Shown in pieces: positions 1 through 64,000 of a stretch of 64,000 nucleotides of DNA; position 1 is the first letter of the stretch; each line of letters starts with the position of its first letter. This DNA comes from Methanoregulaceae archaeon (GTDB lineage: Bacteria > Armatimonadota > Fimbriimonadia > Fimbriimonadales > Fimbriimonadaceae): positions 248,001-312,000 of the forward strand of contig JADZEW010000001.1 in the NCBI GenBank assembly GCA_020850325.1, in the 5' to 3' direction. The notes below the pieces were generated by a model. It ran no database searches and was not told the origin of the DNA. It was given only the letters and a program-made list of their open reading frames with translations. The position numbers were made by a program, and so were the translations under genes.

Positions 1-1275
1 GAACTCAATTTTCTGCATGATCGCCCGGGTGGCCGGGTGGAAGATCGCCGAGTCGGCGACTTGGTAGTCGTAGGGGTCGAGCATCAGCGCCTTCCAGACT
101 TCGTCGTTCGCGCCTCCGCCGGTGGGCAGCGGAGCGTGCTCGATTGCCTTTCGGAGTAGCGTGGCCACGATGTAGGCCATGGAGTGGTCGGCACTCTGGC
201 GGGTGCGCGGATCCTTCTTCATCGGATTACCAATGATGCCGAACGCCGGCTCATACGCCACGATGTCGATGCGGTCGATCTTCGATCCGCCATCGGCCAG
301 TAGCTCTGGATGGGCGGAAACAAGGTCGACGACGCCCTGGAGCGCGCCCGCTGACTGGTGCTCGTAGAGCCCCAGTTTGAAGTGCATTCCCATGACCGCA
401 AAGTCGTCACCCGAGTGGCTAAGGACGAGGTCGAAGGGCGAATCCCCCGCTTCCTTCCAACGCGCCGCGCCCTCGGTGGTCGGCTCGAAGAACCGGAAGA
501 TGGCTTCGGGGTTTCGGAAGATGTCCTTCGGGCCAATGAACCCCGCCATCGCCCGCTTCATGCAGAGCACCGCGGCCTCGGTCGAGATCCCCGCGCTGGC
601 CCCCTTGCTATCGCTCAGTTGCTTGCCCGCGCGGATCGCCCGCCACGGAATATAGTGGGCCACGAACATGCCGATCGCGCTCTCGATCTGCTCGGCATTT
701 GCGCCCATCAGCGCGCCGTAAGTAGCCGCCGACGCGATGGCACCGTGGACCACGTGGTCGATCTTGTAGGTCTTGAGGCTGAACACCTCGGCGAGGCGGC
801 CGCGAATCTCATCGAGTAACACCATCGCGCGGAGCGCGGTCGCCCCATCGAGCCCCCGCTGCTGGCAGGCGGCGATGACCACCGGATAGAAATCGTTGTG
901 GCCGAACTCACCCGCGGTATGGCCAAGCTCGGGTCTATAGCCGAAGTTGGTCCCGTTGCTGTCCCACTCACGCACCGCTGAACTGTTCGCCGCGATCGCT
1001 TTCTCCGCCTTCACCCGCTCACGCGAGCCGAAGACGGATGCGCCACTCGGATCGTGATACTCCAGCGCCTCGGCTCGCAACAGGGTCGGCGCATTGGTTC
1101 CGAGGGCCAGTGCCGAGGCTCCGCAAAGAAACGCATCGGTGTGAAACAAGCGAACTCGTTCGAGAACGGCATCGCTCGGACCCGGTCCAAGACGCCCGGC
1201 CAAGAAGTCGATAGCGAACTGGCCGATGCCGAGGGCTTGGTTGGACGAGGGTGCGAGCGTAACCGAGGTGGACAT
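1..1275 (-). CDS. MmgE/PrpD family protein (2-methylcitrate dehydratase-like), C-terminus beyond window
   Basis: The frame stays open for 425 codons from ATG at 1275 to the window edge, so the C-terminus is missing. The translation has the all-helical N-terminal character of the MmgE/PrpD family. It includes a region with GHTAGEFGHNDF, a helix with HGAIASAATYGA, and GKQLSDSKGASAG, which resembles the substrate-binding segment of PrpD/iminodisuccinate epimerase-type enzymes. Family members are usually 450-500 residues, so about 50 are missing. Known members dehydrate 2-methylcitrate or act on related di- and tricarboxylates. The exact substrate cannot be set here because no prpB or prpC is visible. 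There is no Shine-Dalgarno sequence. A TAGAAT hexamer ends 7 nt before the ATG, which suggests a leaderless transcript. The gene is divergent from the secreted protein at 1395. Confidence 0.8.
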   Translation of the reverse strand, partial: MSTSVTLAPSSNQALGIGQFAIDFLAGRLGPGPSDAVLERVRLFHTDAFLCGASALALGTNAPTLLRAEALEYHDPSGASVFGSRERVKAEKAIAANSSAVREWDSNGTNFGYRPELGHTAGEFGHNDFYPVVIAACQQRGLDGATALRAMVLLDEIRGRLAEVFSLKTYKIDHVVHGAIASAATYGALMGANAEQIESAIGMFVAHYIPWRAIRAGKQLSDSKGASAGISTEAAVLCMKRAMAGFIGPKDIFRNPEAIFRFFEPTTEGAARWKEAGDSPFDLVLSHSGDDFAVMGMHFKLGLYEHQSAGALQGVVDLVSAHPELLADGGSKIDRIDIVAYEPAFGIIGNPMKKDPRTRQSADHSMAYIVATLLRKAIEHAPLPTGGGANDEVWKALMLDPYDYQVADSAIFHPATRAIMQKIEF

Positions 1276-1282
1276 GAACTCA

Positions 1283-1288
1283 ATTCTA
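1283..1288 (-). promoter_or_regulatory. -10 element TAGAAT of the PrpD-family gene
   Basis: TAGAAT on the minus strand, 7 nt before the ATG at 1275. One of about twenty start codons in this window with TAnnnT at 5-9 nt and no ribosome binding site. Confidence 0.55.
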
Positions 1289-1289
1289 G

Positions 1290-1315
1290 CCGTTGTGTTT
1301 TCACACCGTTGTGTT
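1290..1315. repeat. Direct repeat CCGTTGTGTT in a divergent promoter region
   Basis: CCGTTGTGTT occurs at 1290-1299 and again at 1306-1315, a 16-bp period. The spot lies between the -10 elements of two divergent genes. It could bind a regulator on one helical face, or be chance. Confidence 0.3.
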
Positions 1316-1352
1316 ATCGTGAGGCCAGGGGTGTTTCAGCCCCTTTTCACCC

Positions 1353-1358
1353 TATAAT
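1353..1358 (+). promoter_or_regulatory. -10 element TATAAT of the Asp-box secreted protein
   Basis: A perfect TATAAT lies 36 nt before the chosen ATG at 1395. This leaves a leader of about 30 nt that carries a strong Shine-Dalgarno sequence. Confidence 0.55.
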
Positions 1359-1394
1359 GAAGGGAGTACCCAGGTGATGGACGGGAGGGAGCGC

Positions 1395-4300
1395 ATGAAA
1401 ATACACATACTATCAGTGGCCGTTGCGGCGATTTTGGCCGGAACCAGCTATGCCCAGGACAAGGCCAAGTTCAACTTGGGAGGGCAGAAGATCGAGGGCT
1501 CGGCTTCCGCCAGCCAGCGGAACAAGGACAGCATCTTGCTGGGCCCGAAGGATCTGACCATGGAGAAGGCGGCGGCCGCCTCCCAAGGAGTGGCGAAGGT
1601 CATCCGCCGGATGGCCAATGGTCTCATCCTCGTCGAACCGACGGTTGACATGGTCAAGGCCATGAACACGATTCGACGCCGGGGAGTACCCCACGTTATC
1701 GAGTCCTCGGCCTCGTTCATCGACAAGACATCGTTGACGTCGGTCAAGCGACACCGCAAGTATCTGCAGGCCTTCGGCGCGGACTACTTCGAGGCGTTGG
1801 AGTACTACCTCGCTGCCCGCGTCGGCCCTGACGGCAAACTCGATCGCGACGCGATCCAACGTGCCGTTCAACACCGTGACCGATTGCCCGAACCTCCGGG
1901 CTGGAACACCGGCGGCGGCACGAACAATCCGCTGAGCACCTTCAGCCACGTTGGCCCGGCCAACGTCGCCGCACCGTACTCGACGTACTACGGCATTCCT
2001 CCCCTTTCCGGGCGCAAGAACGACCTCGCCGTTTCGCCGAGCAACCCCGCGATCATGTACGTGGCCTCGGCCGGTGGCGGCGTTTGGAAGACCGTCAACT
2101 CAGGCGTGAACTGGACACCTCTAGGAGACAAGTGGGCGTTCCTCCATGTCTCGTCAGTCGCCGTTCATACAACGAATCCGAACATCGTCCTCGCCGGCAC
2201 CGGCGACTATAACGGCTTCTTCGGAGCCCAGACACAAGGGTTGATGCGTTCGGCCGACGGTGGCAATACCTGGACACAGGTCGGCCCCGGCACGATCAAG
2301 GATGAGATCGTCACCAAGATCATCTTTGATCCTGCCAATCCAAACATTGTGGTCGCGTGCTCGGGCAAGAGCACCAACGGTGACCTGGGCAGCGTGTATC
2401 GATCCACCGACGCTGGTGCAACCTGGGTTCGAACCGGATTTGGCCTCAGCTTCGAGGATATGGACCGCGGACCGACGGGCATCTATTGGCTGGTCGGTAC
2501 GGACAACGTTAACGGAGGCGTCTTCTACTCGACGGACGGGGGTCAGTCTTGGGGAGCGGCATTCAACCCATGCGTCAATGTTCAGCAGTCTCTGGATATC
2601 GCCTGCTCGCGCGTGAACGCAAACGTTGTCTACCTTCTTGCGACTGGCGACGAGGAGATCTATAAGACAACGAACGGTGGAGTGAACTGGGGCAGCGTGA
2701 AAGGCAACTTCCCCAACGGCTACGCGCAGGATCCGAACTACAACTGGTCGCAGAAAACTTATGATCAGTGGATCGGCGCCACGGTTGTGGGTGGCGTGGA
2801 CGTCGTCCTCGTCGGCCTGATCGGCATCAACCAGTCGGTCGGTGGAACCGGCACCTGGACGGATATCTCGCAGACCTACGCTCAGTCACCGCCGAACTAT
2901 ATTCACAGCGACCAGCACATGTTCACCGTCCATCCTACGAATCCCGAGATCATGTTCTTCGGATGCGACGGGGGCCTCTTCCGATACAACTTCTCGGCGA
3001 ACCCCGTGGCCGGCAACTTCGCCTCGCTCAACGCGAACATCAAGGACATGCAGCTGTATCAGATGTCGTTGCACCCAACGAATCTGAACTACATCATGTC
3101 TGGAACCCAGGACAACTCGTCGCCCTCATCCCGAGGCAACTTGGCGTCCTGGTCGAATCTGTATGCGGGTGACGGCGGCTGGAGCGGTTTCGATCGCAAT
3201 AACCCGAACATCCACTACACAACGTCGCAGAACGGCAGCGTCTGGCGCTACACAACCGCCAACGACCCGACGCCCGACTTCATCAAGCCGAGCCAGTTCA
3301 ACGGAGCCTTCATCGCGCCGTTCGTGGTGGGAGGCAACGGCAGCCAGATCTTCATGGGTGACACCCGGGTGCTGCGCTGGACGGGTGCCGGCCAAGTCTG
3401 GAACGACATCAGCGGATCGATCGTGACCGGGAATGGCAAGGTCCACACGATGGCGCTCTCGCCGTCGAACCCGAAGTTCCTTTACACCGGCTCGAACAAC
3501 GGTGTTGCGTACATGTCGCTGAACATCGACGCGGCCAACCCGACGTTCAAGCGGGTCGACAACAACGCGTTCGGCGGCCGAACGATTGGAGCACTCGCAC
3601 CCGGTTGGGGCAACTTCTACGACTGTCTCGTCGGTCTGCAGGGCCAAGGTGCAAACCGGCTTTATCGCTGCACCAACACCAACGCGGCCAATCCGCAATG
3701 GACGCTGGTCACGGGTAATGCCCCCTACAATCTGCCTGATACGCCGATCAACGCGATCATGCGGGATCCGTACCACGCGAACACGTGGTACGTCGGCACC
3801 GATGTAGGATTGTTCATGACGCCGAACGGAGGCTACTCGTGGTTCAATATGAACACGCTTGGCCTGCCCAACGTGCACGTGAACGCGATCCACATCGATT
3901 CCACGAAGACGTGGATGTATGTCGGCACCTTCGGGCGCGGCATCTACCGGATCCCGCTCACGCTGAACAACAGCTTCCAGATCACGGGCACGGTGCGACA
4001 GGCTAACAACTCGCTCTATGCGGGTGTCACGATCATCCTCCAGAAGTTCCGTGAGCAGTTCTCGAACTTCGTGCGCAATCCGAATCTCGCCATCCCGGAC
4101 AACGATCCGAACGGCGTGACCGACAACATGAACGTCGCGATCAACCAGCCGATCAAGAAGCTGATGTTGCATCTGAACATCACGCACACGTTCCGCGGTG
4201 ACCTGAGAATCACGCTGATTGGTCCGGATGGCCAGCCGCGTGAGGTCTGGTCACCGTCAAACGACCCGACCGACAACCTCAACGTCATCATCGATGTCGG

Positions 4301-4592
4301 CGATAAGTTCAATGGGCTATCGACGCTGGGCACGTGGCAGTTGAAGATCGCCGATGAAGGTCCGGCGGACGTCGGCACACTGAACTCGTGGAAGCTCCAG
4401 TTCTTCTACGACATCTACGGAACCGTGCAGACCAAGACGACCAACGCCAGCGGCGTCTACTCGTTCACGGGCCTCGACGCTGGCCAGTACAAGTGGTACC
4501 CGTACATCCCGGGCAAGACCTGGACACCGGGTTGGCGACTCGCCAACATCGGTACGAGCAAGACGGGTCAGGACTTCAAGGCTAACAACTAG
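1395..4592 (+). CDS. Large secreted Asp-box (BNR/sortilin-like) beta-propeller protein with C-terminal P domain
   Basis: A 1065-residue exported protein. The start at 1395 was chosen over ATG 1374 because GGGAGGGAG sits just before it and the protein then begins with a good signal peptide (MKIHILSVAVAAILAG, cleavage near SYA-Q). Residues 180-850 carry Asp boxes (SADGGNTW, STDAGATW, STDGGQSW, TTNGGVNW, TPNGGYSW), typical of sortilin/BNR propellers. Residues 893-1006 look like a P/Homo B domain of proprotein convertases (DNMNVAIN, HTFRGDLRITLIGPDG, LGTWQLKIAD, LNSWKLQFF). This domain is flanked by two halves of what reads as one carboxypeptidase-regulatory-like fold (GTVRQANNSLYAGVTI at 864 and NASGVYSFTGLDAGQY at about 1016). 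Role: likely cell-surface or secreted recognition. No catalytic motif was identified. A strong terminator follows. Confidence 0.8.
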   Translation: MKIHILSVAVAAILAGTSYAQDKAKFNLGGQKIEGSASASQRNKDSILLGPKDLTMEKAAAASQGVAKVIRRMANGLILVEPTVDMVKAMNTIRRRGVPHVIESSASFIDKTSLTSVKRHRKYLQAFGADYFEALEYYLAARVGPDGKLDRDAIQRAVQHRDRLPEPPGWNTGGGTNNPLSTFSHVGPANVAAPYSTYYGIPPLSGRKNDLAVSPSNPAIMYVASAGGGVWKTVNSGVNWTPLGDKWAFLHVSSVAVHTTNPNIVLAGTGDYNGFFGAQTQGLMRSADGGNTWTQVGPGTIKDEIVTKIIFDPANPNIVVACSGKSTNGDLGSVYRSTDAGATWVRTGFGLSFEDMDRGPTGIYWLVGTDNVNGGVFYSTDGGQSWGAAFNPCVNVQQSLDIACSRVNANVVYLLATGDEEIYKTTNGGVNWGSVKGNFPNGYAQDPNYNWSQKTYDQWIGATVVGGVDVVLVGLIGINQSVGGTGTWTDISQTYAQSPPNYIHSDQHMFTVHPTNPEIMFFGCDGGLFRYNFSANPVAGNFASLNANIKDMQLYQMSLHPTNLNYIMSGTQDNSSPSSRGNLASWSNLYAGDGGWSGFDRNNPNIHYTTSQNGSVWRYTTANDPTPDFIKPSQFNGAFIAPFVVGGNGSQIFMGDTRVLRWTGAGQVWNDISGSIVTGNGKVHTMALSPSNPKFLYTGSNNGVAYMSLNIDAANPTFKRVDNNAFGGRTIGALAPGWGNFYDCLVGLQGQGANRLYRCTNTNAANPQWTLVTGNAPYNLPDTPINAIMRDPYHANTWYVGTDVGLFMTPNGGYSWFNMNTLGLPNVHVNAIHIDSTKTWMYVGTFGRGIYRIPLTLNNSFQITGTVRQANNSLYAGVTIILQKFREQFSNFVRNPNLAIPDNDPNGVTDNMNVAINQPIKKLMLHLNITHTFRGDLRITLIGPDGQPREVWSPSNDPTDNLNVIIDVGDKFNGLSTLGTWQLKIADEGPADVGTLNSWKLQFFYDIYGTVQTKTTNASGVYSFTGLDAGQYKWYPYIPGKTWTPGWRLANIGTSKTGQDFKANN

Positions 4593-4606
4593 GCCCTGAA
4601 CAGAGT

Positions 4607-4641
4607 GGGCCCCCGGTCACAACGACCGGGGGCCCTTGCCT
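4607..4641 (+). terminator. Rho-independent terminator after the Asp-box gene
   Basis: A perfect 12-bp stem (4607-4618 with 4624-4635), a 5-nt loop ACAAC, then a TTGCCTTT tract, 15 nt past the stop codon. Confidence 0.85.
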
Positions 4642-4657
4642 TTGCGTTAGGGCCGCC

Positions 4658-5035
4658 TCAATCCCAACCGACACAGTCGACCAGAGAGTAGTCCGACACC
4701 TCGCGAGTTACCACCGCGAAGTCGTTTCCGACATTCGCGACAAACCAGAGGATCCAGGCGTCTGCGGGAGTCTTCTCGATCAGGACCTCACGCCATTCGG
4801 GGACCTCGTCGGTTGGAACCGACCTCACCTCGGCCACCCGAAGACGCCACACCGTACCGACCGTTGGCAACCCCGCCCCCTCCGTCATCCAGAGATCCGG
4901 CTCAGATTGGGCAGCGATCGTTAGCCAGCGGCGCATGCGGTAAGGCCCGGTGAACTCCAACACGAAGCAGCCCTCCGCATTGATGTGGATCGACGTCCAC
5001 ACCGCGTCATGGAGGTCGTCCAGGATCTCTTCCAA
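4658..5035 (-). CDS. Hypothetical protein downstream of leuA
   Basis: A 125-residue protein of unknown family that begins at TTG 5035. Its frame is the same as leuA: the leuA stop TAA is followed by CCC and then this TTG. No ATG or GTG is available near the start and no clear Shine-Dalgarno sequence is seen, so translation probably depends on termination of leuA. The sequence is acidic and rich in Trp and Val (for example AWILWFVANVG) with no signal peptide or membrane segment. It does not resemble the LeuA regulatory domain by eye. Read-through of the TAA to make a longer LeuA is conceivable but unsupported. Confidence 0.55.
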   Translation of the reverse strand: MEEILDDLHDAVWTSIHINAEGCFVLEFTGPYRMRRWLTIAAQSEPDLWMTEGAGLPTVGTVWRLRVAEVRSVPTDEVPEWREVLIEKTPADAWILWFVANVGNDFAVVTREVSDYSLVDCVGWD

Positions 5036-5038
5036 GGG

Positions 5039-6184
5039 TTACTTCGTGACCAGATCGCGCAGGTCTTCGTCGCCGACCTCGGACTTCGTGTCCGCCATAA
5101 CCAGGAAGTGGTTGTAGAGCTCCTCAAACCGCTCCTCGGTGAAGCCGAAGCCAAGCTCGGCCAACCGGTGGCGCAGTCCGTGGCGGCCCGACCGAGCGGT
5201 GAGGATGATCTCCGACTTCTCTGCCCCGACAAGCTCCGGCGCGATGATCTCGTAGGTCGAGCGATCCTTCAAGACGCCGTCCTGGTGGATGCCGCTGCTA
5301 TGGGCGTAGGCGTTCGCGCCAACCACCGCCTTGTTGCGCTGGACCATCATGCCCGAAAGCCGAGAGACCAGTCGCGAAATCGGCAGCAGCTTGTGGGTCT
5401 TGATTTTCGTTTCAAGCCCGAAGATATCGCGGCGGATATACAGCGCCATCACCACCTCTTCGAGCGAGGTGTTGCCCGCGCGCTCGCCGATGCCGTTGAC
5501 CGTCACCTCGACCTGACGCGCCCCCCCGAGAACGCCACCCAGCGTGTTCGCGGTCGCCATGCCCAGATCGTTGTGGCAGTGGCACGAGAAGATCGCCTGG
5601 TCGCTGTTCGGCACATTGTTGATGATGCCTTGGATCAGCGCGCGATACTCCTCCGGATAGGTGTAGCCGGTGGTGTCGGGGACGTTGATTGTGGTCGCCC
5701 CCGCTTTGATCACCTCTTCGACAACCTTGTAGACGTAATCGGGGTCGGCGCGGCCCGAGTCTTCCATGAAGTACTCGATGTTGTCGGTGTACTTGCGGGC
5801 GTGCTTCACCGCGTTCACGCCGGTCTCCAGCGCCTGCTCGCGGCTCATCCGCAGCTTGTTCTCGAGGTGATTCTGGCTAACCCCCAAACCCGTGTGGATG
5901 CGCGGATTCTCGGCGTCCTTCAGCGCTTCGCCGGCGACGTCGATGTCCTTCTCCCGAGCGCGGGTCAGGCCGCAAATCTGAACGCCGCGAAGCTCTCGGG
6001 CGAGGGTCTGCACGGCCTCAAAGTCTCCCGGCGACGAGATCGGGAAACCCGCCTCGATGACGTCCACGCCGAGGTCCACGAGCGCATGGCCGATTTCCAA
6101 CTTTTGCGACATCGAGAGGCGCACTCCGGGGCTCTGCTCGCCGTCGCGGAGGGTTGTATCGAACACCAAGACGCGGTTAGTCAT
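5039..6184 (-). CDS. leuA: 2-isopropylmalate synthase (short form, no regulatory domain)
   Basis: This enzyme condenses acetyl-CoA with 2-oxoisovalerate, the first committed step of leucine synthesis in the cytoplasm. The 381-residue protein has the family signatures TLRDGEQSPG near residue 10, the metal ligands in HCHNDLG near 205, NGIGERAGN near 232 and the HSSGIHQDG segment near 297. It resembles the bacterial LeuA/homocitrate synthase TIM barrel plus subdomains. The family is often about 510 residues with a C-terminal leucine-binding dimer domain. That domain is absent, so feedback by leucine may be lost; homocitrate or citramalate synthase activity is a less likely alternative. The TATAAT hexamer ends 6 nt before the ATG, so the transcript is probably leaderless. 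Confidence 0.9.
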   Translation of the reverse strand: MTNRVLVFDTTLRDGEQSPGVRLSMSQKLEIGHALVDLGVDVIEAGFPISSPGDFEAVQTLARELRGVQICGLTRAREKDIDVAGEALKDAENPRIHTGLGVSQNHLENKLRMSREQALETGVNAVKHARKYTDNIEYFMEDSGRADPDYVYKVVEEVIKAGATTINVPDTTGYTYPEEYRALIQGIINNVPNSDQAIFSCHCHNDLGMATANTLGGVLGGARQVEVTVNGIGERAGNTSLEEVVMALYIRRDIFGLETKIKTHKLLPISRLVSRLSGMMVQRNKAVVGANAYAHSSGIHQDGVLKDRSTYEIIAPELVGAEKSEIILTARSGRHGLRHRLAELGFGFTEERFEELYNHFLVMADTKSEVGDEDLRDLVTK

Positions 6185-6190
6185 CTAGAG

Positions 6191-6196
6191 ATTATA
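6191..6196 (-). promoter_or_regulatory. -10 element TATAAT of leuA
   Basis: A consensus TATAAT on the minus strand, 6 nt before the leuA ATG. It lies 9 bp from the opposing -10 of the GNAT gene, so the two promoters must share or compete for the same DNA. Confidence 0.65.
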
Positions 6197-6205
6197 CGCC
6201 CGTGC

Positions 6206-6211
6206 TATGCT
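6206..6211 (+). promoter_or_regulatory. -10 element TATGCT of the GNAT gene
   Basis: TATGCT ends 5 nt before ATG 6217. No Shine-Dalgarno sequence. It supports ATG 6217 rather than the upstream in-frame GTG 6202. Confidence 0.5.
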
Positions 6212-6216
6212 TGCTC

Positions 6217-6783
6217 ATGGCATACGGATGGGAGGGTGAGCGGGTCAGGCTGGCGCCGTTAGATGCCGATCGGCACCTCGAGAACTACCTGGTGTGGCTC
6301 AACGATCCCGAGGTCACGGAATGGCTGCTGATCGGGGACTTCCCGCTGACGCGACTGATCGAACGAGACTGGTTCGAGCGCGCCGAGCGAGGTTCCGGCG
6401 ATCAGATTCACTTCGCGATCGAGACGCTTGACGGTCTCCATATCGGCACCAGCGGCTTGCACGACATCGACTACCGCCACGGCACCTGCGCGACTGGCAC
6501 GATCATCGGCACCAAGGAACTGTGGGGCAAGGGACTAGGCACCGACGCAACGCGGGTGCGTGCCCGCTACGCGTTCGAGGTGCTCGGCCTGCGCGTGATG
6601 ACGAGCTCGGTCCTCGACGGCAACGAGCGCTCGCTTCGGATGCAGCAAGCCGCGGGGTACGAGGTGGTCGGCCGCATTCCCGGTCGCTACTGGAAACGCG
6701 GCGCGTACCGCGATGAGATTCTGACGTGCCTCACTCGGGAACGCTGGGAGCTGCTGAGTTCAAATCTGCAATCTAACGTCTGA
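6217..6783 (+). CDS. GNAT family N-acetyltransferase (RimJ/RimL-like)
   Basis: A 188-residue protein with the RimJ/RimL branch layout: an N-terminal RVRLAPLDADR strand, NDPEVTEWL, and the acetyl-CoA loop region IIGTKELWGKGLGTDATR near residue 97 (the Q/RxxGxG/A-type motif as LWGKGLGTDA). This is followed by SSVLDGNERSLRMQQAAGYEVVG, a typical GNAT C-terminal signature. It would transfer an acetyl group to an amine on a protein, antibiotic or metabolite; the substrate is not predictable. The gene is divergent from leuA with only 32 bp between the starts. The start is ATG 6217, since an upstream GTG at 6202 would overlap the putative -10. Confidence 0.8.
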   Translation: MAYGWEGERVRLAPLDADRHLENYLVWLNDPEVTEWLLIGDFPLTRLIERDWFERAERGSGDQIHFAIETLDGLHIGTSGLHDIDYRHGTCATGTIIGTKELWGKGLGTDATRVRARYAFEVLGLRVMTSSVLDGNERSLRMQQAAGYEVVGRIPGRYWKRGAYRDEILTCLTRERWELLSSNLQSNV

Positions 6784-6796
6784 AATCTGCAGTCCG

Positions 6797-7972
6797 TTAA
6801 ACCACCGCTGTTTCCCGCGCGAACGCGGTCTCAAACGCCAACTCCAGGTCCTCGATGAGGTCCTCGACGTCCTCGATGCCCACGCTCAGCCGAATCTGGG
6901 TGTCGTACACGCCCATCGCGTACCGCTCTTCTGGCGACATGCACCCGTGCGACATCACCGGCGGATAGCCGATGATGCTCTCGACCCCGCCCAGGCTCTC
7001 GGCCAGCTGGAAGATGCGGCACGCCTCGGCGAACCGCTTCGTCTGCTCGGTCGTGCCGTCGACCTCGAACGACACCATGCCGCCAAAAGCCTTCATCTGT
7101 CGCTTCGCCAACTCGTGCCCGGGGTCGGATTCGAGCCCAGGGTAGTACACGTGCTTTACCCGGGCGTGCGTCGATAGGTACTCGGCGATGCGCTGAGCAT
7201 TCGCACAGTGGCGCTCCATGCGCACGGCGAGAGTCTTCACACCGCGGATGGTCAGCCAACAGTCGAACGGGCTGGGCACCGAACCGACGGTCTTGATGTA
7301 GGTGAGCGCCTGCTGGTAGATGAACTCGTGGTTCGTGATGAGCGCGCCGCCGATGACGTCACTGTGGCCACTAATGTACTTGGTGGTCGAGTGCACAACG
7401 ACATCCACGCCCAGGTCGATCGGGGTCTGCAGGTACGGTGAAGCGAACGTGTTGTCCACGACGCTGAGGATGCCGCACTCGCGGGCGATCGCGGCAATCG
7501 CGGCGACGTCCATCACCTTAAGTGTCGGGTTCGTGGGCGACTCGAAGATAACGAGCTTGGTGTTCTGCTTTACGGCTTCTCGCAACGACTCGGGACGGCT
7601 CGCGTCGAACTCATCGACGTCGATGCCTTGGCGCGTGAGCTGCGACTTCGCGAGCCGATAAGTACCTCCGTAGATGTCGCTGGCGATGATCAGGTGATCG
7701 CCGGCCTCCAGCAGGCTAAACGCGGCGGCGATGGCGGCCATGCCGCTGCCGAAAGCGACCGCATACCGCGCGTTCTCGATCTCGGCCAGAACCGCCTCCA
7801 GGGCGGTGCGGTTCGGGTTCACCACGCGGGTGTAGTCGTGCTTCGGCATCGTGTCGAGGTTCTCCCACACGAACGTGGCCGACTGATAGATCGGATTGAT
7901 GACGGCGCCATGCTCCCGGTCGGGGTCTTGGCCGATGCGCAGGGTTCGAGTCGAAAACCTCATGATCTTCAT
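6797..7972 (-). CDS. metB: Cystathionine gamma-synthase/lyase family PLP enzyme
   Basis: A cytoplasmic PLP enzyme of the Cys/Met metabolism family, 391 residues, the usual length. Visible motifs are the phosphate-binding FGSGMAAIAA near residue 73, the DNTFASPYLQ segment near 172, and the PLP lysine in HSTTKYISGHSD near 194. The C-terminal IRLSVGIEDVEDLI is typical of the family. It would join O-activated homoserine with cysteine to cystathionine (MetB) or cleave cystathionine (MetC/CGL). The two activities cannot be separated by eye, so the symbol is provisional. ATG 7972 and ATG 7963 are both possible starts. No SAM riboswitch was recognised upstream. Confidence 0.82.
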   Translation of the reverse strand: MKIMRFSTRTLRIGQDPDREHGAVINPIYQSATFVWENLDTMPKHDYTRVVNPNRTALEAVLAEIENARYAVAFGSGMAAIAAAFSLLEAGDHLIIASDIYGGTYRLAKSQLTRQGIDVDEFDASRPESLREAVKQNTKLVIFESPTNPTLKVMDVAAIAAIARECGILSVVDNTFASPYLQTPIDLGVDVVVHSTTKYISGHSDVIGGALITNHEFIYQQALTYIKTVGSVPSPFDCWLTIRGVKTLAVRMERHCANAQRIAEYLSTHARVKHVYYPGLESDPGHELAKRQMKAFGGMVSFEVDGTTEQTKRFAEACRIFQLAESLGGVESIIGYPPVMSHGCMSPEERYAMGVYDTQIRLSVGIEDVEDLIEDLELAFETAFARETAVV

Positions 7973-8253
7973 TTTGGATCATGATTTCACGAGTCTTTGC
8001 AAAAGATATGAAAAGTTTGTTTGAGCTAGATGATGCTGAAGATTCGTAGTTCTGGGTAACCCTTAGGTTGCGCGGTGTTTGGTTGGGGGATGCTCCATGA
8101 AATTGTGGAGCAGGTTTCGAGTGCCTTCAAACACGAGGCCCTGCGCAGCGGCAGCCGTTCGTGCAGTTGGGAAGACCGGGTCGAGACCAAAATGACAGGA
8201 TTACGAATGGGTTAAGACCCCGACAGTCCGGCACTTTTGCCAGTGCAATTCCC
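7973..8253. other. Intergenic region between the metB-type gene and the PEP-CTERM gene
   Basis: With the promoter that follows, the gap between the genes is about 330 bp. The only structures seen are a short hairpin at 8092-8111 (stem GCTCCA/TGGAGC) and a promoter at its right edge. No tRNA, riboswitch consensus or convincing small ORF was found on either strand. Confidence 0.5.
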
Positions 8254-8282
8254 TTGCAAATCGTGATCGGTTGCGTTATCAT
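8254..8282 (+). promoter_or_regulatory. Sigma-70-type promoter of the PEP-CTERM gene
   Basis: TTGCAA at 8254-8259 and TATCAT at 8277-8282 with a 17-bp spacer. Transcription would start near 8289, leaving a short leader that carries the GAGGGA Shine-Dalgarno sequence at 8293-8298. Confidence 0.6.
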
Positions 8283-8304
8283 GAAGATTCTTGAGGGAAA
8301 TGGG

Positions 8305-9111
8305 ATGATGAAGCGGACGATTTTGATGGGCTTGGCACTAAGCGCGGTGTCGGCAGCGAATGCGGCGATTAATCTGACGTCGCTTACTTACAGTGAGAAC
8401 TTCGACGGATTGGGGAACGCATCGGCTGGACTGTTCACGCCGAACAACACCAATAAGCTGCTGCCGGGAACAACCGGCTGGGAAGGATCAAAGATCGGTG
8501 GCGGCAACCTGACAATGGACTTCTTTCGGGCCAGTGGTGTCGGAACGACCTTAACAGCTGGTATCTACGCGTTCGGAAATGGGTCTGAGACAGATCGTGC
8601 GCTTGGCGCTGTTGCGTCAGGCACTAGAGTGGGTGGGTTTGGCGTTGAGTTCGTCAATCTGACGGGTGCCGCAATCTCGCGAGTTACGATCAGTTTCACG
8701 CAAGAGAACTGGAGGAGTTCAACCACTACTCAGAACGTCTTCACCTTCGGCTATCGCACTGGGACCGCCGCCGCCGCTAACTACATTAATGGTGCGGGCT
8801 TCTTGAGTGAATCGAGCTTGAATCTCGTTGGACCGCCTCCGCTCTCCTCAAGCGGTGGCCTCGATGGCAATCTGCTAGCGAATCAAGTTGCTCGATCGGC
8901 GACCCTGACCTTTACGGTCCCCGTAGGCGTAGGGGAGAGCATCTATCTGCAGTGGCTGGACGTTGATGATCTGGGCTCCGATGCCGGTTTGGCAATCGAC
9001 AACTTCTCCTTATCCGCGACTCAGGTTAACGCCGTCCCCGAACCCTTCACCATGGCCCTCGGCATCGCCGGAGCGGGCGTGTTCTTTCGACGTCGCCTAC
9101 GAAAGGCGTAA
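8305..9111 (+). CDS. PEP-CTERM sorting-signal protein
   Basis: A 268-residue exported protein. The start is ATG 8305, 6 nt after GAGGGA; ATG 8281 and ATG 8308 are also in frame. It has a signal peptide (KRTILMGLALSAVSAANA) and a Gly/Ser/Thr-rich beta-type body of unknown function. The C-terminal tripartite tag reads VPEP, then a hydrophobic helix, then an Arg cluster (FFRRRLRKA). In known PEP-CTERM systems this tag is cut by exosortase and the protein is delivered to the cell surface or matrix. No exosortase gene is in this window. Own promoter and strong terminator make it a monocistronic unit. Confidence 0.85.
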   Translation: MMKRTILMGLALSAVSAANAAINLTSLTYSENFDGLGNASAGLFTPNNTNKLLPGTTGWEGSKIGGGNLTMDFFRASGVGTTLTAGIYAFGNGSETDRALGAVASGTRVGGFGVEFVNLTGAAISRVTISFTQENWRSSTTTQNVFTFGYRTGTAAAANYINGAGFLSESSLNLVGPPPLSSSGGLDGNLLANQVARSATLTFTVPVGVGESIYLQWLDVDDLGSDAGLAIDNFSLSATQVNAVPEPFTMALGIAGAGVFFRRRLRKA

Positions 9112-9138
9112 CCGCCGCCAACCCATCCCACCTTTTCG

Positions 9139-9175
9139 GGGCCGATCTCCAGCAGAGATCGGCCCTGAGCTTTTT
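9139..9175 (+). terminator. Rho-independent terminator after the PEP-CTERM gene
   Basis: A perfect 11-bp stem (9139-9149 with 9155-9165), loop CAGCA, then TGAGCTTTTT. Confidence 0.9.
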
Positions 9176-9234
9176 GCGCCCTATCGACGCAAGAATGAAC
9201 CCGAATCGACCCGCCCCAAACCCCCGACCTGTCA

Positions 9235-9240
9235 TACTCT
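9235..9240 (+). promoter_or_regulatory. -10 element TACTCT of accC
   Basis: TACTCT ends 9 nt before the accC ATG; the overlapping CATACT is an alternative. No Shine-Dalgarno sequence is present. Confidence 0.4.
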
Positions 9241-9249
9241 TTCCCACCC

Positions 9250-10611
9250 ATGCTGAAGAAGGTGCTTGTCGCGAACCGAGGAGAAATCGCCTGCCGAGTG
9301 ATTCGGGCGTGCCGCGAGATGGGCATCCGCAGCGTCGCCATCTATTCCCAAGCGGACAAAGAAAGCCTGCACACCCTGATCGCCGATGAGGCCATCTGCG
9401 TGGGCGCCGGGTCCAACGGCGATTCCTACCTGAACCTCGCCAACGTGCTCATGGCCGCGCAGATCAGCGGAGCCGACGCGGTCCACCCCGGCTACGGCTA
9501 CTTCAGCGAGCGCGCTCATTTTGCCGAAGCCCTCGAATCGCTGGGCATCAAGTTCATCGGCCCGCCGGTCAAGGCCATCGAAGGCATGGGCGACAAGGCC
9601 CGCGCCAAGGAAGCCGCGATTGCGAGCGGATGCCCGGTGGTTCCGGGCTCGGACGGCGTGGTTGCGAGCGACCTCGAAGCCCTCCAGATCGCCGACCAGA
9701 TCGGCTATCCGATTCTGCTCAAGGCCGTCGCCGGCGGCGGAGGTCGCGGAATCCGCCGCGTGGATGGCCCCGACGAACTCAGCCAGCTTTGGAAGACCGC
9801 TCAGGCCGAGGCCCAGGCCAGTTTCGGCAGCGGCGAGATGCTCCTCGAGAAGTGCATCGTCGAACCGCGCCACGTCGAGATTCAGATCATCGGCGACCAG
9901 CACGGCAACATGATTTACCTGGGCGAGCGCGAATGCTCGATCCAGAACCTGCGCCACCAGAAGATGATCGAAGAGGCTCCCTACGCCTTCCTGCCGGCCG
10001 AGATTCGGCGTAAGATGGGCGAAGCGGCGGTCAAGGTCGCGTGGTCGGTTGGCTATCAGAACGCGGGAACCGTCGAGTTCCTCGTGGACGAGAACTTCGA
10101 CTTCTACTTCCTGGAAATGAACACCCGGCTCCAGGTGGAGCACCCGGTTACCGAAGAAATCACCGGCGTGGACCTCATGCAACTGATGCTGCGCGTCGCC
10201 GCGGGCGAGAGTCTTCCGATCAAGCAGGCGGACGTCCAACTGAATGGGCACGCCATCGAGGCGCGCATCACCGCCCAAGACCCTGACAAAGACTTCGCCC
10301 CCAGCACGGGCAAGATCACGGAGTGGCGTGCGCCAGGTGGCCGCGGCATCCGCATGGACACGCATTGCTATGCGGGGTACTCGGTGAGTCCGTTCTACGA
10401 TCCGATGCTCGCCAAGCTGATCGTGAAGGGCAAGGACCGGGCGGAAGCCGTCGCGCGCCTGCAGAGCGCCCTGCACGAGTTTCATGTCGCGGGCATCACC
10501 ACAAACATTCCCTACCTGCGTCGCCTCTGCGCCACACCCGAGTGGATTGCCGGTGACTTCCATACCGGATTCGTGCCGCAGTGGATGGCGGCAAACCCGG
10601 CGGGAGCCTAA
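9250..10611 (+). CDS. accC: Biotin carboxylase subunit of acetyl-CoA carboxylase
   Basis: The biotin carboxylase component charges biotin on AccB with bicarbonate and ATP, the first half of malonyl-CoA synthesis for fatty acids. The protein has 453 residues, as usual. It starts with KVLVANRGEIACRVIRACRE. It then has the ATP-grasp glycine-rich loop KAVAGGGGRGIR near residue 160, the GERECSIQNLRHQK segment near 235, FYFLEMNTRLQVEHPVTE near 285, and a C-terminal domain with GHAIEARI. No accB is adjacent, so the biotin carrier lies elsewhere. nusB follows after 2 nt, so both are likely cotranscribed. Confidence 0.95.
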   Translation: MLKKVLVANRGEIACRVIRACREMGIRSVAIYSQADKESLHTLIADEAICVGAGSNGDSYLNLANVLMAAQISGADAVHPGYGYFSERAHFAEALESLGIKFIGPPVKAIEGMGDKARAKEAAIASGCPVVPGSDGVVASDLEALQIADQIGYPILLKAVAGGGGRGIRRVDGPDELSQLWKTAQAEAQASFGSGEMLLEKCIVEPRHVEIQIIGDQHGNMIYLGERECSIQNLRHQKMIEEAPYAFLPAEIRRKMGEAAVKVAWSVGYQNAGTVEFLVDENFDFYFLEMNTRLQVEHPVTEEITGVDLMQLMLRVAAGESLPIKQADVQLNGHAIEARITAQDPDKDFAPSTGKITEWRAPGGRGIRMDTHCYAGYSVSPFYDPMLAKLIVKGKDRAEAVARLQSALHEFHVAGITTNIPYLRRLCATPEWIAGDFHTGFVPQWMAANPAGA

Positions 10612-10613
10612 TC

Positions 10614-11165
10614 ATGGCCAGGTCGCGCCGTAAAGCTCGCGAAGCCGCCCTGCGTGCGCTGTATCAAATGGAGATCGCGCGTACGATCGCGAAGGAAGCG
10701 GGCGAGGATATGAAGCTGCACAGCGACCTGCCCGACGATCTGAAGCAGTTCGCCGACGGCCTGGTGCACCACTACGCCATCCACAAGGCGCTGATCGACG
10801 AGAAGATCTCCTCGCTGATCAAGGACTGGGACTACAAGCGAGTGGCGGTAGTGGATCGGTGCATCTTGCGCATGGCCGCGGTCGAACTGCACTACGAGCC
10901 GGGCATTCCGCCCGCCGTGACGATTAACGAGGCGATCGAGATCGCCAAGAAGTACAGCACCGCCGATTCGGGCAAGTTCGTGAATGGCGTCCTCGGCAAC
11001 CTCTTGAAGGATTCTCCCAAGGCGAACTGGGACCCCTCGATGGAAACCCATCCCGAAATCCCCGACGAGCCTGAGATCTCCGAGCCCGAACCGGTAGAGA
11101 TCACCGAGGAAGAGGCCAAGGACATCATGAAGGTCGGTTTGTGGAAAGTCCGGGACGAGGAGTAG
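10614..11165 (+). CDS. nusB: Transcription antitermination factor NusB with acidic C-terminal tail
   Basis: NusB binds boxA RNA with S10 (NusE) to support antitermination, mainly of rRNA operons. The start at ATG 10614 lies two bases after the accC stop. Residues 1-140 show the NusB pattern: RRKAREAALRALYQMEIA at the N-terminus, then DRCILRMAAVELHY, TINEAIEIAKKYSTADSGKFVNGVLGNLL. The last 45 residues form an acidic, Pro/Glu-rich tail (EIPDEPEISEPEPVEITEEEAKD) that most NusB proteins lack. Its role is unknown. Confidence 0.92.
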   Translation: MARSRRKAREAALRALYQMEIARTIAKEAGEDMKLHSDLPDDLKQFADGLVHHYAIHKALIDEKISSLIKDWDYKRVAVVDRCILRMAAVELHYEPGIPPAVTINEAIEIAKKYSTADSGKFVNGVLGNLLKDSPKANWDPSMETHPEIPDEPEISEPEPVEITEEEAKDIMKVGLWKVRDEE

Positions 11166-11213
11166 TCGGCTCGGAGAGTGCGTCGTCAGTCCAATCAGCA
11201 ATCTCACTGCGGG

Positions 11214-11219
11214 TACAAC
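11214..11219 (+). promoter_or_regulatory. Putative -10 element TACAAC of pheS
   Basis: TACAAC ends 8 nt before the pheS ATG; the last base deviates from TAnnnT. No Shine-Dalgarno sequence. Confidence 0.4.
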
Positions 11220-11227
11220 CTTGAGCG

Positions 11228-12223
11228 ATGTCCGTGATCGCGAACCTTGAAGCCGAAGCCCTCGCCGCCGTCCAGTCGGCACAAACCACCGCCGAGTTGC
11301 GGCAGCTCGAGCTTCGCTTCTTGGGCAAGAGTGGCGAGTACACCGGGCTGCTGCGGCAGATCGGATCGCTGCCCGCCGAGGAGCGTCCGACCTTCGGACA
11401 GCAGGTCAACGAGGCTAAGGCACGACTCCAGGCGAAGATCGACGAGCGGATCGAGGCCCTCAAAGGTGGCGAGCGTGCCGCCCAATTCGAGGCCGAGCGG
11501 ATCGACGTCACCATGCCCGGCCGCCCGGTCGTCAGCGGCGTGGAGCACGTGCTCCAGCAGACGATGAACCGGATCAAGACCGTGTTCAGCGGGCTGGGCT
11601 TTGAGTACGTCGAAGCCCCCGACCTCGAGGAGTTCCGCTACAACTTCGACGTGCTGAACTACCCGCCGGATCACCCGGCAATGGACGACCAAGACACCTT
11701 CTACATCGACGACGAGCACCTGCTGCGCACGCAATCGACGGCCTTCCAAGGCCGGGTGTTCGAGACGAAGGCGCCCCCGTTCCGAGCGTTCACGATCGGG
11801 CGGTGCTACCGCAACGAAGCGGTCGACCGAACCCACTCGCACACGTTCCACCAGGTGGACTGCTTCATGGTGGATGAGGGCATCTCGATGGCCCACCTGA
11901 AGGCGACACTGGGGCTGTTTGCCCGCGCGATGTTCGGCGACGATGTGAAGGTGCGGTTCCGCCCTGACTTTTTCCCGTTCGTGGAGCCGGGGGTGGACTA
12001 CGCGATCTCGACGCCCAAGCTCTTCAACGGCCGATGGGTCGAACTCGGCGGCGCGGGGTTGATCCACCCGAACATCCTCGAGAACTTCGGCATCGACACC
12101 GAGCGCTACAGTGGTTTCGCGTTCGGCCTCGGCATCGAGCGGATTCCGATGATGGCGTACGGCGTGGACGACCTGCGGAACTTCCTCGAGAACGATCTGC
12201 GCTTCCTGCGGCAGTTTGCGTAG
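11228..12223 (+). CDS. pheS: Phenylalanine-tRNA ligase alpha subunit
   Basis: The catalytic subunit charges tRNA-Phe as an alpha2-beta2 enzyme. The protein has 331 residues, close to the usual 330-350. It begins with the coiled-coil arm (ELRQLELRFLGKSGEYTGLL) and contains the class II motif 2 region FTIGRCYRNEAVDRTHSHTFHQ near residue 195. It also has RFRPDFFPFVEPGVD near 243 and motif 3 GFAFGLGIERIPMM near 300. The beta-subunit gene pheT does not follow; the next gene is on the opposite strand. pheT must be elsewhere in the genome. Confidence 0.95.
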   Translation: MSVIANLEAEALAAVQSAQTTAELRQLELRFLGKSGEYTGLLRQIGSLPAEERPTFGQQVNEAKARLQAKIDERIEALKGGERAAQFEAERIDVTMPGRPVVSGVEHVLQQTMNRIKTVFSGLGFEYVEAPDLEEFRYNFDVLNYPPDHPAMDDQDTFYIDDEHLLRTQSTAFQGRVFETKAPPFRAFTIGRCYRNEAVDRTHSHTFHQVDCFMVDEGISMAHLKATLGLFARAMFGDDVKVRFRPDFFPFVEPGVDYAISTPKLFNGRWVELGGAGLIHPNILENFGIDTERYSGFAFGLGIERIPMMAYGVDDLRNFLENDLRFLRQFA

Positions 12224-12241
12224 GTTGCTTGGTTTAAGAGG

Positions 12242-12272
12242 TCACGAGGCGCGAGGGTTGTTCGTACCTCGC
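12242..12272 (+). repeat. 31-nt hairpin repeat, copy 1
   Basis: First of two copies (the second at 12349-12379), identical at 27 of 31 positions. Each contains the arms GCGAGG and CCTCGC, able to fold as a hairpin. No gene covers it. Confidence 0.6.
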
Positions 12273-12348
12273 ATTCTCAAAGAAGACAAGACTCTGCACT
12301 GCGCAGGGCACAAGGCATCCCTGCCCCACGTGATCGGAAGCGTCAAGA

Positions 12349-12379
12349 TCACGAGGTGCGAGGATGGTTCGTGCCTCGC
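12349..12379 (+). repeat. 31-nt hairpin repeat, copy 2
   Basis: Second copy. The substitutions relative to copy 1 are at four positions, and both GCGAGG/CCTCGC arms are kept. A dispersed REP-like family is the simplest reading; the pair also flanks the 3-prime ends of convergent genes. Confidence 0.6.
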
Positions 12380-12394
12380 CGTCTGAAGCGTTAC

Positions 12395-13252
12395 TCAATC
12401 TACACTTCCCCACTGGAAGTCGATCGACACCGTCCACTCCCGCTCGCGCTCGTCCACGGCCGGTAGGCGCAAGAACCACTCGACCTGCTCCGGTGCATTC
12501 TCGTCCCCTTCCCACGTCACCTTCTTCCCCAACACTGCCGTATTGACCTGTACCGGGTACTTCCAGTTTTCGCCGGTGCTGAACCGACCTCGATCCTGTC
12601 GGTACAAGCCATAGATCGCCTTGTCTCTACTCTCCCATCTTATGTAGGGCTGAAGCTCTTCGATGAGCTTTTTCGGGTCCGACTGAGTCGGGGCGTGCTC
12701 TTTGTCCGCGACATATCCGCCAATGGCCCTCCGGATGTCGGCGCGTAACCACTGGCGACTTTCCACCACCCCGCGATAGGGCTCAGCCGGAATCAACAGG
12801 ATCGCCAGACCGACCGGCACCGTAGCGAGGTGCACACCGATCGACCGCAGAATCAGCTTCCCCTCGTGCGCTTCCTTTCGTGCGCGATTCCAGATCAAGG
12901 ACTCGAAGATCGCCGACGGTACGGCGAAGATGAGCAAGAGCGCAACCGCGTTGAGGAAGAGGTTGGGGTTCATCGGATCACCCACGAAGATCGTGTGCAA
13001 GATGGGAGCGAAGCAGCCCCAACCGCCGCACATCACGCCGGTGAACAAGTTGGCGAGAATCGACAGTCCGAGGCTGACCGGCCAGCTTTGCCCAATCCAC
13101 CGTCCGATGAGCCAGGCTTCCAGCACCACGATGACGCCGACATAGGCGAACCAGTAGCTCAGCTCGAACATCTCAAGCCCAAGCCCCATCGCGCCGTTCG
13201 CATGCGCCGACGCGGCGAGTGCCAGCGTGGCCGCAATGAACAGACCTCTCAT
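12395..13252 (-). CDS. Hypothetical membrane protein with periplasmic C-terminal domain
   Basis: 285 residues from ATG 13252. The N-terminus is a signal-like segment (LFIAATLALAASAHA). Three further hydrophobic segments follow at about residues 34-58, 66-90 and 98-116, and another near 140-157. A soluble region from about 160 to the end is rich in charged and Trp residues (DIRRAIGGYVADKEH, KVTWEGDENAPEQVEW). No family was recognised and no catalytic motif seen. CATAAT lies 5 nt before the ATG, so the transcript is probably leaderless. Neighbours give no functional hint. Confidence 0.65.
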   Translation of the reverse strand: MRGLFIAATLALAASAHANGAMGLGLEMFELSYWFAYVGVIVVLEAWLIGRWIGQSWPVSLGLSILANLFTGVMCGGWGCFAPILHTIFVGDPMNPNLFLNAVALLLIFAVPSAIFESLIWNRARKEAHEGKLILRSIGVHLATVPVGLAILLIPAEPYRGVVESRQWLRADIRRAIGGYVADKEHAPTQSDPKKLIEELQPYIRWESRDKAIYGLYRQDRGRFSTGENWKYPVQVNTAVLGKKVTWEGDENAPEQVEWFLRLPAVDEREREWTVSIDFQWGSVD

Positions 13253-13257
13253 GGCGC

Positions 13258-13263
13258 ATTATG
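13258..13263 (-). promoter_or_regulatory. Putative -10 element CATAAT of the membrane protein gene
   Basis: CATAAT on the minus strand, 5 nt before ATG 13252. A one-base variant of TATAAT. Confidence 0.45.
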
Positions 13264-13296
13264 GACCCTGAGGCCGCGGGTTGCATTCCGAGACTC

Positions 13297-13412
13297 CCCC
13301 CTCTCCTCGCTGGCGGGGAGAGGGGGCTGGGGGGTGAGGGGTCCTTACACTACGCCCCTCACCCCGGCTCGCTATCGCTCGCCGACCCTCTCCCCACAAG
13401 TGAGGAGAGGGT
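13297..13412. repeat. Composite palindromic intergenic element (three hairpins)
   Basis: Three nested or adjacent hairpins fill the gap between two genes: 13297-13306 with 13317-13326 (10 bp), 13331-13341 with 13355-13365 (11 bp), and 13385-13393 with 13404-13412 (9 bp). The outer units are variants of the same CCCTCTCC/GGAGAGGG sequence in inverted order. Such C/T-rich palindromes are commonly dispersed in GC-rich genomes. No coding frame is visible in it. Confidence 0.7.
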
Positions 13413-13429
13413 AGTTGCCCGGGGCTGAA

Positions 13430-14878
13430 TCACCCCATCCCCACCGGATCATACGGATCGGACAAGTCCACGTACTCGTGCCGCCCGGTCGCCACGCCGT
13501 TCCAATCGAACACATAGAACTTCGGCCCCTTCCGCTGCAGCACTTCACGCACCAGCTGCCCCCGCCGATGCGCCCGGGTGTCCTTGGGCGGCTCGGTCAT
13601 GGCGTCGACAATATCCAAGTCGGTAATCATGCGACGACTGGGTACCGCGCCGAACAGGCTCAGTGCGGGATCGATGTTGTGGTACTCCAAGTCCACTGAG
13701 TGCAAGGCGTCGTCGCTCCACTCCAGTCCCTCCTCCGCGCGATAAGCATCGACGATCTGTCGCTTGGCCACCCAGTCGATCCGATCGGCCAGGCTCATCG
13801 GGTCGCGCTCCAAGCCGTCGAGGATCGCCTCCCACTCGTCCAGAATCCAATTCGTCTGCTCGGTCTCCCCGCGATACACCTGCGCCGCACGAAGGTAGAT
13901 CCGTTGCAAGTCGATTGCCGATAGGGTGTCGCCATCCATCATGCGCACCCGCCAACGATAGGTCGGATCGCGGGAGACCTCCCGAAGCGCGATGATTGGA
14001 TGGTCGAGGATCACCTCGTCTCCGATCAGATCATCCTCCAGCAGGCGGATGACCAAGCACGTCGTGCCCACCTTCAGCGCGTAGGCGTACTCGTTCTGGT
14101 TAGGTTCGCCAAAGAGCAGGTGGAGGCGGGTCGTCATGCCGTCGTGGCTGTAGTAATGCTCCCACTTCGGGTTGATCAGCGCCCGATTGAACCGCACCCG
14201 AGAGGCCATGCCCTTGAGAATGTGGTCGGCCCGCTGGCTCAACTGAAACTCCACGTCCGGATCGGGGACGACGCCATACACGTGGGAAACCCAGATGAAG
14301 TCGATCGGGTTCTCGCGGACCTGCCGCTCGCTGGGTAGCCCGCCTTCAGCGGTGAGGATGTGCCCCCCAACCCGGCCCACGCCCGCGTAGATCTGCCTTG
14401 TGACGAGGAAGGGATACAGCCGGTAGGCGACGCGGTTCAGAAGGTCATCCTCGGCCAGGATGAGGTAGTTCTCATGGCAGCCAAACGTGTGGCCCCCGAA
14501 GTGGTCGACGCTGTTGTTGTAAACCGACACCACGTCCTGCAGGCCGAGGTCTTTGATTGCGCGCACAATCATGCGCTGCCCGGCGCGGTCGTTCGCCACC
14601 AAGTCCTTCAAAGAGCGGCACTCGGCGGTGGCGTACTCCAGGTGGCTACCCACGGCATCGACGTACAGCCGCGCTCCGTTCATCAGGAAGCCGCCCGAGT
14701 GCGAGGGCTCGAAAACGTCATCGCGCGAGTGAATGTCGATCGCACCGAGCTTCTGGTCAAAGACGTGATCCTTGATCATCTCCACCGCGGTCTCTGGGTT
14801 GCCGAAATCGGAGTCAGCCACGAGAGTGCCAAACTCGGTCTCGACGCCGAAGATCCGGTCGCGCGGGAAGTCGCTCAT
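13430..14878 (-). CDS. pafA: Pup/UBact-ligase family protein (PafA-like carboxylate-amine ligase)
   Basis: 482 residues with the PafA/Dop fold signatures. ATP/metal site: FGVETEFG near residue 10. Catalytic-base region: NGARLYVDAVGSHLEYATAEC near 68-88, with the Asp kept. Other matches are HTFGCHENYLI near 130, LVTRQIYAGVGRVG near 157, LSQRADHI near 215, LKVGTTCLVIRLLE near 275 and ALREVSRDPT near 298. The C-terminal domain (MTEPPKDTRAHRRGQ) also matches PafA, and the Dop-specific loop is not apparent. PafA joins a Pup-like modifier to substrate lysines, marking them for a proteasome. No pup/UBact, dop, proteasome or ARC/Mpa gene lies nearby. TAGAAT 5 nt upstream suggests a leaderless start. 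Confidence 0.9.
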   Translation of the reverse strand: MSDFPRDRIFGVETEFGTLVADSDFGNPETAVEMIKDHVFDQKLGAIDIHSRDDVFEPSHSGGFLMNGARLYVDAVGSHLEYATAECRSLKDLVANDRAGQRMIVRAIKDLGLQDVVSVYNNSVDHFGGHTFGCHENYLILAEDDLLNRVAYRLYPFLVTRQIYAGVGRVGGHILTAEGGLPSERQVRENPIDFIWVSHVYGVVPDPDVEFQLSQRADHILKGMASRVRFNRALINPKWEHYYSHDGMTTRLHLLFGEPNQNEYAYALKVGTTCLVIRLLEDDLIGDEVILDHPIIALREVSRDPTYRWRVRMMDGDTLSAIDLQRIYLRAAQVYRGETEQTNWILDEWEAILDGLERDPMSLADRIDWVAKRQIVDAYRAEEGLEWSDDALHSVDLEYHNIDPALSLFGAVPSRRMITDLDIVDAMTEPPKDTRAHRRGQLVREVLQRKGPKFYVFDWNGVATGRHEYVDLSDPYDPVGMG

Positions 14879-14883
14879 GGCTC

Positions 14884-14889
14884 ATTCTA
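14884..14889 (-). promoter_or_regulatory. -10 element TAGAAT of pafA
   Basis: TAGAAT on the minus strand, 5 nt before the pafA ATG. No Shine-Dalgarno sequence. Confidence 0.55.
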
Positions 14890-14923
14890 CGTGTGTCCCG
14901 CGCCATCGTGAGGCGCCGAGCGC

Positions 14924-14929
14924 TACAAT
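14924..14929 (+). promoter_or_regulatory. -10 element TACAAT of the VOC gene
   Basis: TACAAT ends 6 nt before the GTG start at 14936, placing the expected transcript start at or next to the start codon. Confidence 0.55.
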
Positions 14930-14935
14930 GGCGCT

Positions 14936-15289
14936 GTGCAAGCGATCACGTTCCTGCCGACCCTCGATCTCGCCGCGACCCACGCCTTCTACGCCGACCA
15001 ACTCGGCTTTCCCTTGGTGCTCGATCAGGGAACCTGCCGCGTGTACCAAGTCGGGACGGCGTTCTGGGGATTCTGTCGGGCCGGAGTGCCGATGGCCGAT
15101 CCGCGCCGAGTAACGCTAACCCTCGTCGATGAGGATGTTGACGCCTGGCACGCCAGGTTGGCGGCAAGCGGAGTACCCGTCGATGGTGAACCACGGGACA
15201 ACCAGCAATACCGGATCTACCACTTTTATGCGACCGACCCGAATGGCTACCAGCTCGAGGTTCAGAGGTTCCTGCACCCGTTCCCATAG
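14936..15289 (+). CDS. VOC superfamily (glyoxalase/bleomycin-resistance-like) protein
   Basis: A 117-residue single-domain VOC protein. Two beta-alpha-beta-beta-beta modules are visible: LPTLDLAATHAFYADQLGF at the N-terminus and LVDEDVDAWHARL in the middle. It ends in YHFYATDPNGYQLEVQRF, where the Glu of YQLEVQ occupies a common metal-ligand position. Functions in this fold range from isomerases to dioxygenases and antibiotic-binding proteins; nothing here selects among them. The start is GTG 14936, supported by a TACAAT at leaderless spacing. It is divergent from pafA. Confidence 0.75.
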   Translation: MQAITFLPTLDLAATHAFYADQLGFPLVLDQGTCRVYQVGTAFWGFCRAGVPMADPRRVTLTLVDEDVDAWHARLAASGVPVDGEPRDNQQYRIYHFYATDPNGYQLEVQRFLHPFP

Positions 15290-15315
15290 CGGCTCTGCGA
15301 GCCGCTCCACCGTTG

Positions 15316-15385
15316 ACTTTTTATACTTGTCTTAGTGCCAAAAGAATCTTTACGGTGCGCAAGTCGGTATAACAAGTGTAAAAGT
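15316..15385. promoter_or_regulatory. Inverted repeat around the start of the winged-helix regulator gene
   Basis: A left arm at 15316-15334 and a right arm at 15368-15385 are imperfect inverted copies sharing ACTTTT and the core ACTTGT/ACAAGT. The left arm covers the putative -10 TATACT. This layout suits autoregulation by the encoded HTH protein, but that is inference. Confidence 0.45.
15322..15327 (+). promoter_or_regulatory. -10 element TATACT of the regulator gene
   Basis: TATACT ends 7 nt before GTG 15335. No Shine-Dalgarno sequence. Confidence 0.5.
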
Positions 15386-16039
15386 TCTTGCAGTAGCTAT
15401 TGGGGATGGGCTGCCTGGACTCTGGAGAAGATCATCGAACTCACCGAAGAACATCTGCGCCTCTTGGCCTCGCCGGCGCTTTTTGAAGTTTACGAGTGTT
15501 TCTCAACCCTGGAAGTACGCTCAATCCCTGATGTCGCAAAGGAGATTCATCGATCTCAGGCGGCCGTCGGAGTCCACGTGGAAGCCCTGCTTAAGGCGGG
15601 ATTTCTCGAAGAAGCCGGAACTCGGCGCAAGCGTGCCCGCACCGAGCGGCTCTTTCGCCGAACCGTGGACGAGACCACGGCCAAATTCGGTGGCAAGCCT
15701 TGGAGCTACTATCAGGCATCGATCGACGGATTCGCCGCCAACATGCGGCGCGCCAATCGCGCCCATCAGCTCTTCAAGCACCGACTCTTCGAGGACGCAC
15801 AAGAAGCGCCCTTCGGCATCTATTTGGTTCGCCCCATGCGGTTAACCCGAGAAGGCGCGAAACAGTTGGGCGAGGCTTTGCGTGACCTGCATGTGCGCGC
15901 CGCCGAAATCGAACAGAAGCACGGAACCGACGACCCAAGCCAGGGTGAGCGCCTCTACATGACGACGATGTTCTACCCAACCGTCGCCAGCTCTCAGTCC
16001 AAGATCAAGGCCAAGCGAAAGAAGGCGGCCGCAAGCTAG
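15335..16039 (+). CDS. ArsR-type winged-helix transcriptional regulator
   Basis: 234 residues from GTG 15335. Residues 36-95 form a winged helix-turn-helix of the ArsR-like type: LTEEHLRLLASPALFEVYECF, then the recognition part DVAKEIHRSQAAVGVHVEALLKAGFLEE and a basic wing TRRKRARTERLFRRT. The rest is helical with a Lys/Ala-rich tail (KIKAKRKKAAAS). The first 29 residues are Cys/Ser-rich and atypical. Translation might instead start at CTG 15422, but TATACT 7 nt before GTG 15335 favours the longer form. It overlaps the end of dxs by 4 bp, tail to tail. Ligand unknown. Confidence 0.7.
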   Translation: MPKESLRCASRYNKCKSSCSSYWGWAAWTLEKIIELTEEHLRLLASPALFEVYECFSTLEVRSIPDVAKEIHRSQAAVGVHVEALLKAGFLEEAGTRRKRARTERLFRRTVDETTAKFGGKPWSYYQASIDGFAANMRRANRAHQLFKHRLFEDAQEAPFGIYLVRPMRLTREGAKQLGEALRDLHVRAAEIEQKHGTDDPSQGERLYMTTMFYPTVASSQSKIKAKRKKAAAS

Positions 16040-17931
16040 CGGGTTACGGCTGACTGCACCGCCGCCACGATCCCGGCCGCGTCGAGCCCGCAGTCCCTCC
16101 GGATGAGCGGTTGCGCGCCGTGCTCGATGAAAGCGTCGGGCAGGGCAACGATTTTCGTCGGCACGTCAACTCCGCGCTCCTCGAGTCCGTCGCGCACTTG
16201 CTGACCAAAGCCACCGGTGCGGACGTTCTCTTCGATCGTCACCAGCCGTCCTGTTCGACGCACGTCCGCCTCAATCGTCTCGAAGTCAATCGGCTTCACA
16301 AACCGGGCATTGATGACCGAGGCATCGACCCCGAGTTCGGCAAGCTGCCGCGCCGCCTCGAACGCCTCGCCGACCATGGAGCCCACCGCAACGAGCGTGA
16401 CATCCCGGCCCTGCCGGAGCACCTCCGCGCACCCAAACTGAATCGGCGTGCGCGACTCGGGTAATCGATCGTCCGATGAGCCTCGTGGATAGCGCACCGC
16501 TACCGGGCCGTCGTTCATGCTCAGCGTGAACCGCGCCATCTCGCGCAACTCGGTGGTATCCCGCGGGGCCATGACGACCAAGTGCGGAATGTGCGTCAGG
16601 TACGAGAGATCAAAGGCACCGTGATGGGTCGGGCCGTCATCACCGACCAGCCCGGCGCGGTCCAGGAAGAACCTCACCGGCAATCGCTGCAGCGCCACGT
16701 CATGAAGCACCTGGTCGTAAGCCCGCTGCAGGAACGACGAGTAGATCGCGCAGAACGGCTTGAGTCCTCCTGCCGCCATTCCCGCCGCCATCGTCACCGC
16801 ATGCGGCTCGGCGATTCCCGTGTCAAAGTACCGCTCGGGGTAGGTCTGGGCGAATTCGTTGAGTCCGGTGCCGTCGGGCATCGCCGCCGTAATTGCGACT
16901 ACCGCCGGATCGATGTCCGCGCACTCGCACATCGCCGCGCCGAATGCCTGCGTGTACGTCACCGGCCCCGCGGACTTGACCAGCTCGCACGCCTGATGGT
17001 CGAACGGCGTCACGCCGTGCCACTTTCGCGCATCCACTTCGGCAACTTCGTACCCCTTGCCCTTCACCGTGATCGCATGGACAAACACCGGGCCGCTGAG
17101 TTCGCGCACGGATGTGAACAGGTCCAGCAACGCGGGCAGGTCGTGCCCATCCACCGGGCCGATGTACTCCCAGCCGATCTCCTCAAAGATCGTTCCGGTC
17201 TCCTCGGGGGCCATGTAGTGGGTGATGCCATGCCGCAGTCCCGCAGCCACCCGGCTGATCGGATCCGGAAACTTCTCGACGACGCCCTTCGCGCGCTTGG
17301 CAAGATCTTGGAGCCACGGCCGGGCGCGAAGTCGTGCCAGATAGCTGTTCAAGGCACCCACGTTAGGGGCGATCGACATGCGGTTGTCGTTGAGCACGAC
17401 GGTCATCGTCGTGCCGAGATCGCCCGCGTGGTTGAGGGCCTCCCAACTCATGCCAGTCGCGATGCTCGCATCGCCGGCGATGGCCACAACCCGTTCGTCT
17501 CCGCCGACTCGGTCCCGGGCGAGGGCAAACCCCATCGCGGCCGAGACCGCGGTACCCGCATGGCCCGCGCCGAACACGTCCAGTTCATGCTCTTCCCGCT
17601 TCAGGAAGCCGCTCATGCCCTGGTACTTGCGCAGCGTGGGAAATCGCTCGAGCCGACCGGTAAGCAGCTTGTGCGGATACGCCTGGTGGCCCGTATCCCA
17701 CACCACCTTGTCAGGCGGGATCGAGTGCGTGGCATACAGCGCGACCGTCAGTTCGACGGTGCCGAGGTTCGAGCTGAAGTGCCCTCCCGTCTGGCTGACC
17801 AGTTCGACGATTGCGCGGCGGATCTCGTTCGCAACCTCTTGGAGTTGCTTCGGCGTGAGCCCGTGCAAGTCCGTGGGCGACTCTATCCCGTGGAGTAGCG
17901 GGAACTGTGCGGCGAAGTCCATCTCACCCAT
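16036..17931 (-). CDS. dxs: 1-deoxy-D-xylulose-5-phosphate synthase
   Basis: This TPP enzyme joins pyruvate and glyceraldehyde 3-phosphate, the first step of the MEP isoprenoid pathway. The protein has 631 residues, the normal length. It shows WDTGHQAYPHKLLTGR near residue 78, the GDASIATGMSWEALNHAG and LNDNRMSIAPNVG segments of the TPP site near 150-190, and EPHAVTMAAGMA with the catalytic Glu near 373. DRAGLVGDDGPTHHGAFD near 425 and the C-terminal transketolase domain follow. The stop codon overlaps that of the regulator gene through a shared CTAG. TAGAAT 6 nt before ATG 17931 points to a leaderless transcript. Confidence 0.96.
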   Translation of the reverse strand: MGEMDFAAQFPLLHGIESPTDLHGLTPKQLQEVANEIRRAIVELVSQTGGHFSSNLGTVELTVALYATHSIPPDKVVWDTGHQAYPHKLLTGRLERFPTLRKYQGMSGFLKREEHELDVFGAGHAGTAVSAAMGFALARDRVGGDERVVAIAGDASIATGMSWEALNHAGDLGTTMTVVLNDNRMSIAPNVGALNSYLARLRARPWLQDLAKRAKGVVEKFPDPISRVAAGLRHGITHYMAPEETGTIFEEIGWEYIGPVDGHDLPALLDLFTSVRELSGPVFVHAITVKGKGYEVAEVDARKWHGVTPFDHQACELVKSAGPVTYTQAFGAAMCECADIDPAVVAITAAMPDGTGLNEFAQTYPERYFDTGIAEPHAVTMAAGMAAGGLKPFCAIYSSFLQRAYDQVLHDVALQRLPVRFFLDRAGLVGDDGPTHHGAFDLSYLTHIPHLVVMAPRDTTELREMARFTLSMNDGPVAVRYPRGSSDDRLPESRTPIQFGCAEVLRQGRDVTLVAVGSMVGEAFEAARQLAELGVDASVINARFVKPIDFETIEADVRRTGRLVTIEENVRTGGFGQQVRDGLEERGVDVPTKIVALPDAFIEHGAQPLIRRDCGLDAAGIVAAVQSAVTR

Positions 17932-17937
17932 TGCGCC

Positions 17938-17943
17938 ATTCTA
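17938..17943 (-). promoter_or_regulatory. -10 element TAGAAT of dxs
   Basis: TAGAAT on the minus strand, 6 nt before the dxs ATG; no Shine-Dalgarno sequence. Confidence 0.55.
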
Positions 17944-18065
17944 CGCCTTTCCGCGCGACGGGGTGGCGCGGTGGGTCGGATTGCCTGGCATGAAGCAGAG
18001 GGCTCGGATGTGCTCGGGTGGCACGGGTTGCCCGGAATGCTCGGCTAGCTCCTGTCCGAGCCAAC

Positions 18066-18105
18066 CTCAAACAGAACGGCCCCCTCGCCAGAGCGAGAGG
18101 GCCGT
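18066..18105 (-). terminator. Rho-independent terminator of hppA
   Basis: A 13-bp stem with one mismatch (18076-18088 with 18093-18105) followed on the minus strand by TCTGTTT. It lies about 20 nt past the hppA stop. Confidence 0.8.
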
Positions 18106-18125
18106 GTTCAGCGTGAGGCGTTGGC

Positions 18126-21100
18126 CTACGCCTCGGGATCGTCGTCGACCGTGATGCGCTTCTTAGACTCCGTTGTCGGAGCCGCCACTTGACCCGGGGC
18201 GTTCCCCGCCGCGAGGGCTTCCGCCGCCGCTTCGGCCATCGCCGAGCTCATCGAACCGCGCTTCGACCACCAGATCGAGAACGCGAGAGCAACCACACAG
18301 ACGCCGGTGATGATGCCGTTCGTCATATCCGACCGGACTTGGATCACGAACGGAGCCAGCAAGAGCGCCACCAGGTTCATAACCTTGATGAGCGGGTTCA
18401 TTGCCGGACCAGCCGTATCCTTGAACGGATCGCCGACCGTGTCGCAGACGACACCGGCCTTATGAGCTTCGCTACCCTTACCGCCGTAAAGGCCGTCTTC
18501 GATCAGCTTCTTGGCGTTGTCCCACATGCCGCCAGAGTTGGCGAGAAGGACGGCCATCAGCTGGCCGCTGACAATGGCGCCGGCGAGGAAACCACCCAGC
18601 GCCTGAGCGCCAGCGAGGTTGTAGCCGCCGACCGACGGAGCGCCGATCGAGAAGCCGAAGGCAACCGCCATCGGCAGCGCGATCGCGAGGATCGCCGGGC
18701 CGAGGAGTTCCTTCTGGGCCGCCGCCGTGACGATGGCGACACAGTTCGCATAGTTCGGCTTGCTCGTTCCGGCCATGATGCCCGGATCGTTGCGGAACTG
18801 GCGGCGAACCTCGTTGATCAGCTGGAAGGCCGCACGGCCGACCGCGTTGATCGTGGAGGAAGCGAACAGATACGGAGCGGCGGCACCGATGAGCAGACCC
18901 AAGAAGATCTGCGGGATGTCGAGCCGCATACCGATATCGGCGAGCTTAGCTTCTTCGACGAACGAGTGGAACAAGGCAACCGCCGCGACGACCGCGGTTG
19001 CGATCGCGAAGCCCTTGGTAAGCGCCTTGGTCGTGTTGCCGGCGGCGTCGAGCCGCTGGACGGCCTTGGATCCGCTCGGGCTGTCGTGGCCGGCACCCGA
19101 CATCTCGAAGACGCCTTGGGCGTTATCCGAGATCGGGCCGAACGTGTCCATCGCGAGGATGAAGCCAGTCGTCGTCAAGAGACCCAGACCCACGAGCGCA
19201 ATGCCGTAGAAGCTGAGCAGCAGGGTGCCGTAATCCCCGGGGCTGAAGATAATCAGCGGGAAGATGAGGGCAACGACGATCGAAAGCACGGAGAACACAC
19301 TCGACTCACACGCCAGAGCAAAGCCCTGGATGATCATCGGCGCGGGGCCCGCGTTCGAGACGCCCGCAATCTCCTTGACCGGACCCTTGTGGGTGCTGAC
19401 GTAGTAGTCGGTGAGAATCTCGATGAAGAAGGCCATCAAGATGCCGAAGATGATACACGCGGCAAAAGTCCACCACGGAACCGACGTCTGAACGAGTTGG
19501 CCGACCGTGAAGGTAACCGGATTCGGCTGCGGCATGTTGCGCGCCTCTTCCAGAACCTTCTGCGCCTCGGCGTTCTTCGCCTCCTGTGCCGCGTCCTTCA
19601 ACGTCGTCGCTTCTTGCGCGAGCTTCTGATACTCGTCGAACTTCAGGCGAACTTCGTCGCGGATCGTCTTCAGCTTGTCGGTAGGCAAGTTGAAGACCTG
19701 ATCGCCCGCCATCTGGCGCTGAAGGCTCAGCAGGATGTCGTTTTCCGGTACATCGAGACCGATCGCGACGTTTCCGCCGCCATCGACGAAGAACTGCGGC
19801 GAGGCGCCGTTCTCGTCGCCGACGATCTTCTGCGACTGGGCAGCGAGACCTTCCTTGAACTTAGCTGCATCGTCGGTGAGGACGTAAGCAGTCTTCTCCT
19901 TAGGAGCCTCGGTGCTTCCCGGCGCAGGCACGCCCGGCTCGGTGACCTTGAAGACGCGGACGCTCTGGTACGCCTCGGCGGCAGTCAGGTACTGCGGCTC
20001 GCCTCCGGTCGTGGAGTTCTTAACCACCGTGAGGTTCTTGAGCTGCTCAGAGTCCAGAGAGACCGGCTTGAAGCCGCTGAGCGGCTTGATTCGATCGATC
20101 TGATCGGGCGGAGCCATAATCGCCGCGCTGATCAGATTCTCGAGGTTGTCGGGGGGCAGGTTGAGCGCCTTGAGACCCGAGTGATCCTTGATGTCGGCCA
20201 CGCGGATTTCCCACTCAGCCTTGCCGGACTCCTTCGCGATCTGATCGCGAACCGCCTTGATGCCTTCGATCTTGCTCTTGGCAATCTCGAGGTCCGAGCG
20301 GATCATGCGCGTAGCGATGAGGCTCTTGCCGTCGCCGCCCATCATGACGTAGGCCAGCGCAACGGTGCCGATCGCGGCGATACCCGCGGAGAGCCAGAAG
20401 CCCTTGCGGATCGCGGTCAGCGGATCGCTGTCGATATCGTCGCTGCCCTTGACCGAGTAGATGCCGAAGATGGACGCGATGATTCCCACGCCGCGCGCCA
20501 TCAAAGCGAACAGGATGAGTTTCATCCACGTGGCCTGGTCGAAGATCGATGCCGTTGCTGCACCGAGAACAATCGCGGCGACCAGCGTGACTTCGTAAGA
20601 CTCAAAGATGTCGGCGGCCATACCGGCACAGTCGCCGACGTTGTCGCCCACGTTGTCGGCGATCGTGGCCGGGTTGCGGGGGTCATCCTCAGGAATGCCC
20701 GCCTCGACCTTACCAACGAGGTCGGCACCGACGTCAGCGGCCTTGGTGAAGATGCCGCCGCCGACACGCATGAAAAGCGCGGCAAGCGAACCACCAAAGC
20801 CAAAACCGATCAGCAGCTTCATCGCGTCGCCGCCACCGGCGAGCAGGATGATCGTCGCGCCGAGCAGACCCATACCGACCGTGATGAGGCCCGCAACGGA
20901 GCCCGACCGGAAGGCGATCTCAAGCGTGGCCTTGTAGCTCGAAAGCGCGGCGTGAGCCGTGCGCATGTTGCCGCGAACGGCCATATCCATGCCCACGTAA
21001 CCGGCGATGTACGAGGCGGCAACGCCCGCTACAAAGCTGAGCGCAGTAAAGACCGCGGTCATCGTGCCGTACGAGTTCATGTACAGGACGACCAGAAGGG

Positions 21101-21428
21101 CCGAGATCAGAAGCACGAACCAGATCATCGTAGCGACCTGGCGCTTCAGATAGGCGATAGCGCCTTCGTGAATCGCGCCGCCGACTTCCTGCATTTTCTC
21201 GCTGCCCGGCGACTTCGCAAGCACTTGGCCGCGGATAATGAAACCGACCGCGAGCGCAATGAAGCCGAGCACCAACGAGATGTACAAGAACATCTTGTCG
21301 GACTGCGAGAACTCGAGGACGATGTTGGCTTCTCCCCCGGCCGCCATTGAGAAAGCGGGAACCAGAGTGAGTAGTAAGGCAAGAATCGCGGACTGCCACC
21401 TCCGCGTTGCCAAGTCTGTCAACCTCAT
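18126..21428 (-). CDS. hppA: Membrane-bound proton-pumping pyrophosphatase with a large extracytoplasmic insertion
   Basis: Couples pyrophosphate hydrolysis to ion pumping. The start chosen is ATG 21428, which begins a membrane or signal segment; an in-frame ATG at 21542 lies upstream. 1100 residues against the usual 650-800. The catalytic region is intact: DVGADLVGKVEAG, EDDPRNPATIADNVGDNVGD near 233-275, and a late DTVGDPFKDTAGPAMNP block. GNTTKALTKGFAI near residue 797 has Lys where K-dependent enzymes have Ala, so this is predicted K-independent and proton-pumping. About 285 extra residues, roughly 365-650, sit between two membrane helices. They are soluble, rich in Lys/Glu/Asp, and end in a coiled-coil-like helix (TLKDAAQEAKNAEAQKVLEEAR). 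Confidence 0.93.
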   Translation of the reverse strand: MRLTDLATRRWQSAILALLLTLVPAFSMAAGGEANIVLEFSQSDKMFLYISLVLGFIALAVGFIIRGQVLAKSPGSEKMQEVGGAIHEGAIAYLKRQVATMIWFVLLISALLVVLYMNSYGTMTAVFTALSFVAGVAASYIAGYVGMDMAVRGNMRTAHAALSSYKATLEIAFRSGSVAGLITVGMGLLGATIILLAGGGDAMKLLIGFGFGGSLAALFMRVGGGIFTKAADVGADLVGKVEAGIPEDDPRNPATIADNVGDNVGDCAGMAADIFESYEVTLVAAIVLGAATASIFDQATWMKLILFALMARGVGIIASIFGIYSVKGSDDIDSDPLTAIRKGFWLSAGIAAIGTVALAYVMMGGDGKSLIATRMIRSDLEIAKSKIEGIKAVRDQIAKESGKAEWEIRVADIKDHSGLKALNLPPDNLENLISAAIMAPPDQIDRIKPLSGFKPVSLDSEQLKNLTVVKNSTTGGEPQYLTAAEAYQSVRVFKVTEPGVPAPGSTEAPKEKTAYVLTDDAAKFKEGLAAQSQKIVGDENGASPQFFVDGGGNVAIGLDVPENDILLSLQRQMAGDQVFNLPTDKLKTIRDEVRLKFDEYQKLAQEATTLKDAAQEAKNAEAQKVLEEARNMPQPNPVTFTVGQLVQTSVPWWTFAACIIFGILMAFFIEILTDYYVSTHKGPVKEIAGVSNAGPAPMIIQGFALACESSVFSVLSIVVALIFPLIIFSPGDYGTLLLSFYGIALVGLGLLTTTGFILAMDTFGPISDNAQGVFEMSGAGHDSPSGSKAVQRLDAAGNTTKALTKGFAIATAVVAAVALFHSFVEEAKLADIGMRLDIPQIFLGLLIGAAAPYLFASSTINAVGRAAFQLINEVRRQFRNDPGIMAGTSKPNYANCVAIVTAAAQKELLGPAILAIALPMAVAFGFSIGAPSVGGYNLAGAQALGGFLAGAIVSGQLMAVLLANSGGMWDNAKKLIEDGLYGGKGSEAHKAGVVCDTVGDPFKDTAGPAMNPLIKVMNLVALLLAPFVIQVRSDMTNGIITGVCVVALAFSIWWSKRGSMSSAMAEAAAEALAAGNAPGQVAAPTTESKKRITVDDDPEA

Positions 21429-21600
21429 TTTTTGCAAACAACCCCCGTTTGCACGCTTCCATGCCAGATGCACTTGGCCGTGAGTGGTCCGGCTAGGATA
21501 CCCGGTCGAAGGAAGATGAAGGAAAGTTTGCACCGACGTCATTGCACGAAAGCCAGCGCGTGGGGTAACGAGAATCCTGCGTCTAACTTGCCTCGTCAGC

Positions 21601-21606
21601 TACAAT
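21601..21606 (+). promoter_or_regulatory. Putative -10 element TACAAT of infA
   Basis: TACAAT 18 nt before the infA ATG. The start codon is served by AGGAAGCAGGAAA just downstream, so this gene keeps a leader with a Shine-Dalgarno sequence. Confidence 0.4.
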
Positions 21607-21624
21607 AAGGAAGCAGGAAACCGC

Positions 21625-21879
21625 ATGGCTCGAAGACCAATCAAGAAGAAAACCCCAGGTGACGAAAAAGAACGCGGCATCGAACTCGATGGCGTCGTTC
21701 TGGAGAATTTGCCCAGTGCCAAGTTCCGAGTGCAGATCGAAGACGGTGTCGAGATCTTGGCCCACGTATCAGGCAAAATGCGAATGCACTACATCCGAAT
21801 TCTCCCTGGGGATCGGGTCCGCGTCGAGATGAGCCCGTATGATCTCACCAAGGGCCGCATCGTGTACCGATTTAAGTAA
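21625..21879 (+). CDS. infA: Translation initiation factor IF-1
   Basis: IF-1 binds the ribosomal A site during initiation. The protein has 84 residues, about 12 longer than usual through a basic N-terminal extension ([15 protein letters not shown]). The S1/OB-fold core follows: [64 protein letters not shown]. It is normally beside ribosomal-protein genes. Here it heads a def-fmt unit with only 3 nt between infA and def, which links initiation with N-formyl-methionine metabolism. Confidence 0.95.
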
Positions 21880-21882
21880 TCC

Positions 21883-22419
21883 ATGCAGATCGTCGTTCCG
21901 GAGGAGTTCAAGCCCCTGTGGATCCACGATGCGGATCATCCCATCGTCAAGCTCCCGCACCCCGCGCTGAGGCGCGTCGCCCAGCCAGTGGTGAAGGTCA
22001 CGAAGAAGACTCAGCTGCTCGTCGACGACATGTTGCGGATCATGCGTCGGGCCAATGGTGTTGGCCTTGCCGCTCCGCAGCTGGGTATCGACCAAAGGGT
22101 CATTGTCATTGCGCCGATGGATTACCGCCCGATGGCGCTGATCAACCCCGTCATCACCAAGATGGAAGGCGAGGTTCTGGGCACGGAAGGTTGCCTCAGT
22201 CTGCCCGGGCTCTATGGCACCGTCAAGCGTGCCAAGTACGTTGAAGTCGACTGCCTCGATCGCCGGGGGCGAGAGATCACGATTGAGTTGGAAGGCATGC
22301 CCGCGCGTGTCCTTCAGCACGAGGTCGACCACTTGGACGGCGTTCTGTTCATCGATAAGGTCGATGTTGCGACGCTGCACTGGGCGCAACCTGGCGAACA
22401 AGACGCCGACGCGGAATGA
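21883..22419 (+). CDS. def: Peptide deformylase
   Basis: Removes the formyl group from nascent protein N-termini. The 178-residue protein contains all three family motifs in order: GVGLAAPQLG near residue 59, EGCLSLP near 103, and the metal site HEVDHLDG near 146. The Cys of motif 2 and the two His of motif 3 bind the metal. It starts 4 nt after infA and its stop overlaps the start of fmt in ATGA. Confidence 0.95.
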   Translation: MQIVVPEEFKPLWIHDADHPIVKLPHPALRRVAQPVVKVTKKTQLLVDDMLRIMRRANGVGLAAPQLGIDQRVIVIAPMDYRPMALINPVITKMEGEVLGTEGCLSLPGLYGTVKRAKYVEVDCLDRRGREITIELEGMPARVLQHEVDHLDGVLFIDKVDVATLHWAQPGEQDADAE

Positions 22420-23324
22420 GGCTGGTCTACTTCGGCACGGCTTCCTTCGCCGTCCCCGCCCTTCGGGTTTTGGCCGACCACGTGGTCTTGGCCGTAAGCC
22501 AACCCGATCGCCCTTCCGGGCGCGGAATGCGTATGCATCCCTCGCCCGTCAAACAGGCTGCACTTGAGTTAGGAGTACCCTGCGAGACGCCCGAGCGCTC
22601 GCGTGCTCCGGAGTTCATCGAGACCCTGCGTGGGTTCGAGGCGGACGCTCTGGTCGTCGCGGCTTACGGGCAGATTCTGAGTCTGGACGTTCTGACCTCG
22701 GCGAAGCGCGGCGGCATCAACTTGCACGGATCGATCCTGCCCGCGTATCGGGGAGCGGCCCCGATCCAACGATGCCTAATCAACGGCGACGCCGAGACCG
22801 GGGTCACGCTGATGCAGATGGATCGCGGCATGGACACGGGCGACATGATCGACATCGTGCGGACGGCAATCGACCCCGACGAGACCTACGGCGAACTGCA
22901 GGAACGGCTCGCGATCTTCGCCGCCGATCTCGCCCGCGATTGGATGCCACGCATCGTCGCCGGGGACTACCCACGCACCCCGCAGGATTCCGCCCTCGCG
23001 ACCATGGCTCCTAAGCTCGAGCGCATTGAGGGACAGTTGCGCACCGCCATGCCCGCTGCCGAGGCTTACAACCGCTTCCGTGGCGTTACGCCTTCGCCCG
23101 GCGCATTCTTCGAGTCCGACTATGGTCGGGTTAAGATCGTAGCCGCGAGAATCGGTGTCCGAGAGGGTGTCCCCGGTGCCTACCTGGGTGGCGACGAACT
23201 CGCCTTTGCAGGGGGCAGCCTACGCTTGGCCGAGGTGCAACCCGAAGGGCGCGGGCGGATGTCGCTCAGTGCGCTAGCTAACGGGCTCCGGTTACGCCCC
23301 GGGGATGCGCTGGTATCCTCCTAG
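22416..23324 (+). CDS. fmt: Methionyl-tRNA formyltransferase
   Basis: Formylates Met-tRNA for initiation, using 10-formyl-THF. The protein has 302 residues, the usual size. The N-terminal Rossmann domain has MRLVYFGTASFAVPALRVL, the catalytic region INLHGSILPAYRGAAPIQRCLINGDAETGVTLMQMDRGMDTGDM (Asn, His and Asp present), and a C-terminal OB-like domain (YNRFRGVTPSPGAFF). It overlaps def by 4 nt, so translation is coupled. Confidence 0.95.
   Translation: MRLVYFGTASFAVPALRVLADHVVLAVSQPDRPSGRGMRMHPSPVKQAALELGVPCETPERSRAPEFIETLRGFEADALVVAAYGQILSLDVLTSAKRGGINLHGSILPAYRGAAPIQRCLINGDAETGVTLMQMDRGMDTGDMIDIVRTAIDPDETYGELQERLAIFAADLARDWMPRIVAGDYPRTPQDSALATMAPKLERIEGQLRTAMPAAEAYNRFRGVTPSPGAFFESDYGRVKIVAARIGVREGVPGAYLGGDELAFAGGSLRLAEVQPEGRGRMSLSALANGLRLRPGDALVSS
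23314..23319 (+). promoter_or_regulatory. Putative -10 element TATCCT of gpmA inside fmt
   Basis: TATCCT ends 8 nt before the gpmA ATG and lies in the last codons of fmt. It could give gpmA its own leaderless transcript. Confidence 0.3.
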
Positions 23325-23327
23325 GCG

Positions 23328-23930
23328 ATGCCAACGCTCGTCTTGATCCGTCACGGCCAATCGATCTGGAACCTGCAGAACCGCTTCACGGGCTGGGTCG
23401 ATGTTCCGCTCTCCGAGCAAGGCGAGGCCGAGGCGCGGCGCGCCGGCGAACTCATCCAAGGACTTCACTTCGATGTGGCCTACACGAGCGCACTTCGCCG
23501 AGCCCAGCACACCCTGGATATCATCCTTGAGACGCGCGGTACCCCGTTGCCAGTCATCCGCGACGCCGCCCTCAACGAGCGCATGTATGGCGACCTTCAA
23601 GGTCTGGACAAGGCCGACACCGTCGCTCGACACGGCGAGGCTCAGGTGCACATCTGGCGGCGTAGCTTCGATATCGCCCCCCCGAATGGCGAATCGCTGA
23701 AGGACACCGCCGCGCGGACCCTACCCTTCTTTGATCGCTGCATCATGGGCGACATCCGCAAGGGCCGCAATGTGCTCGTGGTCGCTCACGGCAACTCGAA
23801 TCGCTCGATTGTGATGGAGTTGGACAAGCTCGATGGCGAGGCGATCATGAAGGTCGAGCTCCCGACCGGACAACCGCTGGTGTACGAGTTGACGGTTGCT
23901 GGCGACGTCGTGTCTAAGCGAACACTTTAG
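23328..23930 (+). CDS. gpmA: 2,3-bisphosphoglycerate-dependent phosphoglycerate mutase
   Basis: Interconverts 3- and 2-phosphoglycerate in glycolysis. The 200-residue protein has the phosphohistidine loop LIRHGQSIWN near residue 6, NRFTGWVDVPLSEQG, TSALRRAQHTLDII and the ERMYGDLQGLDK signature near 84. PPNGESLKDT and the second catalytic His in VVAHGNSNRSIV complete the site. It is slightly shorter than the 228-250 residue dPGM norm at the C-terminus. It begins 3 nt after fmt, so it is part of the same transcription unit or has its own internal promoter. Confidence 0.9.
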   Translation: MPTLVLIRHGQSIWNLQNRFTGWVDVPLSEQGEAEARRAGELIQGLHFDVAYTSALRRAQHTLDIILETRGTPLPVIRDAALNERMYGDLQGLDKADTVARHGEAQVHIWRRSFDIAPPNGESLKDTAARTLPFFDRCIMGDIRKGRNVLVVAHGNSNRSIVMELDKLDGEAIMKVELPTGQPLVYELTVAGDVVSKRTL

Positions 23931-23961
23931 CGACGCGGGTTCTCTTCGCCGGAAAATGAAC

Positions 23962-23967
23962 TACCAT
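23962..23967 (+). promoter_or_regulatory. Putative -10 element TACCAT
   Basis: TACCAT ends 7 nt before ATG 23975, the start of a short leader ORF, at the leaderless spacing used elsewhere in this window. Confidence 0.35.
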
Positions 23968-23974
23968 AGAGCCG

Positions 23975-24010
23975 ATGGCGCACCACTGGCGCCGGCAGGG
24001 GGGCCGATGA
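23975..24010 (+). CDS. Possible 11-residue leader peptide
   Basis: An ORF of 11 codons (MAHHWRRQGGR) whose TGA overlaps the ATG of the next gene as ATGA. Its ATG lies at leaderless spacing from TACCAT, and the next gene's Shine-Dalgarno AGGGGGG is inside it. Leader translation could open or tune the downstream start. Could also be chance. Confidence 0.3.
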   Translation: MAHHWRRQGGR

Positions 24011-25746
24011 ATCGCAGTTTCTTTCTCGCGTTAGCCGCTACAACGGTAGCGGGAGGCATTTTCTACGGCCAGGGCGCTTCGGTCAATCTGCAGCCCACGA
24101 CTCCGGGCACCCAACAGATCGGCCACTCGAATATCAGCGGGCGGATGATTGCCGGTTCTGTACAGGCTGCCGATGCCAATCCGACCGCTCAGGTCATCGT
24201 GGGCAATGCCACGTCCACGACTGGCGCAAACTTCGGCGGGTTCTTTCGGAGCGACAGCGTGCTCGGACGCGCGCTTTACGGTCGAGCCTCCGCCCCCAGC
24301 GGAACAACCCATGGCGTTTGGGGCCAAAGCGACAGCCCGGCCGGCCGCGGAGTCACCGGGGTTGCTCCCGCTACGTCAGGTAACGCAACCGGTGTTTGGG
24401 GGCAAACGGCGAGTACGACCGGGAGAGGCGTTTATGGCTTCGCCACCGCGACCGGTGGATCCAACTACGGCGTCTACGGGCAATCATCCAGCCCCGGCGG
24501 ATTCGGCGTGTACTCGCACGGCAACTTCCATGCAACCGGCTACATCTCGGGCAACGGCACGGGCCTGACTAATCTGAACGCCTCGGCCTTGGCACTTGGG
24601 ACGGTAAACAGCAATCGTCTCCCCGTCCCCATGGAGCTGATCGGTTCGGTGATCGGGGACGCCATTCTCAGTGTCACCAACACGGGGTCGGTGGCTTCGT
24701 ACGGAGTCAAAGTCTCCCACAACGTAGGCACCGGGCTGTTTGTGGAGACCACCTTTGGGAAGGGCGTGTTCGGAAGAGGCGGTACAGGTGGTGATTTCTT
24801 GGGCACGGGTACCAGCGGATACGGTGTGATCGGTTTTGTCAACTCCCCAACCGGTCCGACGGTCGGCGCACTTGGGGAAACTGTAAGTACTAGCGGTGTG
24901 GGCGTTTACGCAAGCAGCGTTGCGGACACGGGCACGAGTTACGCACTGCGTGCTGTCTCCCAAAGCTCTGGCGGATATGCAGGCTACTTCGCCGGCAAGG
25001 GTCCTGATGCGGTTTTCATCAACAACGGAGGAAGCGGTCGAGGGCTAAGAGTCTTGTCCAGCACGGACACCGGCATTTGGGCTACCACCGCATCGGGCTT
25101 TGCAGGCATCGATGGGAGATCGGGCTCGACTTCCGGTCTGGCGGTCTTTGGCCAGAACGATGCCGCTGACGGAAAGGCTGTGGTCGGTCAAGCCAGCGGC
25201 TATGGCGTCTATTCCTTTGGGCCACTCGGCGCGACGGGGACAAAGTCCTTCAGAATCGATCATCCTCTTGACCCTGAGAATCGCTACCTCTTGCACTACT
25301 CAACCGAGAGTCCTACCCCTCAGAACTTCTACTCTGGGAACGTGAAGACCAACGCCCAGGGCAAGGCCTGGGTTGAGCTGCCGAGCTACTTCGCCGAGAT
25401 TAACGCGAACTTCAAATACCAACTGACGGTCGTCGATGACAACGAGTCCGATACGTTTGTCCACGTGAAGGTCGGTCGGAAGATCGCCCGAAACCGGTTC
25501 CTCATCATGTCCAGCGAGCCGAACGTCGAGGTGTCATGGCGAGTCGAAGCTGACCGCAACGACCTGTGGGTGCGCAAGAATGGTGCGAATACCGAGGTCG
25601 ACAAGCAACCCAATGAGCGCGGACTCTATCAGCACCCCGAGTTATACGGCCTCCGCAAGGAGTACGGAATCAACGAATCTCGAAAGACTGGGCAAAAGCA
25701 GCGCCAAAGGAGTGAGCCGTTCAACCCGACTTTGAGAAGTAAGTAA
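24007..25746 (+). CDS. Secreted glycine-rich repeat protein with conserved C-terminal domain
   Basis: 579 residues from ATG 24007, chosen because AGGGGGG precedes it and a signal peptide begins there (NRSFFLALAATTVAGGIFYG). Residues 30-380 are imperfect repeats of about 25-30 residues with GVWGQS, GVYGFA, GVYGQSSSPGG, reminiscent of trimeric-adhesin or tail-fibre beta-prisms. The C-terminal 130 residues form a separate module (DPENRYLLHYS, FYSGNVKTNAQGKAWVELP, KYQLTVVDD, NVEVSWRVE, ERGLYQHPELYG). I recall similar ends on many environmental surface-type proteins, but no function is established. Likely a surface or exported structural protein. Confidence 0.7.
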   Translation: MNRSFFLALAATTVAGGIFYGQGASVNLQPTTPGTQQIGHSNISGRMIAGSVQAADANPTAQVIVGNATSTTGANFGGFFRSDSVLGRALYGRASAPSGTTHGVWGQSDSPAGRGVTGVAPATSGNATGVWGQTASTTGRGVYGFATATGGSNYGVYGQSSSPGGFGVYSHGNFHATGYISGNGTGLTNLNASALALGTVNSNRLPVPMELIGSVIGDAILSVTNTGSVASYGVKVSHNVGTGLFVETTFGKGVFGRGGTGGDFLGTGTSGYGVIGFVNSPTGPTVGALGETVSTSGVGVYASSVADTGTSYALRAVSQSSGGYAGYFAGKGPDAVFINNGGSGRGLRVLSSTDTGIWATTASGFAGIDGRSGSTSGLAVFGQNDAADGKAVVGQASGYGVYSFGPLGATGTKSFRIDHPLDPENRYLLHYSTESPTPQNFYSGNVKTNAQGKAWVELPSYFAEINANFKYQLTVVDDNESDTFVHVKVGRKIARNRFLIMSSEPNVEVSWRVEADRNDLWVRKNGANTEVDKQPNERGLYQHPELYGLRKEYGINESRKTGQKQRQRSEPFNPTLRSK

Positions 25747-25753
25747 GCTTGAA

Positions 25754-26020
25754 CTAATGCAGATCGCAGCTCTCGTTGACGTTCGGCGTGCCGAAGAGTA
25801 GCCACATCTGAACAGCCGCCACCAGCCCGCCGAGCGCGATGCCCGCCACGCCCAGGAAGCTGCTGCCGAGCACCATCCAAAGCACCCACTGCGCGAGGAT
25901 CGTGACTGCAAAGACCAGCGACACGAGGCCCCAGCCCACGACCATCAGCACCGATGCCCACCACGGCGGTGGCTGAGTCGCCATGTCGATCCACTCTTGC
26001 GCTTCGACGCTGTCCGCCAA
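25754..26020 (-). CDS. Small membrane protein, downstream part of a TGA-interrupted frame
   Basis: Two hydrophobic helices (WWASVLMVVGWGLVSLVFAV and a second near LGVAGIALGGLVAAVQMWLLF). Possible starts are TTG 26020 (88 residues) or ATG 25984 (76 residues). The frame is continuous with the upstream gene 26102-26335 except for one TGA. The 27 codons between that TGA and TTG 26020 contain no start codon, yet they read as an acidic, protein-like linker (DESDGASDLTETFDFGEEYDD). So this may be the second half of one gene rather than an independent ORF. Confidence 0.5.
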   Translation of the reverse strand: MADSVEAQEWIDMATQPPPWWASVLMVVGWGLVSLVFAVTILAQWVLWMVLGSSFLGVAGIALGGLVAAVQMWLLFGTPNVNESCDLH

Positions 26021-26101
26021 GTTCGGCTCGTCGTCGTACTCTTCGCCGAAATCGAACGTCTCCGTGAGGTCCGACGCACCGTCGGACTCATCCGGCGGGG
26101 T

Positions 26102-26335
26102 TCACCCGCCGCCTTCAAACTTGCGCGAATAGCCCATGCCGCAGATGGCCGCCCCGGTGGGCAGCAACCAGAATGCCAGCCAACCCAGTCCGAACGCCTT
26201 CCAGATCGCAAACGGTGCTGCCAGCCACACGACCGCCGCGAACAGAGCGACTACGGAGAACACGCCTTGCCAAGCTGCGTAAGATCGCGGGCTACCCATG
26301 ATGAAGGGTAGAGCCAACAGTCGCGCTAGGATCAT
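26102..26335 (-). CDS. Small membrane protein, upstream part of a TGA-interrupted frame
   Basis: 77 residues from ATG 26335 with two hydrophobic helices (YAAWQGVFSVVALFAAVVWLAAPF and GLGWLAFWLLPTGAAICGMG). It ends at TGA 26102-26104, after which the same frame runs on for 115 more codons. Together the two parts would make a protein of about 190 residues with two pairs of helices joined by an acidic linker. TACAAT lies 5 nt before the ATG. Either two genes, a nonsense mutation, or recoding at TGA; the first two are more likely. Confidence 0.5.
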   Translation of the reverse strand: MILARLLALPFIMGSPRSYAAWQGVFSVVALFAAVVWLAAPFAIWKAFGLGWLAFWLLPTGAAICGMGYSRKFEGGG

Positions 26336-26340
26336 GCCCT

Positions 26341-26346
26341 ATTGTA
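26341..26346 (-). promoter_or_regulatory. -10 element TACAAT of the small membrane protein gene
   Basis: TACAAT on the minus strand, 5 nt before ATG 26335; no Shine-Dalgarno sequence. Confidence 0.5.
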
Positions 26347-26379
26347 AGGCGTACGCCCATCTGCGACTACAAACTCGTG

Positions 26380-27741
26380 TTAATGCTTGCCTTGGTCCAA
26401 GTGCAGCATCGTGCCCATGAGCGTCTTCTCAGCGGTGCCTGCGTCGCCCGTCTGGATCGCTCGTAGCGCCATCGTGACTTCCTGAGCCTCCTGATGCCGT
26501 CCTTCGCTCAACAAGAGTGCTTGCGTGCGCTGCAGTTCATTCACCGCCATCGCGGCGGTCAGTTGCTGCGTTTTCAAGCCCATGATCGTCTTCTCGACCA
26601 CTCGCGATGCCAGCGCCAGGTCGCCGGCGCTCTTCACCTTGGGGTTCTGCGGAGCCGAGTAGCGCGCAGCATCGGCCGTGAACTCGACGATGAAGTCGAG
26701 GTTGATCGTCTCCGTCCGTCCGGTCAGCGAGTCGTCGTAGCTGAGTACGCCCTCGGCGATCCGATACCAGCCAAGCGGGTGGTTGGGAAACTCGAAGTCA
26801 AAGACCTGATCGAGGGTGGATCCACGCTCCAGGTCCGCAAGTGGGATCGTGATCTCGCGCTCCGATCCTCCGCCATGCGATCTCAGGTTCACCCATCGCG
26901 CGGGCCGCAGCTTCAGCGATAGGTTGCGCGCGGCGACGGTCATCAGCTTCTCGAGCTCGGTGCGAAAAATCTCTGGAAGCAGTTCGGGCCGCGGCACGAA
27001 GTAGTAGTTGCCGCCAGCGCGCTTCGCCATTCCAGCAAGCAGTTCCTCGTTGTAGTCCGGGCCGAAACCGAGGAACGTGACCGTAACCCCACGACCTTTG
27101 ATCTCAGAGGCAAACGTCGTCAGCGCGCCGAAGTCCTTGATGCCGGTGGTCGGATCGCCGTCGCTGAGCACCAGCATCCGGGTCGCCCGATTGGCCTCCG
27201 CGTACGTTGCGAGTTGTTGCGCGGCGAGCGCCATACCGCCGTAGAGATCGGTGGTATTACCGACCGTAAGCCGCGCGATCCCGTCCTTGATCACCTGTCG
27301 GTTGGTGACCCGCTGGGGCGGCATCAACAGATCGACCACTTCTTCGAAGGTGACAATGCTGAGCACGTCGTCGGGCGACAGAAGGTCGACAACGTAGGAG
27401 CAGGCGGCCTTGGCGTATTCGAGCGGGGCTCCTTCCATCGAACCCGAGCGGTCGATCACCAAGCAGACATTGAGCGGCGTCCGGCTACCGGCAGCGCCGC
27501 CGACATTCGCCGCGGTCAGTTCGAGGAGGAACTGCTCGCGACCCGGCCCATTCGCCATCGCGGCATCCCGCCCCGGGACGATCGATGCGGCCAAAGCTCG
27601 ATCCGGAACCGCCACGCCCATCGCCGACGTCCGATTCGGATCGAAAGCTCCCATCGCAGCCGTCCGATTGGGGTCGACGTTCCCCATCGCCGCTGTTCGG
27701 TTCGGATCAAAGCCGCCCGCAATCGTCTTGTTCGGATCCAT
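26380..27741 (-). CDS. VWA-domain protein with N-terminal DPNRTxxMG repeats
   Basis: 453 residues, no signal peptide or membrane helix, so cytoplasmic. Residues 2-65 are degenerate 10-12-residue repeats with DPNRTAAMG or DPNRTSAMG. Residues 88-265 form a von Willebrand A domain with an intact MIDAS (DRSGSM at 97, later TTDLYG and LSDGDPTTG). A beta-rich region follows, then a helical tail. The tail repeats the TxxMG theme: KTIMG near 384 and KTLMG near 439. Such Thr-centred short motifs could be kinase or FHA-domain targets, but no kinase or FHA gene is in the window. It shares a 42-bp divergent promoter region with the rhomboid-like gene. TAGGAT lies 6 nt before the ATG. Confidence 0.8.
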   Translation of the reverse strand: MDPNKTIAGGFDPNRTAAMGNVDPNRTAAMGAFDPNRTSAMGVAVPDRALAASIVPGRDAAMANGPGREQFLLELTAANVGGAAGSRTPLNVCLVIDRSGSMEGAPLEYAKAACSYVVDLLSPDDVLSIVTFEEVVDLLMPPQRVTNRQVIKDGIARLTVGNTTDLYGGMALAAQQLATYAEANRATRMLVLSDGDPTTGIKDFGALTTFASEIKGRGVTVTFLGFGPDYNEELLAGMAKRAGGNYYFVPRPELLPEIFRTELEKLMTVAARNLSLKLRPARWVNLRSHGGGSEREITIPLADLERGSTLDQVFDFEFPNHPLGWYRIAEGVLSYDDSLTGRTETINLDFIVEFTADAARYSAPQNPKVKSAGDLALASRVVEKTIMGLKTQQLTAAMAVNELQRTQALLLSEGRHQEAQEVTMALRAIQTGDAGTAEKTLMGTMLHLDQGKH

Positions 27742-27747
27742 ATGCTT

Positions 27748-27753
27748 ATCCTA
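27748..27753 (-). promoter_or_regulatory. -10 element TAGGAT of the VWA gene
   Basis: TAGGAT on the minus strand, 6 nt before ATG 27741, facing the -10 of the rhomboid-like gene 16 bp away. Confidence 0.5.
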
Positions 27754-27769
27754 CACCTTCAGTGAGCAG

Positions 27770-27775
27770 TACAAT
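27770..27775 (+). promoter_or_regulatory. -10 element TACAAT of the rhomboid-like gene
   Basis: TACAAT ends 7 nt before ATG 27783; no Shine-Dalgarno sequence. Confidence 0.55.
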
Positions 27776-27782
27776 CTCCCTC

Positions 27783-28505
27783 ATGTCGAGGCGCGCTCCC
27801 TTTACGACGGCTTTCTGCGGTTTGGTCGTCCTGATGTCCGTGCTCGCCACGATGTTCCCCGAGCCGTTGGCCATCCTGCTGTATCAGACGGCGACGCCCA
27901 ATCCGCTCGCGCTGATCGGACATATCTTCTTCAACGATCTCCTGGGCGGAATCTTCTCCGCGCTCGCGCTGTGGTCGGTGGGCCAGATCATCGAGACCGA
28001 AACAGGCACCGCCAAGGCCGCGATCTTTGCCCTCATCATCGCGTTCCTTTCGTGTATTGCGATCCAACTTGCCGCCGCGACGCTAGGCAATCCCGGGATG
28101 CTCGGTGGGGCTTGGATCGTCGCCGGTGCCTCGTGGTTGGCGTGGAGCATCCGCTATCCGAACATGAAAGTGCGCTTCATGTTTGTTGCGGAAATCGAGG
28201 GCAAGTGGCTCGGTTTGGTAGGTGTGGTGCTGGCGATCCTTGCGTTCCGCCCAGCTCAGCTCAGCCCGTTCGCCGCACTGCCGCTGGCGTTTGCCTGGGC
28301 GTATGCCGCCAACAAGCTGCCGTTCATGCCGTATGGTCGGCCCGTGAAGGCGGTCTCCACTCCCACCGGACCGCGCGGCATCAAGCCACCGCGACCGGAT
28401 TACTTCGACGACGTGAAGCGCCGAGAGCAAGAGCGCTCTGAACGCGAACGGCTGCGAAAACTCCTCGAGTCGAGCGTGAACGACGAGCCGAAAGACGACC
28501 GTTAG
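27783..28505 (+). CDS. Rhomboid-like membrane protein, probably not a protease
   Basis: 240 residues from ATG 27783 with about six membrane helices and a charged cytoplasmic tail (KRREQERSERERLRKLLE). The order of motifs follows rhomboids: a first-loop His in ALIGHIFFNDLLGG, ALWSVGQIIETETG, then WIVAGASWLAW where active enzymes have GASG, and a helix resembling the last rhomboid helix. The Ser is kept (residue 117), but the next Gly is Trp. The last helix (SPFAALPLAFAWAYAANKL) has no His, so the catalytic dyad appears incomplete. A pseudoprotease or scaffold role is inferred. It is tail to tail with the J-domain gene, with a 4-bp overlap. Confidence 0.65.
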   Translation: MSRRAPFTTAFCGLVVLMSVLATMFPEPLAILLYQTATPNPLALIGHIFFNDLLGGIFSALALWSVGQIIETETGTAKAAIFALIIAFLSCIAIQLAAATLGNPGMLGGAWIVAGASWLAWSIRYPNMKVRFMFVAEIEGKWLGLVGVVLAILAFRPAQLSPFAALPLAFAWAYAANKLPFMPYGRPVKAVSTPTGPRGIKPPRPDYFDDVKRREQERSERERLRKLLESSVNDEPKDDR

Positions 28506-29653
28506 GCGTTCGGCTTAACGGTCAGTTCCCAAACGCGGACCATCTTGTCCAGTCCGCCCGCAGCAAGGAACTTGCCGTTCGGCGAGAATTCGACGGTCAG
28601 CATGGGATTCGGGCTCGCGTCGATGTTCAACTGTCCCAGTCCCTTATCGGCGTTCCACAGCTTCACCGTACCATCACGTCCGGCACTCGCAAAGAGCCAC
28701 CCGTTCGGATGGAAGGCCAGCGCCTCAATCGGTTTGGTGTGGCCGAACATCACCTTGTCCAAGTTGCCGTCCGACAGGCTGAAGATGCGGATCGAGAGAT
28801 CGACTGCCGCGACTGCGAGGAAACGCCCGTTCGGCGAGAACGCCATCGACGTAACCGCCGAGCGAACCGCCTTAAACGTGTGGATCAGATCGCCGTTCGA
28901 GGCGTTCCAAAGCTTGACCGTGTTATCGGCGGATCCGGTTGCGATAACACGCCCATCCGCCGACCACGCAACCGCAGTCACCGATCCGTCGTGCTCTTCA
29001 CGTTCGACCCGCAGGTCGCCGGTGGCAACCGTGTTGATCGTGACCGTGTTGTGGATCGAACCAGTAGCGATTGACGCACCGTCGGGAGAAATCGCAACCG
29101 TGCTCACCCACTCCAAGTCGTCTGACTTGTAGGGTCCGATCAGTCCGTTGCGGACCGTCCACATACCCACCGAGTTTTCGACCGCGCCGGCCGCGACCAA
29201 AACATCATCGGTGGTGGCTCGGATCGTCGAGACGACTCCGGCGTCGATCTTCGCCCGCTTGGTCGGCTCGCTAGCCTCCATATCCCACCAGAGGATTTCG
29301 TTGTCGAACGCGCTGGTAATCAGCTGTCCCGCACCCGGCGTAAACGCGATCGCGTAGACGGGGGTCTTGTGGCCGGCAAGCTTGCGATGCAGCTTAACTT
29401 GAAGCGGCCGCTTGGGTTGCTGCGCCGGAGTCTTCTGCCCGAAGCCGCCCGCGAGCATCGCATCATACTCATTGCGACGTTCGGGGTCGATCAACGTCGA
29501 GAAGGCGTCGTTGATCCGCGCCATCACGTCGTGGCTTTTTGGGTCCGGGTTCACATCGGGATGGAACTTACGGGCGAGCTTTCTATATGCGCGTCGGAGC
29601 GATTCTGGTTCAGCAGACTGCTCAACGCCCAGGATTTCGTAAAGGGTCGGCAA
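28502..29653 (-). CDS. J-domain/WD40 fusion protein
   Basis: 383 residues from TTG 29653. Residues 1-68 are a complete J domain: LYEILGVEQSAEPESLRRAYRKLARKFHPDVNP, with the DnaK-activating HPD at 31-33. After a short linker, residues 88-380 form a seven-bladed WD40-type propeller (SADGRVIATGSADNTVKLWN, FSPNGRFLAVAAVDLSIRIF, FHPNGWLFASAGRDGTVKLWN, FSPNGKFLAAGGLDKMVRVWE). This joins Hsp70 recruitment to a protein-docking platform, so it may deliver WD40-bound clients to DnaK. Clients are unknown. CATAAT lies 7 nt before the TTG, consistent with a leaderless start. Confidence 0.85.
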   Translation of the reverse strand: MPTLYEILGVEQSAEPESLRRAYRKLARKFHPDVNPDPKSHDVMARINDAFSTLIDPERRNEYDAMLAGGFGQKTPAQQPKRPLQVKLHRKLAGHKTPVYAIAFTPGAGQLITSAFDNEILWWDMEASEPTKRAKIDAGVVSTIRATTDDVLVAAGAVENSVGMWTVRNGLIGPYKSDDLEWVSTVAISPDGASIATGSIHNTVTINTVATGDLRVEREEHDGSVTAVAWSADGRVIATGSADNTVKLWNASNGDLIHTFKAVRSAVTSMAFSPNGRFLAVAAVDLSIRIFSLSDGNLDKVMFGHTKPIEALAFHPNGWLFASAGRDGTVKLWNADKGLGQLNIDASPNPMLTVEFSPNGKFLAAGGLDKMVRVWELTVKPNA

Positions 29654-29660
29654 GGTCTAG

Positions 29661-29666
29661 ATTATG
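29661..29666 (-). promoter_or_regulatory. Putative -10 element CATAAT of the J-domain/WD40 gene
   Basis: CATAAT on the minus strand, 7 nt before TTG 29653. Confidence 0.45.
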
Positions 29667-29674
29667 AAAGGTGA

Positions 29675-29710
29675 GGGCCCCAAATCGAAACCCTTTGGGC
29701 CCTTCTTTTC
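29675..29710 (+). terminator. Terminator-like hairpin in a divergent intergenic region
   Basis: A 9-bp stem with one bulged C (29675-29684 with 29694-29702) followed on the plus strand by TTCTTTTC. No plus-strand gene ends here. It may be an attenuator or a block against antisense transcription upstream of the YfhO-like gene. Confidence 0.5.
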
Positions 29711-29756
29711 ATCTCATTTTTGATCTACGCTAAAGCAACCCGCGAGATTGCGGGGC

Positions 29757-29762
29757 TAACAT
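29757..29762 (+). promoter_or_regulatory. -10 element TAACAT of the YfhO-like gene
   Basis: TAACAT ends 8 nt before ATG 29771; no Shine-Dalgarno sequence. Confidence 0.4.
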
Positions 29763-29770
29763 GAGCCCGT

Positions 29771-32053
29771 ATGATGCGTCGCCCGTGGCTGTTGTTGCTT
29801 CTGCTGCCCCTGATTCCCCTGTTTAATGTGCTGAGCCAGGGGCACACCATTGGCCCATTCGATCAGATTCGCCAGTTCGCGCCGTGGCGCGCCGAGGGGC
29901 CCGTCCAGCCTTGGGATGTGCTGCAGGCCGACGGTGCGCTCCAGTTTTACGTGTGGCGCGATCTCGTGCTCGAGTCCTGGTCTCAGTTCCAGTTTCCGTT
30001 CTGGAATCCGTACCAGCTCGCGGGCACGCCGCTGATGGCGAACTCGCAATCCGGAGCACTGTATCCGCCTCACGTTGTCCTTGGGGTGCTGCACGTGCCC
30101 ACACCCATTGCGGTGATCGTGCTCGCCTGGCTGCACCTCGCCCTCGCGGGAGCGGGAACGTATCGCCTGGTTCGAGCACTCGGCGGGAACGAGATGGGCG
30201 GTTTGCTCGCGGGCAGCAGCTTCATGCTGTCGCCCTTCCTAGTGGGGTGGACCGTGCTCAGCAGCGTTCCCTCGACCGTCGCCTGGATTCCGTGGGCGCT
30301 GGCGTTGCTCACCGAAGCGATGCGAGAGAGTCCACGCCGCTTCCTAGGTCTCGGTCTGGTGGTGGGCATGATGGGGCTTGCCGGGCACTTGCAGTTTCTC
30401 GCCTACGGCTTGATGGCGTTGCTCGTGTGGGGAGTTTGGCTGGCCCTCGAGTCGCGCAACGTCAAGACGATTGCGGCCGCGGTGCTGGCGGTGGGCGGCG
30501 GACTTGCTTTGGCTGGTCCGCAACTCATGCCCGTGGTCAGCTACTCGCAGTTCTCGCACCGGCGAAACTCGCCGACGGCGGAGGGCTACGAGGCTTACAT
30601 CTTTAGCGCGATCCGGCCCTTCGAGTTCGGCAACCTCGTCAATCCGATGACTTTGGGCAACCCTCGCGAAGCAGAAGAAGATGCCCGCATCTCAACCTAC
30701 TGGCCCGCGCTCGTCAAGCGTGGCGGCAACTGGGCCGAGTCGGCGGTCTCGCCGGGAGCGGTCGCCTTGGCCGGACTCTGCTTCCTACCCTTGGTGTTCC
30801 GCCGTCTGAGAGGCCAGATCGGCGCCCCGCTCACGCTCGGTGTGCTCAGCTTGCTGCTCGCCACCGGCACCCCGGTGAACCGCCTCCTCTATTTCGGGGT
30901 GCCGGGCTGGTCGTCAACGGGTTCTCCGGGGCGCATCATCGTGCTCTTTGCGATGATGGGGGCGGTGGTCGCCGGTCTGGTCGTCGGCAAACTGCTCACC
31001 GTCCACGATCGGCCCAATGCCAAGAAAGTACAGCTCGCCACCTTGGTGTTCGCGCTTCTCTCCGTCGCGACTGTCGGCATCGGCATCAATGGCGCACAAA
31101 CCCCCGACGGCATCGACCACGGGCTGTTCCAGGTCCTCGTTTCTCGGGCCACCGCAACCGGTGGACTCATGGCGCTCATCATCGCGGCGATCGCGATTCA
31201 GCCGTTCATCTATGGATTCTTCCGCGGAAGCATGCTCAAGCAGTCGGTGATGTGGATTTTCCCGGCCGGGGTTGTCGTCACGGCCTTACTCGGTGGCATG
31301 AGCAAGATCATCCCTTCCGGAAAGCCTCTGGAGTACCCCCGCTCGACCAGTTACGAGCGCATCGCCGTGCCGAACGAGAACTGGGGCTTGGTGGTTGCCG
31401 CTAAGGGAGCCACCCTCCCGCCGAACACCGCCACGCTCTTCCGCATCCACGACCTTGCCGGCTACGATTCGCTGCTCCATCGCGACACCGTCGCGATGCT
31501 GAACGATATCAACGGGCAGGACTCAGCTCCCCAGGCAAATGGCAACATCATGTTCATCAAGCCCTCGTTCGACCAAGACAAACTCGGCGAGGCCGGGGTG
31601 GCCCAGATGTGGTCGGCGCAGGGCGTGATGGGCCTCGGCCAGGGCGATTCAGGAAACGGGGTCTTCCGGCAACCCGTTCGCGGCCCCGGACGCGTGTCCT
31701 CGACCGGCGGAGAAGCCGAGATCGTGGGCCAAACCCTGAGATCGATCACCGTCGAGGCCGTCGGCCCCGGCACGCTGACACTTCGCGACCGTAACATGCC
31801 GGGTTGGTCAGCGACGGTGAACGGCCAGGCCACTCCGATCAGCGGGGACCGATGGCGCGAACTCGAGCTTCCGGATGGCAATGCGACGGTCGAGTTCACG
31901 TATACGCCGCCGGGGTTCGGCGCCGGATTCATCCTGTTCTTCGCCGGTCTCGCCGCTATGATCCTAGCGACTCGGGTTGGAGCAGGTTCGACCGAACCTT
32001 CAGCGGACGATGAAGCGTCGGAAGCGCCGGATGATGAGCTTGCGGCCGTTTAG
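29771..32053 (+). CDS. YfhO-like polytopic membrane protein (GT-C type)
   Basis: 760 residues with about a dozen hydrophobic helices, then a soluble extracytoplasmic domain and one last helix. The start resembles the YfhO family: FNVLSQGHTIGPFDQ, QFPFWNPYQLAGTPLMANSQSGALYPPHV and SPFLVGWTVLSSVPSTVAWIPWALAL. The C-terminal part (TLRDRNMPGWSATVNGQATPISG) also matches the usual end of these proteins, which help add sugars to envelope polymers in some Firmicutes. Substrate and donor are unknown. It overlaps the next gene, so the two are probably cotranscribed. Confidence 0.75.
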   Translation: MMRRPWLLLLLLPLIPLFNVLSQGHTIGPFDQIRQFAPWRAEGPVQPWDVLQADGALQFYVWRDLVLESWSQFQFPFWNPYQLAGTPLMANSQSGALYPPHVVLGVLHVPTPIAVIVLAWLHLALAGAGTYRLVRALGGNEMGGLLAGSSFMLSPFLVGWTVLSSVPSTVAWIPWALALLTEAMRESPRRFLGLGLVVGMMGLAGHLQFLAYGLMALLVWGVWLALESRNVKTIAAAVLAVGGGLALAGPQLMPVVSYSQFSHRRNSPTAEGYEAYIFSAIRPFEFGNLVNPMTLGNPREAEEDARISTYWPALVKRGGNWAESAVSPGAVALAGLCFLPLVFRRLRGQIGAPLTLGVLSLLLATGTPVNRLLYFGVPGWSSTGSPGRIIVLFAMMGAVVAGLVVGKLLTVHDRPNAKKVQLATLVFALLSVATVGIGINGAQTPDGIDHGLFQVLVSRATATGGLMALIIAAIAIQPFIYGFFRGSMLKQSVMWIFPAGVVVTALLGGMSKIIPSGKPLEYPRSTSYERIAVPNENWGLVVAAKGATLPPNTATLFRIHDLAGYDSLLHRDTVAMLNDINGQDSAPQANGNIMFIKPSFDQDKLGEAGVAQMWSAQGVMGLGQGDSGNGVFRQPVRGPGRVSSTGGEAEIVGQTLRSITVEAVGPGTLTLRDRNMPGWSATVNGQATPISGDRWRELELPDGNATVEFTYTPPGFGAGFILFFAGLAAMILATRVGAGSTEPSADDEASEAPDDELAAV

Positions 32054-35030
32054 TCGGGAGGGGATATCGCCCACAAGGGCGATGACCCTGCTCGTCGCAC
32101 TCGTCGCGACCTCGATGGGCTGGGGTCAGGGGTTCAAACCCAACCGTGAACTTCCCTACGTTCCCCCCAAGCGATGGGCGCTGATGATCGGCGCGGAGCA
32201 GTACGAGCACTACGCCCCGCTGCAGTTTGCCGCTGACGATGCCCGAGCGATGGGCAAGACCCTCGTCGAGTCGTATCGATTCGATCCCGCCAATGTTTCG
32301 GTCCTCGCGGACGACGCTCAGGGACCAGCGCCCACCGTAACCAACATCCGGAAGCGCCTGGACGAAACCCTCGCGAATCCCCAGCTCGACCGCGGCGACC
32401 TATTCGTGTTCTACTTCTCGGGGCATGGAGCGGGAGGCACGTCGGGCGACTACTTGCTTCCCACCGATACGCAGCGCGAGACCTTTGAGCAGCAAGGACT
32501 TCCCGTCCGCGAAGTCTTGGACCGTATCGTCAAGGCGGGACTGAAGAACGTGCTGATCATCGCGGACGCCTGCCGCAGCGGACAGGAGAACCCGTTCGGC
32601 CAAGAGTTGCAGGAACTCGGCAAGCGCGCCAACATCGCCGTCGTCCTCGGTTGCGCGCCGGGGACGCGTTCCTACGAGTATCCGAACTTCCAGCGCGGCA
32701 TCTTCACCCACTTCTTGATGCGGGCGCTGAGCCAACAGGAACCCAAGGAGGCGGGCACGGGCGCGCTGTGGGCCTCGGCGGTAGCCAAGCGTGTGCAGAA
32801 AGAGGTTGCCGAGCGCACGGAGCGGGATTACGGCATCAACGCTCAACGCCCGGCGGTGTGGTCGGAACCCACGCAGGATGTCCTGATCGGGGCATTTGTG
32901 CCCGAGTCGCTGGCCGCGGAGAATCTGAAGACCTTCGAGGAGCAGGCCGCCAAGCTGAATCAACAGAACTACGCCAAGGCGCTCGCGACGTACGCTGAAG
33001 CCCTCTACGAGCAGGACCGCTACCCCGAGGCGATCCAGCTGTTCAAGACGCTCGACGGCATCGGCGAGATGACCCCCGCCGAGCGCTACTCCTACGCGAT
33101 GAGCCTGCGTTTCGCGGATCGCTATACCGAAGCCGTCCGCGCGTTCGACGAACTCGAGAAGTCGGAGCATGTCGTCTACGCCAAGCTCGCCGTCGCCTCA
33201 AATCCCACGCGGTCGATGCCCATCACCAAGCGAATTGCCGCCGCGCAGGCTTTGTGGCGGCAGACCAAGCAAGCGGATTTTGCGTTCCTCGGACTCGCGG
33301 TAATCCAGCGGCTCGGCGAAGATCGGCAGCTCGCCGACTTTCTCGGCGAGGTTCTCGAAGCCAAGGTGTTTGACGACCACGCTGCCGCTTACGCGGAAGG
33401 AGCCAGGGCGGTCGCGCTAGGCCAAACCAAGGAAGCCATTGCCGCATATGAGCGGTGTATCGCCTCAAGGGGAGGCGCCCTCGCGGAAGCCGCCCGATTA
33501 TGGCTGTGGACGTTGTATCGACAAACCGCCGACTTTGTCGCGATGGCCAGACTGGCGGAACAGGCTCCCGCCGCCGACAAGGCGACGTGGCACTACCTCG
33601 CCGCTTCGCTGGCCCTCGAACGGGGTGATCGAGCCGGCTTTTTGAGCGAGGCACAGAAGTCGCTCGTTGCCGGGCCCGGACCAGAGATCATGCAGGCGAT
33701 CATCCGGGAGGGGGGCATCGAGACGTTTCAGTTTGCCGACGAGATCATCGCCGCCGCCGACCGCCACCCCTATTCGTGGAGGGCTCTGATGGTCAAGGCG
33801 TTTGCCGAAGGGGTTAAGGCCACGCCCGAGGAACGCCAAGCCAAGGTCGCCGACCGGTTGCAGGAAGCGATGAAGTACGCCGACGACCCGCTCGGCGCGT
33901 TCGCCACGATGGTGAGTCTCCTCGACATCCTGCTTGAAGAACTCCACACGAAGAAGCAACTGCCCGACGAGCAGTACATCATGCTGCTGACCGCATACGC
34001 TGGCTTCCTCGCCGACGGGATCTCCGACATGGGCCAAGACCCGGAACTGTGGTTCACCACGGTTTACATGGGTTTGCGCACCCAACGCGCCGTGCAGCTC
34101 CGAGCCAAGATCCTCTCCCACCTCGGGCCCGCGATCGAGCGCAACGACCTCGACCCGGCTGTCCGCGGCCCGCTGCTCTTGGTCGCGATCGCTAGCGGCG
34201 ACAGCGAGTTGGTGGGCAAGCTGATGAAGGGTCGATTCGACGCCTACGACCAGGCCGATGTACCCTGGTTCTTGGCCGTTCACTACATCGGGGCCGGCGA
34301 TGATGCAGCGCTCAAAGCCATGCTCGCGAAAGCTCCGAACCCCAGCCGCGAGCTTCAATCGCTCGCCGAAGCGATCCGCGGCTATCTCGATGCGGTCGAA
34401 GGCCGCAAGGCTGAAGCTCTTGTTCGAGCCGAGAAAATCCCCACCGCCGATCCTGGTCTTGCCGCGATCAAGGTGCTCATCCTCAAGCGGCTAGGCGAAG
34501 ATGCCAGCGCGGTTCTTGCCGCCGCCAGCAACGTCGAGAGCTGGCGCTACTTGCCGGTCAACCTCCGTGTGTTGCGGGAACACCTCAGTTCGCCGACAAT
34601 CCCCGACGAGGACCGCGTGCGGTTAATGCTGCCCGTCACCGCCCACGCCGGAAACCCGCTTGCCCACGAGCTATCGTTCATCGGCAAACCGGACATCAAA
34701 GCGTTCGCGGGTACCTACCAGAAGCGCGCGGTCGCTTGGGACGACGAGATGACGCAGACGCTCTGGGATTTCTCGATGACCGTAACCGAGAACGGAGCCG
34801 CGAAGGGCACGCTGGGTGAGATCGCGTTCGAGGGCAAGGTCGATGCCTACGGAAACCTCACCGCAACCGCCGCCTACCAAGGTCGAGTTTGGAGCATCGA
34901 CTCCAAGCTGTGTCCTACGGCGATCGCGGCCAAGGTGCCCGAGACGGCGACCTTCGGCTTCGCATTTCAGCTGATCGACCCCAAGGGCGCTCGCATCGCC
35001 GCCTACTTAGTGGATCTCCCCAAGCAGTGA
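32031..35030 (+). CDS. Exported caspase-like (peptidase C14) protein with TPR-like repeats
   Basis: 999 residues from ATG 32031, chosen because GGAAG lies 6 nt before; ATG 32010, ATG 32082 and others are also in frame. A signal peptide follows (AMTLLVALVATSMGWGQ). Residues 45-290 form a caspase/metacaspase fold with the His-Cys dyad in FYFSGHGAG and IIADACRSG; an acidic TDTQRET follows the first strand pair. The remaining 700 residues are helical TPR-like repeats (NYAKALATYAEALYEQDRYPEAIQLFK) and a short C-terminal beta domain. Likely a periplasmic or surface cysteine peptidase regulated through its repeats. The start overlaps the YfhO-like gene by 23 nt. Confidence 0.8.
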   Translation: MMSLRPFSREGISPTRAMTLLVALVATSMGWGQGFKPNRELPYVPPKRWALMIGAEQYEHYAPLQFAADDARAMGKTLVESYRFDPANVSVLADDAQGPAPTVTNIRKRLDETLANPQLDRGDLFVFYFSGHGAGGTSGDYLLPTDTQRETFEQQGLPVREVLDRIVKAGLKNVLIIADACRSGQENPFGQELQELGKRANIAVVLGCAPGTRSYEYPNFQRGIFTHFLMRALSQQEPKEAGTGALWASAVAKRVQKEVAERTERDYGINAQRPAVWSEPTQDVLIGAFVPESLAAENLKTFEEQAAKLNQQNYAKALATYAEALYEQDRYPEAIQLFKTLDGIGEMTPAERYSYAMSLRFADRYTEAVRAFDELEKSEHVVYAKLAVASNPTRSMPITKRIAAAQALWRQTKQADFAFLGLAVIQRLGEDRQLADFLGEVLEAKVFDDHAAAYAEGARAVALGQTKEAIAAYERCIASRGGALAEAARLWLWTLYRQTADFVAMARLAEQAPAADKATWHYLAASLALERGDRAGFLSEAQKSLVAGPGPEIMQAIIREGGIETFQFADEIIAAADRHPYSWRALMVKAFAEGVKATPEERQAKVADRLQEAMKYADDPLGAFATMVSLLDILLEELHTKKQLPDEQYIMLLTAYAGFLADGISDMGQDPELWFTTVYMGLRTQRAVQLRAKILSHLGPAIERNDLDPAVRGPLLLVAIASGDSELVGKLMKGRFDAYDQADVPWFLAVHYIGAGDDAALKAMLAKAPNPSRELQSLAEAIRGYLDAVEGRKAEALVRAEKIPTADPGLAAIKVLILKRLGEDASAVLAAASNVESWRYLPVNLRVLREHLSSPTIPDEDRVRLMLPVTAHAGNPLAHELSFIGKPDIKAFAGTYQKRAVAWDDEMTQTLWDFSMTVTENGAAKGTLGEIAFEGKVDAYGNLTATAAYQGRVWSIDSKLCPTAIAAKVPETATFGFAFQLIDPKGARIAAYLVDLPKQ

Positions 35031-35045
35031 CCCCAGTCCCGGAAC

Positions 35046-35051
35046 TACAAT
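35046..35051 (+). promoter_or_regulatory. -10 element TACAAT upstream of the DegT-family gene
   Basis: TACAAT 12 nt before ATG 35064; would leave a leader of about 6 nt. Confidence 0.4.
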
Positions 35052-35063
35052 TGATGTGATCTC

Positions 35064-36164
35064 ATGAGAGTCCCCTTTTACGACATCAAGGCTCAATACC
35101 TGGAACTGCAGGAAGAGCTGGACCGCATCACCCATGAGGTCTTGAGTTCGGGGGCGTACGCTCCGGGCAAGTACGTGCAGGCGCTCGAGCAAGAAGTCGC
35201 GAGCCAGCACGGTTGCAAGCACGGTATCGCCGTCAACAGCGGCACCGACGCGTTGCGCATTCTTATGGACGCGGCTGGGATCGGCGCGGGCGATGAGGTC
35301 ATCACCACGGCCTTTACGTTTGTGGCCAGCGTAGAAACGATCGTCCAAACCGGGGCGACGCCGGTGTTTGTGGATATCGATCCGGTCATGATGCAGATCG
35401 ATCCGTCGCTGATCGAGACTGCGATCACGCCACGCACCAAGGCGATCCTGCCGATCCACCTCTTCGGGCAGCTCTGCCCGATCCGAAAGGTTCAGGCGAT
35501 CGCAGAAAGGTATGGCTTGACGATTCTCGAAGACGCCGCCCAGGCGCTCCACTCCCATCACAAGGGAACATACGCGGGTAACTTTGGGCGCGGGGCGGGC
35601 ATCAGCTTCTATGTCACCAAGAACCTCGGCGCGGCGGGTGATGGCGGAATGATCATCACGAACGACGACGAGATCGCGGAGCGCAGCCGATCGATGCGCG
35701 TACACGGCATGGGCCGCGAACGCTACTACTACGACTACCTCGGATACACCAGCCGCCTCGATGAGATTCAAGGCGCTATCCTGCTTACTAAGCTCAGCCG
35801 CGTCCCCGCTTGGAACGACCGACGCGGCGAGTTGGCCGCCATTTACCACGAGGTCCTGAAGGGAACGAAGGGGCTGGCTCTTCCCCAGTTGCTGCACGGA
35901 AACAACACCACGAACCACCAGTTCACGGTTCAACTCGATCGGCGAGACGAACTGCAGGCCTTCCTCAGGGAGCGGGAGATTGACAGCATGATTTACTACC
36001 CGGTGCCGATCCACTTCCATGCGCCCTATCAGCACCTTGCCGAACGCGGCAGTTTGCCGGTCACCGAGCGAGTCTCCAGCCGAGTCCTGAGTCTGCCGAT
36101 CCACCCCCACCTGTCGGATGAGCAAGTTCGCCACGCCGCCGAGACGATTCGTTCGTTCTTCTAG
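35064..36164 (+). CDS. DegT/DnrJ/EryC1/StrS family aminotransferase
   Basis: A PLP-dependent sugar aminotransferase of 366 residues. Visible motifs: [17 protein letters not shown] at the N-terminus, [29 protein letters not shown] near 53-80, [13 protein letters not shown] near 152, and the PLP lysine in [15 protein letters not shown] near 183. [14 protein letters not shown] near 222 and a C-terminal NHQFTVQLD also match. These enzymes make amino sugars for surface polysaccharides, or act as sensory homologues. The neighbouring YfhO-like gene suits an envelope glycan role, but this is inference. It overlaps the FGE gene by 47 nt. Confidence 0.88.
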
Positions 36165-37008
36165 CCTGCTGCTCGTCCTGCTCATCAGTGGCTGTGCCTC
36201 TGATGTTGCGGTGAGTTCCAGGCCGCCGGTACCGGAGGGCATGGTCTGGATTCCCGGTGGCACTTTCACGATGGGTGACAACGGGGGATTCCCCGACGAG
36301 CGCCCGGCGCATGATCGCACGGTCGCCGGCTTCTTCATGGATCGCCACGAGGTCACCAACCGGCAGTTCGCGGAGTTCGTCGCGGCCACGGGCTATGTGA
36401 CCATCGCCGAACGCCCCCTCGATCCGAAGGACTTCCCCGACCTTCCCGCCGATCAGCGTAAGCCGGGCGCCCTCGTCGTCAATGGAACGGATTGGAAGTA
36501 CGTCCCGGGGGCGAACTGGAAGCATCCGCAAGGCCCGGGGAGCGGCATCGACGACCGGTTGGATCATCCGGTCGTGCAAGTGGCGTGGGACGATGCCGTC
36601 GCCTACGCCAAGTGGGCGGGAAAGCGGTTGCCGACCGAAACCGAATGGGAGTACGCGGCCCGCGCGGGGTCGCGTCAGAAGTACATCTGGGGCGAGGCCG
36701 AACCGGCGGGTCAAGCCAACATCGGCGTCGGAGACAAGTTCACCTTGACCGGGCCCGTAGAGACCTACGCTCCCAACGCGTTTGGCCTGTTCGACATGGC
36801 GGGCAACGTTTGGGAGTGGTGCGCCGATTCCTACGACCCGACGGCGTACGCGAAGCCGGGCCAACTGAAAGAGAGCGACGAGAAGGTGATGCGCGGCGGC
36901 TCGTTCCTCTGCTTCCCCGAGACCTGCCAAGGCTATCGCCCTTCCGCGCGCATGAAGTCCACCCGCGACACCGGCCTGATGCACGTCGGGTTCCGCTGCG
37001 TCAAGTAG
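36118..37008 (+). CDS. Formylglycine-generating enzyme, predicted lipoprotein
   Basis: 296 residues with a lipobox (LISGC, lipidated Cys 26), so anchored outside the inner membrane. The FGE/SUMF1 fold is complete: [71 protein letters not shown], and [18 protein letters not shown]. Both copper-binding cysteines are kept with the right spacing (GGSFLC at 265 and C270). FGE oxidises the Cys of CxPxR in sulfatases to formylglycine. A sulfatase with CAPSR is encoded next to it, tail to tail. ATG 36118 is the best start although it lies inside the preceding gene. Confidence 0.88.
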
Positions 37009-38451
37009 CTACTTGACCGGCGTATCGACTCCGGGTAGGGGAAAGTCGCGACTCGGCCGGTGCTCGCGTTTGAAGTACTGCTCGGCCCGCCGGACCAGGT
37101 CTGGCCGCGTGGCGGCGAGATCGGTCGTCTCTGCAGGATCCTTGTCGAGATCGTAGATCTCGATGCTCTTGTTGCCCTGCGCCAATCGTGGCCGGATCGC
37201 CTTCCACCGGTCGTCGAAGATCGCGGCCAAGAATCCACCGTTCTCCGGGAACTCGAAGTAGAGTTGCTTGCGCGGCGTCTTACGCTCGCCACGCCAAGCC
37301 GCAACGAGGTCCATGCCGTCGTGGCTGCCCGGCTTAAACCCGGCAACCGCAGCGAGGGTAGGCATCAAGTCCGGCGAGTAGCTGACTTGATCGGACTTTA
37401 TCCCCGCCGGCACTTGCCCGGGCCACCGAACGAGCATCGGCATGCGGATCCCGCCTTCGTAGCCGGTTGATTTCGTACCGCGTAGCCCTGCGCTCGAGTT
37501 GAAGAACGCTCGGTCGACCTGGCCGAGGAAGGTCGGGCCATTGTCGCTGGTAAAGATGATCAGCGTGTTGTCGAGCTTGCCAATCTTCTCCAGCGTGTCG
37601 AGAATCGCGCCTACGCTGGTGTCGAGAGCCGAGATCATGGCAGCGTAAGTGGCCCTCGGACGTTTCGCCGGAACATATCCGTTCTGCCCGAGATACGGCT
37701 CGGGGTCCCACTCAAGGGGAAACTTGGCAACTTCGTCAGGCGGAGCCTGCAACGACACGTGGGGCATTGGGCTCGCATAGTACAGGAAGAACGATCCCTT
37801 CTTCTGCTGCTCGATCCACTTCACCGCCTGGGCGCGCAACTCGTGCTCGGCAAACTGCTTGCCGACGAACTTCGCAAAGGTCTCTTCCGTTGCCAGCTCA
37901 GGCGTGATCTTCACACTCGGCCGAAAGTAGCGGTTCTCGGTAAGCAAATGGACATCTGAGTTGTGCCAGAGGTAGGCAGGATACAGGTTGTGAGCCTGAC
38001 GCTGGCACAGGTAGCCGAAGAACGTGTCGAAACCTTGGTTGTTGGGGTGCCCCTCGCTGCCCGGAGCCCCGAGACCCCACTTGCCGATGGCGGCGGTGGC
38101 ATAGCCTCGCTCCTTGAATCCCTCGGCGATCGTCCGCTCGCCGGAAGGGAGTGACATCTGACCTTCGCCCGAGTTGAGCTCCCAGCCGCCGACTTCCTTG
38201 TTGCCGCGGATCGGAGACCGGCCTGAGTGCTTTCCGGTCAGCAACGATGCCCGCGAAGGGGCGCAGACGGGGCTCGCGGTGTAGAACCGAGTGAACGTGG
38301 TGCCCTCCTTCGCCAAGCGGTCCAAGTTCGGAGTGGGCACCTTCTGCTGACCGTAAGCTCCCACCTCGCCGATCCCGAGATCGTCGGCGAAAATGAGCAC
38401 CACATTGGGCGGCGCGGTCACGGCAGCGGCGATCACGAGCGCGGAAAGCAT
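37009..38451 (-). CDS. Arylsulfatase family enzyme
   Basis: 480 residues from ATG 38451, chosen because TAGAAT lies 7 nt before and the in-frame ATG 38460 overlaps that hexamer. It begins with a signal peptide (LSALVIAAAVTA). Metal ligands appear in FADDLGIGEVG. The active-site motif CAPSRASLLTG starts at Cys 63, which becomes formylglycine. PMPHVSLQAP, FTSDNGPTF and the late GTKSTGYEGGIRMPMLVRWPG are typical of type I sulfatases. It hydrolyses sulfate esters, likely of polysaccharides, in the periplasm. The neighbouring FGE is its probable activator. The gene ends one base from the FGE gene. Confidence 0.93.
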   Translation of the reverse strand: MLSALVIAAAVTAPPNVVLIFADDLGIGEVGAYGQQKVPTPNLDRLAKEGTTFTRFYTASPVCAPSRASLLTGKHSGRSPIRGNKEVGGWELNSGEGQMSLPSGERTIAEGFKERGYATAAIGKWGLGAPGSEGHPNNQGFDTFFGYLCQRQAHNLYPAYLWHNSDVHLLTENRYFRPSVKITPELATEETFAKFVGKQFAEHELRAQAVKWIEQQKKGSFFLYYASPMPHVSLQAPPDEVAKFPLEWDPEPYLGQNGYVPAKRPRATYAAMISALDTSVGAILDTLEKIGKLDNTLIIFTSDNGPTFLGQVDRAFFNSSAGLRGTKSTGYEGGIRMPMLVRWPGQVPAGIKSDQVSYSPDLMPTLAAVAGFKPGSHDGMDLVAAWRGERKTPRKQLYFEFPENGGFLAAIFDDRWKAIRPRLAQGNKSIEIYDLDKDPAETTDLAATRPDLVRRAEQYFKREHRPSRDFPLPGVDTPVK

Positions 38452-38458
38452 GGGTCGC

Positions 38459-38464
38459 ATTCTA
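38459..38464 (-). promoter_or_regulatory. -10 element TAGAAT of the sulfatase gene
   Basis: TAGAAT on the minus strand, 7 nt before ATG 38451. Confidence 0.5.
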
Positions 38465-38475
38465 CGCGAGGCGTC

Positions 38476-38507
38476 TAAAACAGAAGGGCCGCGAAGAATC
38501 GCGGCCC
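38476..38507 (-). terminator. Rho-independent terminator of the YHS protein gene
   Basis: A perfect 9-bp stem (38486-38494 with 38499-38507) followed on the minus strand by TTCTGTTTTA. It separates this gene from the sulfatase. Confidence 0.85.
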
Positions 38508-38536
38508 AGATCTGTCGTTTGGTTGGAGGGAAGAAA

Positions 38537-38797
38537 CTAACCCTTCTTAGGGGTGGGGATGCTCGGCGCCTTGGCGTACTTCGCCGGATCCTTGCTGAAG
38601 GCAGGCTTGCAGCCGGCGCAGCAGAAGAAGTAGCGGCGGCCCTTGTAATCCGCGAACATCTTTTCCTTCGTCGCCTTGGCGATGTTGACCTTGTGATCCG
38701 ACATGACCGGGCAGGCGAGTTCCTTCGGCGTCTTGGTTTGGGCAAAGACGCTGGTCGAGATTCCGAGAATGAGGGCGAGGCTGAGAAGCTGCTTCAT
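38537..38797 (-). CDS. Exported YHS/TRASH-like metal-binding protein
   Basis: 86 residues with a signal peptide (KQLLSLALILGISTSVFAQ). The mature part has ACPVMSDHKVN, then YKGRRYFFCCAGCKPAFSKDPAKY, the arrangement of YHS-type metal-binding domains. Four Cys (CPVM and CCAGC) could bind copper or another metal in the periplasm. Monocistronic: TAATAC 7 nt before the ATG and a terminator after the stop. Confidence 0.8.
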   Translation of the reverse strand: MKQLLSLALILGISTSVFAQTKTPKELACPVMSDHKVNIAKATKEKMFADYKGRRYFFCCAGCKPAFSKDPAKYAKAPSIPTPKKG

Positions 38798-38804
38798 AAG
38801 ATAA

Positions 38805-38810
38805 GTATTA
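38805..38810 (-). promoter_or_regulatory. Putative -10 element TAATAC of the YHS gene
   Basis: TAATAC on the minus strand, 7 nt before ATG 38797. The last base deviates from TAnnnT. Confidence 0.4.
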
Positions 38811-38873
38811 CACCACCGGGCGGGTTTCCATTAGAATCAATGCAGTCGGACGCGAAATCGTGCCCAAAACCTG

Positions 38874-39587
38874 ATGCGAATTCTCCATACCAACGATTTT
38901 CACGGGACGCTCGACTCCACGCGAGTGGATCGCTTGCGGCAACTCAAGGCCGAGTACCCCGATACGCTCTACTTCGACAGCGGCGATGCGATCCGCACCG
39001 GCAACCTCGGCGTGCCCCTGAAGCCCGAGGTCGCGTGGGAGCGCCTTGCCGAAGCGGGTTGCGATGCCAGCGTTCTCGGAAACCGCGAAACCCACATCCT
39101 GCCCGCGGCTTTTCGGGCCAAGTTGGAGGGCCACCGGCATCCCGTGCTGTGTGCGAACTTGGTGGCCAAAGATGGAAAGCCTCCCCTGCCCCCGTGGGTC
39201 ATCCTCGCGTGCGGGGGAACGCGCGTGGGTGTGTTCGGCGTGATGGTGCCCATGGTGACACGCCGAATGAAGACCCAAGCGGCCAGCGCCTACCTCTGGG
39301 ATGACCCGGTCGAGACCGCTCAAGAGTCCGTGGCCGTACTGCGTGGTCAAGTCGATGTGATCGTGGCGCTCACCCATATCGGGCACCGCAAAGACCAAGC
39401 GCTCGCCGAAGCCGTGCCCGGCATCGACATCATCCTTGGCGGGCATTCGCACACCGTGATCCAAGAGCCCGAGCGCATGGGCGAAACGTGGATCGCCCAG
39501 GGTGGCTCACACGGGCACTATGTTGGGGTCTACGAATGGGAGGGCAGAGGGCTCACGGGCGGTTTGCGGTCGTTCGACGCAATCTGA
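38874..39587 (+). CDS. Metallophosphoesterase of the 5-prime-nucleotidase/UshA type
   Basis: 237 residues, only the catalytic domain. Motifs in order: ILHTNDFHG near residue 3, YFDSGDAI near 35, LGNRETH near 67, LTHIGH near 167 and GGHSHTVI near 188. These supply the two-metal site. UshA-type enzymes also carry a C-terminal nucleotide-binding domain, absent here, and a signal peptide, also absent, so this form is probably cytoplasmic. Substrate unknown. Start ATG 38874 has no clear Shine-Dalgarno sequence. It ends 18 nt before the convergent corA stop. Confidence 0.82.
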   Translation: MRILHTNDFHGTLDSTRVDRLRQLKAEYPDTLYFDSGDAIRTGNLGVPLKPEVAWERLAEAGCDASVLGNRETHILPAAFRAKLEGHRHPVLCANLVAKDGKPPLPPWVILACGGTRVGVFGVMVPMVTRRMKTQAASAYLWDDPVETAQESVAVLRGQVDVIVALTHIGHRKDQALAEAVPGIDIILGGHSHTVIQEPERMGETWIAQGGSHGHYVGVYEWEGRGLTGGLRSFDAI

Positions 39588-39605
39588 AATCTAGTCTGAA
39601 CTCCG

Positions 39606-40571
39606 CTAGATCCAGCCGCGACGCCGGAAGTACCAGATCTCGAGCCCCCCGAAAAGCACCATCAGCAGAAGCGCGAACGGGTAGCCCCATGCCCAGTGCA
39701 GTTCCGGCATCCGCTGAAAGTTCATCCCGTAAATGCCGGAGACGAACGCTGCTGTCATCAGCACGGTCGAGACCACGGTTAGCGTGCGCATCACCTCGTT
39801 CAAGCTGTTGGAGGTCACCGAGACCTGCGCATCCAGAACCGAGGAAAGGATGTCCCGTTCCATGTCGATATCCTCGACGATCCGCAGCGTGTGGTCGTAA
39901 ACGTCTTGGTAGTACATCTGGTCGTTAGCATCGATAAAGGGAACGTCCCTTCGGAGCATGCCGTTGAGAATGTCCCGGAGCGGCGTCAAGTGACGTCGCA
40001 TTTCAAGCAACCGCCGCTTGAGTGCAAGGGCCTCCGTGATAGCGACTTTCCGGCCAAGGTAGATATCGTCCTCAAGCGCATCAATGATGTCGCCGAACAT
40101 ATCGACGGCAGGGAAGTAGCCATCGACGATCTCGTCGAGCAAGGAGTGCATGAGTCTTACCGAGTCCCCGTTCGGCTCGGGCCGTGCCGCGCATCGGTCC
40201 AATAAGTGTTCTAGGAACGGAACATGATCCGTGGCGACGGTCACTAGCCCGCTGGCATTGACAAAGAAGGCGATCTCGACGTATCGTTCGACCGACTTTC
40301 CCAGGATTACCGCCGGGGCGACCAGAAAGAGGTCGTCATCGTCCAGCCGAAGCGTCGGGCGCTCATTGGCGCTCAAGGCGTCCTCGACCTCCAATGGGTG
40401 AAATCCAAACTCCTGCTCCAGGTACGTCCGCGTCGCGGCAACGTCCTCGGCTTGGATGTGCAACCATGCGAACTCGTGATGGCTGTGGTAGGCGGCCAAT
40501 ACCGTCGCTGGATCGGAAGACCCGGGCGATGAAAAGCAAACCCCGCGCAAGGTGAACCCGGTTGATTCCAC
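39606..40571 (-). CDS. corA: CorA-type magnesium/cobalt transporter
   Basis: 321 residues. A soluble N-terminal alpha/beta domain and long stalk helix (MERDILSSVLDAQVSVTSNSLNEVMRTL) lead to two C-terminal membrane helices. The pore signature GMN is present in SGIYGMNFQRMPEL near residue 283. It forms a pentameric Mg2+ channel in the inner membrane. The start is GTG 40571; an upstream Shine-Dalgarno sequence is weak. Confidence 0.93.
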   Translation of the reverse strand: MESTGFTLRGVCFSSPGSSDPATVLAAYHSHHEFAWLHIQAEDVAATRTYLEQEFGFHPLEVEDALSANERPTLRLDDDDLFLVAPAVILGKSVERYVEIAFFVNASGLVTVATDHVPFLEHLLDRCAARPEPNGDSVRLMHSLLDEIVDGYFPAVDMFGDIIDALEDDIYLGRKVAITEALALKRRLLEMRRHLTPLRDILNGMLRRDVPFIDANDQMYYQDVYDHTLRIVEDIDMERDILSSVLDAQVSVTSNSLNEVMRTLTVVSTVLMTAAFVSGIYGMNFQRMPELHWAWGYPFALLLMVLFGGLEIWYFRRRGWI

Positions 40572-40595
40572 GATGAGAAGACGGCTCGGATCATG

Positions 40596-40601
40596 TAAAG
40601 T
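40596..40601 (+). promoter_or_regulatory. -10 element TAAAGT of the second VOC gene
   Basis: TAAAGT ends 6 nt before ATG 40608; no Shine-Dalgarno sequence. Confidence 0.4.
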
Positions 40602-40607
40602 GGGCGA

Positions 40608-40961
40608 ATGATCAGCGGACTCGGAAAGTCATGGTGCCAAGTTGATGATATGGCGAGGGCGATCGCGTTCTATCGCGATGCCTTGGGGTTGCGGGTTGGA
40701 TTCGAATCCCCGCATTGGACCGAGATTTCGGTCGGAGATGCGGTGATTGCGCTCCATTCGCGGCTGGGCGGAAGCGGCCCCTGCGGCGAGGTTGGGCGGG
40801 GCTGGTATATGGGCGTGGTCTGCGACGATGTCGAGTCTTTACGACCCCGTATCGTCGCCGGCGGCGGGACCGACCATGGTCTCCATGATGTGCCCGGCGG
40901 AGTGGTGCTTACGTTCACCGACCCCGACGGAAATCCGATCCAGGCATTTCAAGCTAAATGA
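40608..40961 (+). CDS. VOC superfamily protein
   Basis: 117 residues with the glyoxalase-like fold: VDDMARAIAFYRDALGLRVGFE at the N-terminus, VGDAVIALHSR, then VVCDDVESLRPRIVAGGG and VVLTFTDPDGNPIQAFQ. The Gln in IQAFQ takes the place of the common Glu metal ligand, so metal binding is uncertain. Function not assigned. Confidence 0.75.
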   Translation: MISGLGKSWCQVDDMARAIAFYRDALGLRVGFESPHWTEISVGDAVIALHSRLGGSGPCGEVGRGWYMGVVCDDVESLRPRIVAGGGTDHGLHDVPGGVVLTFTDPDGNPIQAFQAK

Positions 40962-40998
40962 TCGCTAACCCAGTAGGGCATTTCCGGCGAACCTGGGC

Positions 40999-41004
40999 TA
41001 TCTT
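40999..41004 (+). promoter_or_regulatory. -10 element TATCTT of the subtilase gene
   Basis: TATCTT ends 6 nt before ATG 41011. The overlapping TTATAA is an alternative. Confidence 0.45.
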
Positions 41005-41010
41005 ATAACC

Positions 41011-42939
41011 ATGTTGCCGCTCGTCTTCGCGTGCGTCGCCCAAGGCTCAGCGCCGTCCGCCCATCAGCCTATCCAAGTCGAGGGGATGCTATGCCACCCG
41101 ACCCGGTTGATGGTCAAACTTCGCGACATCAACGATACGTCGCCCGTCGACGACTACCGCGTGCTGCGCACCTATCCGCAGATTGGTTACGCGGTGGTCG
41201 AAGTGCCCTTGGGTTCCTTGGCCGCCGCCCGCGCCAAGCTGCAACAATCCGCTGGAGTCGAGCGTGCCGATTTCGATCGAGCCGCTCGGGTGGCCTACAC
41301 GCCCAACGACGAGCTTTGGCCCGACATGTGGCACGCACGCACGATCAAGGCTGACCTGGCTTGGGATGTGACCTTCGGGTCGAGCAACGTCATCGTCGGG
41401 GTCATCGACACCGGCCTGAACACCGCTCATCCCGACCTCGCCGGGAATGTTTGGGTCAATGCGGGCGAAGTCCCCGGTAACGGTCTTGACGACGACGGGA
41501 ATGGCTTTGTGGATGACGTCCACGGCTACGACTTCTATTACGACGATGGCACCCCGAACGACGTGAACGGCCACGGGACCGCCTGCGCCGGACTCGTCGC
41601 CGCTGTACAAGACAACACGATCGGGGTCACCGGCGTCGCCCCGCGCGCCAAAGTGATGGGGCTTAAGTGTTCGACGGACGAAGGCTACTTTTACGATAGT
41701 GCCAACGTGGCCGCGTACCTGTACGCTCATCAGATGGGCGCGAAGATCGTCTCCTGCAGCTTCTTCAGCGACCGCGTGAGCCAGTCCGAGATGGATGCCA
41801 TCGACTACATTGCCGCGAATGGCGTCTTGCCGATCGTCGCGGCGGGCAATGCCGCCACCGTCTATCCCTACTATCCCGGCGCGTACGAAAACGTGCTTGG
41901 GGTCGCGGCCACCACATCGGACAACACCCGGGCCGGCTTCTCCAACTTCGGTAGTTGGGTCGATGTTGCCGCGCCGGGCGTCTCACTCCGCACGACCACC
42001 GCCGCAGGCGGCTACACGGCCGGCTTTGGCGGAACCAGCGGGGCCACGCCCCAAGTTGCCGGCCTTGCCGCCCTCATCTGGGGTGCCGTCCCGAACCTGA
42101 CCGTCCACCAAGTGCGATCAATCATCGAGGACACCTCGACTGCACTCTCCTGGGACTTCTCGAACTACGGTTTGGTGAACTGCGACCAGGCTGTCCGCGT
42201 CGCCCTTGGAATGGCGGAGCATCAAAGCAAGAACCCGGTGGTGCGGTACATGACCCCCTACGTCGCCGCGAACCGGGCCGGTATGGGCGGACGCGCCGAA
42301 ACCCCCGCCCGCATCTATGGCCGGGGATTTGAAGCACCTCGAAATGTGCGCATCCAAATGGGCACCCGCAATCTGACCATCTTGCGCCAGACCCGCAACT
42401 ACGTTGACTTCATGTTGCCGAATGGCTCCGACCTCATCAACGTGCATGTCGATAAGGTGCTCATCAAGTCCCTGCCTCGGTTCGCGTCGAGCTTAACAGC
42501 CTATACGATGATCGAAGCCGCGTCGCAAGGTGGGGGATGGGTCACCGGCGGCTTCGCCGAGACCGCGCGAGCAGATGGCATCAACATGACCTGCACCCGC
42601 CGCTCGGACGGGTTGATCCGCATGGATGGCACCTTCCGCAAGGTCACGACCATCGGCGCAGGCATGAGGCTGCAGATTCGGAGGCACTACTCGGGAGTCA
42701 CCAGCGGCACCGAAAAAATCTACCTGTACGATTGGAGCAGCGCTTCTCTTCCCTACGGCTCTTTCCGCTTGCTCAGCACGCTACCCGCGATCAGTTCACC
42801 GGGAACGAATCTGATCGATGTCCCCGAGCCTTGGCGCTACATCGACGAGGACGGCACGATGTACCTGCGGGTAGAGACGGTCGACACGCTCGAGGGCGCG
42901 GTGTTCTATGTGGACCAAGCGATGATCCTTCAGCGCTGA
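41011..42939 (+). CDS. Secreted subtilisin-like serine protease (S8)
   Basis: 642 residues with a short N-terminal signal-like segment (LPLVFACVAQGSA) and an I9-like propeptide region (LMVKLRDIND, VEVPLGSLAAARAKL). The catalytic triad is complete: Asp in GVIDTGLNTAHPDL near residue 133, His in DVNGHGTACAGLVAA near 190, Ser in GTSGATPQVAGLAALIWG near 346. An EF-hand-like DDDGNGFVDD near 163 may bind calcium. The last 220 residues form beta-rich domains, possibly an IPT-like fold (RIYGRGFEAPRNVRI) and a jelly roll. It overlaps the convergent gene by 10 bp. Confidence 0.93.
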   Translation: MLPLVFACVAQGSAPSAHQPIQVEGMLCHPTRLMVKLRDINDTSPVDDYRVLRTYPQIGYAVVEVPLGSLAAARAKLQQSAGVERADFDRAARVAYTPNDELWPDMWHARTIKADLAWDVTFGSSNVIVGVIDTGLNTAHPDLAGNVWVNAGEVPGNGLDDDGNGFVDDVHGYDFYYDDGTPNDVNGHGTACAGLVAAVQDNTIGVTGVAPRAKVMGLKCSTDEGYFYDSANVAAYLYAHQMGAKIVSCSFFSDRVSQSEMDAIDYIAANGVLPIVAAGNAATVYPYYPGAYENVLGVAATTSDNTRAGFSNFGSWVDVAAPGVSLRTTTAAGGYTAGFGGTSGATPQVAGLAALIWGAVPNLTVHQVRSIIEDTSTALSWDFSNYGLVNCDQAVRVALGMAEHQSKNPVVRYMTPYVAANRAGMGGRAETPARIYGRGFEAPRNVRIQMGTRNLTILRQTRNYVDFMLPNGSDLINVHVDKVLIKSLPRFASSLTAYTMIEAASQGGGWVTGGFAETARADGINMTCTRRSDGLIRMDGTFRKVTTIGAGMRLQIRRHYSGVTSGTEKIYLYDWSSASLPYGSFRLLSTLPAISSPGTNLIDVPEPWRYIDEDGTMYLRVETVDTLEGAVFYVDQAMILQR

Positions 42940-44756
42940 ACTTCTTCGTACCGTGGCGGCGCAAGCCACGCGGGCAACTTGGCCGCCCAATCGGGCCAAG
43001 AGACGTCGAGTTCGCATTCTCCCGCGTCTCGGGGCACGCAACGGACCACCGACACGCCGAACGCTTGCGTCACCTGCACCGACACGATGCCCTTGCCCGG
43101 TTTGATCTCGAGCGGGAAAGAAGACGCGAGGGACACGCTGATCGGTCGCGTATCCGTTGCCCGGAACCGCAGTCGATGCCCTTGCTCGACCTTGACAAGC
43201 TGCAATCCCACATCACCATACACACGCAAGTCGCTGGCAAGCAGCGCGCCATAGCCGGGACTTCGCCGGTAGTCGTCCTTGCCAAACAACTCCTCACGGA
43301 GACCCGGGAGCGTTTCAAAATGCTTGACCTCGGGGAGTTGAGGATTCAGCCGCCGTCGCCAAATGGCGAGTCCCCGCTCAGCGGCGAGGCCGGCATGGAG
43401 CATGACCCCTTCCCACCTCCGCTCGGGCTCGGGCGAGATGGCCGCGGCCAAGCTAGCGAGCGCCATCGCCCGACGGCGTCGATCGTTGTCCTCGCACCAC
43501 AGCCGCCATGTCAGCCAATCGCGGCGCAACAGGATCGAGGTCAGGAGGGAGTTCGGCTCCGACGTGGCGCGTACGGTGCTGAGCGTGGTTTGAAAGAGGA
43601 GCGCGTGGCTCGCGGTTAGGTCCAGCCCCTTGCCCGACGCATCGAAAGGTAGCTTCTGCTGGGTGGTGGGTTCGGGCGTGTATGGCGTTTCGGTGAGGAA
43701 CTCTCCGACCGTCTGCTCGGCCAACTCGCGGACGGCACGCTCGGTGTGCGCGCTGAGGTTAGCGAGGGCCAGCTCCGTAACCGAAGGCACATCGAGATAG
43801 GAGGCCGTGCTGAGCGCGTCTTCCTGGGCGGCACCGAGGGCCAACGCCCGACCGGTGGGAACGCGCCTGGCGATCGCCCTCAGAACGAGGCGGGGTTCAT
43901 CGGTAATCAACGTCGCTCCATGAGGGGTCGGCGCCTGTAGCATTTGGGTCTTAGAACCGATGTTCAGGCCGTAACCCCCGATCGGAGCCAGGTAGGCGGG
44001 CGTGGGCAACACGACGTGAGGCTGATCGAAGGTCCACTCGGCAACCAAGCTCGGACCTTCTTCCGTGACCTTGAATCCAGTGATTGATGCCGCTGGTTGC
44101 GTGGCAACCGGCAAGATTGGCTGGATGGCCTGGCTAAGCCGCCCAAGGTCTGCTGCCCCTAGGGTCGGGAACGGACGTTCGCCGAGCGGAGCGAGCACCC
44201 GCACCCAGCCCGCCCAACTGGCGTCCGACGTGATCCACCACTCGCCGGTCTTGCCCGTGAGGCGAACCCCCGCAGGGTCGCCGAGGAACACAAGCAACAG
44301 CGGCGGTTGTCGATCGCGAAATGAAACAACCACCCATGGCGCGGGCGGCGTTGCATACTCGGTGTTCGCATCGAGGCTGCCCTCCGGCCATGTCAGGAAC
44401 GGAGCGGTGGTTGACGTCAGCCGGAAACGAAACCCTTGGGGAAAGTACATCGACACGCCCGGAGCCAGCAGATCGTGCCTGAGTTTGCTGGGTGATCCGG
44501 CGAACTCGCCGGTAGCCATGGTTTGCGAAGTCTCCGTGGTCGCCAGTGGCTTCCACTGCTTCAACGGCACCGGAAAGGCGAACCGGTCCGCGGCGGCGTG
44601 GTCGACCCGAAATCCATGCTTATCGAGGTTGATTCCGGGAATCACCCATGGCGACTCGTAACCGAATCGGCCGAACGGCTGCCCGACAACTGTGGCGGAC
44701 AACAGGAGGAGAGCGAGGAGGCTAGTTGAAGGTCGTGCCCAAGACCTGGAAGCCAA
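42930..44756 (-). CDS. Secreted protein of unknown function
   Basis: About 608 residues from TTG 44756. The frame is open upstream, but that part lies over the coding end of the LptD-like gene; GAAG lies just before the TTG. A signal peptide follows (LLALLLLSATVVGQ). The protein begins as a beta-rich domain (FRFRLTSTTAPFLTWPEG, WVVVSFRDRQPPLLLVFLGDP), then a helical segment (TERAVRELAEQTVGEFL, AMALASLAAAISPEPE) and a C-terminal beta segment (VSVQVTQAFGVSVVR). I do not recognise the family; the helical-in-beta layout resembles some glycoside-hydrolase-like proteins. Overlap of 35 nt with the upstream gene suggests translational coupling. Confidence 0.55.
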   Translation of the reverse strand: MASRSWARPSTSLLALLLLSATVVGQPFGRFGYESPWVIPGINLDKHGFRVDHAAADRFAFPVPLKQWKPLATTETSQTMATGEFAGSPSKLRHDLLAPGVSMYFPQGFRFRLTSTTAPFLTWPEGSLDANTEYATPPAPWVVVSFRDRQPPLLLVFLGDPAGVRLTGKTGEWWITSDASWAGWVRVLAPLGERPFPTLGAADLGRLSQAIQPILPVATQPAASITGFKVTEEGPSLVAEWTFDQPHVVLPTPAYLAPIGGYGLNIGSKTQMLQAPTPHGATLITDEPRLVLRAIARRVPTGRALALGAAQEDALSTASYLDVPSVTELALANLSAHTERAVRELAEQTVGEFLTETPYTPEPTTQQKLPFDASGKGLDLTASHALLFQTTLSTVRATSEPNSLLTSILLRRDWLTWRLWCEDNDRRRRAMALASLAAAISPEPERRWEGVMLHAGLAAERGLAIWRRRLNPQLPEVKHFETLPGLREELFGKDDYRRSPGYGALLASDLRVYGDVGLQLVKVEQGHRLRFRATDTRPISVSLASSFPLEIKPGKGIVSVQVTQAFGVSVVRCVPRDAGECELDVSWPDWAAKLPAWLAPPRYEEVQR

Positions 44757-46716
44757 TACGCTTCGTGCGGTGCGACCATGTAAGACCGAACTCGCGATAG
44801 CCAATGCGGTACCCCAAAATGAAGTTGTAGTCGAAGAAGCTATCCCCAAAGAATCGATCGAAGGTGTACGCATAGGAGAGTCGCCAGTCGCGCGCGAACC
44901 GGTAGCCCGCATCGAGTTGGACGGTCGTGCGGTCAACGTCGAGACTACGACTGCCGAAGAAGTTGAACGAGAGCCCGCCCATGTTGGCGTTGCCCCGGGC
45001 GCTGAGGGCGTGTCGGCCCAAGAAGTTGCTATTGAATCCGTCGTCGATGTAGTCGTAGCTGAGCATCAAACCGCCGTCGCGGAAGGCTTGGCTCACCGAT
45101 AAGTTGCCCATAAACGTTAGCCCGGACTGCGTGTTGCGGCCCTGGAGCTTGCTGACCGTGAAGCTACCCGTCAGCGACGACTGGCGACTGAAGTAAACCG
45201 GATTGAGCCGAGCGGTGCTTCGCACGCCGTAGGCTGTCTGCGAGAAGTTGCCCGCAAGCGAGTTCTGCGACTGCATCGACGCCGTCAGGCCGTAGGTTAG
45301 GCGAACCGGGAGGCTTCCAACCTTGATGGGATCGCGATCCAACGACAGCACTGCCTGCCGGTAGCCGCTGGCCAGTCCGCGGAGCGTCCGATTGTCGCTC
45401 GCATTCAGGGTAAGGCTGTAACCCTCAAACTGCTTGGAGTAACCCAAGCCCGCATAGACAGCGCGATGCGACGGAAAGTCAAGTTGAGCGCTCACCTCGC
45501 TGGAGGTATCCAACCTCCAGTAGTTGCGGGCACTGATGCCCCAGTCGCTTCGTCCCAAACCGTTGACGACCACCTCACCCTGCATGTCGTCGCCCTTGTT
45601 CCACGAGTATTCGTAGTTGACGAAGATGCCGCGATTGCCGACGATGTTACGTCCGGCGTTCTGGCCCATGTTCAGACGTAGCAAACTGGTTTGCCCCGGC
45701 TTCAGCGAAAGGTAGTACGGATAATCGACCGCGACCTGATTGTCATTGATCTTGAGCATCTGATCGGTGACAACCGGCGTCTGGCCGAAGAGGCTGACTT
45801 TGAACAGCGGGAGTCGCATGATGCGCGCACCGCCAACATAGACGTCGGCTTTTTGGAACTGGACTTCCTTCCGCGGATACGCGATCGCCTTCTTGGCATT
45901 GATCAGCGTCGTCGATGTCGATAGATCAACGAAGTTGAACAGGCTGGACGCGATCTGTCCGTCCGGGCGGCGGACCGAACCCGGACGCACCTCGGCAATG
46001 CCGTAGGTCTCGATCTCCTCACCCTCGACGAACCGGATCGACTGGCCCATGGGCTCGATATCGACGGGGCGATACCGATAGTTCGTCGTCCCGAAGCCCA
46101 TCCGCTGGTTAAGCCGGAAGTACAGCTGGCCAAACTCGCGCTCTTCTTTGCCGATCTTCAAGATGGCGTTCTTCGCACGAACCTCATAGAGCGGCACATT
46201 GAGTTGGACATCGTCGGCCCGAATCTCGATGTCCTTGTACTGCAGAACGACACCGCGGTTTTCACCGGAAGCACCGACGGTCTTGTCGTCCATGCCGTAC
46301 TGAAGGTCCTTAGGCGCAACGATCTCGATGAAGTCTTTTGCGCTCGAGAGCAGCGAGCGATCGCTGACAAACTCGAAGTCGATGAAGGCTTTCGCTTGAT
46401 AAGTGATGACGCTCGCCGAAATCTTGGCGACTCCAGGAGTCGTGCCCGATTGGAGGATCGAGCGGGCGATACCGTTCTGAGTTGAGACCACGCTTTCGCG
46501 GAACGAGCCCGAGTCCGTCGAGAAGAGAACGCGCGTGCCGTCGGGAACGAGCTTGCCGTTGAGATCGCGGACCATCGCCGAGATCGTGACCGTGCTGCGG
46601 CCATCGGCCACGCTCATCGACGGAAAGCTGGTCATCTCGATGGTCGCGGACGCCCCAAAACTAAGGGCGGCAACCACCATGATGCACAAGACCAGGATCA
46701 GTCGATAACCGTTCAT
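44722..46716 (-). CDS. LptD/OstA-like outer-membrane barrel with N-terminal Big-1 (invasin-type) domain
   Basis: 664 residues with a signal peptide (RLILVLCIMVVAALSFGASA). Residues 27-120 form an invasin/Big-1 Ig-like domain (MSVADGRSTVTISAMVRDLNG, LVPDGTRVLFST, SILQSGTTPGVAKISA). Residues 140-330 resemble the OstA periplasmic domain (IEIRADDVQLN, YEVRAKNAILKIG, NAKKAIAYPRKEVQFQKADVYV). The rest is an amphipathic beta-barrel with alternating hydrophobic residues, ending in SHRTKRIGFQVLGTTFN. Probably an outer-membrane export or assembly channel, perhaps for a surface glycan. True LPS-inserting LptD lacks a Big domain, so identity with LptD is uncertain. TACAAT at 46740-46745 may drive it. Confidence 0.68.
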   Translation of the reverse strand: MNGYRLILVLCIMVVAALSFGASATIEMTSFPSMSVADGRSTVTISAMVRDLNGKLVPDGTRVLFSTDSGSFRESVVSTQNGIARSILQSGTTPGVAKISASVITYQAKAFIDFEFVSDRSLLSSAKDFIEIVAPKDLQYGMDDKTVGASGENRGVVLQYKDIEIRADDVQLNVPLYEVRAKNAILKIGKEEREFGQLYFRLNQRMGFGTTNYRYRPVDIEPMGQSIRFVEGEEIETYGIAEVRPGSVRRPDGQIASSLFNFVDLSTSTTLINAKKAIAYPRKEVQFQKADVYVGGARIMRLPLFKVSLFGQTPVVTDQMLKINDNQVAVDYPYYLSLKPGQTSLLRLNMGQNAGRNIVGNRGIFVNYEYSWNKGDDMQGEVVVNGLGRSDWGISARNYWRLDTSSEVSAQLDFPSHRAVYAGLGYSKQFEGYSLTLNASDNRTLRGLASGYRQAVLSLDRDPIKVGSLPVRLTYGLTASMQSQNSLAGNFSQTAYGVRSTARLNPVYFSRQSSLTGSFTVSKLQGRNTQSGLTFMGNLSVSQAFRDGGLMLSYDYIDDGFNSNFLGRHALSARGNANMGGLSFNFFGSRSLDVDRTTVQLDAGYRFARDWRLSYAYTFDRFFGDSFFDYNFILGYRIGYREFGLTWSHRTKRIGFQVLGTTFN

Positions 46717-46739
46717 AGGGCCTGTCTAGATACAGACGG

Positions 46740-46745
46740 ATTGTA
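46740..46745 (-). promoter_or_regulatory. -10 element TACAAT upstream of the LptD-like gene
   Basis: TACAAT on the minus strand, 23 nt before ATG 46716, just after the terminator of the gene before it. Confidence 0.4.
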
Positions 46746-46769
46746 GCGGGTTCAACGTGCGAAATATCA

Positions 46770-46804
46770 AGCAAAAGGGGCGGGAACCTGAGTTCCCGCC
46801 CCTT
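46770..46804 (-). terminator. Rho-independent terminator after the FlgD-Ig protein gene
   Basis: A perfect 13-bp stem (46775-46787 with 46792-46804), loop CTGA, followed on the minus strand by TTGCTTGAT. Confidence 0.9.
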
Positions 46805-46815
46805 CTCGAGGCTGA

Positions 46816-49677
46816 CTACCGGATCACGTTGATCGCGACCACCTTTCGGACGCGCTCGCCAGTTGCTGTTTCGGCAACCAGTTCGACGCGGTAGGCGCCA
46901 GGCGCAACCGCTTGGTTGGCGCTGTTGCGGAGATTCCACACGATCGTGTTCTCACCGGCGGCATCGGCGCGGCCACGGCTCGCCACGAAGACTTCCTTAC
47001 CGGTCGCGGAGAGGATGCGCACCGAGGTGGTGGCGTCCGTCGCGAGGGTGTAGGAGATCGTGAACGGCGAGTTGCGGTTCGTGCTACGAGCCGGCTGGCT
47101 CACAACAACGCTGCTGATGACCGTGCTGACCACGCCACCCGGCTCAGCCGTGAGCGTCAGCTCGCGGCGGCCCGGCTGGTTCATGCGGAACGTGTAGCCC
47201 GAGGACTGGCGGACGAAGCGGGTGATGTTCGCAGCCTTGTCTTCAAGGCGGAGACGAACGTTCTTGGGCAGCGTCGCGAGGTTCGGCCAGGTAATGGTGA
47301 CATCGCCAGCTTCCTTGGCCTCGACAACAACCTTCCACTCGTGGCGGCCGGTGTTGTCGCGCAGGGTCTGCGCCATTCGCGTCGGAGCGCCGTTGTGGCT
47401 ATCTTCGACCGAGAGGCTGATCACCTGACCCGGGGCCATCGGCGGCTCGAAGATTCGCATCCGGCGAGCCTGATCCGCGTTCGCGGCTTGGCCGACATAG
47501 TTCTCCGAGTCGATGCCCTCGTTGGTTCGCGCCGTCAGCTTAAGGCGCCACTGCTTGTCATTCTGCACCCACTCGCTCTGCTTCTGGGCCCGGCGCTGCT
47601 GCTCCGGAGTCCACTCGGCGTACACCGGCGGGTAGCTGATCGTCAAGTCGTCCGTCGTGAGAACGCGCAGCCAATAGCCACGGTTCGGCTCAAGCAAGCC
47701 CGACTCACTGTCCACAAACTTGTAGTCCTTGGTTACCGGATCCCAGTAAGTCAGGAAGCTCTGGACAAAGCCGAGGTCGACGAGTTCGCGGAAGGTTCGC
47801 GAGAACTGCGGGTTGGCGGCGCTGACGCCGACGATCTGATTCACCGGAACCGCGTAGTTGTACGGGTTGCCGATCATGTTGAAGCCAGATCGATTCTGGA
47901 TCAGGTCCGAACCGCCAAGCAGCGATCCGGTGAGGGTCGGGCTTCCGGCGAGATTCGCGATCTCACTCGTCTTGCTCGTGTTCTCGTAGATGACCCACAT
48001 GCCACGTCCACGCTCGATGCTGTTCGTGATCACGTAGCCCTGTTGGACCGGGTCCCAACGATACGCTTGGAAGTCGCCACCGGGGATGACCGGGTCCGTG
48101 AAGTTCGCAAGAATCGTCTCAAGCGACGTATCCGTGAACTGGTAGGGGAAGGTCATCAGGTTGGCGTCCTGATGGAGCGTGACGCGCGGCCTGGAAGCAA
48201 CCGTGATCGAACCGTTGATGGTCTTACGCACGTTGCCGGGCTGCGAGAAAATCTCGACCGTATAGGGAACGACGCCGGTCACATTCGGACCCACCGCAAC
48301 CGTGAAGTCGACAAACTCATCATTCTTCGGCTGTACGACCGGAATGGTGCGCTCCAACTCGTGCGGAACGCTTGCGCTCGCCCCGGTGATCGTCATGCCA
48401 GCATTCGGCTGGAACTTCAATCGGACGCGCACATCGTTCAACGGGACTTCGGTGTTCTCACCGAGGTTTGCGTAGCCGCCAACGTTGTCCACATACACGC
48501 GGAGTTGGAAGGGGTTCGGTACCAAGTTGCCGTTAGCCGGGGTGCCGTTGAGATTGTTCTCAGGCGTGCCCAGGAGTTTGGGGGCGTCAACGACCGCCGC
48601 GTAGGGCAGTTTGTAGTCGCCGTTGCTCCAAGTCGACCGAACGTAATGCAGGAACTGCGTACTCGCGCCAGCCGCAACCACAACTTCCGGATAGGCTTGA
48701 ACCCAAGCGCACTCGCCCAAGAACGTTGTGTCCGGAAGCATCGCGACCGGGAAGGCCGCCGCCCCGTCATCAACCTGACCCAACAAGAACGTGTTCTTGC
48801 CGACCCACATTTGGTTGGCGATCGCCGGCTGGTTCTCCGCAACGTCGCTTGTAGCTTCCGAAGGGGTGTTTTCAAGCCGGATTCCGAAGGCATCGGATTG
48901 GCCAAAGACGATATCGAAATAGTCAGGGAAGGACGCCGGATTGAGCGAACGATCCAGCATCAGGTCGGTTCGCGGAGGACGCTGATTGGGCAGGAACACG
49001 TAAGCCGGCTTGGGCGAAGGTCCAAACCCGATGCCCGACGACTGATTGCCATCGGCGTTGGTTCCGACCGCTAAGAAGCCGATTGCGCCGCCAAACCAAA
49101 GACCAATGTTCGCCTCTTCGGCATCGAGGTTAGTCAGGGTCCAGCGGAACTTGACAGCATCACCCAAGAGGTCGACGCGGAGTTGCCCTCGCACGTTGTC
49201 CCCGGTGGACTCTGCGTACATGTAACGGTTGGAGAAACCGACGAAGGTCGTCCCGAGGCCACCTGATGCCCAGCGCGTTCGTGTGCCGTTCTTTGTGGTG
49301 GCGGCGTAGCACCAAATCGGGTCCTGAACGGCCCCGAAGGTGATCGCCATAAAATCGTCAACAAAGTTCTGGCTCGATCGCTGGATGGATCCGCGCGAAC
49401 CAACCGTCAGGGCGAACTTTCCGGTGATCGGAATGGTTCGCGCGTTCGGCGCATAGCACGGACCGTTTGCACCTCCGTAGGTCACTGTGCCCGAGACGCC
49501 CATTCGAAAGAGCATCAGATCATTAAACAGTGTATGCGCGAAGAAGTCATCCGACCGCGGCATCATGTTCTCTGGGTCCACGCAGATCACGCCCCAGTTG
49601 GGAACTTGCCCCATGGCCGCTGTGGCCGAAAGGCCGATGCCTGCGACCGCGCACGCTCTAAACCACATTTGCTTCAT
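46816..49677 (-). CDS. Large secreted protein with C-terminal FlgD-type Ig domain
   Basis: 953 residues from ATG 49677, with AAAGGA 5 nt upstream and a signal peptide (WFRACAVAGIGLSATAAMGQ). No catalytic motif is visible. The N-terminal 350 residues read as a beta-rich domain (FALTVGSRGSIQRSS, RGQLRVDLLGDAVKFRWTL). The middle has Ig-like strands. The last 90 residues match the FlgD Ig-like or T9SS-style sorting module (TISYTLATDATTSVRIL, NTIVWNLRNSANQAVAPGAYRVELVAET). Such ends are common on exported proteins of this type of bacterium. It is the second gene after the CsgG-like protein, 71 nt downstream, probably in one operon. Confidence 0.72.
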   Translation of the reverse strand: MKQMWFRACAVAGIGLSATAAMGQVPNWGVICVDPENMMPRSDDFFAHTLFNDLMLFRMGVSGTVTYGGANGPCYAPNARTIPITGKFALTVGSRGSIQRSSQNFVDDFMAITFGAVQDPIWCYAATTKNGTRTRWASGGLGTTFVGFSNRYMYAESTGDNVRGQLRVDLLGDAVKFRWTLTNLDAEEANIGLWFGGAIGFLAVGTNADGNQSSGIGFGPSPKPAYVFLPNQRPPRTDLMLDRSLNPASFPDYFDIVFGQSDAFGIRLENTPSEATSDVAENQPAIANQMWVGKNTFLLGQVDDGAAAFPVAMLPDTTFLGECAWVQAYPEVVVAAGASTQFLHYVRSTWSNGDYKLPYAAVVDAPKLLGTPENNLNGTPANGNLVPNPFQLRVYVDNVGGYANLGENTEVPLNDVRVRLKFQPNAGMTITGASASVPHELERTIPVVQPKNDEFVDFTVAVGPNVTGVVPYTVEIFSQPGNVRKTINGSITVASRPRVTLHQDANLMTFPYQFTDTSLETILANFTDPVIPGGDFQAYRWDPVQQGYVITNSIERGRGMWVIYENTSKTSEIANLAGSPTLTGSLLGGSDLIQNRSGFNMIGNPYNYAVPVNQIVGVSAANPQFSRTFRELVDLGFVQSFLTYWDPVTKDYKFVDSESGLLEPNRGYWLRVLTTDDLTISYPPVYAEWTPEQQRRAQKQSEWVQNDKQWRLKLTARTNEGIDSENYVGQAANADQARRMRIFEPPMAPGQVISLSVEDSHNGAPTRMAQTLRDNTGRHEWKVVVEAKEAGDVTITWPNLATLPKNVRLRLEDKAANITRFVRQSSGYTFRMNQPGRRELTLTAEPGGVVSTVISSVVVSQPARSTNRNSPFTISYTLATDATTSVRILSATGKEVFVASRGRADAAGENTIVWNLRNSANQAVAPGAYRVELVAETATGERVRKVVAINVIR

Positions 49678-49701
49678 TGTCGTCCTTTACCTGAATCGGT
49701 G

Positions 49702-49732
49702 GGCCGGGACTTGTTGAGTTCAAGTCCCGGCC
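49702..49732 (-). other. Intercistronic hairpin
   Basis: A perfect 12-bp stem (49702-49713 with 49721-49732) and 7-nt loop between two cotranscribed genes, without a T tract on the minus strand. More likely an RNA-stability or processing hairpin than a full terminator; partial termination is possible. Confidence 0.6.
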
Positions 49733-49748
49733 GTTAGTTGTTAGACGT

Positions 49749-51972
<2,224 letters not shown>

Positions 51973-52001
51973 AGTATAGCACGTTCATTTCGCCTGTGCA
52001 A
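51973..52001 (-). promoter_or_regulatory. Strong sigma-70-type promoter of the CsgG-like operon
   Basis: On the minus strand TTGCAC (51996-52001), 17-bp spacer, TATACT (51973-51978) preceded by TG as an extended -10. It is the best canonical promoter in the window. The -35 lies just past the coaE stop codon. Confidence 0.75.
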
Positions 52002-52002
52002 A

Positions 52003-52572
52003 CTACGGGCGAAATTCTTGCTTTGCCGCTTCCAGAACTTCACGACGGACGTCAGCTTCCGGAAGGTTCGTGCGAATGACACGATCAGCGAAGGCATTCT
52101 TCACCCGAGTGGGTAGTTGAACCTGAAGTAGCTCGTCGATCGTGCGCTCCTCTGTTGCCCCCTCTTCGCCAGGGAGGCGCTCGCGCAGTCGGCGACGCTG
52201 CTCCTCCTCACCGCAAGTAACCACCCACACGCCCGCAACGTGTGAAAACAACGCGGCCTCGACCAACAGCGGAACCTCGACCACTTCAACCTCAAGCTGC
52301 TCGAGCGCAACCCAGGTCGGCGGATGCAGGAGCGCATTCAACGTCCGCCGCGCGCCAGCGTCGGCCCCGAGCCGCCGACGCAGTTCGGCACGGTCGGCCG
52401 TTCCAAAAGCGGCCTCGATCTGCCGTAGCACGTCGGGCCGGTGGAACACCTCTCGCGCGACTTCATCGGCAGAGGCCGTTCGGTACCCGGCCTTGTTCAG
52501 GTAGCCCAGAACGGTCGATTTCCCTTCCGCAATACCGCCCGTGATGGCCCAAGGCCGCCAGTTTTTGCGCAT
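52003..52572 (-). CDS. coaE: Dephospho-CoA kinase
   Basis: Last step of CoA synthesis, phosphorylating the ribose of dephospho-CoA. 189 residues from ATG 52572, or 195 from ATG 52590. The P-loop ITGGIAEGKST is near residue 10, followed by ADEVAREVFHRPDVL, the LLHPPTWVALEQ segment and VVEVPLLVEAALFSHVAGVWVVTC. Two-to-three substitutions relative to typical CoaE (HPPTW for HPLIR) are notable but not disabling. CATATT lies 8 nt before ATG 52572, which is why that start is preferred. It is divergent from rpsU. Confidence 0.88.
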   Translation of the reverse strand: MRKNWRPWAITGGIAEGKSTVLGYLNKAGYRTASADEVAREVFHRPDVLRQIEAAFGTADRAELRRRLGADAGARRTLNALLHPPTWVALEQLEVEVVEVPLLVEAALFSHVAGVWVVTCGEEEQRRRLRERLPGEEGATEERTIDELLQVQLPTRVKNAFADRVIRTNLPEADVRREVLEAAKQEFRP

Positions 52573-52619
52573 TCCTGCCGAATATGGCATAATGAAGGTC
52601 TGACTGGGAGTCGCAAAAC

Positions 52620-52790
52620 TTGATCTACGTTCACGTTCAACCCAATGAGTCCGTTGATTCGGCGCTGAAGCGCTTCAACCAAAAGATGCAGCAGAGCGGT
52701 CTGCTGCGAGAGTTGAAGGATCATGCGCACTATGAGAAGCCGAGCGAGAAGCGCCGTCGTGCTCGACGTCGTCGCGCCGGGCGACTTTAG
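52620..52790 (+). CDS. rpsU: Small ribosomal subunit protein S21
   Basis: 56 residues from TTG 52620, with GGGAG at 52606-52610 as Shine-Dalgarno sequence. The sequence is typical bS21: YVHVQPNESVDSALKRFNQK, LLRELKDHAHYEKPSEKR and a basic end RRARRRRAGRL. S21 joins the 30S platform near the anti-Shine-Dalgarno site of 16S rRNA. The coaE start is only 48 bp away, and the shared region carries CATAAT at 52588-52593 (TGGCATAAT, an extended -10 for rpsU). Confidence 0.95.
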   Translation: MIYVHVQPNESVDSALKRFNQKMQQSGLLRELKDHAHYEKPSEKRRRARRRRAGRL

Positions 52791-52891
52791 ATATCTTGGG
52801 GTAACCCCAGAACCATAAACGTGGGTCCTTCCTCCAAGCCGCTCAGCCATCCATCCGCCGTTCGCATTGCGAATCGCTGAGCCGCCTGCTC

Positions 52892-53371
52892 ATGGAACCT
52901 CCTAGTTGCCCACGAGTTAGTCTTCTGAATCTGACCGGTCGCCGACGGCGACTGAGTCGGATTCGCAATTCTGCTCAATCGGTCCTGCAGGGTCAGTCGC
53001 GTACTGTCGAAATCGTGCTTGTCGATGACGATGCGATCCGCGAGCTTAATCGCGCCCACCGAGACCTTGACGAGGCGACCGACGTCCTGACCTTTCCCGC
53101 GCCTGAGTTCCCCCGTTCGCCGCTGGGAGAAATCGTGATTTCCGTGCCTTATGCCGAGCGGCAAGCGCTGGCTCGGGGAATCCGCGTGGAAGACGAGCTC
53201 TGCTACCTCGCGATTCACGGTGCGCTGCATCTCCTCGGTCTTGAAGACGAAACCGAAGAAGGACGCCGAAACATGCAGCAGGCGATGGCGAGATGGGGCC
53301 AAGAACTCGGCCTCCCTGATCAGCCTGAGTGGTCTTCCCTCCTGCACGAGCCCGTGGGAGGCGTTCGTTGA
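52892..53371 (+). CDS. ybeY: Endoribonuclease YbeY family protein with altered metal site
   Basis: 159 residues. YbeY matures 16S rRNA and takes part in ribosome quality control. Typical features are DDDAIRELNRAHRDLDEATDVLTFP near 45-69, GEIVISVPYAERQA near 79, and the metal region LAIHGALHLLGLEDETEEG. The family has three zinc His at HGxLHLxGxDH. Here His 109 and His 113 are kept, but the third position is Asp 119 within LED. The downstream gene begins at TTG 53368, overlapping the stop codon, so the two are coupled. Start ATG 52892 is the only nearby option. Confidence 0.85.
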   Translation: MEPPSCPRVSLLNLTGRRRRLSRIRNSAQSVLQGQSRTVEIVLVDDDAIRELNRAHRDLDEATDVLTFPAPEFPRSPLGEIVISVPYAERQALARGIRVEDELCYLAIHGALHLLGLEDETEEGRRNMQQAMARWGQELGLPDQPEWSSLLHEPVGGVR

Positions 53372-54087
53372 GCGTCATCCCGAAACGCGACCTTATCGGC
53401 CCGGTAAAAGTCGCGATCTCCGGCATGGTCTACACCTTCCGGACCCAGCGCCACATGCGGTTCCACCTTTACGTGGTGCTCGCGGTCACGCTGATGGGGC
53501 TTCTGTTCAACCTCAGCCTTCGCGAGATGCTCGTGCTGCTGTTTGTCATCAGCCTAGTCTTGGTCGCAGAGATGTTCAACAGCGCGATCGAGGCGACGGT
53601 CGATCTTGTTCAACCGAACTACCATCCGATGGCGAAGTTCGCCAAGGATATCTCGGCCGGAGCGGTGCTCATCACCACCATCGTGGCTCTCGTCGTCGGC
53701 ACGCTGATGCTGCTCGGCCCCCAGCGGTGGGAATCCATCAAGATTAACCTTACCGCCGATTCTCCGAGTATCCCCTTTGTGCCCCGCCTCATAACGGGCG
53801 GGTTTCTCGTCTTGATCATTGTCATCATTGGTAAGGGCTTGGGCAAGCGAGGCCAAGTCCTGAAGGGTGGACTCGTGAGCGGACATGCCGCTTTCGGGTT
53901 CTTTCTCGCAACTGGCATCATGTTTCTCACCGATCAGCTCGTTGTCGCCGGCCTAGGACTCGTCCTGGCCGCGATCATCGCGCAAAGCCGGTGGGAAGCC
54001 AAGATTCACTCCATTTTCGAGCTTTCGCTCGGTGCCGCCGTTGGCGTCATGATGGGGCTGCTTCTGTTTGGACTGATGCCCAAGTAA
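53368..54087 (+). CDS. DgkA-type lipid kinase fused to a PAP2-like phosphatase domain
   Basis: 239 residues from TTG 53368, overlapping the ybeY stop; GGGAGG lies about 7 nt before. Residues 10-115 are a diacylglycerol/undecaprenol kinase of the trimeric membrane type: helix 1 VKVAISGMVYTFRTQRHMRFH, the active-site EMFNSAIEATVDL at 68-80 and HPMAKFAKDISAGAV. Residues 138-239 resemble a PAP2 phosphatase: GGLVSGHAAFGFF (SGH at 171-173) and SRWEAKIHSIFE, with SR 207-208, His 214 and Glu 218 in the place of the usual SRxxxxxHxxxD. One polypeptide could thus phosphorylate and dephosphorylate lipid carriers. Confidence 0.82.
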   Translation: MSVIPKRDLIGPVKVAISGMVYTFRTQRHMRFHLYVVLAVTLMGLLFNLSLREMLVLLFVISLVLVAEMFNSAIEATVDLVQPNYHPMAKFAKDISAGAVLITTIVALVVGTLMLLGPQRWESIKINLTADSPSIPFVPRLITGGFLVLIIVIIGKGLGKRGQVLKGGLVSGHAAFGFFLATGIMFLTDQLVVAGLGLVLAAIIAQSRWEAKIHSIFELSLGAAVGVMMGLLLFGLMPK

Positions 54088-54090
54088 CGT

Positions 54091-55557
54091 ATGGACACCG
54101 AACGTAAATCTGTCAACGACCCCGCGCTGCTCACCGTCCGACGCCAAGTCAGTCTGTTCTTGGCGGGTTCGCTCACGGGCATGTTTGTCATCGCCCGCGC
54201 TGGCCAAATCGGGAGCGAGACCATGGAAATCATGCCGATTGTTCCTGGCGGCATAGGCGGAATCGTCGGGCTGCTCATGGTTGTCCAGTTGCTGAATGGA
54301 CTGCTATCGGCGGGCGAGACTTCGGTTACCCTGCTCCGCCCCGTTCACGTTCGTCACCTACGAGAGAGGGGCGATAAGCGAGGGGTACGGTTGCAGTCGC
54401 TGCTTGACCGCCAGAATCTCGCCTCGGCTGCCTGTCAACTCGGCAGCCGTCTCGCCTGGGCGTTCATTTTCTTGGGAGCGTTTCTGCTCGCGCCATACCT
54501 GATGAACGCGATTGGACCGTCGATCAACGTCGAGCCCGACAACTTCGGCAGCATTCTGCTCGGCGCCGCGGCGATCATCGTGTTTCCCCTGCTTCCGCTC
54601 ACGTTGATCATCGAACAGGGCTTCCGCAGCTTCGCAATCATTCACCCCCACGGGGTGGCCGTGCGGCTATACAGCTTCATTCAGGTCGTGAGCTTCATCC
54701 TGGCCGTGCCGGCCCGCTTCGCGACGAGCTTCGCCAAGCTGATCTCCATCCGCCTGAATCGCTCGGAGCTTGGGGTCGCCAATCAGGCGGAAGAGGAGAT
54801 CAAGACCCTCGTCGAGTCCGCCGAGGAGAGTGGCGAGATCGAAGCCGAAGAGAAGCAGCTGTTGCACTCGGTGTTCGAGTTCACCGACACCATCGCCCGC
54901 GAGGTGATGACGCCCCGCGTGGACATGGATGCCCTCCCCGTCAATAGTGACCCGGCCGAGGTCATGAAGATGATCCGCGAGACCGGACACTCGCGCATCC
55001 CACTCTTCGAAGGGACCGACGATCAGATCGTCGGCATCATCCACGCCAAGGACCTCCTCATGGCGATGGTGAGCGGACGTCAAATCAACCTCCGCTCGCT
55101 CATGCGACCTGCTTACTTCGTGCCGGAAAGCAAGATGCTGCACGAGCTACTGGCCGAAATGAGGACGAACCGGACTCAGATGGCGATCGTGCAGGACGAG
55201 TTTGGCGGCACCGCCGGCATCCTCACGATCGAGGACATTGTCGAAGAACTTGTCGGCGATATCGTGGACGAGTACGACGTCGAAGAACCCGACATCGTGC
55301 CTTTGGACGAAGGCTGGTCGGTCGATGGGCGGATGCATCTGGACGACCTCAATGAGGCGATCGGATCGGGGTTTGACAGCGAAGAGTTCGACACCGTCGG
55401 CGGCCTGGTCTTTGGCGCGTTTGGGCGGCATCCAAAGATCCGCGAGACGATGGACCTCGACGGCCACCGATTCACGGTGCTTCACACCGACGGTCGGAGA
55501 ATCAACCGGTTGATGGTCGAGAAACTCGCCCCGATCGGAACGACGGCTGACGAGTGA
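54091..55557 (+). CDS. CNNM/CorC-type protein (DUF21-CBS-CBS-CorC_HlyC)
   Basis: 488 residues. An N-terminal membrane region of about 200 residues has at least four helices with LLNGLLSAGETSVTLL, the DUF21 feature. Two CBS domains follow with REVMTPRVDMDALPVN near 272 and HSRIPLFEGTDDQIVGIIHAKDLL near 297. Then come FGGTAGILTIEDIVEELVGDIVDEYD near 370 and a C-terminal CorC_HlyC transporter-associated domain (VDGRMHLDDLNEAIGSGFDSEEFDTVGGLVFGAFG). Family members are linked to Mg2+/Co2+ export or regulation. It begins 3 nt after the DgkA-PAP2 gene in the same operon. Confidence 0.88.
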   Translation: MDTERKSVNDPALLTVRRQVSLFLAGSLTGMFVIARAGQIGSETMEIMPIVPGGIGGIVGLLMVVQLLNGLLSAGETSVTLLRPVHVRHLRERGDKRGVRLQSLLDRQNLASAACQLGSRLAWAFIFLGAFLLAPYLMNAIGPSINVEPDNFGSILLGAAAIIVFPLLPLTLIIEQGFRSFAIIHPHGVAVRLYSFIQVVSFILAVPARFATSFAKLISIRLNRSELGVANQAEEEIKTLVESAEESGEIEAEEKQLLHSVFEFTDTIAREVMTPRVDMDALPVNSDPAEVMKMIRETGHSRIPLFEGTDDQIVGIIHAKDLLMAMVSGRQINLRSLMRPAYFVPESKMLHELLAEMRTNRTQMAIVQDEFGGTAGILTIEDIVEELVGDIVDEYDVEEPDIVPLDEGWSVDGRMHLDDLNEAIGSGFDSEEFDTVGGLVFGAFGRHPKIRETMDLDGHRFTVLHTDGRRINRLMVEKLAPIGTTADE

Positions 55558-55600
55558 CGAGTGTCGACTGTCGGATGTGGAGTGTTGTGAAGAAACCTAG

Positions 55601-55693
55601 CCCGAGCCAATCCGAGCCAACCCGAACCAATCCGAACTAACCCGAGCAACCCGAACCAATCCGAGAGAACCCGAGCCAACCCGAACTAGCCCG
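55601..55693. repeat. 10-bp tandem repeat (about nine degenerate units) upstream of comM
   Basis: Units of CCCGAACCAA type (variants CCCGAGCCAA, TCCGAGCCAA, TCCGAACTAA) run without a break; one unit is 9 bp. It ends 9 bp before the -10 element of comM. Confidence 0.85.
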
Positions 55694-55702
55694 CCCCCGC
55701 GG

Positions 55703-55708
55703 TATCTT
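55703..55708 (+). promoter_or_regulatory. -10 element TATCTT of comM
   Basis: TATCTT ends 8 nt before ATG 55717; no Shine-Dalgarno sequence. Confidence 0.45.
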
Positions 55709-55716
55709 CCACCAGC

Positions 55717-57231
55717 ATGATCGCCAAAGCGTACGCGGCCACCCTCATTGGGATCGACGCCCACCTCGTCGAAATCGAAATCGACCTGCGTCCGCCGGGT
55801 GATCAACAGTTCGTGATGGTGGGCCTGCCCGATCAGGCGGTCGGCGAGAGCAAGGTGCGCGTGAAGAGCGCGATCAAGAACAGCCAGCTCGACTTCCCGA
55901 ACAACCTTGTCATCATCAATCTGGCGCCCGGCGACCTGCGCAAGGAGGGTCCAGCGCTCGATCTGCCGATTGCAGCAGCACTCCTCAGCACGAACGGCCA
56001 GTTGCCCGCGTCAGAGCTCGAACGCACGCTCATTCTCGGCGAACTGGGCCTCGATGGTGCGGTGCGCGGGATCGATGGCGCGGTCAGTATCGCCCTCATG
56101 GCCGCGGAACGCGGCTTCGAGCGGCTGATTTTGCCCAAGCAAAACGCCCCTGAGGCGGCGATCACCCCGAATCTCGAGGTCTTCGGCGTTGCCAACCTCA
56201 ACGAGTTGGTCCAGCTTCTGAACGGAGCTCCCTTCACGCCCGAGTCGTTCATGATGACTCCTGAATCGATCCTTCCTAAGTACGACATCGACTACGCCGA
56301 TGTGAAGGGTCAACGCCATGCGATTCGCGCTCTAGAAATCGTCGCCGCGGGCGGGCACAACCTGCTCATGACGGGTCCGCCGGGCTCGGGAAAGACGATG
56401 CTCGCCCGCCGCTTGCCGACCATTCTGCCGCCGTTGACCCTCGAAGAGTCGATCGAGGTGACCCGCATCTACAGCGCTTCGGGACGCGGAGAGGGCCGCA
56501 ACGGACTGGTCTGGGAACGCCCCTTCCGATCGCCCCACCACTCGGCGAGCCACGCCGCGCTCGTCGGCGGTGGAAAGACGCCCAAGCCGGGTGAGGTGAG
56601 TATGGCGCACAAGGGCGTGCTCTTCTTGGACGAGATGCCCGAGTTCGACCGACCGGTGCTGGAGGCATTGCGCCAACCCCTTGAGGACTCGGTGGTCACG
56701 GTGTCGCGTGTTCATTCGACCATCACCTTCCCGGCAGAGTGCATCTTGATCGGCGCGATGAACCCGTGCCCGTGCGGATTCCGCGGGTTGCCCGAGCAGA
56801 AATGCGTCTCCTCGCCAGCCACGTGCGGGCGATACGCCTCGAAAATCAGCGGCCCCTTGCTCGACCGAATCGATCTACAGATCGAGGTTCCCCGCCTCAA
56901 GACCGAAGAGCTTCTCGGCATGCAGCCGGGTGAGCCCTCGGCGGCAATCCGAGAACGGGTGGTCGCCGCGCGGGAGCGGCAGGACCGCCGGCTCGGAAGA
57001 GCTCGCGTGAACGCCAAAATGTCCCCGCGCGAGATTCGAGAGCTGGTCGTGCTCGACGAGGAGTGCACCGACTTCATGCGGACGGTGATGAATCGGCTGA
57101 ACCTGAGCGCCCGCGTGTTTGATCGTCTGCTGAAAGTCGGCCGCACGATCGCCGATCTTGCCGGGACCGATCAGGTGAACCGAACCCACCTGAGTGAGGC
57201 CGTGCAGTATCGCGACCGCACTGACAGCTAG
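55717..57231 (+). CDS. comM: Competence helicase ComM/YifB family protein
   Basis: 504 residues in the usual three-part layout: N-terminal Lon-protease-like domain (GIDAHLVEIEIDL, VMVGLPDQAVGESKVRVKSAI), central AAA+ ATPase with Walker A TGPPGSGKTMLARRLP near 220 and Walker B GVLFLDEMPEF near 303. A zinc-binding insert (NPCPCGFRG, CVSSPATC) precedes the Mg-chelatase-like C-terminus (ARVFDRLLKVGRTIADL). ComM assists branch migration during natural transformation. A DprA-like gene 4 kb away agrees with a DNA-uptake role. The stop overlaps that of the TPR gene through CTAG. Confidence 0.92.
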   Translation: MIAKAYAATLIGIDAHLVEIEIDLRPPGDQQFVMVGLPDQAVGESKVRVKSAIKNSQLDFPNNLVIINLAPGDLRKEGPALDLPIAAALLSTNGQLPASELERTLILGELGLDGAVRGIDGAVSIALMAAERGFERLILPKQNAPEAAITPNLEVFGVANLNELVQLLNGAPFTPESFMMTPESILPKYDIDYADVKGQRHAIRALEIVAAGGHNLLMTGPPGSGKTMLARRLPTILPPLTLEESIEVTRIYSASGRGEGRNGLVWERPFRSPHHSASHAALVGGGKTPKPGEVSMAHKGVLFLDEMPEFDRPVLEALRQPLEDSVVTVSRVHSTITFPAECILIGAMNPCPCGFRGLPEQKCVSSPATCGRYASKISGPLLDRIDLQIEVPRLKTEELLGMQPGEPSAAIRERVVAARERQDRRLGRARVNAKMSPREIRELVVLDEECTDFMRTVMNRLNLSARVFDRLLKVGRTIADLAGTDQVNRTHLSEAVQYRDRTDS

Positions 57232-58676
57232 CCCGCGAGCTTCTTGGCCTGGGCGAGGCGTATCCCCGAAAGCTCGGTGATCTTCCCGAGCGCCGCCCGA
57301 GCGGCGGGCAAATCGCCCAAGAGCGCGTAGCAAACGGCGCGAGCGAAGCGGACCTCGTTCGCCAAGGGGTCGCCAGTCGCCCGGTTTTCGGCATCCGATA
57401 GCAGGCCGACCGCAGTGGGCAGCCCGCTCCCATCGGGTTTTCGCAGTTCGATGACGGCCTGGGCGAGCATCAGCCCGAGATCGGTGGGCGAAGCGTGGCG
57501 GGCTTCGATGAGCGCGCCATCGCGCGCCTCATTACGGCCCAGCCGGTCGTAAGCAGCGATCAACCCCATCGCCAGTTCAGGGAGGGAATCGCGACCCGGA
57601 ATCGCCTCCCCAACCGTGACGGCCTCGGCGAGCTTGTTCACGCCTAAGAGCACTCGGAACCTCACCCATCCGATGCGCTCCGAGGCGGGTTGCGAGGCTC
57701 GCTCAAGCCACATAAGCCCTTCTTCGAGCCTTTGCTCCCGTACTGAGATCAACGCTAGAATCTCGGCTGCCTGGCGAGCCATCAACGCATCTGGTCCCTC
57801 GGCGATGGACTTCAATCGCCCTCGGACGCCCTCAAGATACTTGACCGCGTCTTTGGGCCACTTCGATGATTCGGAACCGGCCTGTTCCGTCTCGTGGAGC
57901 ACCCGGACTTCGTACGCCTCCGCTTGGGCGAGCGGGTCTTCTGAGGCGAGGCTTGCGGATTCCTTGAAGCGGATGAAGGCGGACAGGGGTATGAGCGAGA
58001 CCGTTTGGCGTTCGATGATCCAGCGCTCCGCGGATTCTACGTACGCCCGGGCGACCATCGCATCGGCGCTGAGGCGGTGCAGCACCGAGTCCTTGGGCTC
58101 GAGCTTCACCGCCCCTTCAAGCGCCGCGATACTCAGGTCCAGGGTCGTATGCCAGCCAGCCGCGTCCGAGGGTCGCCGAAGCGAAGCCAGACTCAACGGC
58201 AGCCATCGCGCGATCCCGCGCGGCACCAAATCCACTTGGGCGAGCCGCTCGACCTGCCGCCGCAGCCGCTCGCCTTCCCATCGCGAGCGCACCGCCCCAA
58301 GGGGCAGCTTGGCAATCTGCTCGGCGGCCTCGGTATCGCGATTCAACCGAACGAGCGCCTCTGCCAGTTGAACCTCTTGCTCGGGGGTTCGCTGCAGTTC
58401 AGCCAGGGCGGTCCGTGCATTTTCGGCGTAGTCCATTGCACCGGGATCGCCCAAGACCTCAAGCCACTCCGCGGCACGGAGGAGGATGCGGGGTTCTCGT
58501 CGATCCCGCACGAGTTGCGGCCCCAGGGCCGCCAACTTCGATGCCGCTTGCTCGCGAGCGAGCGAGGTCATGTCGATCGCGACCGGCTCCGTCGAAATCG
58601 GAATCTCCAGCAATGCCCGCCAGGCCTCCGCCGAAGGAGCCTGCGCAATCGCAGCGATCGCAAGAAGCCAGGTCAT
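57228..58676 (-). CDS. Exported TPR-like helical repeat protein
   Basis: 482 residues from ATG 58676, which overlaps the stop of the M14 peptidase gene as ATGA. A signal peptide opens it (MTWLLAIAAIAQA). The rest is almost all helical, with degenerate TPR-like repeats (VQLAEALVRLNRDTEAAEQIAKL, MGLIAAYDRLGRNEARDGALIEARHASPTD, RFARAVCYALLGDLPAARAALGKI). Probably a periplasmic scaffold that acts with the peptidase. Confidence 0.72.
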   Translation of the reverse strand: MTWLLAIAAIAQAPSAEAWRALLEIPISTEPVAIDMTSLAREQAASKLAALGPQLVRDRREPRILLRAAEWLEVLGDPGAMDYAENARTALAELQRTPEQEVQLAEALVRLNRDTEAAEQIAKLPLGAVRSRWEGERLRRQVERLAQVDLVPRGIARWLPLSLASLRRPSDAAGWHTTLDLSIAALEGAVKLEPKDSVLHRLSADAMVARAYVESAERWIIERQTVSLIPLSAFIRFKESASLASEDPLAQAEAYEVRVLHETEQAGSESSKWPKDAVKYLEGVRGRLKSIAEGPDALMARQAAEILALISVREQRLEEGLMWLERASQPASERIGWVRFRVLLGVNKLAEAVTVGEAIPGRDSLPELAMGLIAAYDRLGRNEARDGALIEARHASPTDLGLMLAQAVIELRKPDGSGLPTAVGLLSDAENRATGDPLANEVRFARAVCYALLGDLPAARAALGKITELSGIRLAQAKKLAG

Positions 58677-61162
58677 AACCGCGGCCCGCTTACGAGCGCA
58701 TTGAGCAGGTAGCCCCAGTGTCCCGCCAAGAGCGCTCGATCGGTGGGATCGGTCGCAAACCAGACGACTCGGCCACGTCCGACCGATTCGGCGTGGATGA
58801 TGGCCGCGTTCCGGATGGCCCGTTCCGTCTTTTCCGGCCAGGCCCAGCCACTGATGAGCAATCGATCTTGATCCGCCACCTTCACCGCAGTGCCGCCATC
58901 CGTCGCAACGAAGTAGCGGCCACCCCCCATCAGGGCGGCGACCGGTCGATCCTCGAGGCCGTAGGCGAGGAAGTGCCGCCGATCGACTTGCGCGCTGAAG
59001 AGCGAGCCGGGAATCGAGCCCGGATTCTCAACCGCCCGCTGCGCCTCCAGTTTAAGGTAGGCGCCCCGGTTAGGATCGCCGCCCAAGAGGACGAGGCATC
59101 CCCCGGCTTGCACCCATTCGCGGAGCTTGGCGGGCGTGACATCCGCCCCTTCGGGGGCGATGATCGCGCTGTACGCGTCCAAGCTTCCTCGGAGCGCCGC
59201 CCCGGACATCGCAGTAAACGGCAAGTCAAGTTCGCGCTCGAGCACATACCAGGCGCCGCCGAAGTCGGTTGGGCCTTCGGCATCGCCGAACAGCACGCCT
59301 AACTTCATCGGCCTCAGCGAGGCAACCGCCTCGCTGCCCGGGTTCATTCGGCCGGTGTCGGGATAAGCGCTCTTCAGCGCCATGAGGTGATTCGCGTCAT
59401 CCCCGAGGACTTTGCGCATGCGGACCCCGACCTCTTCGTCGTTCCGGCTGACCGGGATCAAGAACGTTCCCGAGGGAAAGGTCTGGCCGCCGACCGTCAT
59501 CTCCGCTGGACTCTGCTGGACACGGATCCCGGCGGCAAGAAGCCGCGCCGCGATGGCGGTGCCGGTTAGCCCCGGGCGGAGCGCCCACCCGATCGTCGAG
59601 TCCCGATCGGCCGGCTTGACCGCATCCGCGCCCCCGGCGACTGATGGAATCCGATCGAGCCACCACGCGGAGACCCCATGGATGAGCGGCAAGCTCCAAG
59701 CCGTCAGGTCGTAGAACTCGCTGCCCTCGGCATAGGCGGTGCCTTGGGTGTCCCGACGCCGAAGCTGCTCGTCGGTGAACGCCTTTTCAAAGTCGGAATC
59801 GGTCTCCAAGAGCGCCATTGCGAGGGCGGCTTGGGGCTGGGCCATCGGCACGATGAGTAAGTGCTTCGGCACGGTGGGCAGCTTCTCGGACTCCCCGCTC
59901 CAAAGCGAGGTCCCCTCGCCAGTGATCCCTGCGAACGTCCGTTGCACGCGGATGCCGGACACCTCGAGAATCTTCGCCATCCGATCGAGCGGCTGGGGAT
60001 CGTCGGAAGCCGCAACGAACGCCTTCCGCTTGCCCGCCAAGGTTCCGGCCGCAGCCTTCTGCTTGAACTCCGCGAACGAACGCAAGAGTCCCTCTCGGTT
60101 CTCGGCCGCCGCGCGGATCACGCCGAGCGCAGCGACGAAGTGCCGCTCCATACCCCCGCGCAAGGTGCGAACCACTCCGTCCGGATCGCGCCGAGCGACC
60201 ATTTGGGCATTGGTCTCATGGGTCATGCCGATCGCCCCGCTCAAAGTCGCCCAGGAATCCAAGTACCCGGGGTAGTAAAGATCGAAGATATCTTTCACAT
60301 AGTACGGATAGCCCTGGGCATCAAAGGCCCGGGCGGTTTCGCGGCCGAACACCTCCGCCCACCGGTGGTAACGCGCTCGATCGACCCGGGCATGCACGCT
60401 AAGCGCGGCGGGCGGAAAGTGGTAGGTGTCCACTTCGCCGTGCTGATCGACATACACCTGTGGGTTCCAGCGGCGGAACGCGGCGATCTCCTGGCGGGTC
60501 TCGAGCTGAGACATCGACACCCGATCGCGATTCAGATCAAAGCGGTAGTGATTGGTCCGCCCATCGACGAAGCGCGGTTCGCGCTGCTCGAAACTGGCGG
60601 GGTCGGCATCGCCTCGCACCACCGAACTGGCCCACGTCGCGAATCGCTCTCGCCCATCCGGGTTGTAACACGGGTTGACGATGACGACTGTGTCCTTGAG
60701 GAGCCGCTGGATTTCGGGGTGGCGGCTGGCGGAGAGGTTGTACACCAGCCACATCGCCGACTCGAACGAAGCCGCCTCGTCGCCGTGGATCGCCTGGTTG
60801 ATCCAAACCACCGTTGGGGTTCGCCGTAGGATCGCCTCATCGACCGACCCGTCGGCAAGAGTTTGGATGTCTTTACGGATCGCGTCCAGGCGTCGCCGGT
60901 TCTCCGGGGAGGCGATCACGATCAGCCGCAGCGGACGGCCCTCGGTCGAGGCCCCGTAAGGCTCCACCATACTTCGGGCCGAGGACTTCGCGACGATCGC
61001 TTGAAGCACTTGCTCCTGCTGAGGCAGCAACGTGAACCGTTCTCCGGGTCCGTAGCCGAGCAGCCGGGTCGGATTGGGGACGGCGCTCTCGTAGGGCGCG
61101 TACGATTCGAGCGGAGAGGCGGCCACGCCCGCGAGGAGGGGCAGGAGGTATATCGGCGACAT
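58673..61162 (-). CDS. Secreted M14-family zinc carboxypeptidase
   Basis: 829 residues with a signal peptide (PIYLLPLLAGVAA). The M14 site is complete: zinc ligands in IHGDEAASFE near 124 (His and Glu), the substrate Arg in NPDGRERF near 168, DLNRDRVS, the third zinc ligand in YVDQHGEVDTYH near 238, and the catalytic Glu in MTHETNAQ near 315. The other 500 residues include beta-rich segments and a Rossmann-like end (LREWVQAGGCLVLLGGDPN). It hydrolyses peptides, possibly cell-wall or nutrient peptides, in the periplasm or medium. TAGACT lies 8 nt before the ATG. It is cotranscribed with the TPR gene. Confidence 0.9.
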   Translation of the reverse strand: MSPIYLLPLLAGVAASPLESYAPYESAVPNPTRLLGYGPGERFTLLPQQEQVLQAIVAKSSARSMVEPYGASTEGRPLRLIVIASPENRRRLDAIRKDIQTLADGSVDEAILRRTPTVVWINQAIHGDEAASFESAMWLVYNLSASRHPEIQRLLKDTVVIVNPCYNPDGRERFATWASSVVRGDADPASFEQREPRFVDGRTNHYRFDLNRDRVSMSQLETRQEIAAFRRWNPQVYVDQHGEVDTYHFPPAALSVHARVDRARYHRWAEVFGRETARAFDAQGYPYYVKDIFDLYYPGYLDSWATLSGAIGMTHETNAQMVARRDPDGVVRTLRGGMERHFVAALGVIRAAAENREGLLRSFAEFKQKAAAGTLAGKRKAFVAASDDPQPLDRMAKILEVSGIRVQRTFAGITGEGTSLWSGESEKLPTVPKHLLIVPMAQPQAALAMALLETDSDFEKAFTDEQLRRRDTQGTAYAEGSEFYDLTAWSLPLIHGVSAWWLDRIPSVAGGADAVKPADRDSTIGWALRPGLTGTAIAARLLAAGIRVQQSPAEMTVGGQTFPSGTFLIPVSRNDEEVGVRMRKVLGDDANHLMALKSAYPDTGRMNPGSEAVASLRPMKLGVLFGDAEGPTDFGGAWYVLERELDLPFTAMSGAALRGSLDAYSAIIAPEGADVTPAKLREWVQAGGCLVLLGGDPNRGAYLKLEAQRAVENPGSIPGSLFSAQVDRRHFLAYGLEDRPVAALMGGGRYFVATDGGTAVKVADQDRLLISGWAWPEKTERAIRNAAIIHAESVGRGRVVWFATDPTDRALLAGHWGYLLNALVSGPRL

Positions 61163-61170
61163 TGCGTGGG

Positions 61171-61176
61171 AGTCTA
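61171..61176 (-). promoter_or_regulatory. -10 element TAGACT of the M14 peptidase gene
   Basis: TAGACT on the minus strand, 8 nt before ATG 61162. Confidence 0.45.
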
Positions 61177-61222
61177 CCGATCCTTGCCCCGGTAGGTGAG
61201 CAAGAGGAGACCGAGGATGAGG

Positions 61223-61228
61223 TACTCT
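61223..61228 (+). promoter_or_regulatory. -10 element TACTCT of the DprA-like gene
   Basis: TACTCT ends 6 nt before GTG 61235 and overlaps the alternative start ATG 61217. Confidence 0.35.
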
Positions 61229-61234
61229 TCAAAC

Positions 61235-62149
61235 GTGGAAGCGGTACTTTCTGGGGTATTGGCTGCGGTGTATCTGCGCGGATTGCCGGGGCGCGCCGCG
61301 CCGCCGCGATCCTGGCCCGGGGTGAGTTCCGCGCTGCGTCGAGCCGCCGGGGAAGGGCCGTTGCCCGCCGATCCCCTCGTTCTCTCCACGCTCCTTCGGG
61401 AAGCGGGCTACTGGCAGGAAGCTACCATTCTCCTCGATCGCGCCCGCTGGCCCCTCGCGGTCGATCTCGTCGCCAAGCAGCGGGTGATCACCGCCGAAGA
61501 TTCCCTCTACCCCTCCGCGTGGCGCTCCTCAGGCGTTGCGGCTCCGCCGGCGCTTTGGCGCAAGCCAGGAGCGGTTCCCCTGCCCTCGGGCGCGCCTTGG
61601 GTCACCCTCGTGGGCAGCCGCCAGATCACCCGCGCCGTCCGCGATTTTGCCCGCGCCGCCGGCGAGGCGGTGTCCGCCGGAGGTGGTGTCGTACTCTCGG
61701 GTGGAGCGGTCGGAGTCGATCGCGCCGCGGTGCTGGGCGCCCGCGCCTCCGAAGGGGCCACCGTCGAGCTGTTGCCCTGCGGCTTCGATCATGCCCCCGC
61801 CTCCTCCGCCGAGCGGTGGTCGCTGGTTCCGCCCGGCGAGCCGTTCAGTACCGCAAACGCGATGGAGCGAAATCTCCTGCTCTATGCCGCCTCATCGCGA
61901 TCGCTGGTCGTGCATGCCCGCTTTCGGGCGGGGGGCTCGTGGCATGGCGCGGTGAGCGCGCTGCGGCATCGTCTTGGCCCGATCTTCGTCCGCGAGCCGG
62001 CTCCCGGCGAGGCCCTCTCTGATCCCGATTACCTCCGCGCGCATGCCGCGCTCGTGGGTCTGGGCGCCATTTCCCTGTGCCACCCCGAACTCCTGCTCGC
62101 GGCGCCGGCCCGCAATCCCGCCCAGCCTGCGCTTGCGCTGGGGGCTTAG
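61235..62149 (+). CDS. Divergent DprA/Smf-like protein
   Basis: 304 residues from GTG 61235; ATG 61217 and GTG 61196 are also in frame. The Rossmann core follows DprA: AEDSLYPSAW, PALWRKPGAV, VTLVGSRQITRAVRDFARAAGEAVSAGGGVVLSGGAVGVDRAAVLGARASEGATVELLPCGFD, then FSTANAMERNLLLYAASSRSLVVHARFRAGGSWHGAVSALRH. In DprA the matching motifs are VGSR, SGxAxGID and RNRIIaGLS. Several residues differ: SGGAVGVD for SGLArGID, and MERNLLL for FPxRNRI. DprA loads RecA on incoming single strands during transformation. This could be a DprA that has drifted or a related nucleotide-binding protein. Confidence 0.68.
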   Translation: MEAVLSGVLAAVYLRGLPGRAAPPRSWPGVSSALRRAAGEGPLPADPLVLSTLLREAGYWQEATILLDRARWPLAVDLVAKQRVITAEDSLYPSAWRSSGVAAPPALWRKPGAVPLPSGAPWVTLVGSRQITRAVRDFARAAGEAVSAGGGVVLSGGAVGVDRAAVLGARASEGATVELLPCGFDHAPASSAERWSLVPPGEPFSTANAMERNLLLYAASSRSLVVHARFRAGGSWHGAVSALRHRLGPIFVREPAPGEALSDPDYLRAHAALVGLGAISLCHPELLLAAPARNPAQPALALGA

Positions 62150-62877
62150 GGCACGCGCTCGACGGAGTACCGGCCGCTTCGGTCGACCGTGATCTTCGGC
62201 GGCTTCCGCGTCTCCTCGAACGCCGCAAAGGCGGGGGCGAGTTCCGCCCAGAACTCGGCGTGGCTCGGGTGGGATCGACCCAACGAGGCGATCCGCTCCG
62301 ACGTCATCCGAGTCGGAAACAGGTGGAGTTCGACCCGCTTCGGCCAGCCATGGGCGACGAGCACGTAGAGTTCCTCGATGAGCGGGTCGGTCATCGCTAG
62401 GCAGCCGATGCTTGCCCGACCCCCGTGAATGTAGATGTCGCTCCCCGGCGACTTCGGATCGGAGCGCTTCCGGTCCGAGGCATTGGGGTAATCTACCCGC
62501 AGGCTCAGGTGAAACTGGCTTTTCGGGTTCAGCCCCTCGATCCGGTAGAACCCTTCCGGCACCTGCCGGTCGCCTTCCTTCCGTTTGGGACCGGGCCCAC
62601 CCGACTGCGCGGCGATCGGATACGTATTGAACAGCGCGTAAGGCCCACCACGGCGAAAGCGAGCCCAGACTTCGAGTTCGGCTTCTGCCTTGAAGGCGCG
62701 GAGGAACACGTCCTTGGGCAATCCCGTGCCACCCATTTGCTTGGATCGGGCCAACAAGTCGTCGGTCACCCGGGCTCGGGCGGGGCCGACCCGATCCTGC
62801 TCCCCGGCGAAGTAGGCACCGGCGCCCAGCATCACGACTAGCGCCCCGGCGTACATGAGAAGTCGAGCAGTCGCCAT
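62146..62877 (-). CDS. L,D-transpeptidase (YkuD) family protein
   Basis: 243 residues from ATG 62877, which has GGGAG 7 nt upstream and begins a membrane anchor (ARLLMYAGALVVMLGAGAYF); longer in-frame starts lie within the neighbouring gene. The YkuD active site is present as IYIHGGRASIGCLAMTD near residue 150-165 with the catalytic His and Cys. The domain starts at ELEVWARFRRGGPYALFNTYPI. It resembles the YafK-like branch that has the same HG..S.GC motif. These enzymes cross-link peptidoglycan or cut it from lipoproteins. It overlaps both neighbours by a few bases. Confidence 0.88.
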   Translation of the reverse strand: MATARLLMYAGALVVMLGAGAYFAGEQDRVGPARARVTDDLLARSKQMGGTGLPKDVFLRAFKAEAELEVWARFRRGGPYALFNTYPIAAQSGGPGPKRKEGDRQVPEGFYRIEGLNPKSQFHLSLRVDYPNASDRKRSDPKSPGSDIYIHGGRASIGCLAMTDPLIEELYVLVAHGWPKRVELHLFPTRMTSERIASLGRSHPSHAEFWAELAPAFAAFEETRKPPKITVDRSGRYSVERVP

Positions 62878-64000
62878 CCCTGAGCTCCCGGATGAACCAC
62901 GATGCGAACGTAGCGCGCCCGCATCGGCATGCCGTAATACTTGAGTCGGCCCGCTTGGCCCCGGGTCGTGATTGACCACGGGAGATCACCTTCCCGGGCA
63001 AACAGCCGACCGGTCTCCGGTTTCTCCCCCGCCCGGTAGGCGAGCAGGTCGTACCCCCCACTTGCCCCGGCTTCCGCTGCCACGGAGATCGTGATTTCCC
63101 CGAGCGCGACCTCGCGTCCGAGGTCGATGTCGATGGTCCCACCCGCGGGCACCGCGATCCCGGTAGCGGGATCGTTGTCGGTGATCTCATCGACCGTCCC
63201 GCCCGTAGACTGCTTGGCCGAACCCGCGGCGAGAGCGATCGCCTCGGCGGCCAGCGGCGTCGAGGGTACGGGAAGAACCAAGGTAACCATCGCCAGCGGC
63301 TGCCGCGAGCGTGCGACCGCGTCGAGTACCTGCCACAGCTTCAGCACCGCAACCGCCTCGACGCCGTTCACGACCCCACGGATGGCGATCGCGCCGTTCG
63401 CGCCGGTGGCGTCCACTCTGCCAAACGGATTGGCGAGCAGCTGGTGGCCGGAAGGGGTGTAGCTGCCGGGAGGCACCCCCGGGTCGCGCTTCGGCAGCAG
63501 GATGGTGCCGCTCTCGCCCGTGCGTACCGTCTCCAACTTGCCTGCTCCGGCAAAGGACCCAGCGCGCAAAGCATACAGCGTCAGTTCCTGATTGCCTAGG
63601 CGCTTGCCGCCCGGATCGGTTAGGGTGACCAGCACCGAGCCGGGGACATCGTACAAATAATCCCCACTGAACCCGCGGCGGCGGCCGAGATTGCGGTTGA
63701 GCGCATAAACGTCGGTCGCACTCAGTCCCGCGCCCACATCCATGCGGTTCGGATCGACGTACAGATCGCTGAACCGTTCGTGCGGGAACGCGAAGGTCGG
63801 GGCGAGCAGCGCATCGGAGCGGGTTTCGCCACCCCCCAGGACTCCCGGAAAACGATCGGGCATCGGCGGTACGGACGACGTATCGCCGAGCAGGGAGCCT
63901 TGGCGAACTCCGGCAGACGTAATCTCGACCAAGCCGCACGCCCGCGCGATCTCGGCCATGAGGTCGGTATCGGGCCCTACGAGAATCTCCCCATCAAGCC
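62838..64000 (-). CDS. C-terminal part of a gene with an F5/8-type C-terminal domain, 5-prime end beyond window
   Basis: The frame is open to the window edge (the residues upstream of ATG 63959 still read EILVGPDTDL), so the true start is outside; ATG 63959 is internal. Visible are a beta-rich segment (VLVTLTDPGGKRLGNQELTLYALRAG), an Ig-like part (AIAIRGVVNGVEAVAVLKLWQVL), and a C-terminal discoidin/F5-8-like beta-sandwich (DNDPATGIAVPAGGTIDIDLG, AEAGASGGYDLLAYRAGEKPETG, RYVRIVVHPGAQGWRLLDF). F5/8-type modules often bind sugars on secreted enzymes. The catalytic part, if any, is not in the window. Confidence 0.6.
   Translation of the reverse strand, partial: LDGEILVGPDTDLMAEIARACGLVEITSAGVRQGSLLGDTSSVPPMPDRFPGVLGGGETRSDALLAPTFAFPHERFSDLYVDPNRMDVGAGLSATDVYALNRNLGRRRGFSGDYLYDVPGSVLVTLTDPGGKRLGNQELTLYALRAGSFAGAGKLETVRTGESGTILLPKRDPGVPPGSYTPSGHQLLANPFGRVDATGANGAIAIRGVVNGVEAVAVLKLWQVLDAVARSRQPLAMVTLVLPVPSTPLAAEAIALAAGSAKQSTGGTVDEITDNDPATGIAVPAGGTIDIDLGREVALGEITISVAAEAGASGGYDLLAYRAGEKPETGRLFAREGDLPWSITTRGQAGRLKYYGMPMRARYVRIVVHPGAQGWRLLDFSCTPGR

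Follow-up and report, generated by a model that had tools for sequence, protein, structure and literature searches.

A PafA-type enzyme of the Fimbriimonadaceae as the very probable ligase of a complete UBact–proteasome system with scattered genes

The question that this locus raises is what a PafA-type ligase does when no modifier, no reverse enzyme and no proteasome is encoded near it. The window, by which we mean the whole 64,000-nucleotide stretch of DNA that was analysed (C1:248001-312000), belongs to a draft genome of 3.5 Mb, which is 98% complete and was searched whole. The host of the ligase is a member of the Fimbriimonadaceae (Armatimonadota). The first-pass annotation had described the gene as an orphan PafA-type ligase with no pup, dop or proteasome genes near it, and had pointed to the UBact modifiers of Gram-negative phyla. 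Based on our analysis, the gene very probably encodes the ligase of a complete UBact–proteasome system, the genes of which lie dispersed at four or more loci; UBact is a small ubiquitin-like tag for proteins. This reading is based on the genes and their families, on conserved catalytic residues, on joint presence and loss of the components and on the intact cluster in relatives.

The enzyme and its distinction from Dop

The ORF is conserved far above chance and is a real gene; the copy in a congener, the nearest named relative (a Fimbriimonadaceae bacterium), shows 96% identity, and the mean column identity in an alignment of 41 ligase sequences is 65%. The protein matches PF03136 (Pup_ligase, Pfam) over residues 8-462 with 399.2 bits against a cut-off of 25 (E 3.3e-119); it thus passes the curated threshold over the whole domain and is a member of the Pup_ligase superfamily. 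The motifs that had been quoted for it, FGVETEFG, NGARLYVDAVGSHLEYATAEC and LSQRAD, are all found. Related ligases, with Dop adjoining, are found at three Bipolaricaulota loci.

The ATP-binding GhExE and the catalytic Asp, a trait of PafA (the Pup ligase), are retained in the window protein. Its E13 and E15 align with E16 and E18 of C. glutamicum PafA and its D74 aligns with D64; these residues are invariant in the 41 sequences. The positions that match C. glutamicum PafA H68 and E70 are invariant too. An AlphaFold model that was built from 41 related sequences (mean pLDDT 85, pTM 0.89) gives Z of 33-43 against Dop and PafA crystal structures, and Z of 13-21, well under these values, against glutamate-cysteine ligases and glutamine synthetases. 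The first-pass annotation had tied its assignment to the retention of the ATP-binding and catalytic Asp residues and to a place among PafA and Dop; the residues are in place and the fold is nearest to Dop and PafA.

One possible option is that the protein is a second depupylase or deamidase, Dop-like, rather than a ligase. Its NCBIfam scores for PafA and Dop are near each other (283.9 and 274.1 bits), phmmer places Dop above PafA, and Dop structures rank slightly above PafA in both Foldseek and VIA-align; since this difference is only slight, the fold searches do not discriminate a ligase from Dop. The Dop loop is present in Dop and missing from PafA (PMC8599861, PMC7947786). Its RGF motif is seen in 52 of the 55 Dop-type sequences, whereas it is missing in all 111 PafA-type sequences fetched (some duplicates) and in the window ligase, and the stretch from the ATP motif to the NGAR motif, which precedes the catalytic Asp, is 49 residues long in the window ligase versus 77 in the Dop of the same genome. 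The PafA-unique residues beside the catalytic Asp (V-G-S-H and A-T-A) are found as AVGSH and ATA, with one residue extra, together with a PafA-type QRADH, and a canonical Dop is separately encoded in the genome. A Dop-like identity is therefore very improbable, and it was rejected because the loop typical of Dop is missing and the motifs are those of PafA, so that the earlier assignment to the PafA type stands. The score is well under the cut-off of the PafA equivalog TIGR03686 (283.9 versus 551.3 bits), for which reason we class the protein as a UBact-type ligase and not as an actinobacterial PafA equivalog. This score, barely above that for Dop, and the loss of most PafA residues from the alpha-loop (see below) were counted against the UBact-ligase reading.

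The rest of the system and its gene order

The window itself holds none of the genes for Dop, UBact, the proteasome subunits or the proteasomal ATPase, as had largely been noticed earlier, and the whole-genome searches place these genes on C30, C18 and C16 (Table 1); together with C1, the system occupies four loci in this genome. The hint at UBact was a good one, as PF20513 and NF033388 both exceed their cut-offs in the genome. The modifier has 61 residues and the C-terminal sequence ...KKYRQRSGE, and the stop codon of its gene overlaps the prcB start. A gene for 706 amino acids (redoxin/TPR-like by eye) lies on the opposite strand between dop and the ubact-prcB pair. The Dop on C30 is matched best by depupylase_Dop (341.8 versus 267.9 bits) and carries the W-D-Y...RGF Dop loop. 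PrcA, PrcB, the ATPase and Dop all score under the actinobacterial equivalog cut-offs. The genome search proposed by the first-pass annotation, for prcA/prcB, an ARC-type ATPase and a small modifier, has thus found every one of them, with an SGE end in UBact.

Table 1. Positions of the ligase gene, its parts and neighbours (window coordinates) and of the other system genes (contig coordinates)
Feature	Position	Strand	Basis or remark
pafA-type UBact ligase	13430..14878	minus	482 aa + stop (stop inside coordinates); PF03136, Dop loop absent, VGSH/QRADH, tree, fold
ATP/Mg motif GVETEFG, residues 11-17	14828..14848	minus	alignment; invariant in 41 relatives
Catalytic Asp segment NGARLYVDAVGSHLEYA, residues 67-83	14630..14680	minus	alignment with C. 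glutamicum PafA
Segment with clade-specific insert, residues ~173-208, ahead of alpha-loop	14255..14362	minus	alignment
REP-like palindromic repeat, downstream of pafA, outside the enzyme	13299..13411	.	inverted repeat arms
Divergent gene upstream of pafA	14936-15289	divergent from pafA	putative VOC, name from the first-pass annotation
dop	C30:28930-30219	same as ubact, prcB	second PF03136 protein
ubact	C30:26413-26541	same as dop	PF20513 E 2.4e-20; NF033388 E 6.8e-21, 74.2 bits vs cut-off 35
prcB	C30, overlapping ubact stop	same as dop, ubact	20S_bact_beta best match, E 3.6e-34
prcA	C18:33325-33990		E 1.4e-13; conserved in relatives
Mpa/ARC-type ATPase gene	C16:152071-153534		E 2.5e-133

Known proteasomal ATPases dock on the 20S core via tails with a penultimate Tyr (HbYX or GQYL). 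Such a penultimate Tyr was found in none of the 30 Mpa/ARC-type ATPase tails inspected. The ATPases of this order mostly have a basic-polar-hydrophobic tail, for example RRTVI.

Another question is whether the scattering is only apparent. In two families of the same order as the host (f2 and f3) the genes dop-ubact-prcB-prcA-pafA lie within about 5 kb, as seen at four loci. The window's own family (f1) has pafA away from dop and ubact, either on a separate contig or at a large distance, in 32 of the 32 genomes where both could be placed (hand count); in four single-contig genomes of this family it lies ~1 Mb from them. Separation of pafA is also seen in some f2 and f5 genomes. The scattering of the system genes is real and no assembly effect, and of the possibilities raised earlier it is the broken cluster that describes the case, with an intact cluster in sister families and four loci here. 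Among 61 genomes, a PF03136 protein is found in 59, the ATPase in 58, UBact in 54 and PrcA in 52, while G029 (1.5 Mb) and G039 are without ligase, Dop, UBact, PrcA and ATPase altogether; the single proteasome-family match in G039 is probably HslV, judged by length only. The system is retained or lost as one unit.

No conserved new neighbourhood of pafA that is common to the whole family was found; the neighbours in the window recur only in the congener, except that dxs is matched at one or two further loci. The repeats reported beside the gene are indeed there, as a REP-like palindrome pair (CCCTCTCC...GGAGAGGG), and repeat-like sequences occur at ~25 places in the genome, an approximate number obtained with a query sequence ~9% mismatched to the window. 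The window gave no Rfam match. It also holds a membrane-pyrophosphatase-like ORF (18126-21542, 1138 aa) with a large mid-protein insertion, as judged by eye.

That the ligase is an orphan whose modifier is gone and which works on another substrate, for instance as a small-molecule carboxylate-amine ligase, is hardly credible: its gene is alone in the window, with neighbours conserved only in the congener, but UBact, Dop, PrcA, PrcB and the ATPase are all encoded in its genome, it is present or lost jointly with UBact, Dop, PrcA and the ATPase, and in sister families it lies inside the UBact cluster. An orphan or repurposed ligase was rejected after the whole-genome searches, and both the label 'orphan' and the suggestion of an absent modifier have to be given up.

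The alpha-loop, the insert and the origin of the UBact ligases

The alpha-loop is critical for ligase versus hydrolase activity (PMC7947786). It reads TTRSRPIINTRDEPH in actinobacterial PafA versus VRFNRALINPKWE in the UBact-ligase clade, where V, R, F, N and P-K-W are almost invariant, so that VRFNRA/NPKW in this clade stands against TTRSRP/NTRDEPH in actinobacterial PafA. Of the nine PafA-unique residues of the loop (H188, W190, E191, G192, S194, S195, A196, R199 and S200 in Cg numbering; PMC7947786, table 1) the window ligase retains only H, G and one S, and the rest are L, K, A, R, F and N. The segment of residues ~173-208 has a greater length than its counterparts in actinobacterial PafA and Dop, and D193, Y201, V203 and D206 in it are invariant in the 41 relatives. 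Because of the changed alpha-loop and the conserved insert, the ligases of this clade form a diverged subclass, and the low PafA equivalog score is explained by the same two differences.

A PafA/Dop phylogeny, as had been proposed earlier, was run with two Nonomuraea PafA sequences; in a previous tree, which relied on one incomplete C. glutamicum PafA, there was a long branch. In the free tree, actinobacterial PafA groups with actinobacterial Dop (support 93/95), and when all PafA were constrained together this grouping was not rejected (AU p 0.195). We regard it as unlikely that the UBact ligases and actinobacterial PafA are non-orthologous; the UBact ligases would then have arisen separately, or by a very early split, from a Dop-like ancestor, with an alpha-loop and insert of their own that may serve in target choice. 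The free tree leans toward such a separate origin and the alpha-loop differences fit it, whereas a single duplication is favoured by the Dop loop common to both Dop clades and by the VGSH insertion common to the two clades of ligases.

Two database records deserve mention here. In Nonomuraea gerenzanensis, NZ_LT559118.1 (11.85-Mb, with a plasmid label, probably the chromosome) carries two close PafA paralogues ~5.9 Mb apart. A 33.5-kb plasmid record of Tsukamurella tyrosinosolvens, NZ_LR134462.1, has a PafA/Dop-family match.

Proposed mechanism and comparison with known systems

A literature search retrieved no open paper on UBact biochemistry, and the steps given here are inferred from homology. 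With ATP, the ligase would phosphorylate UBact at the gamma-carboxylate of its C-terminal Glu, and a target lysine would then attack the phosphorylated UBact, resulting in an isopeptide bond. The Mpa/ARC-type ATPase may recognise the UBact tag and hand the tagged protein over to the 20S core of PrcA and PrcB for degradation, and Dop is expected to take the tag off the target. As ...SGE is encoded directly, UBact deamidation is unnecessary in the window's genome. The 22 distinct UBact C-terminal sequences in relatives comprise 12 with SGQ and 10 with SGE, and therefore the need for Dop as a deamidase switched within one order. The two endings differ between genera inside one family.

The supposed puzzle of this locus is gone, in that a tag, a reverse enzyme and a proteasome for this ligase are encoded at other places of the genome, and 'orphan' calls from a single window are untrustworthy for scattered systems. 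Target choice in the UBact-ligase subclass is a question that studies of actinobacterial PafA do not settle, and the UBact-specific alpha-loop and insert offer concrete candidate residues for it.

A complete UBact–proteasome system with scattered genes is of an already known kind. With the actinobacterial Pup–proteasome system it shares the enzyme superfamily, the fold, the catalytic Glu/Glu/Asp and a Dop with the Dop loop, whereas its modifier is UBact and not Pup, its ligase has another alpha-loop, a conserved insert within residues 173-208 and one residue more after the catalytic Asp (D-A-V-G-S-H) than actinobacterial PafA, and its ATPase is without a GQYL-type C-terminus. The UBact conjugation system of Gram-negative phyla was reportedly described by Lehmann et al. 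in 2017, and the modifier is a curated family in Pfam (PF20513) and NCBIfam (NF033388); clustering of the genes is usual in such systems but does not define them. As in that system, all components are present, namely a UBact that ends in SGE/SGQ, a ligase of the PafA type, Dop, PrcA/PrcB and a proteasomal ATPase; unlike it, the genes lie at four or more loci instead of in one cluster, with pafA apart throughout the window's family.
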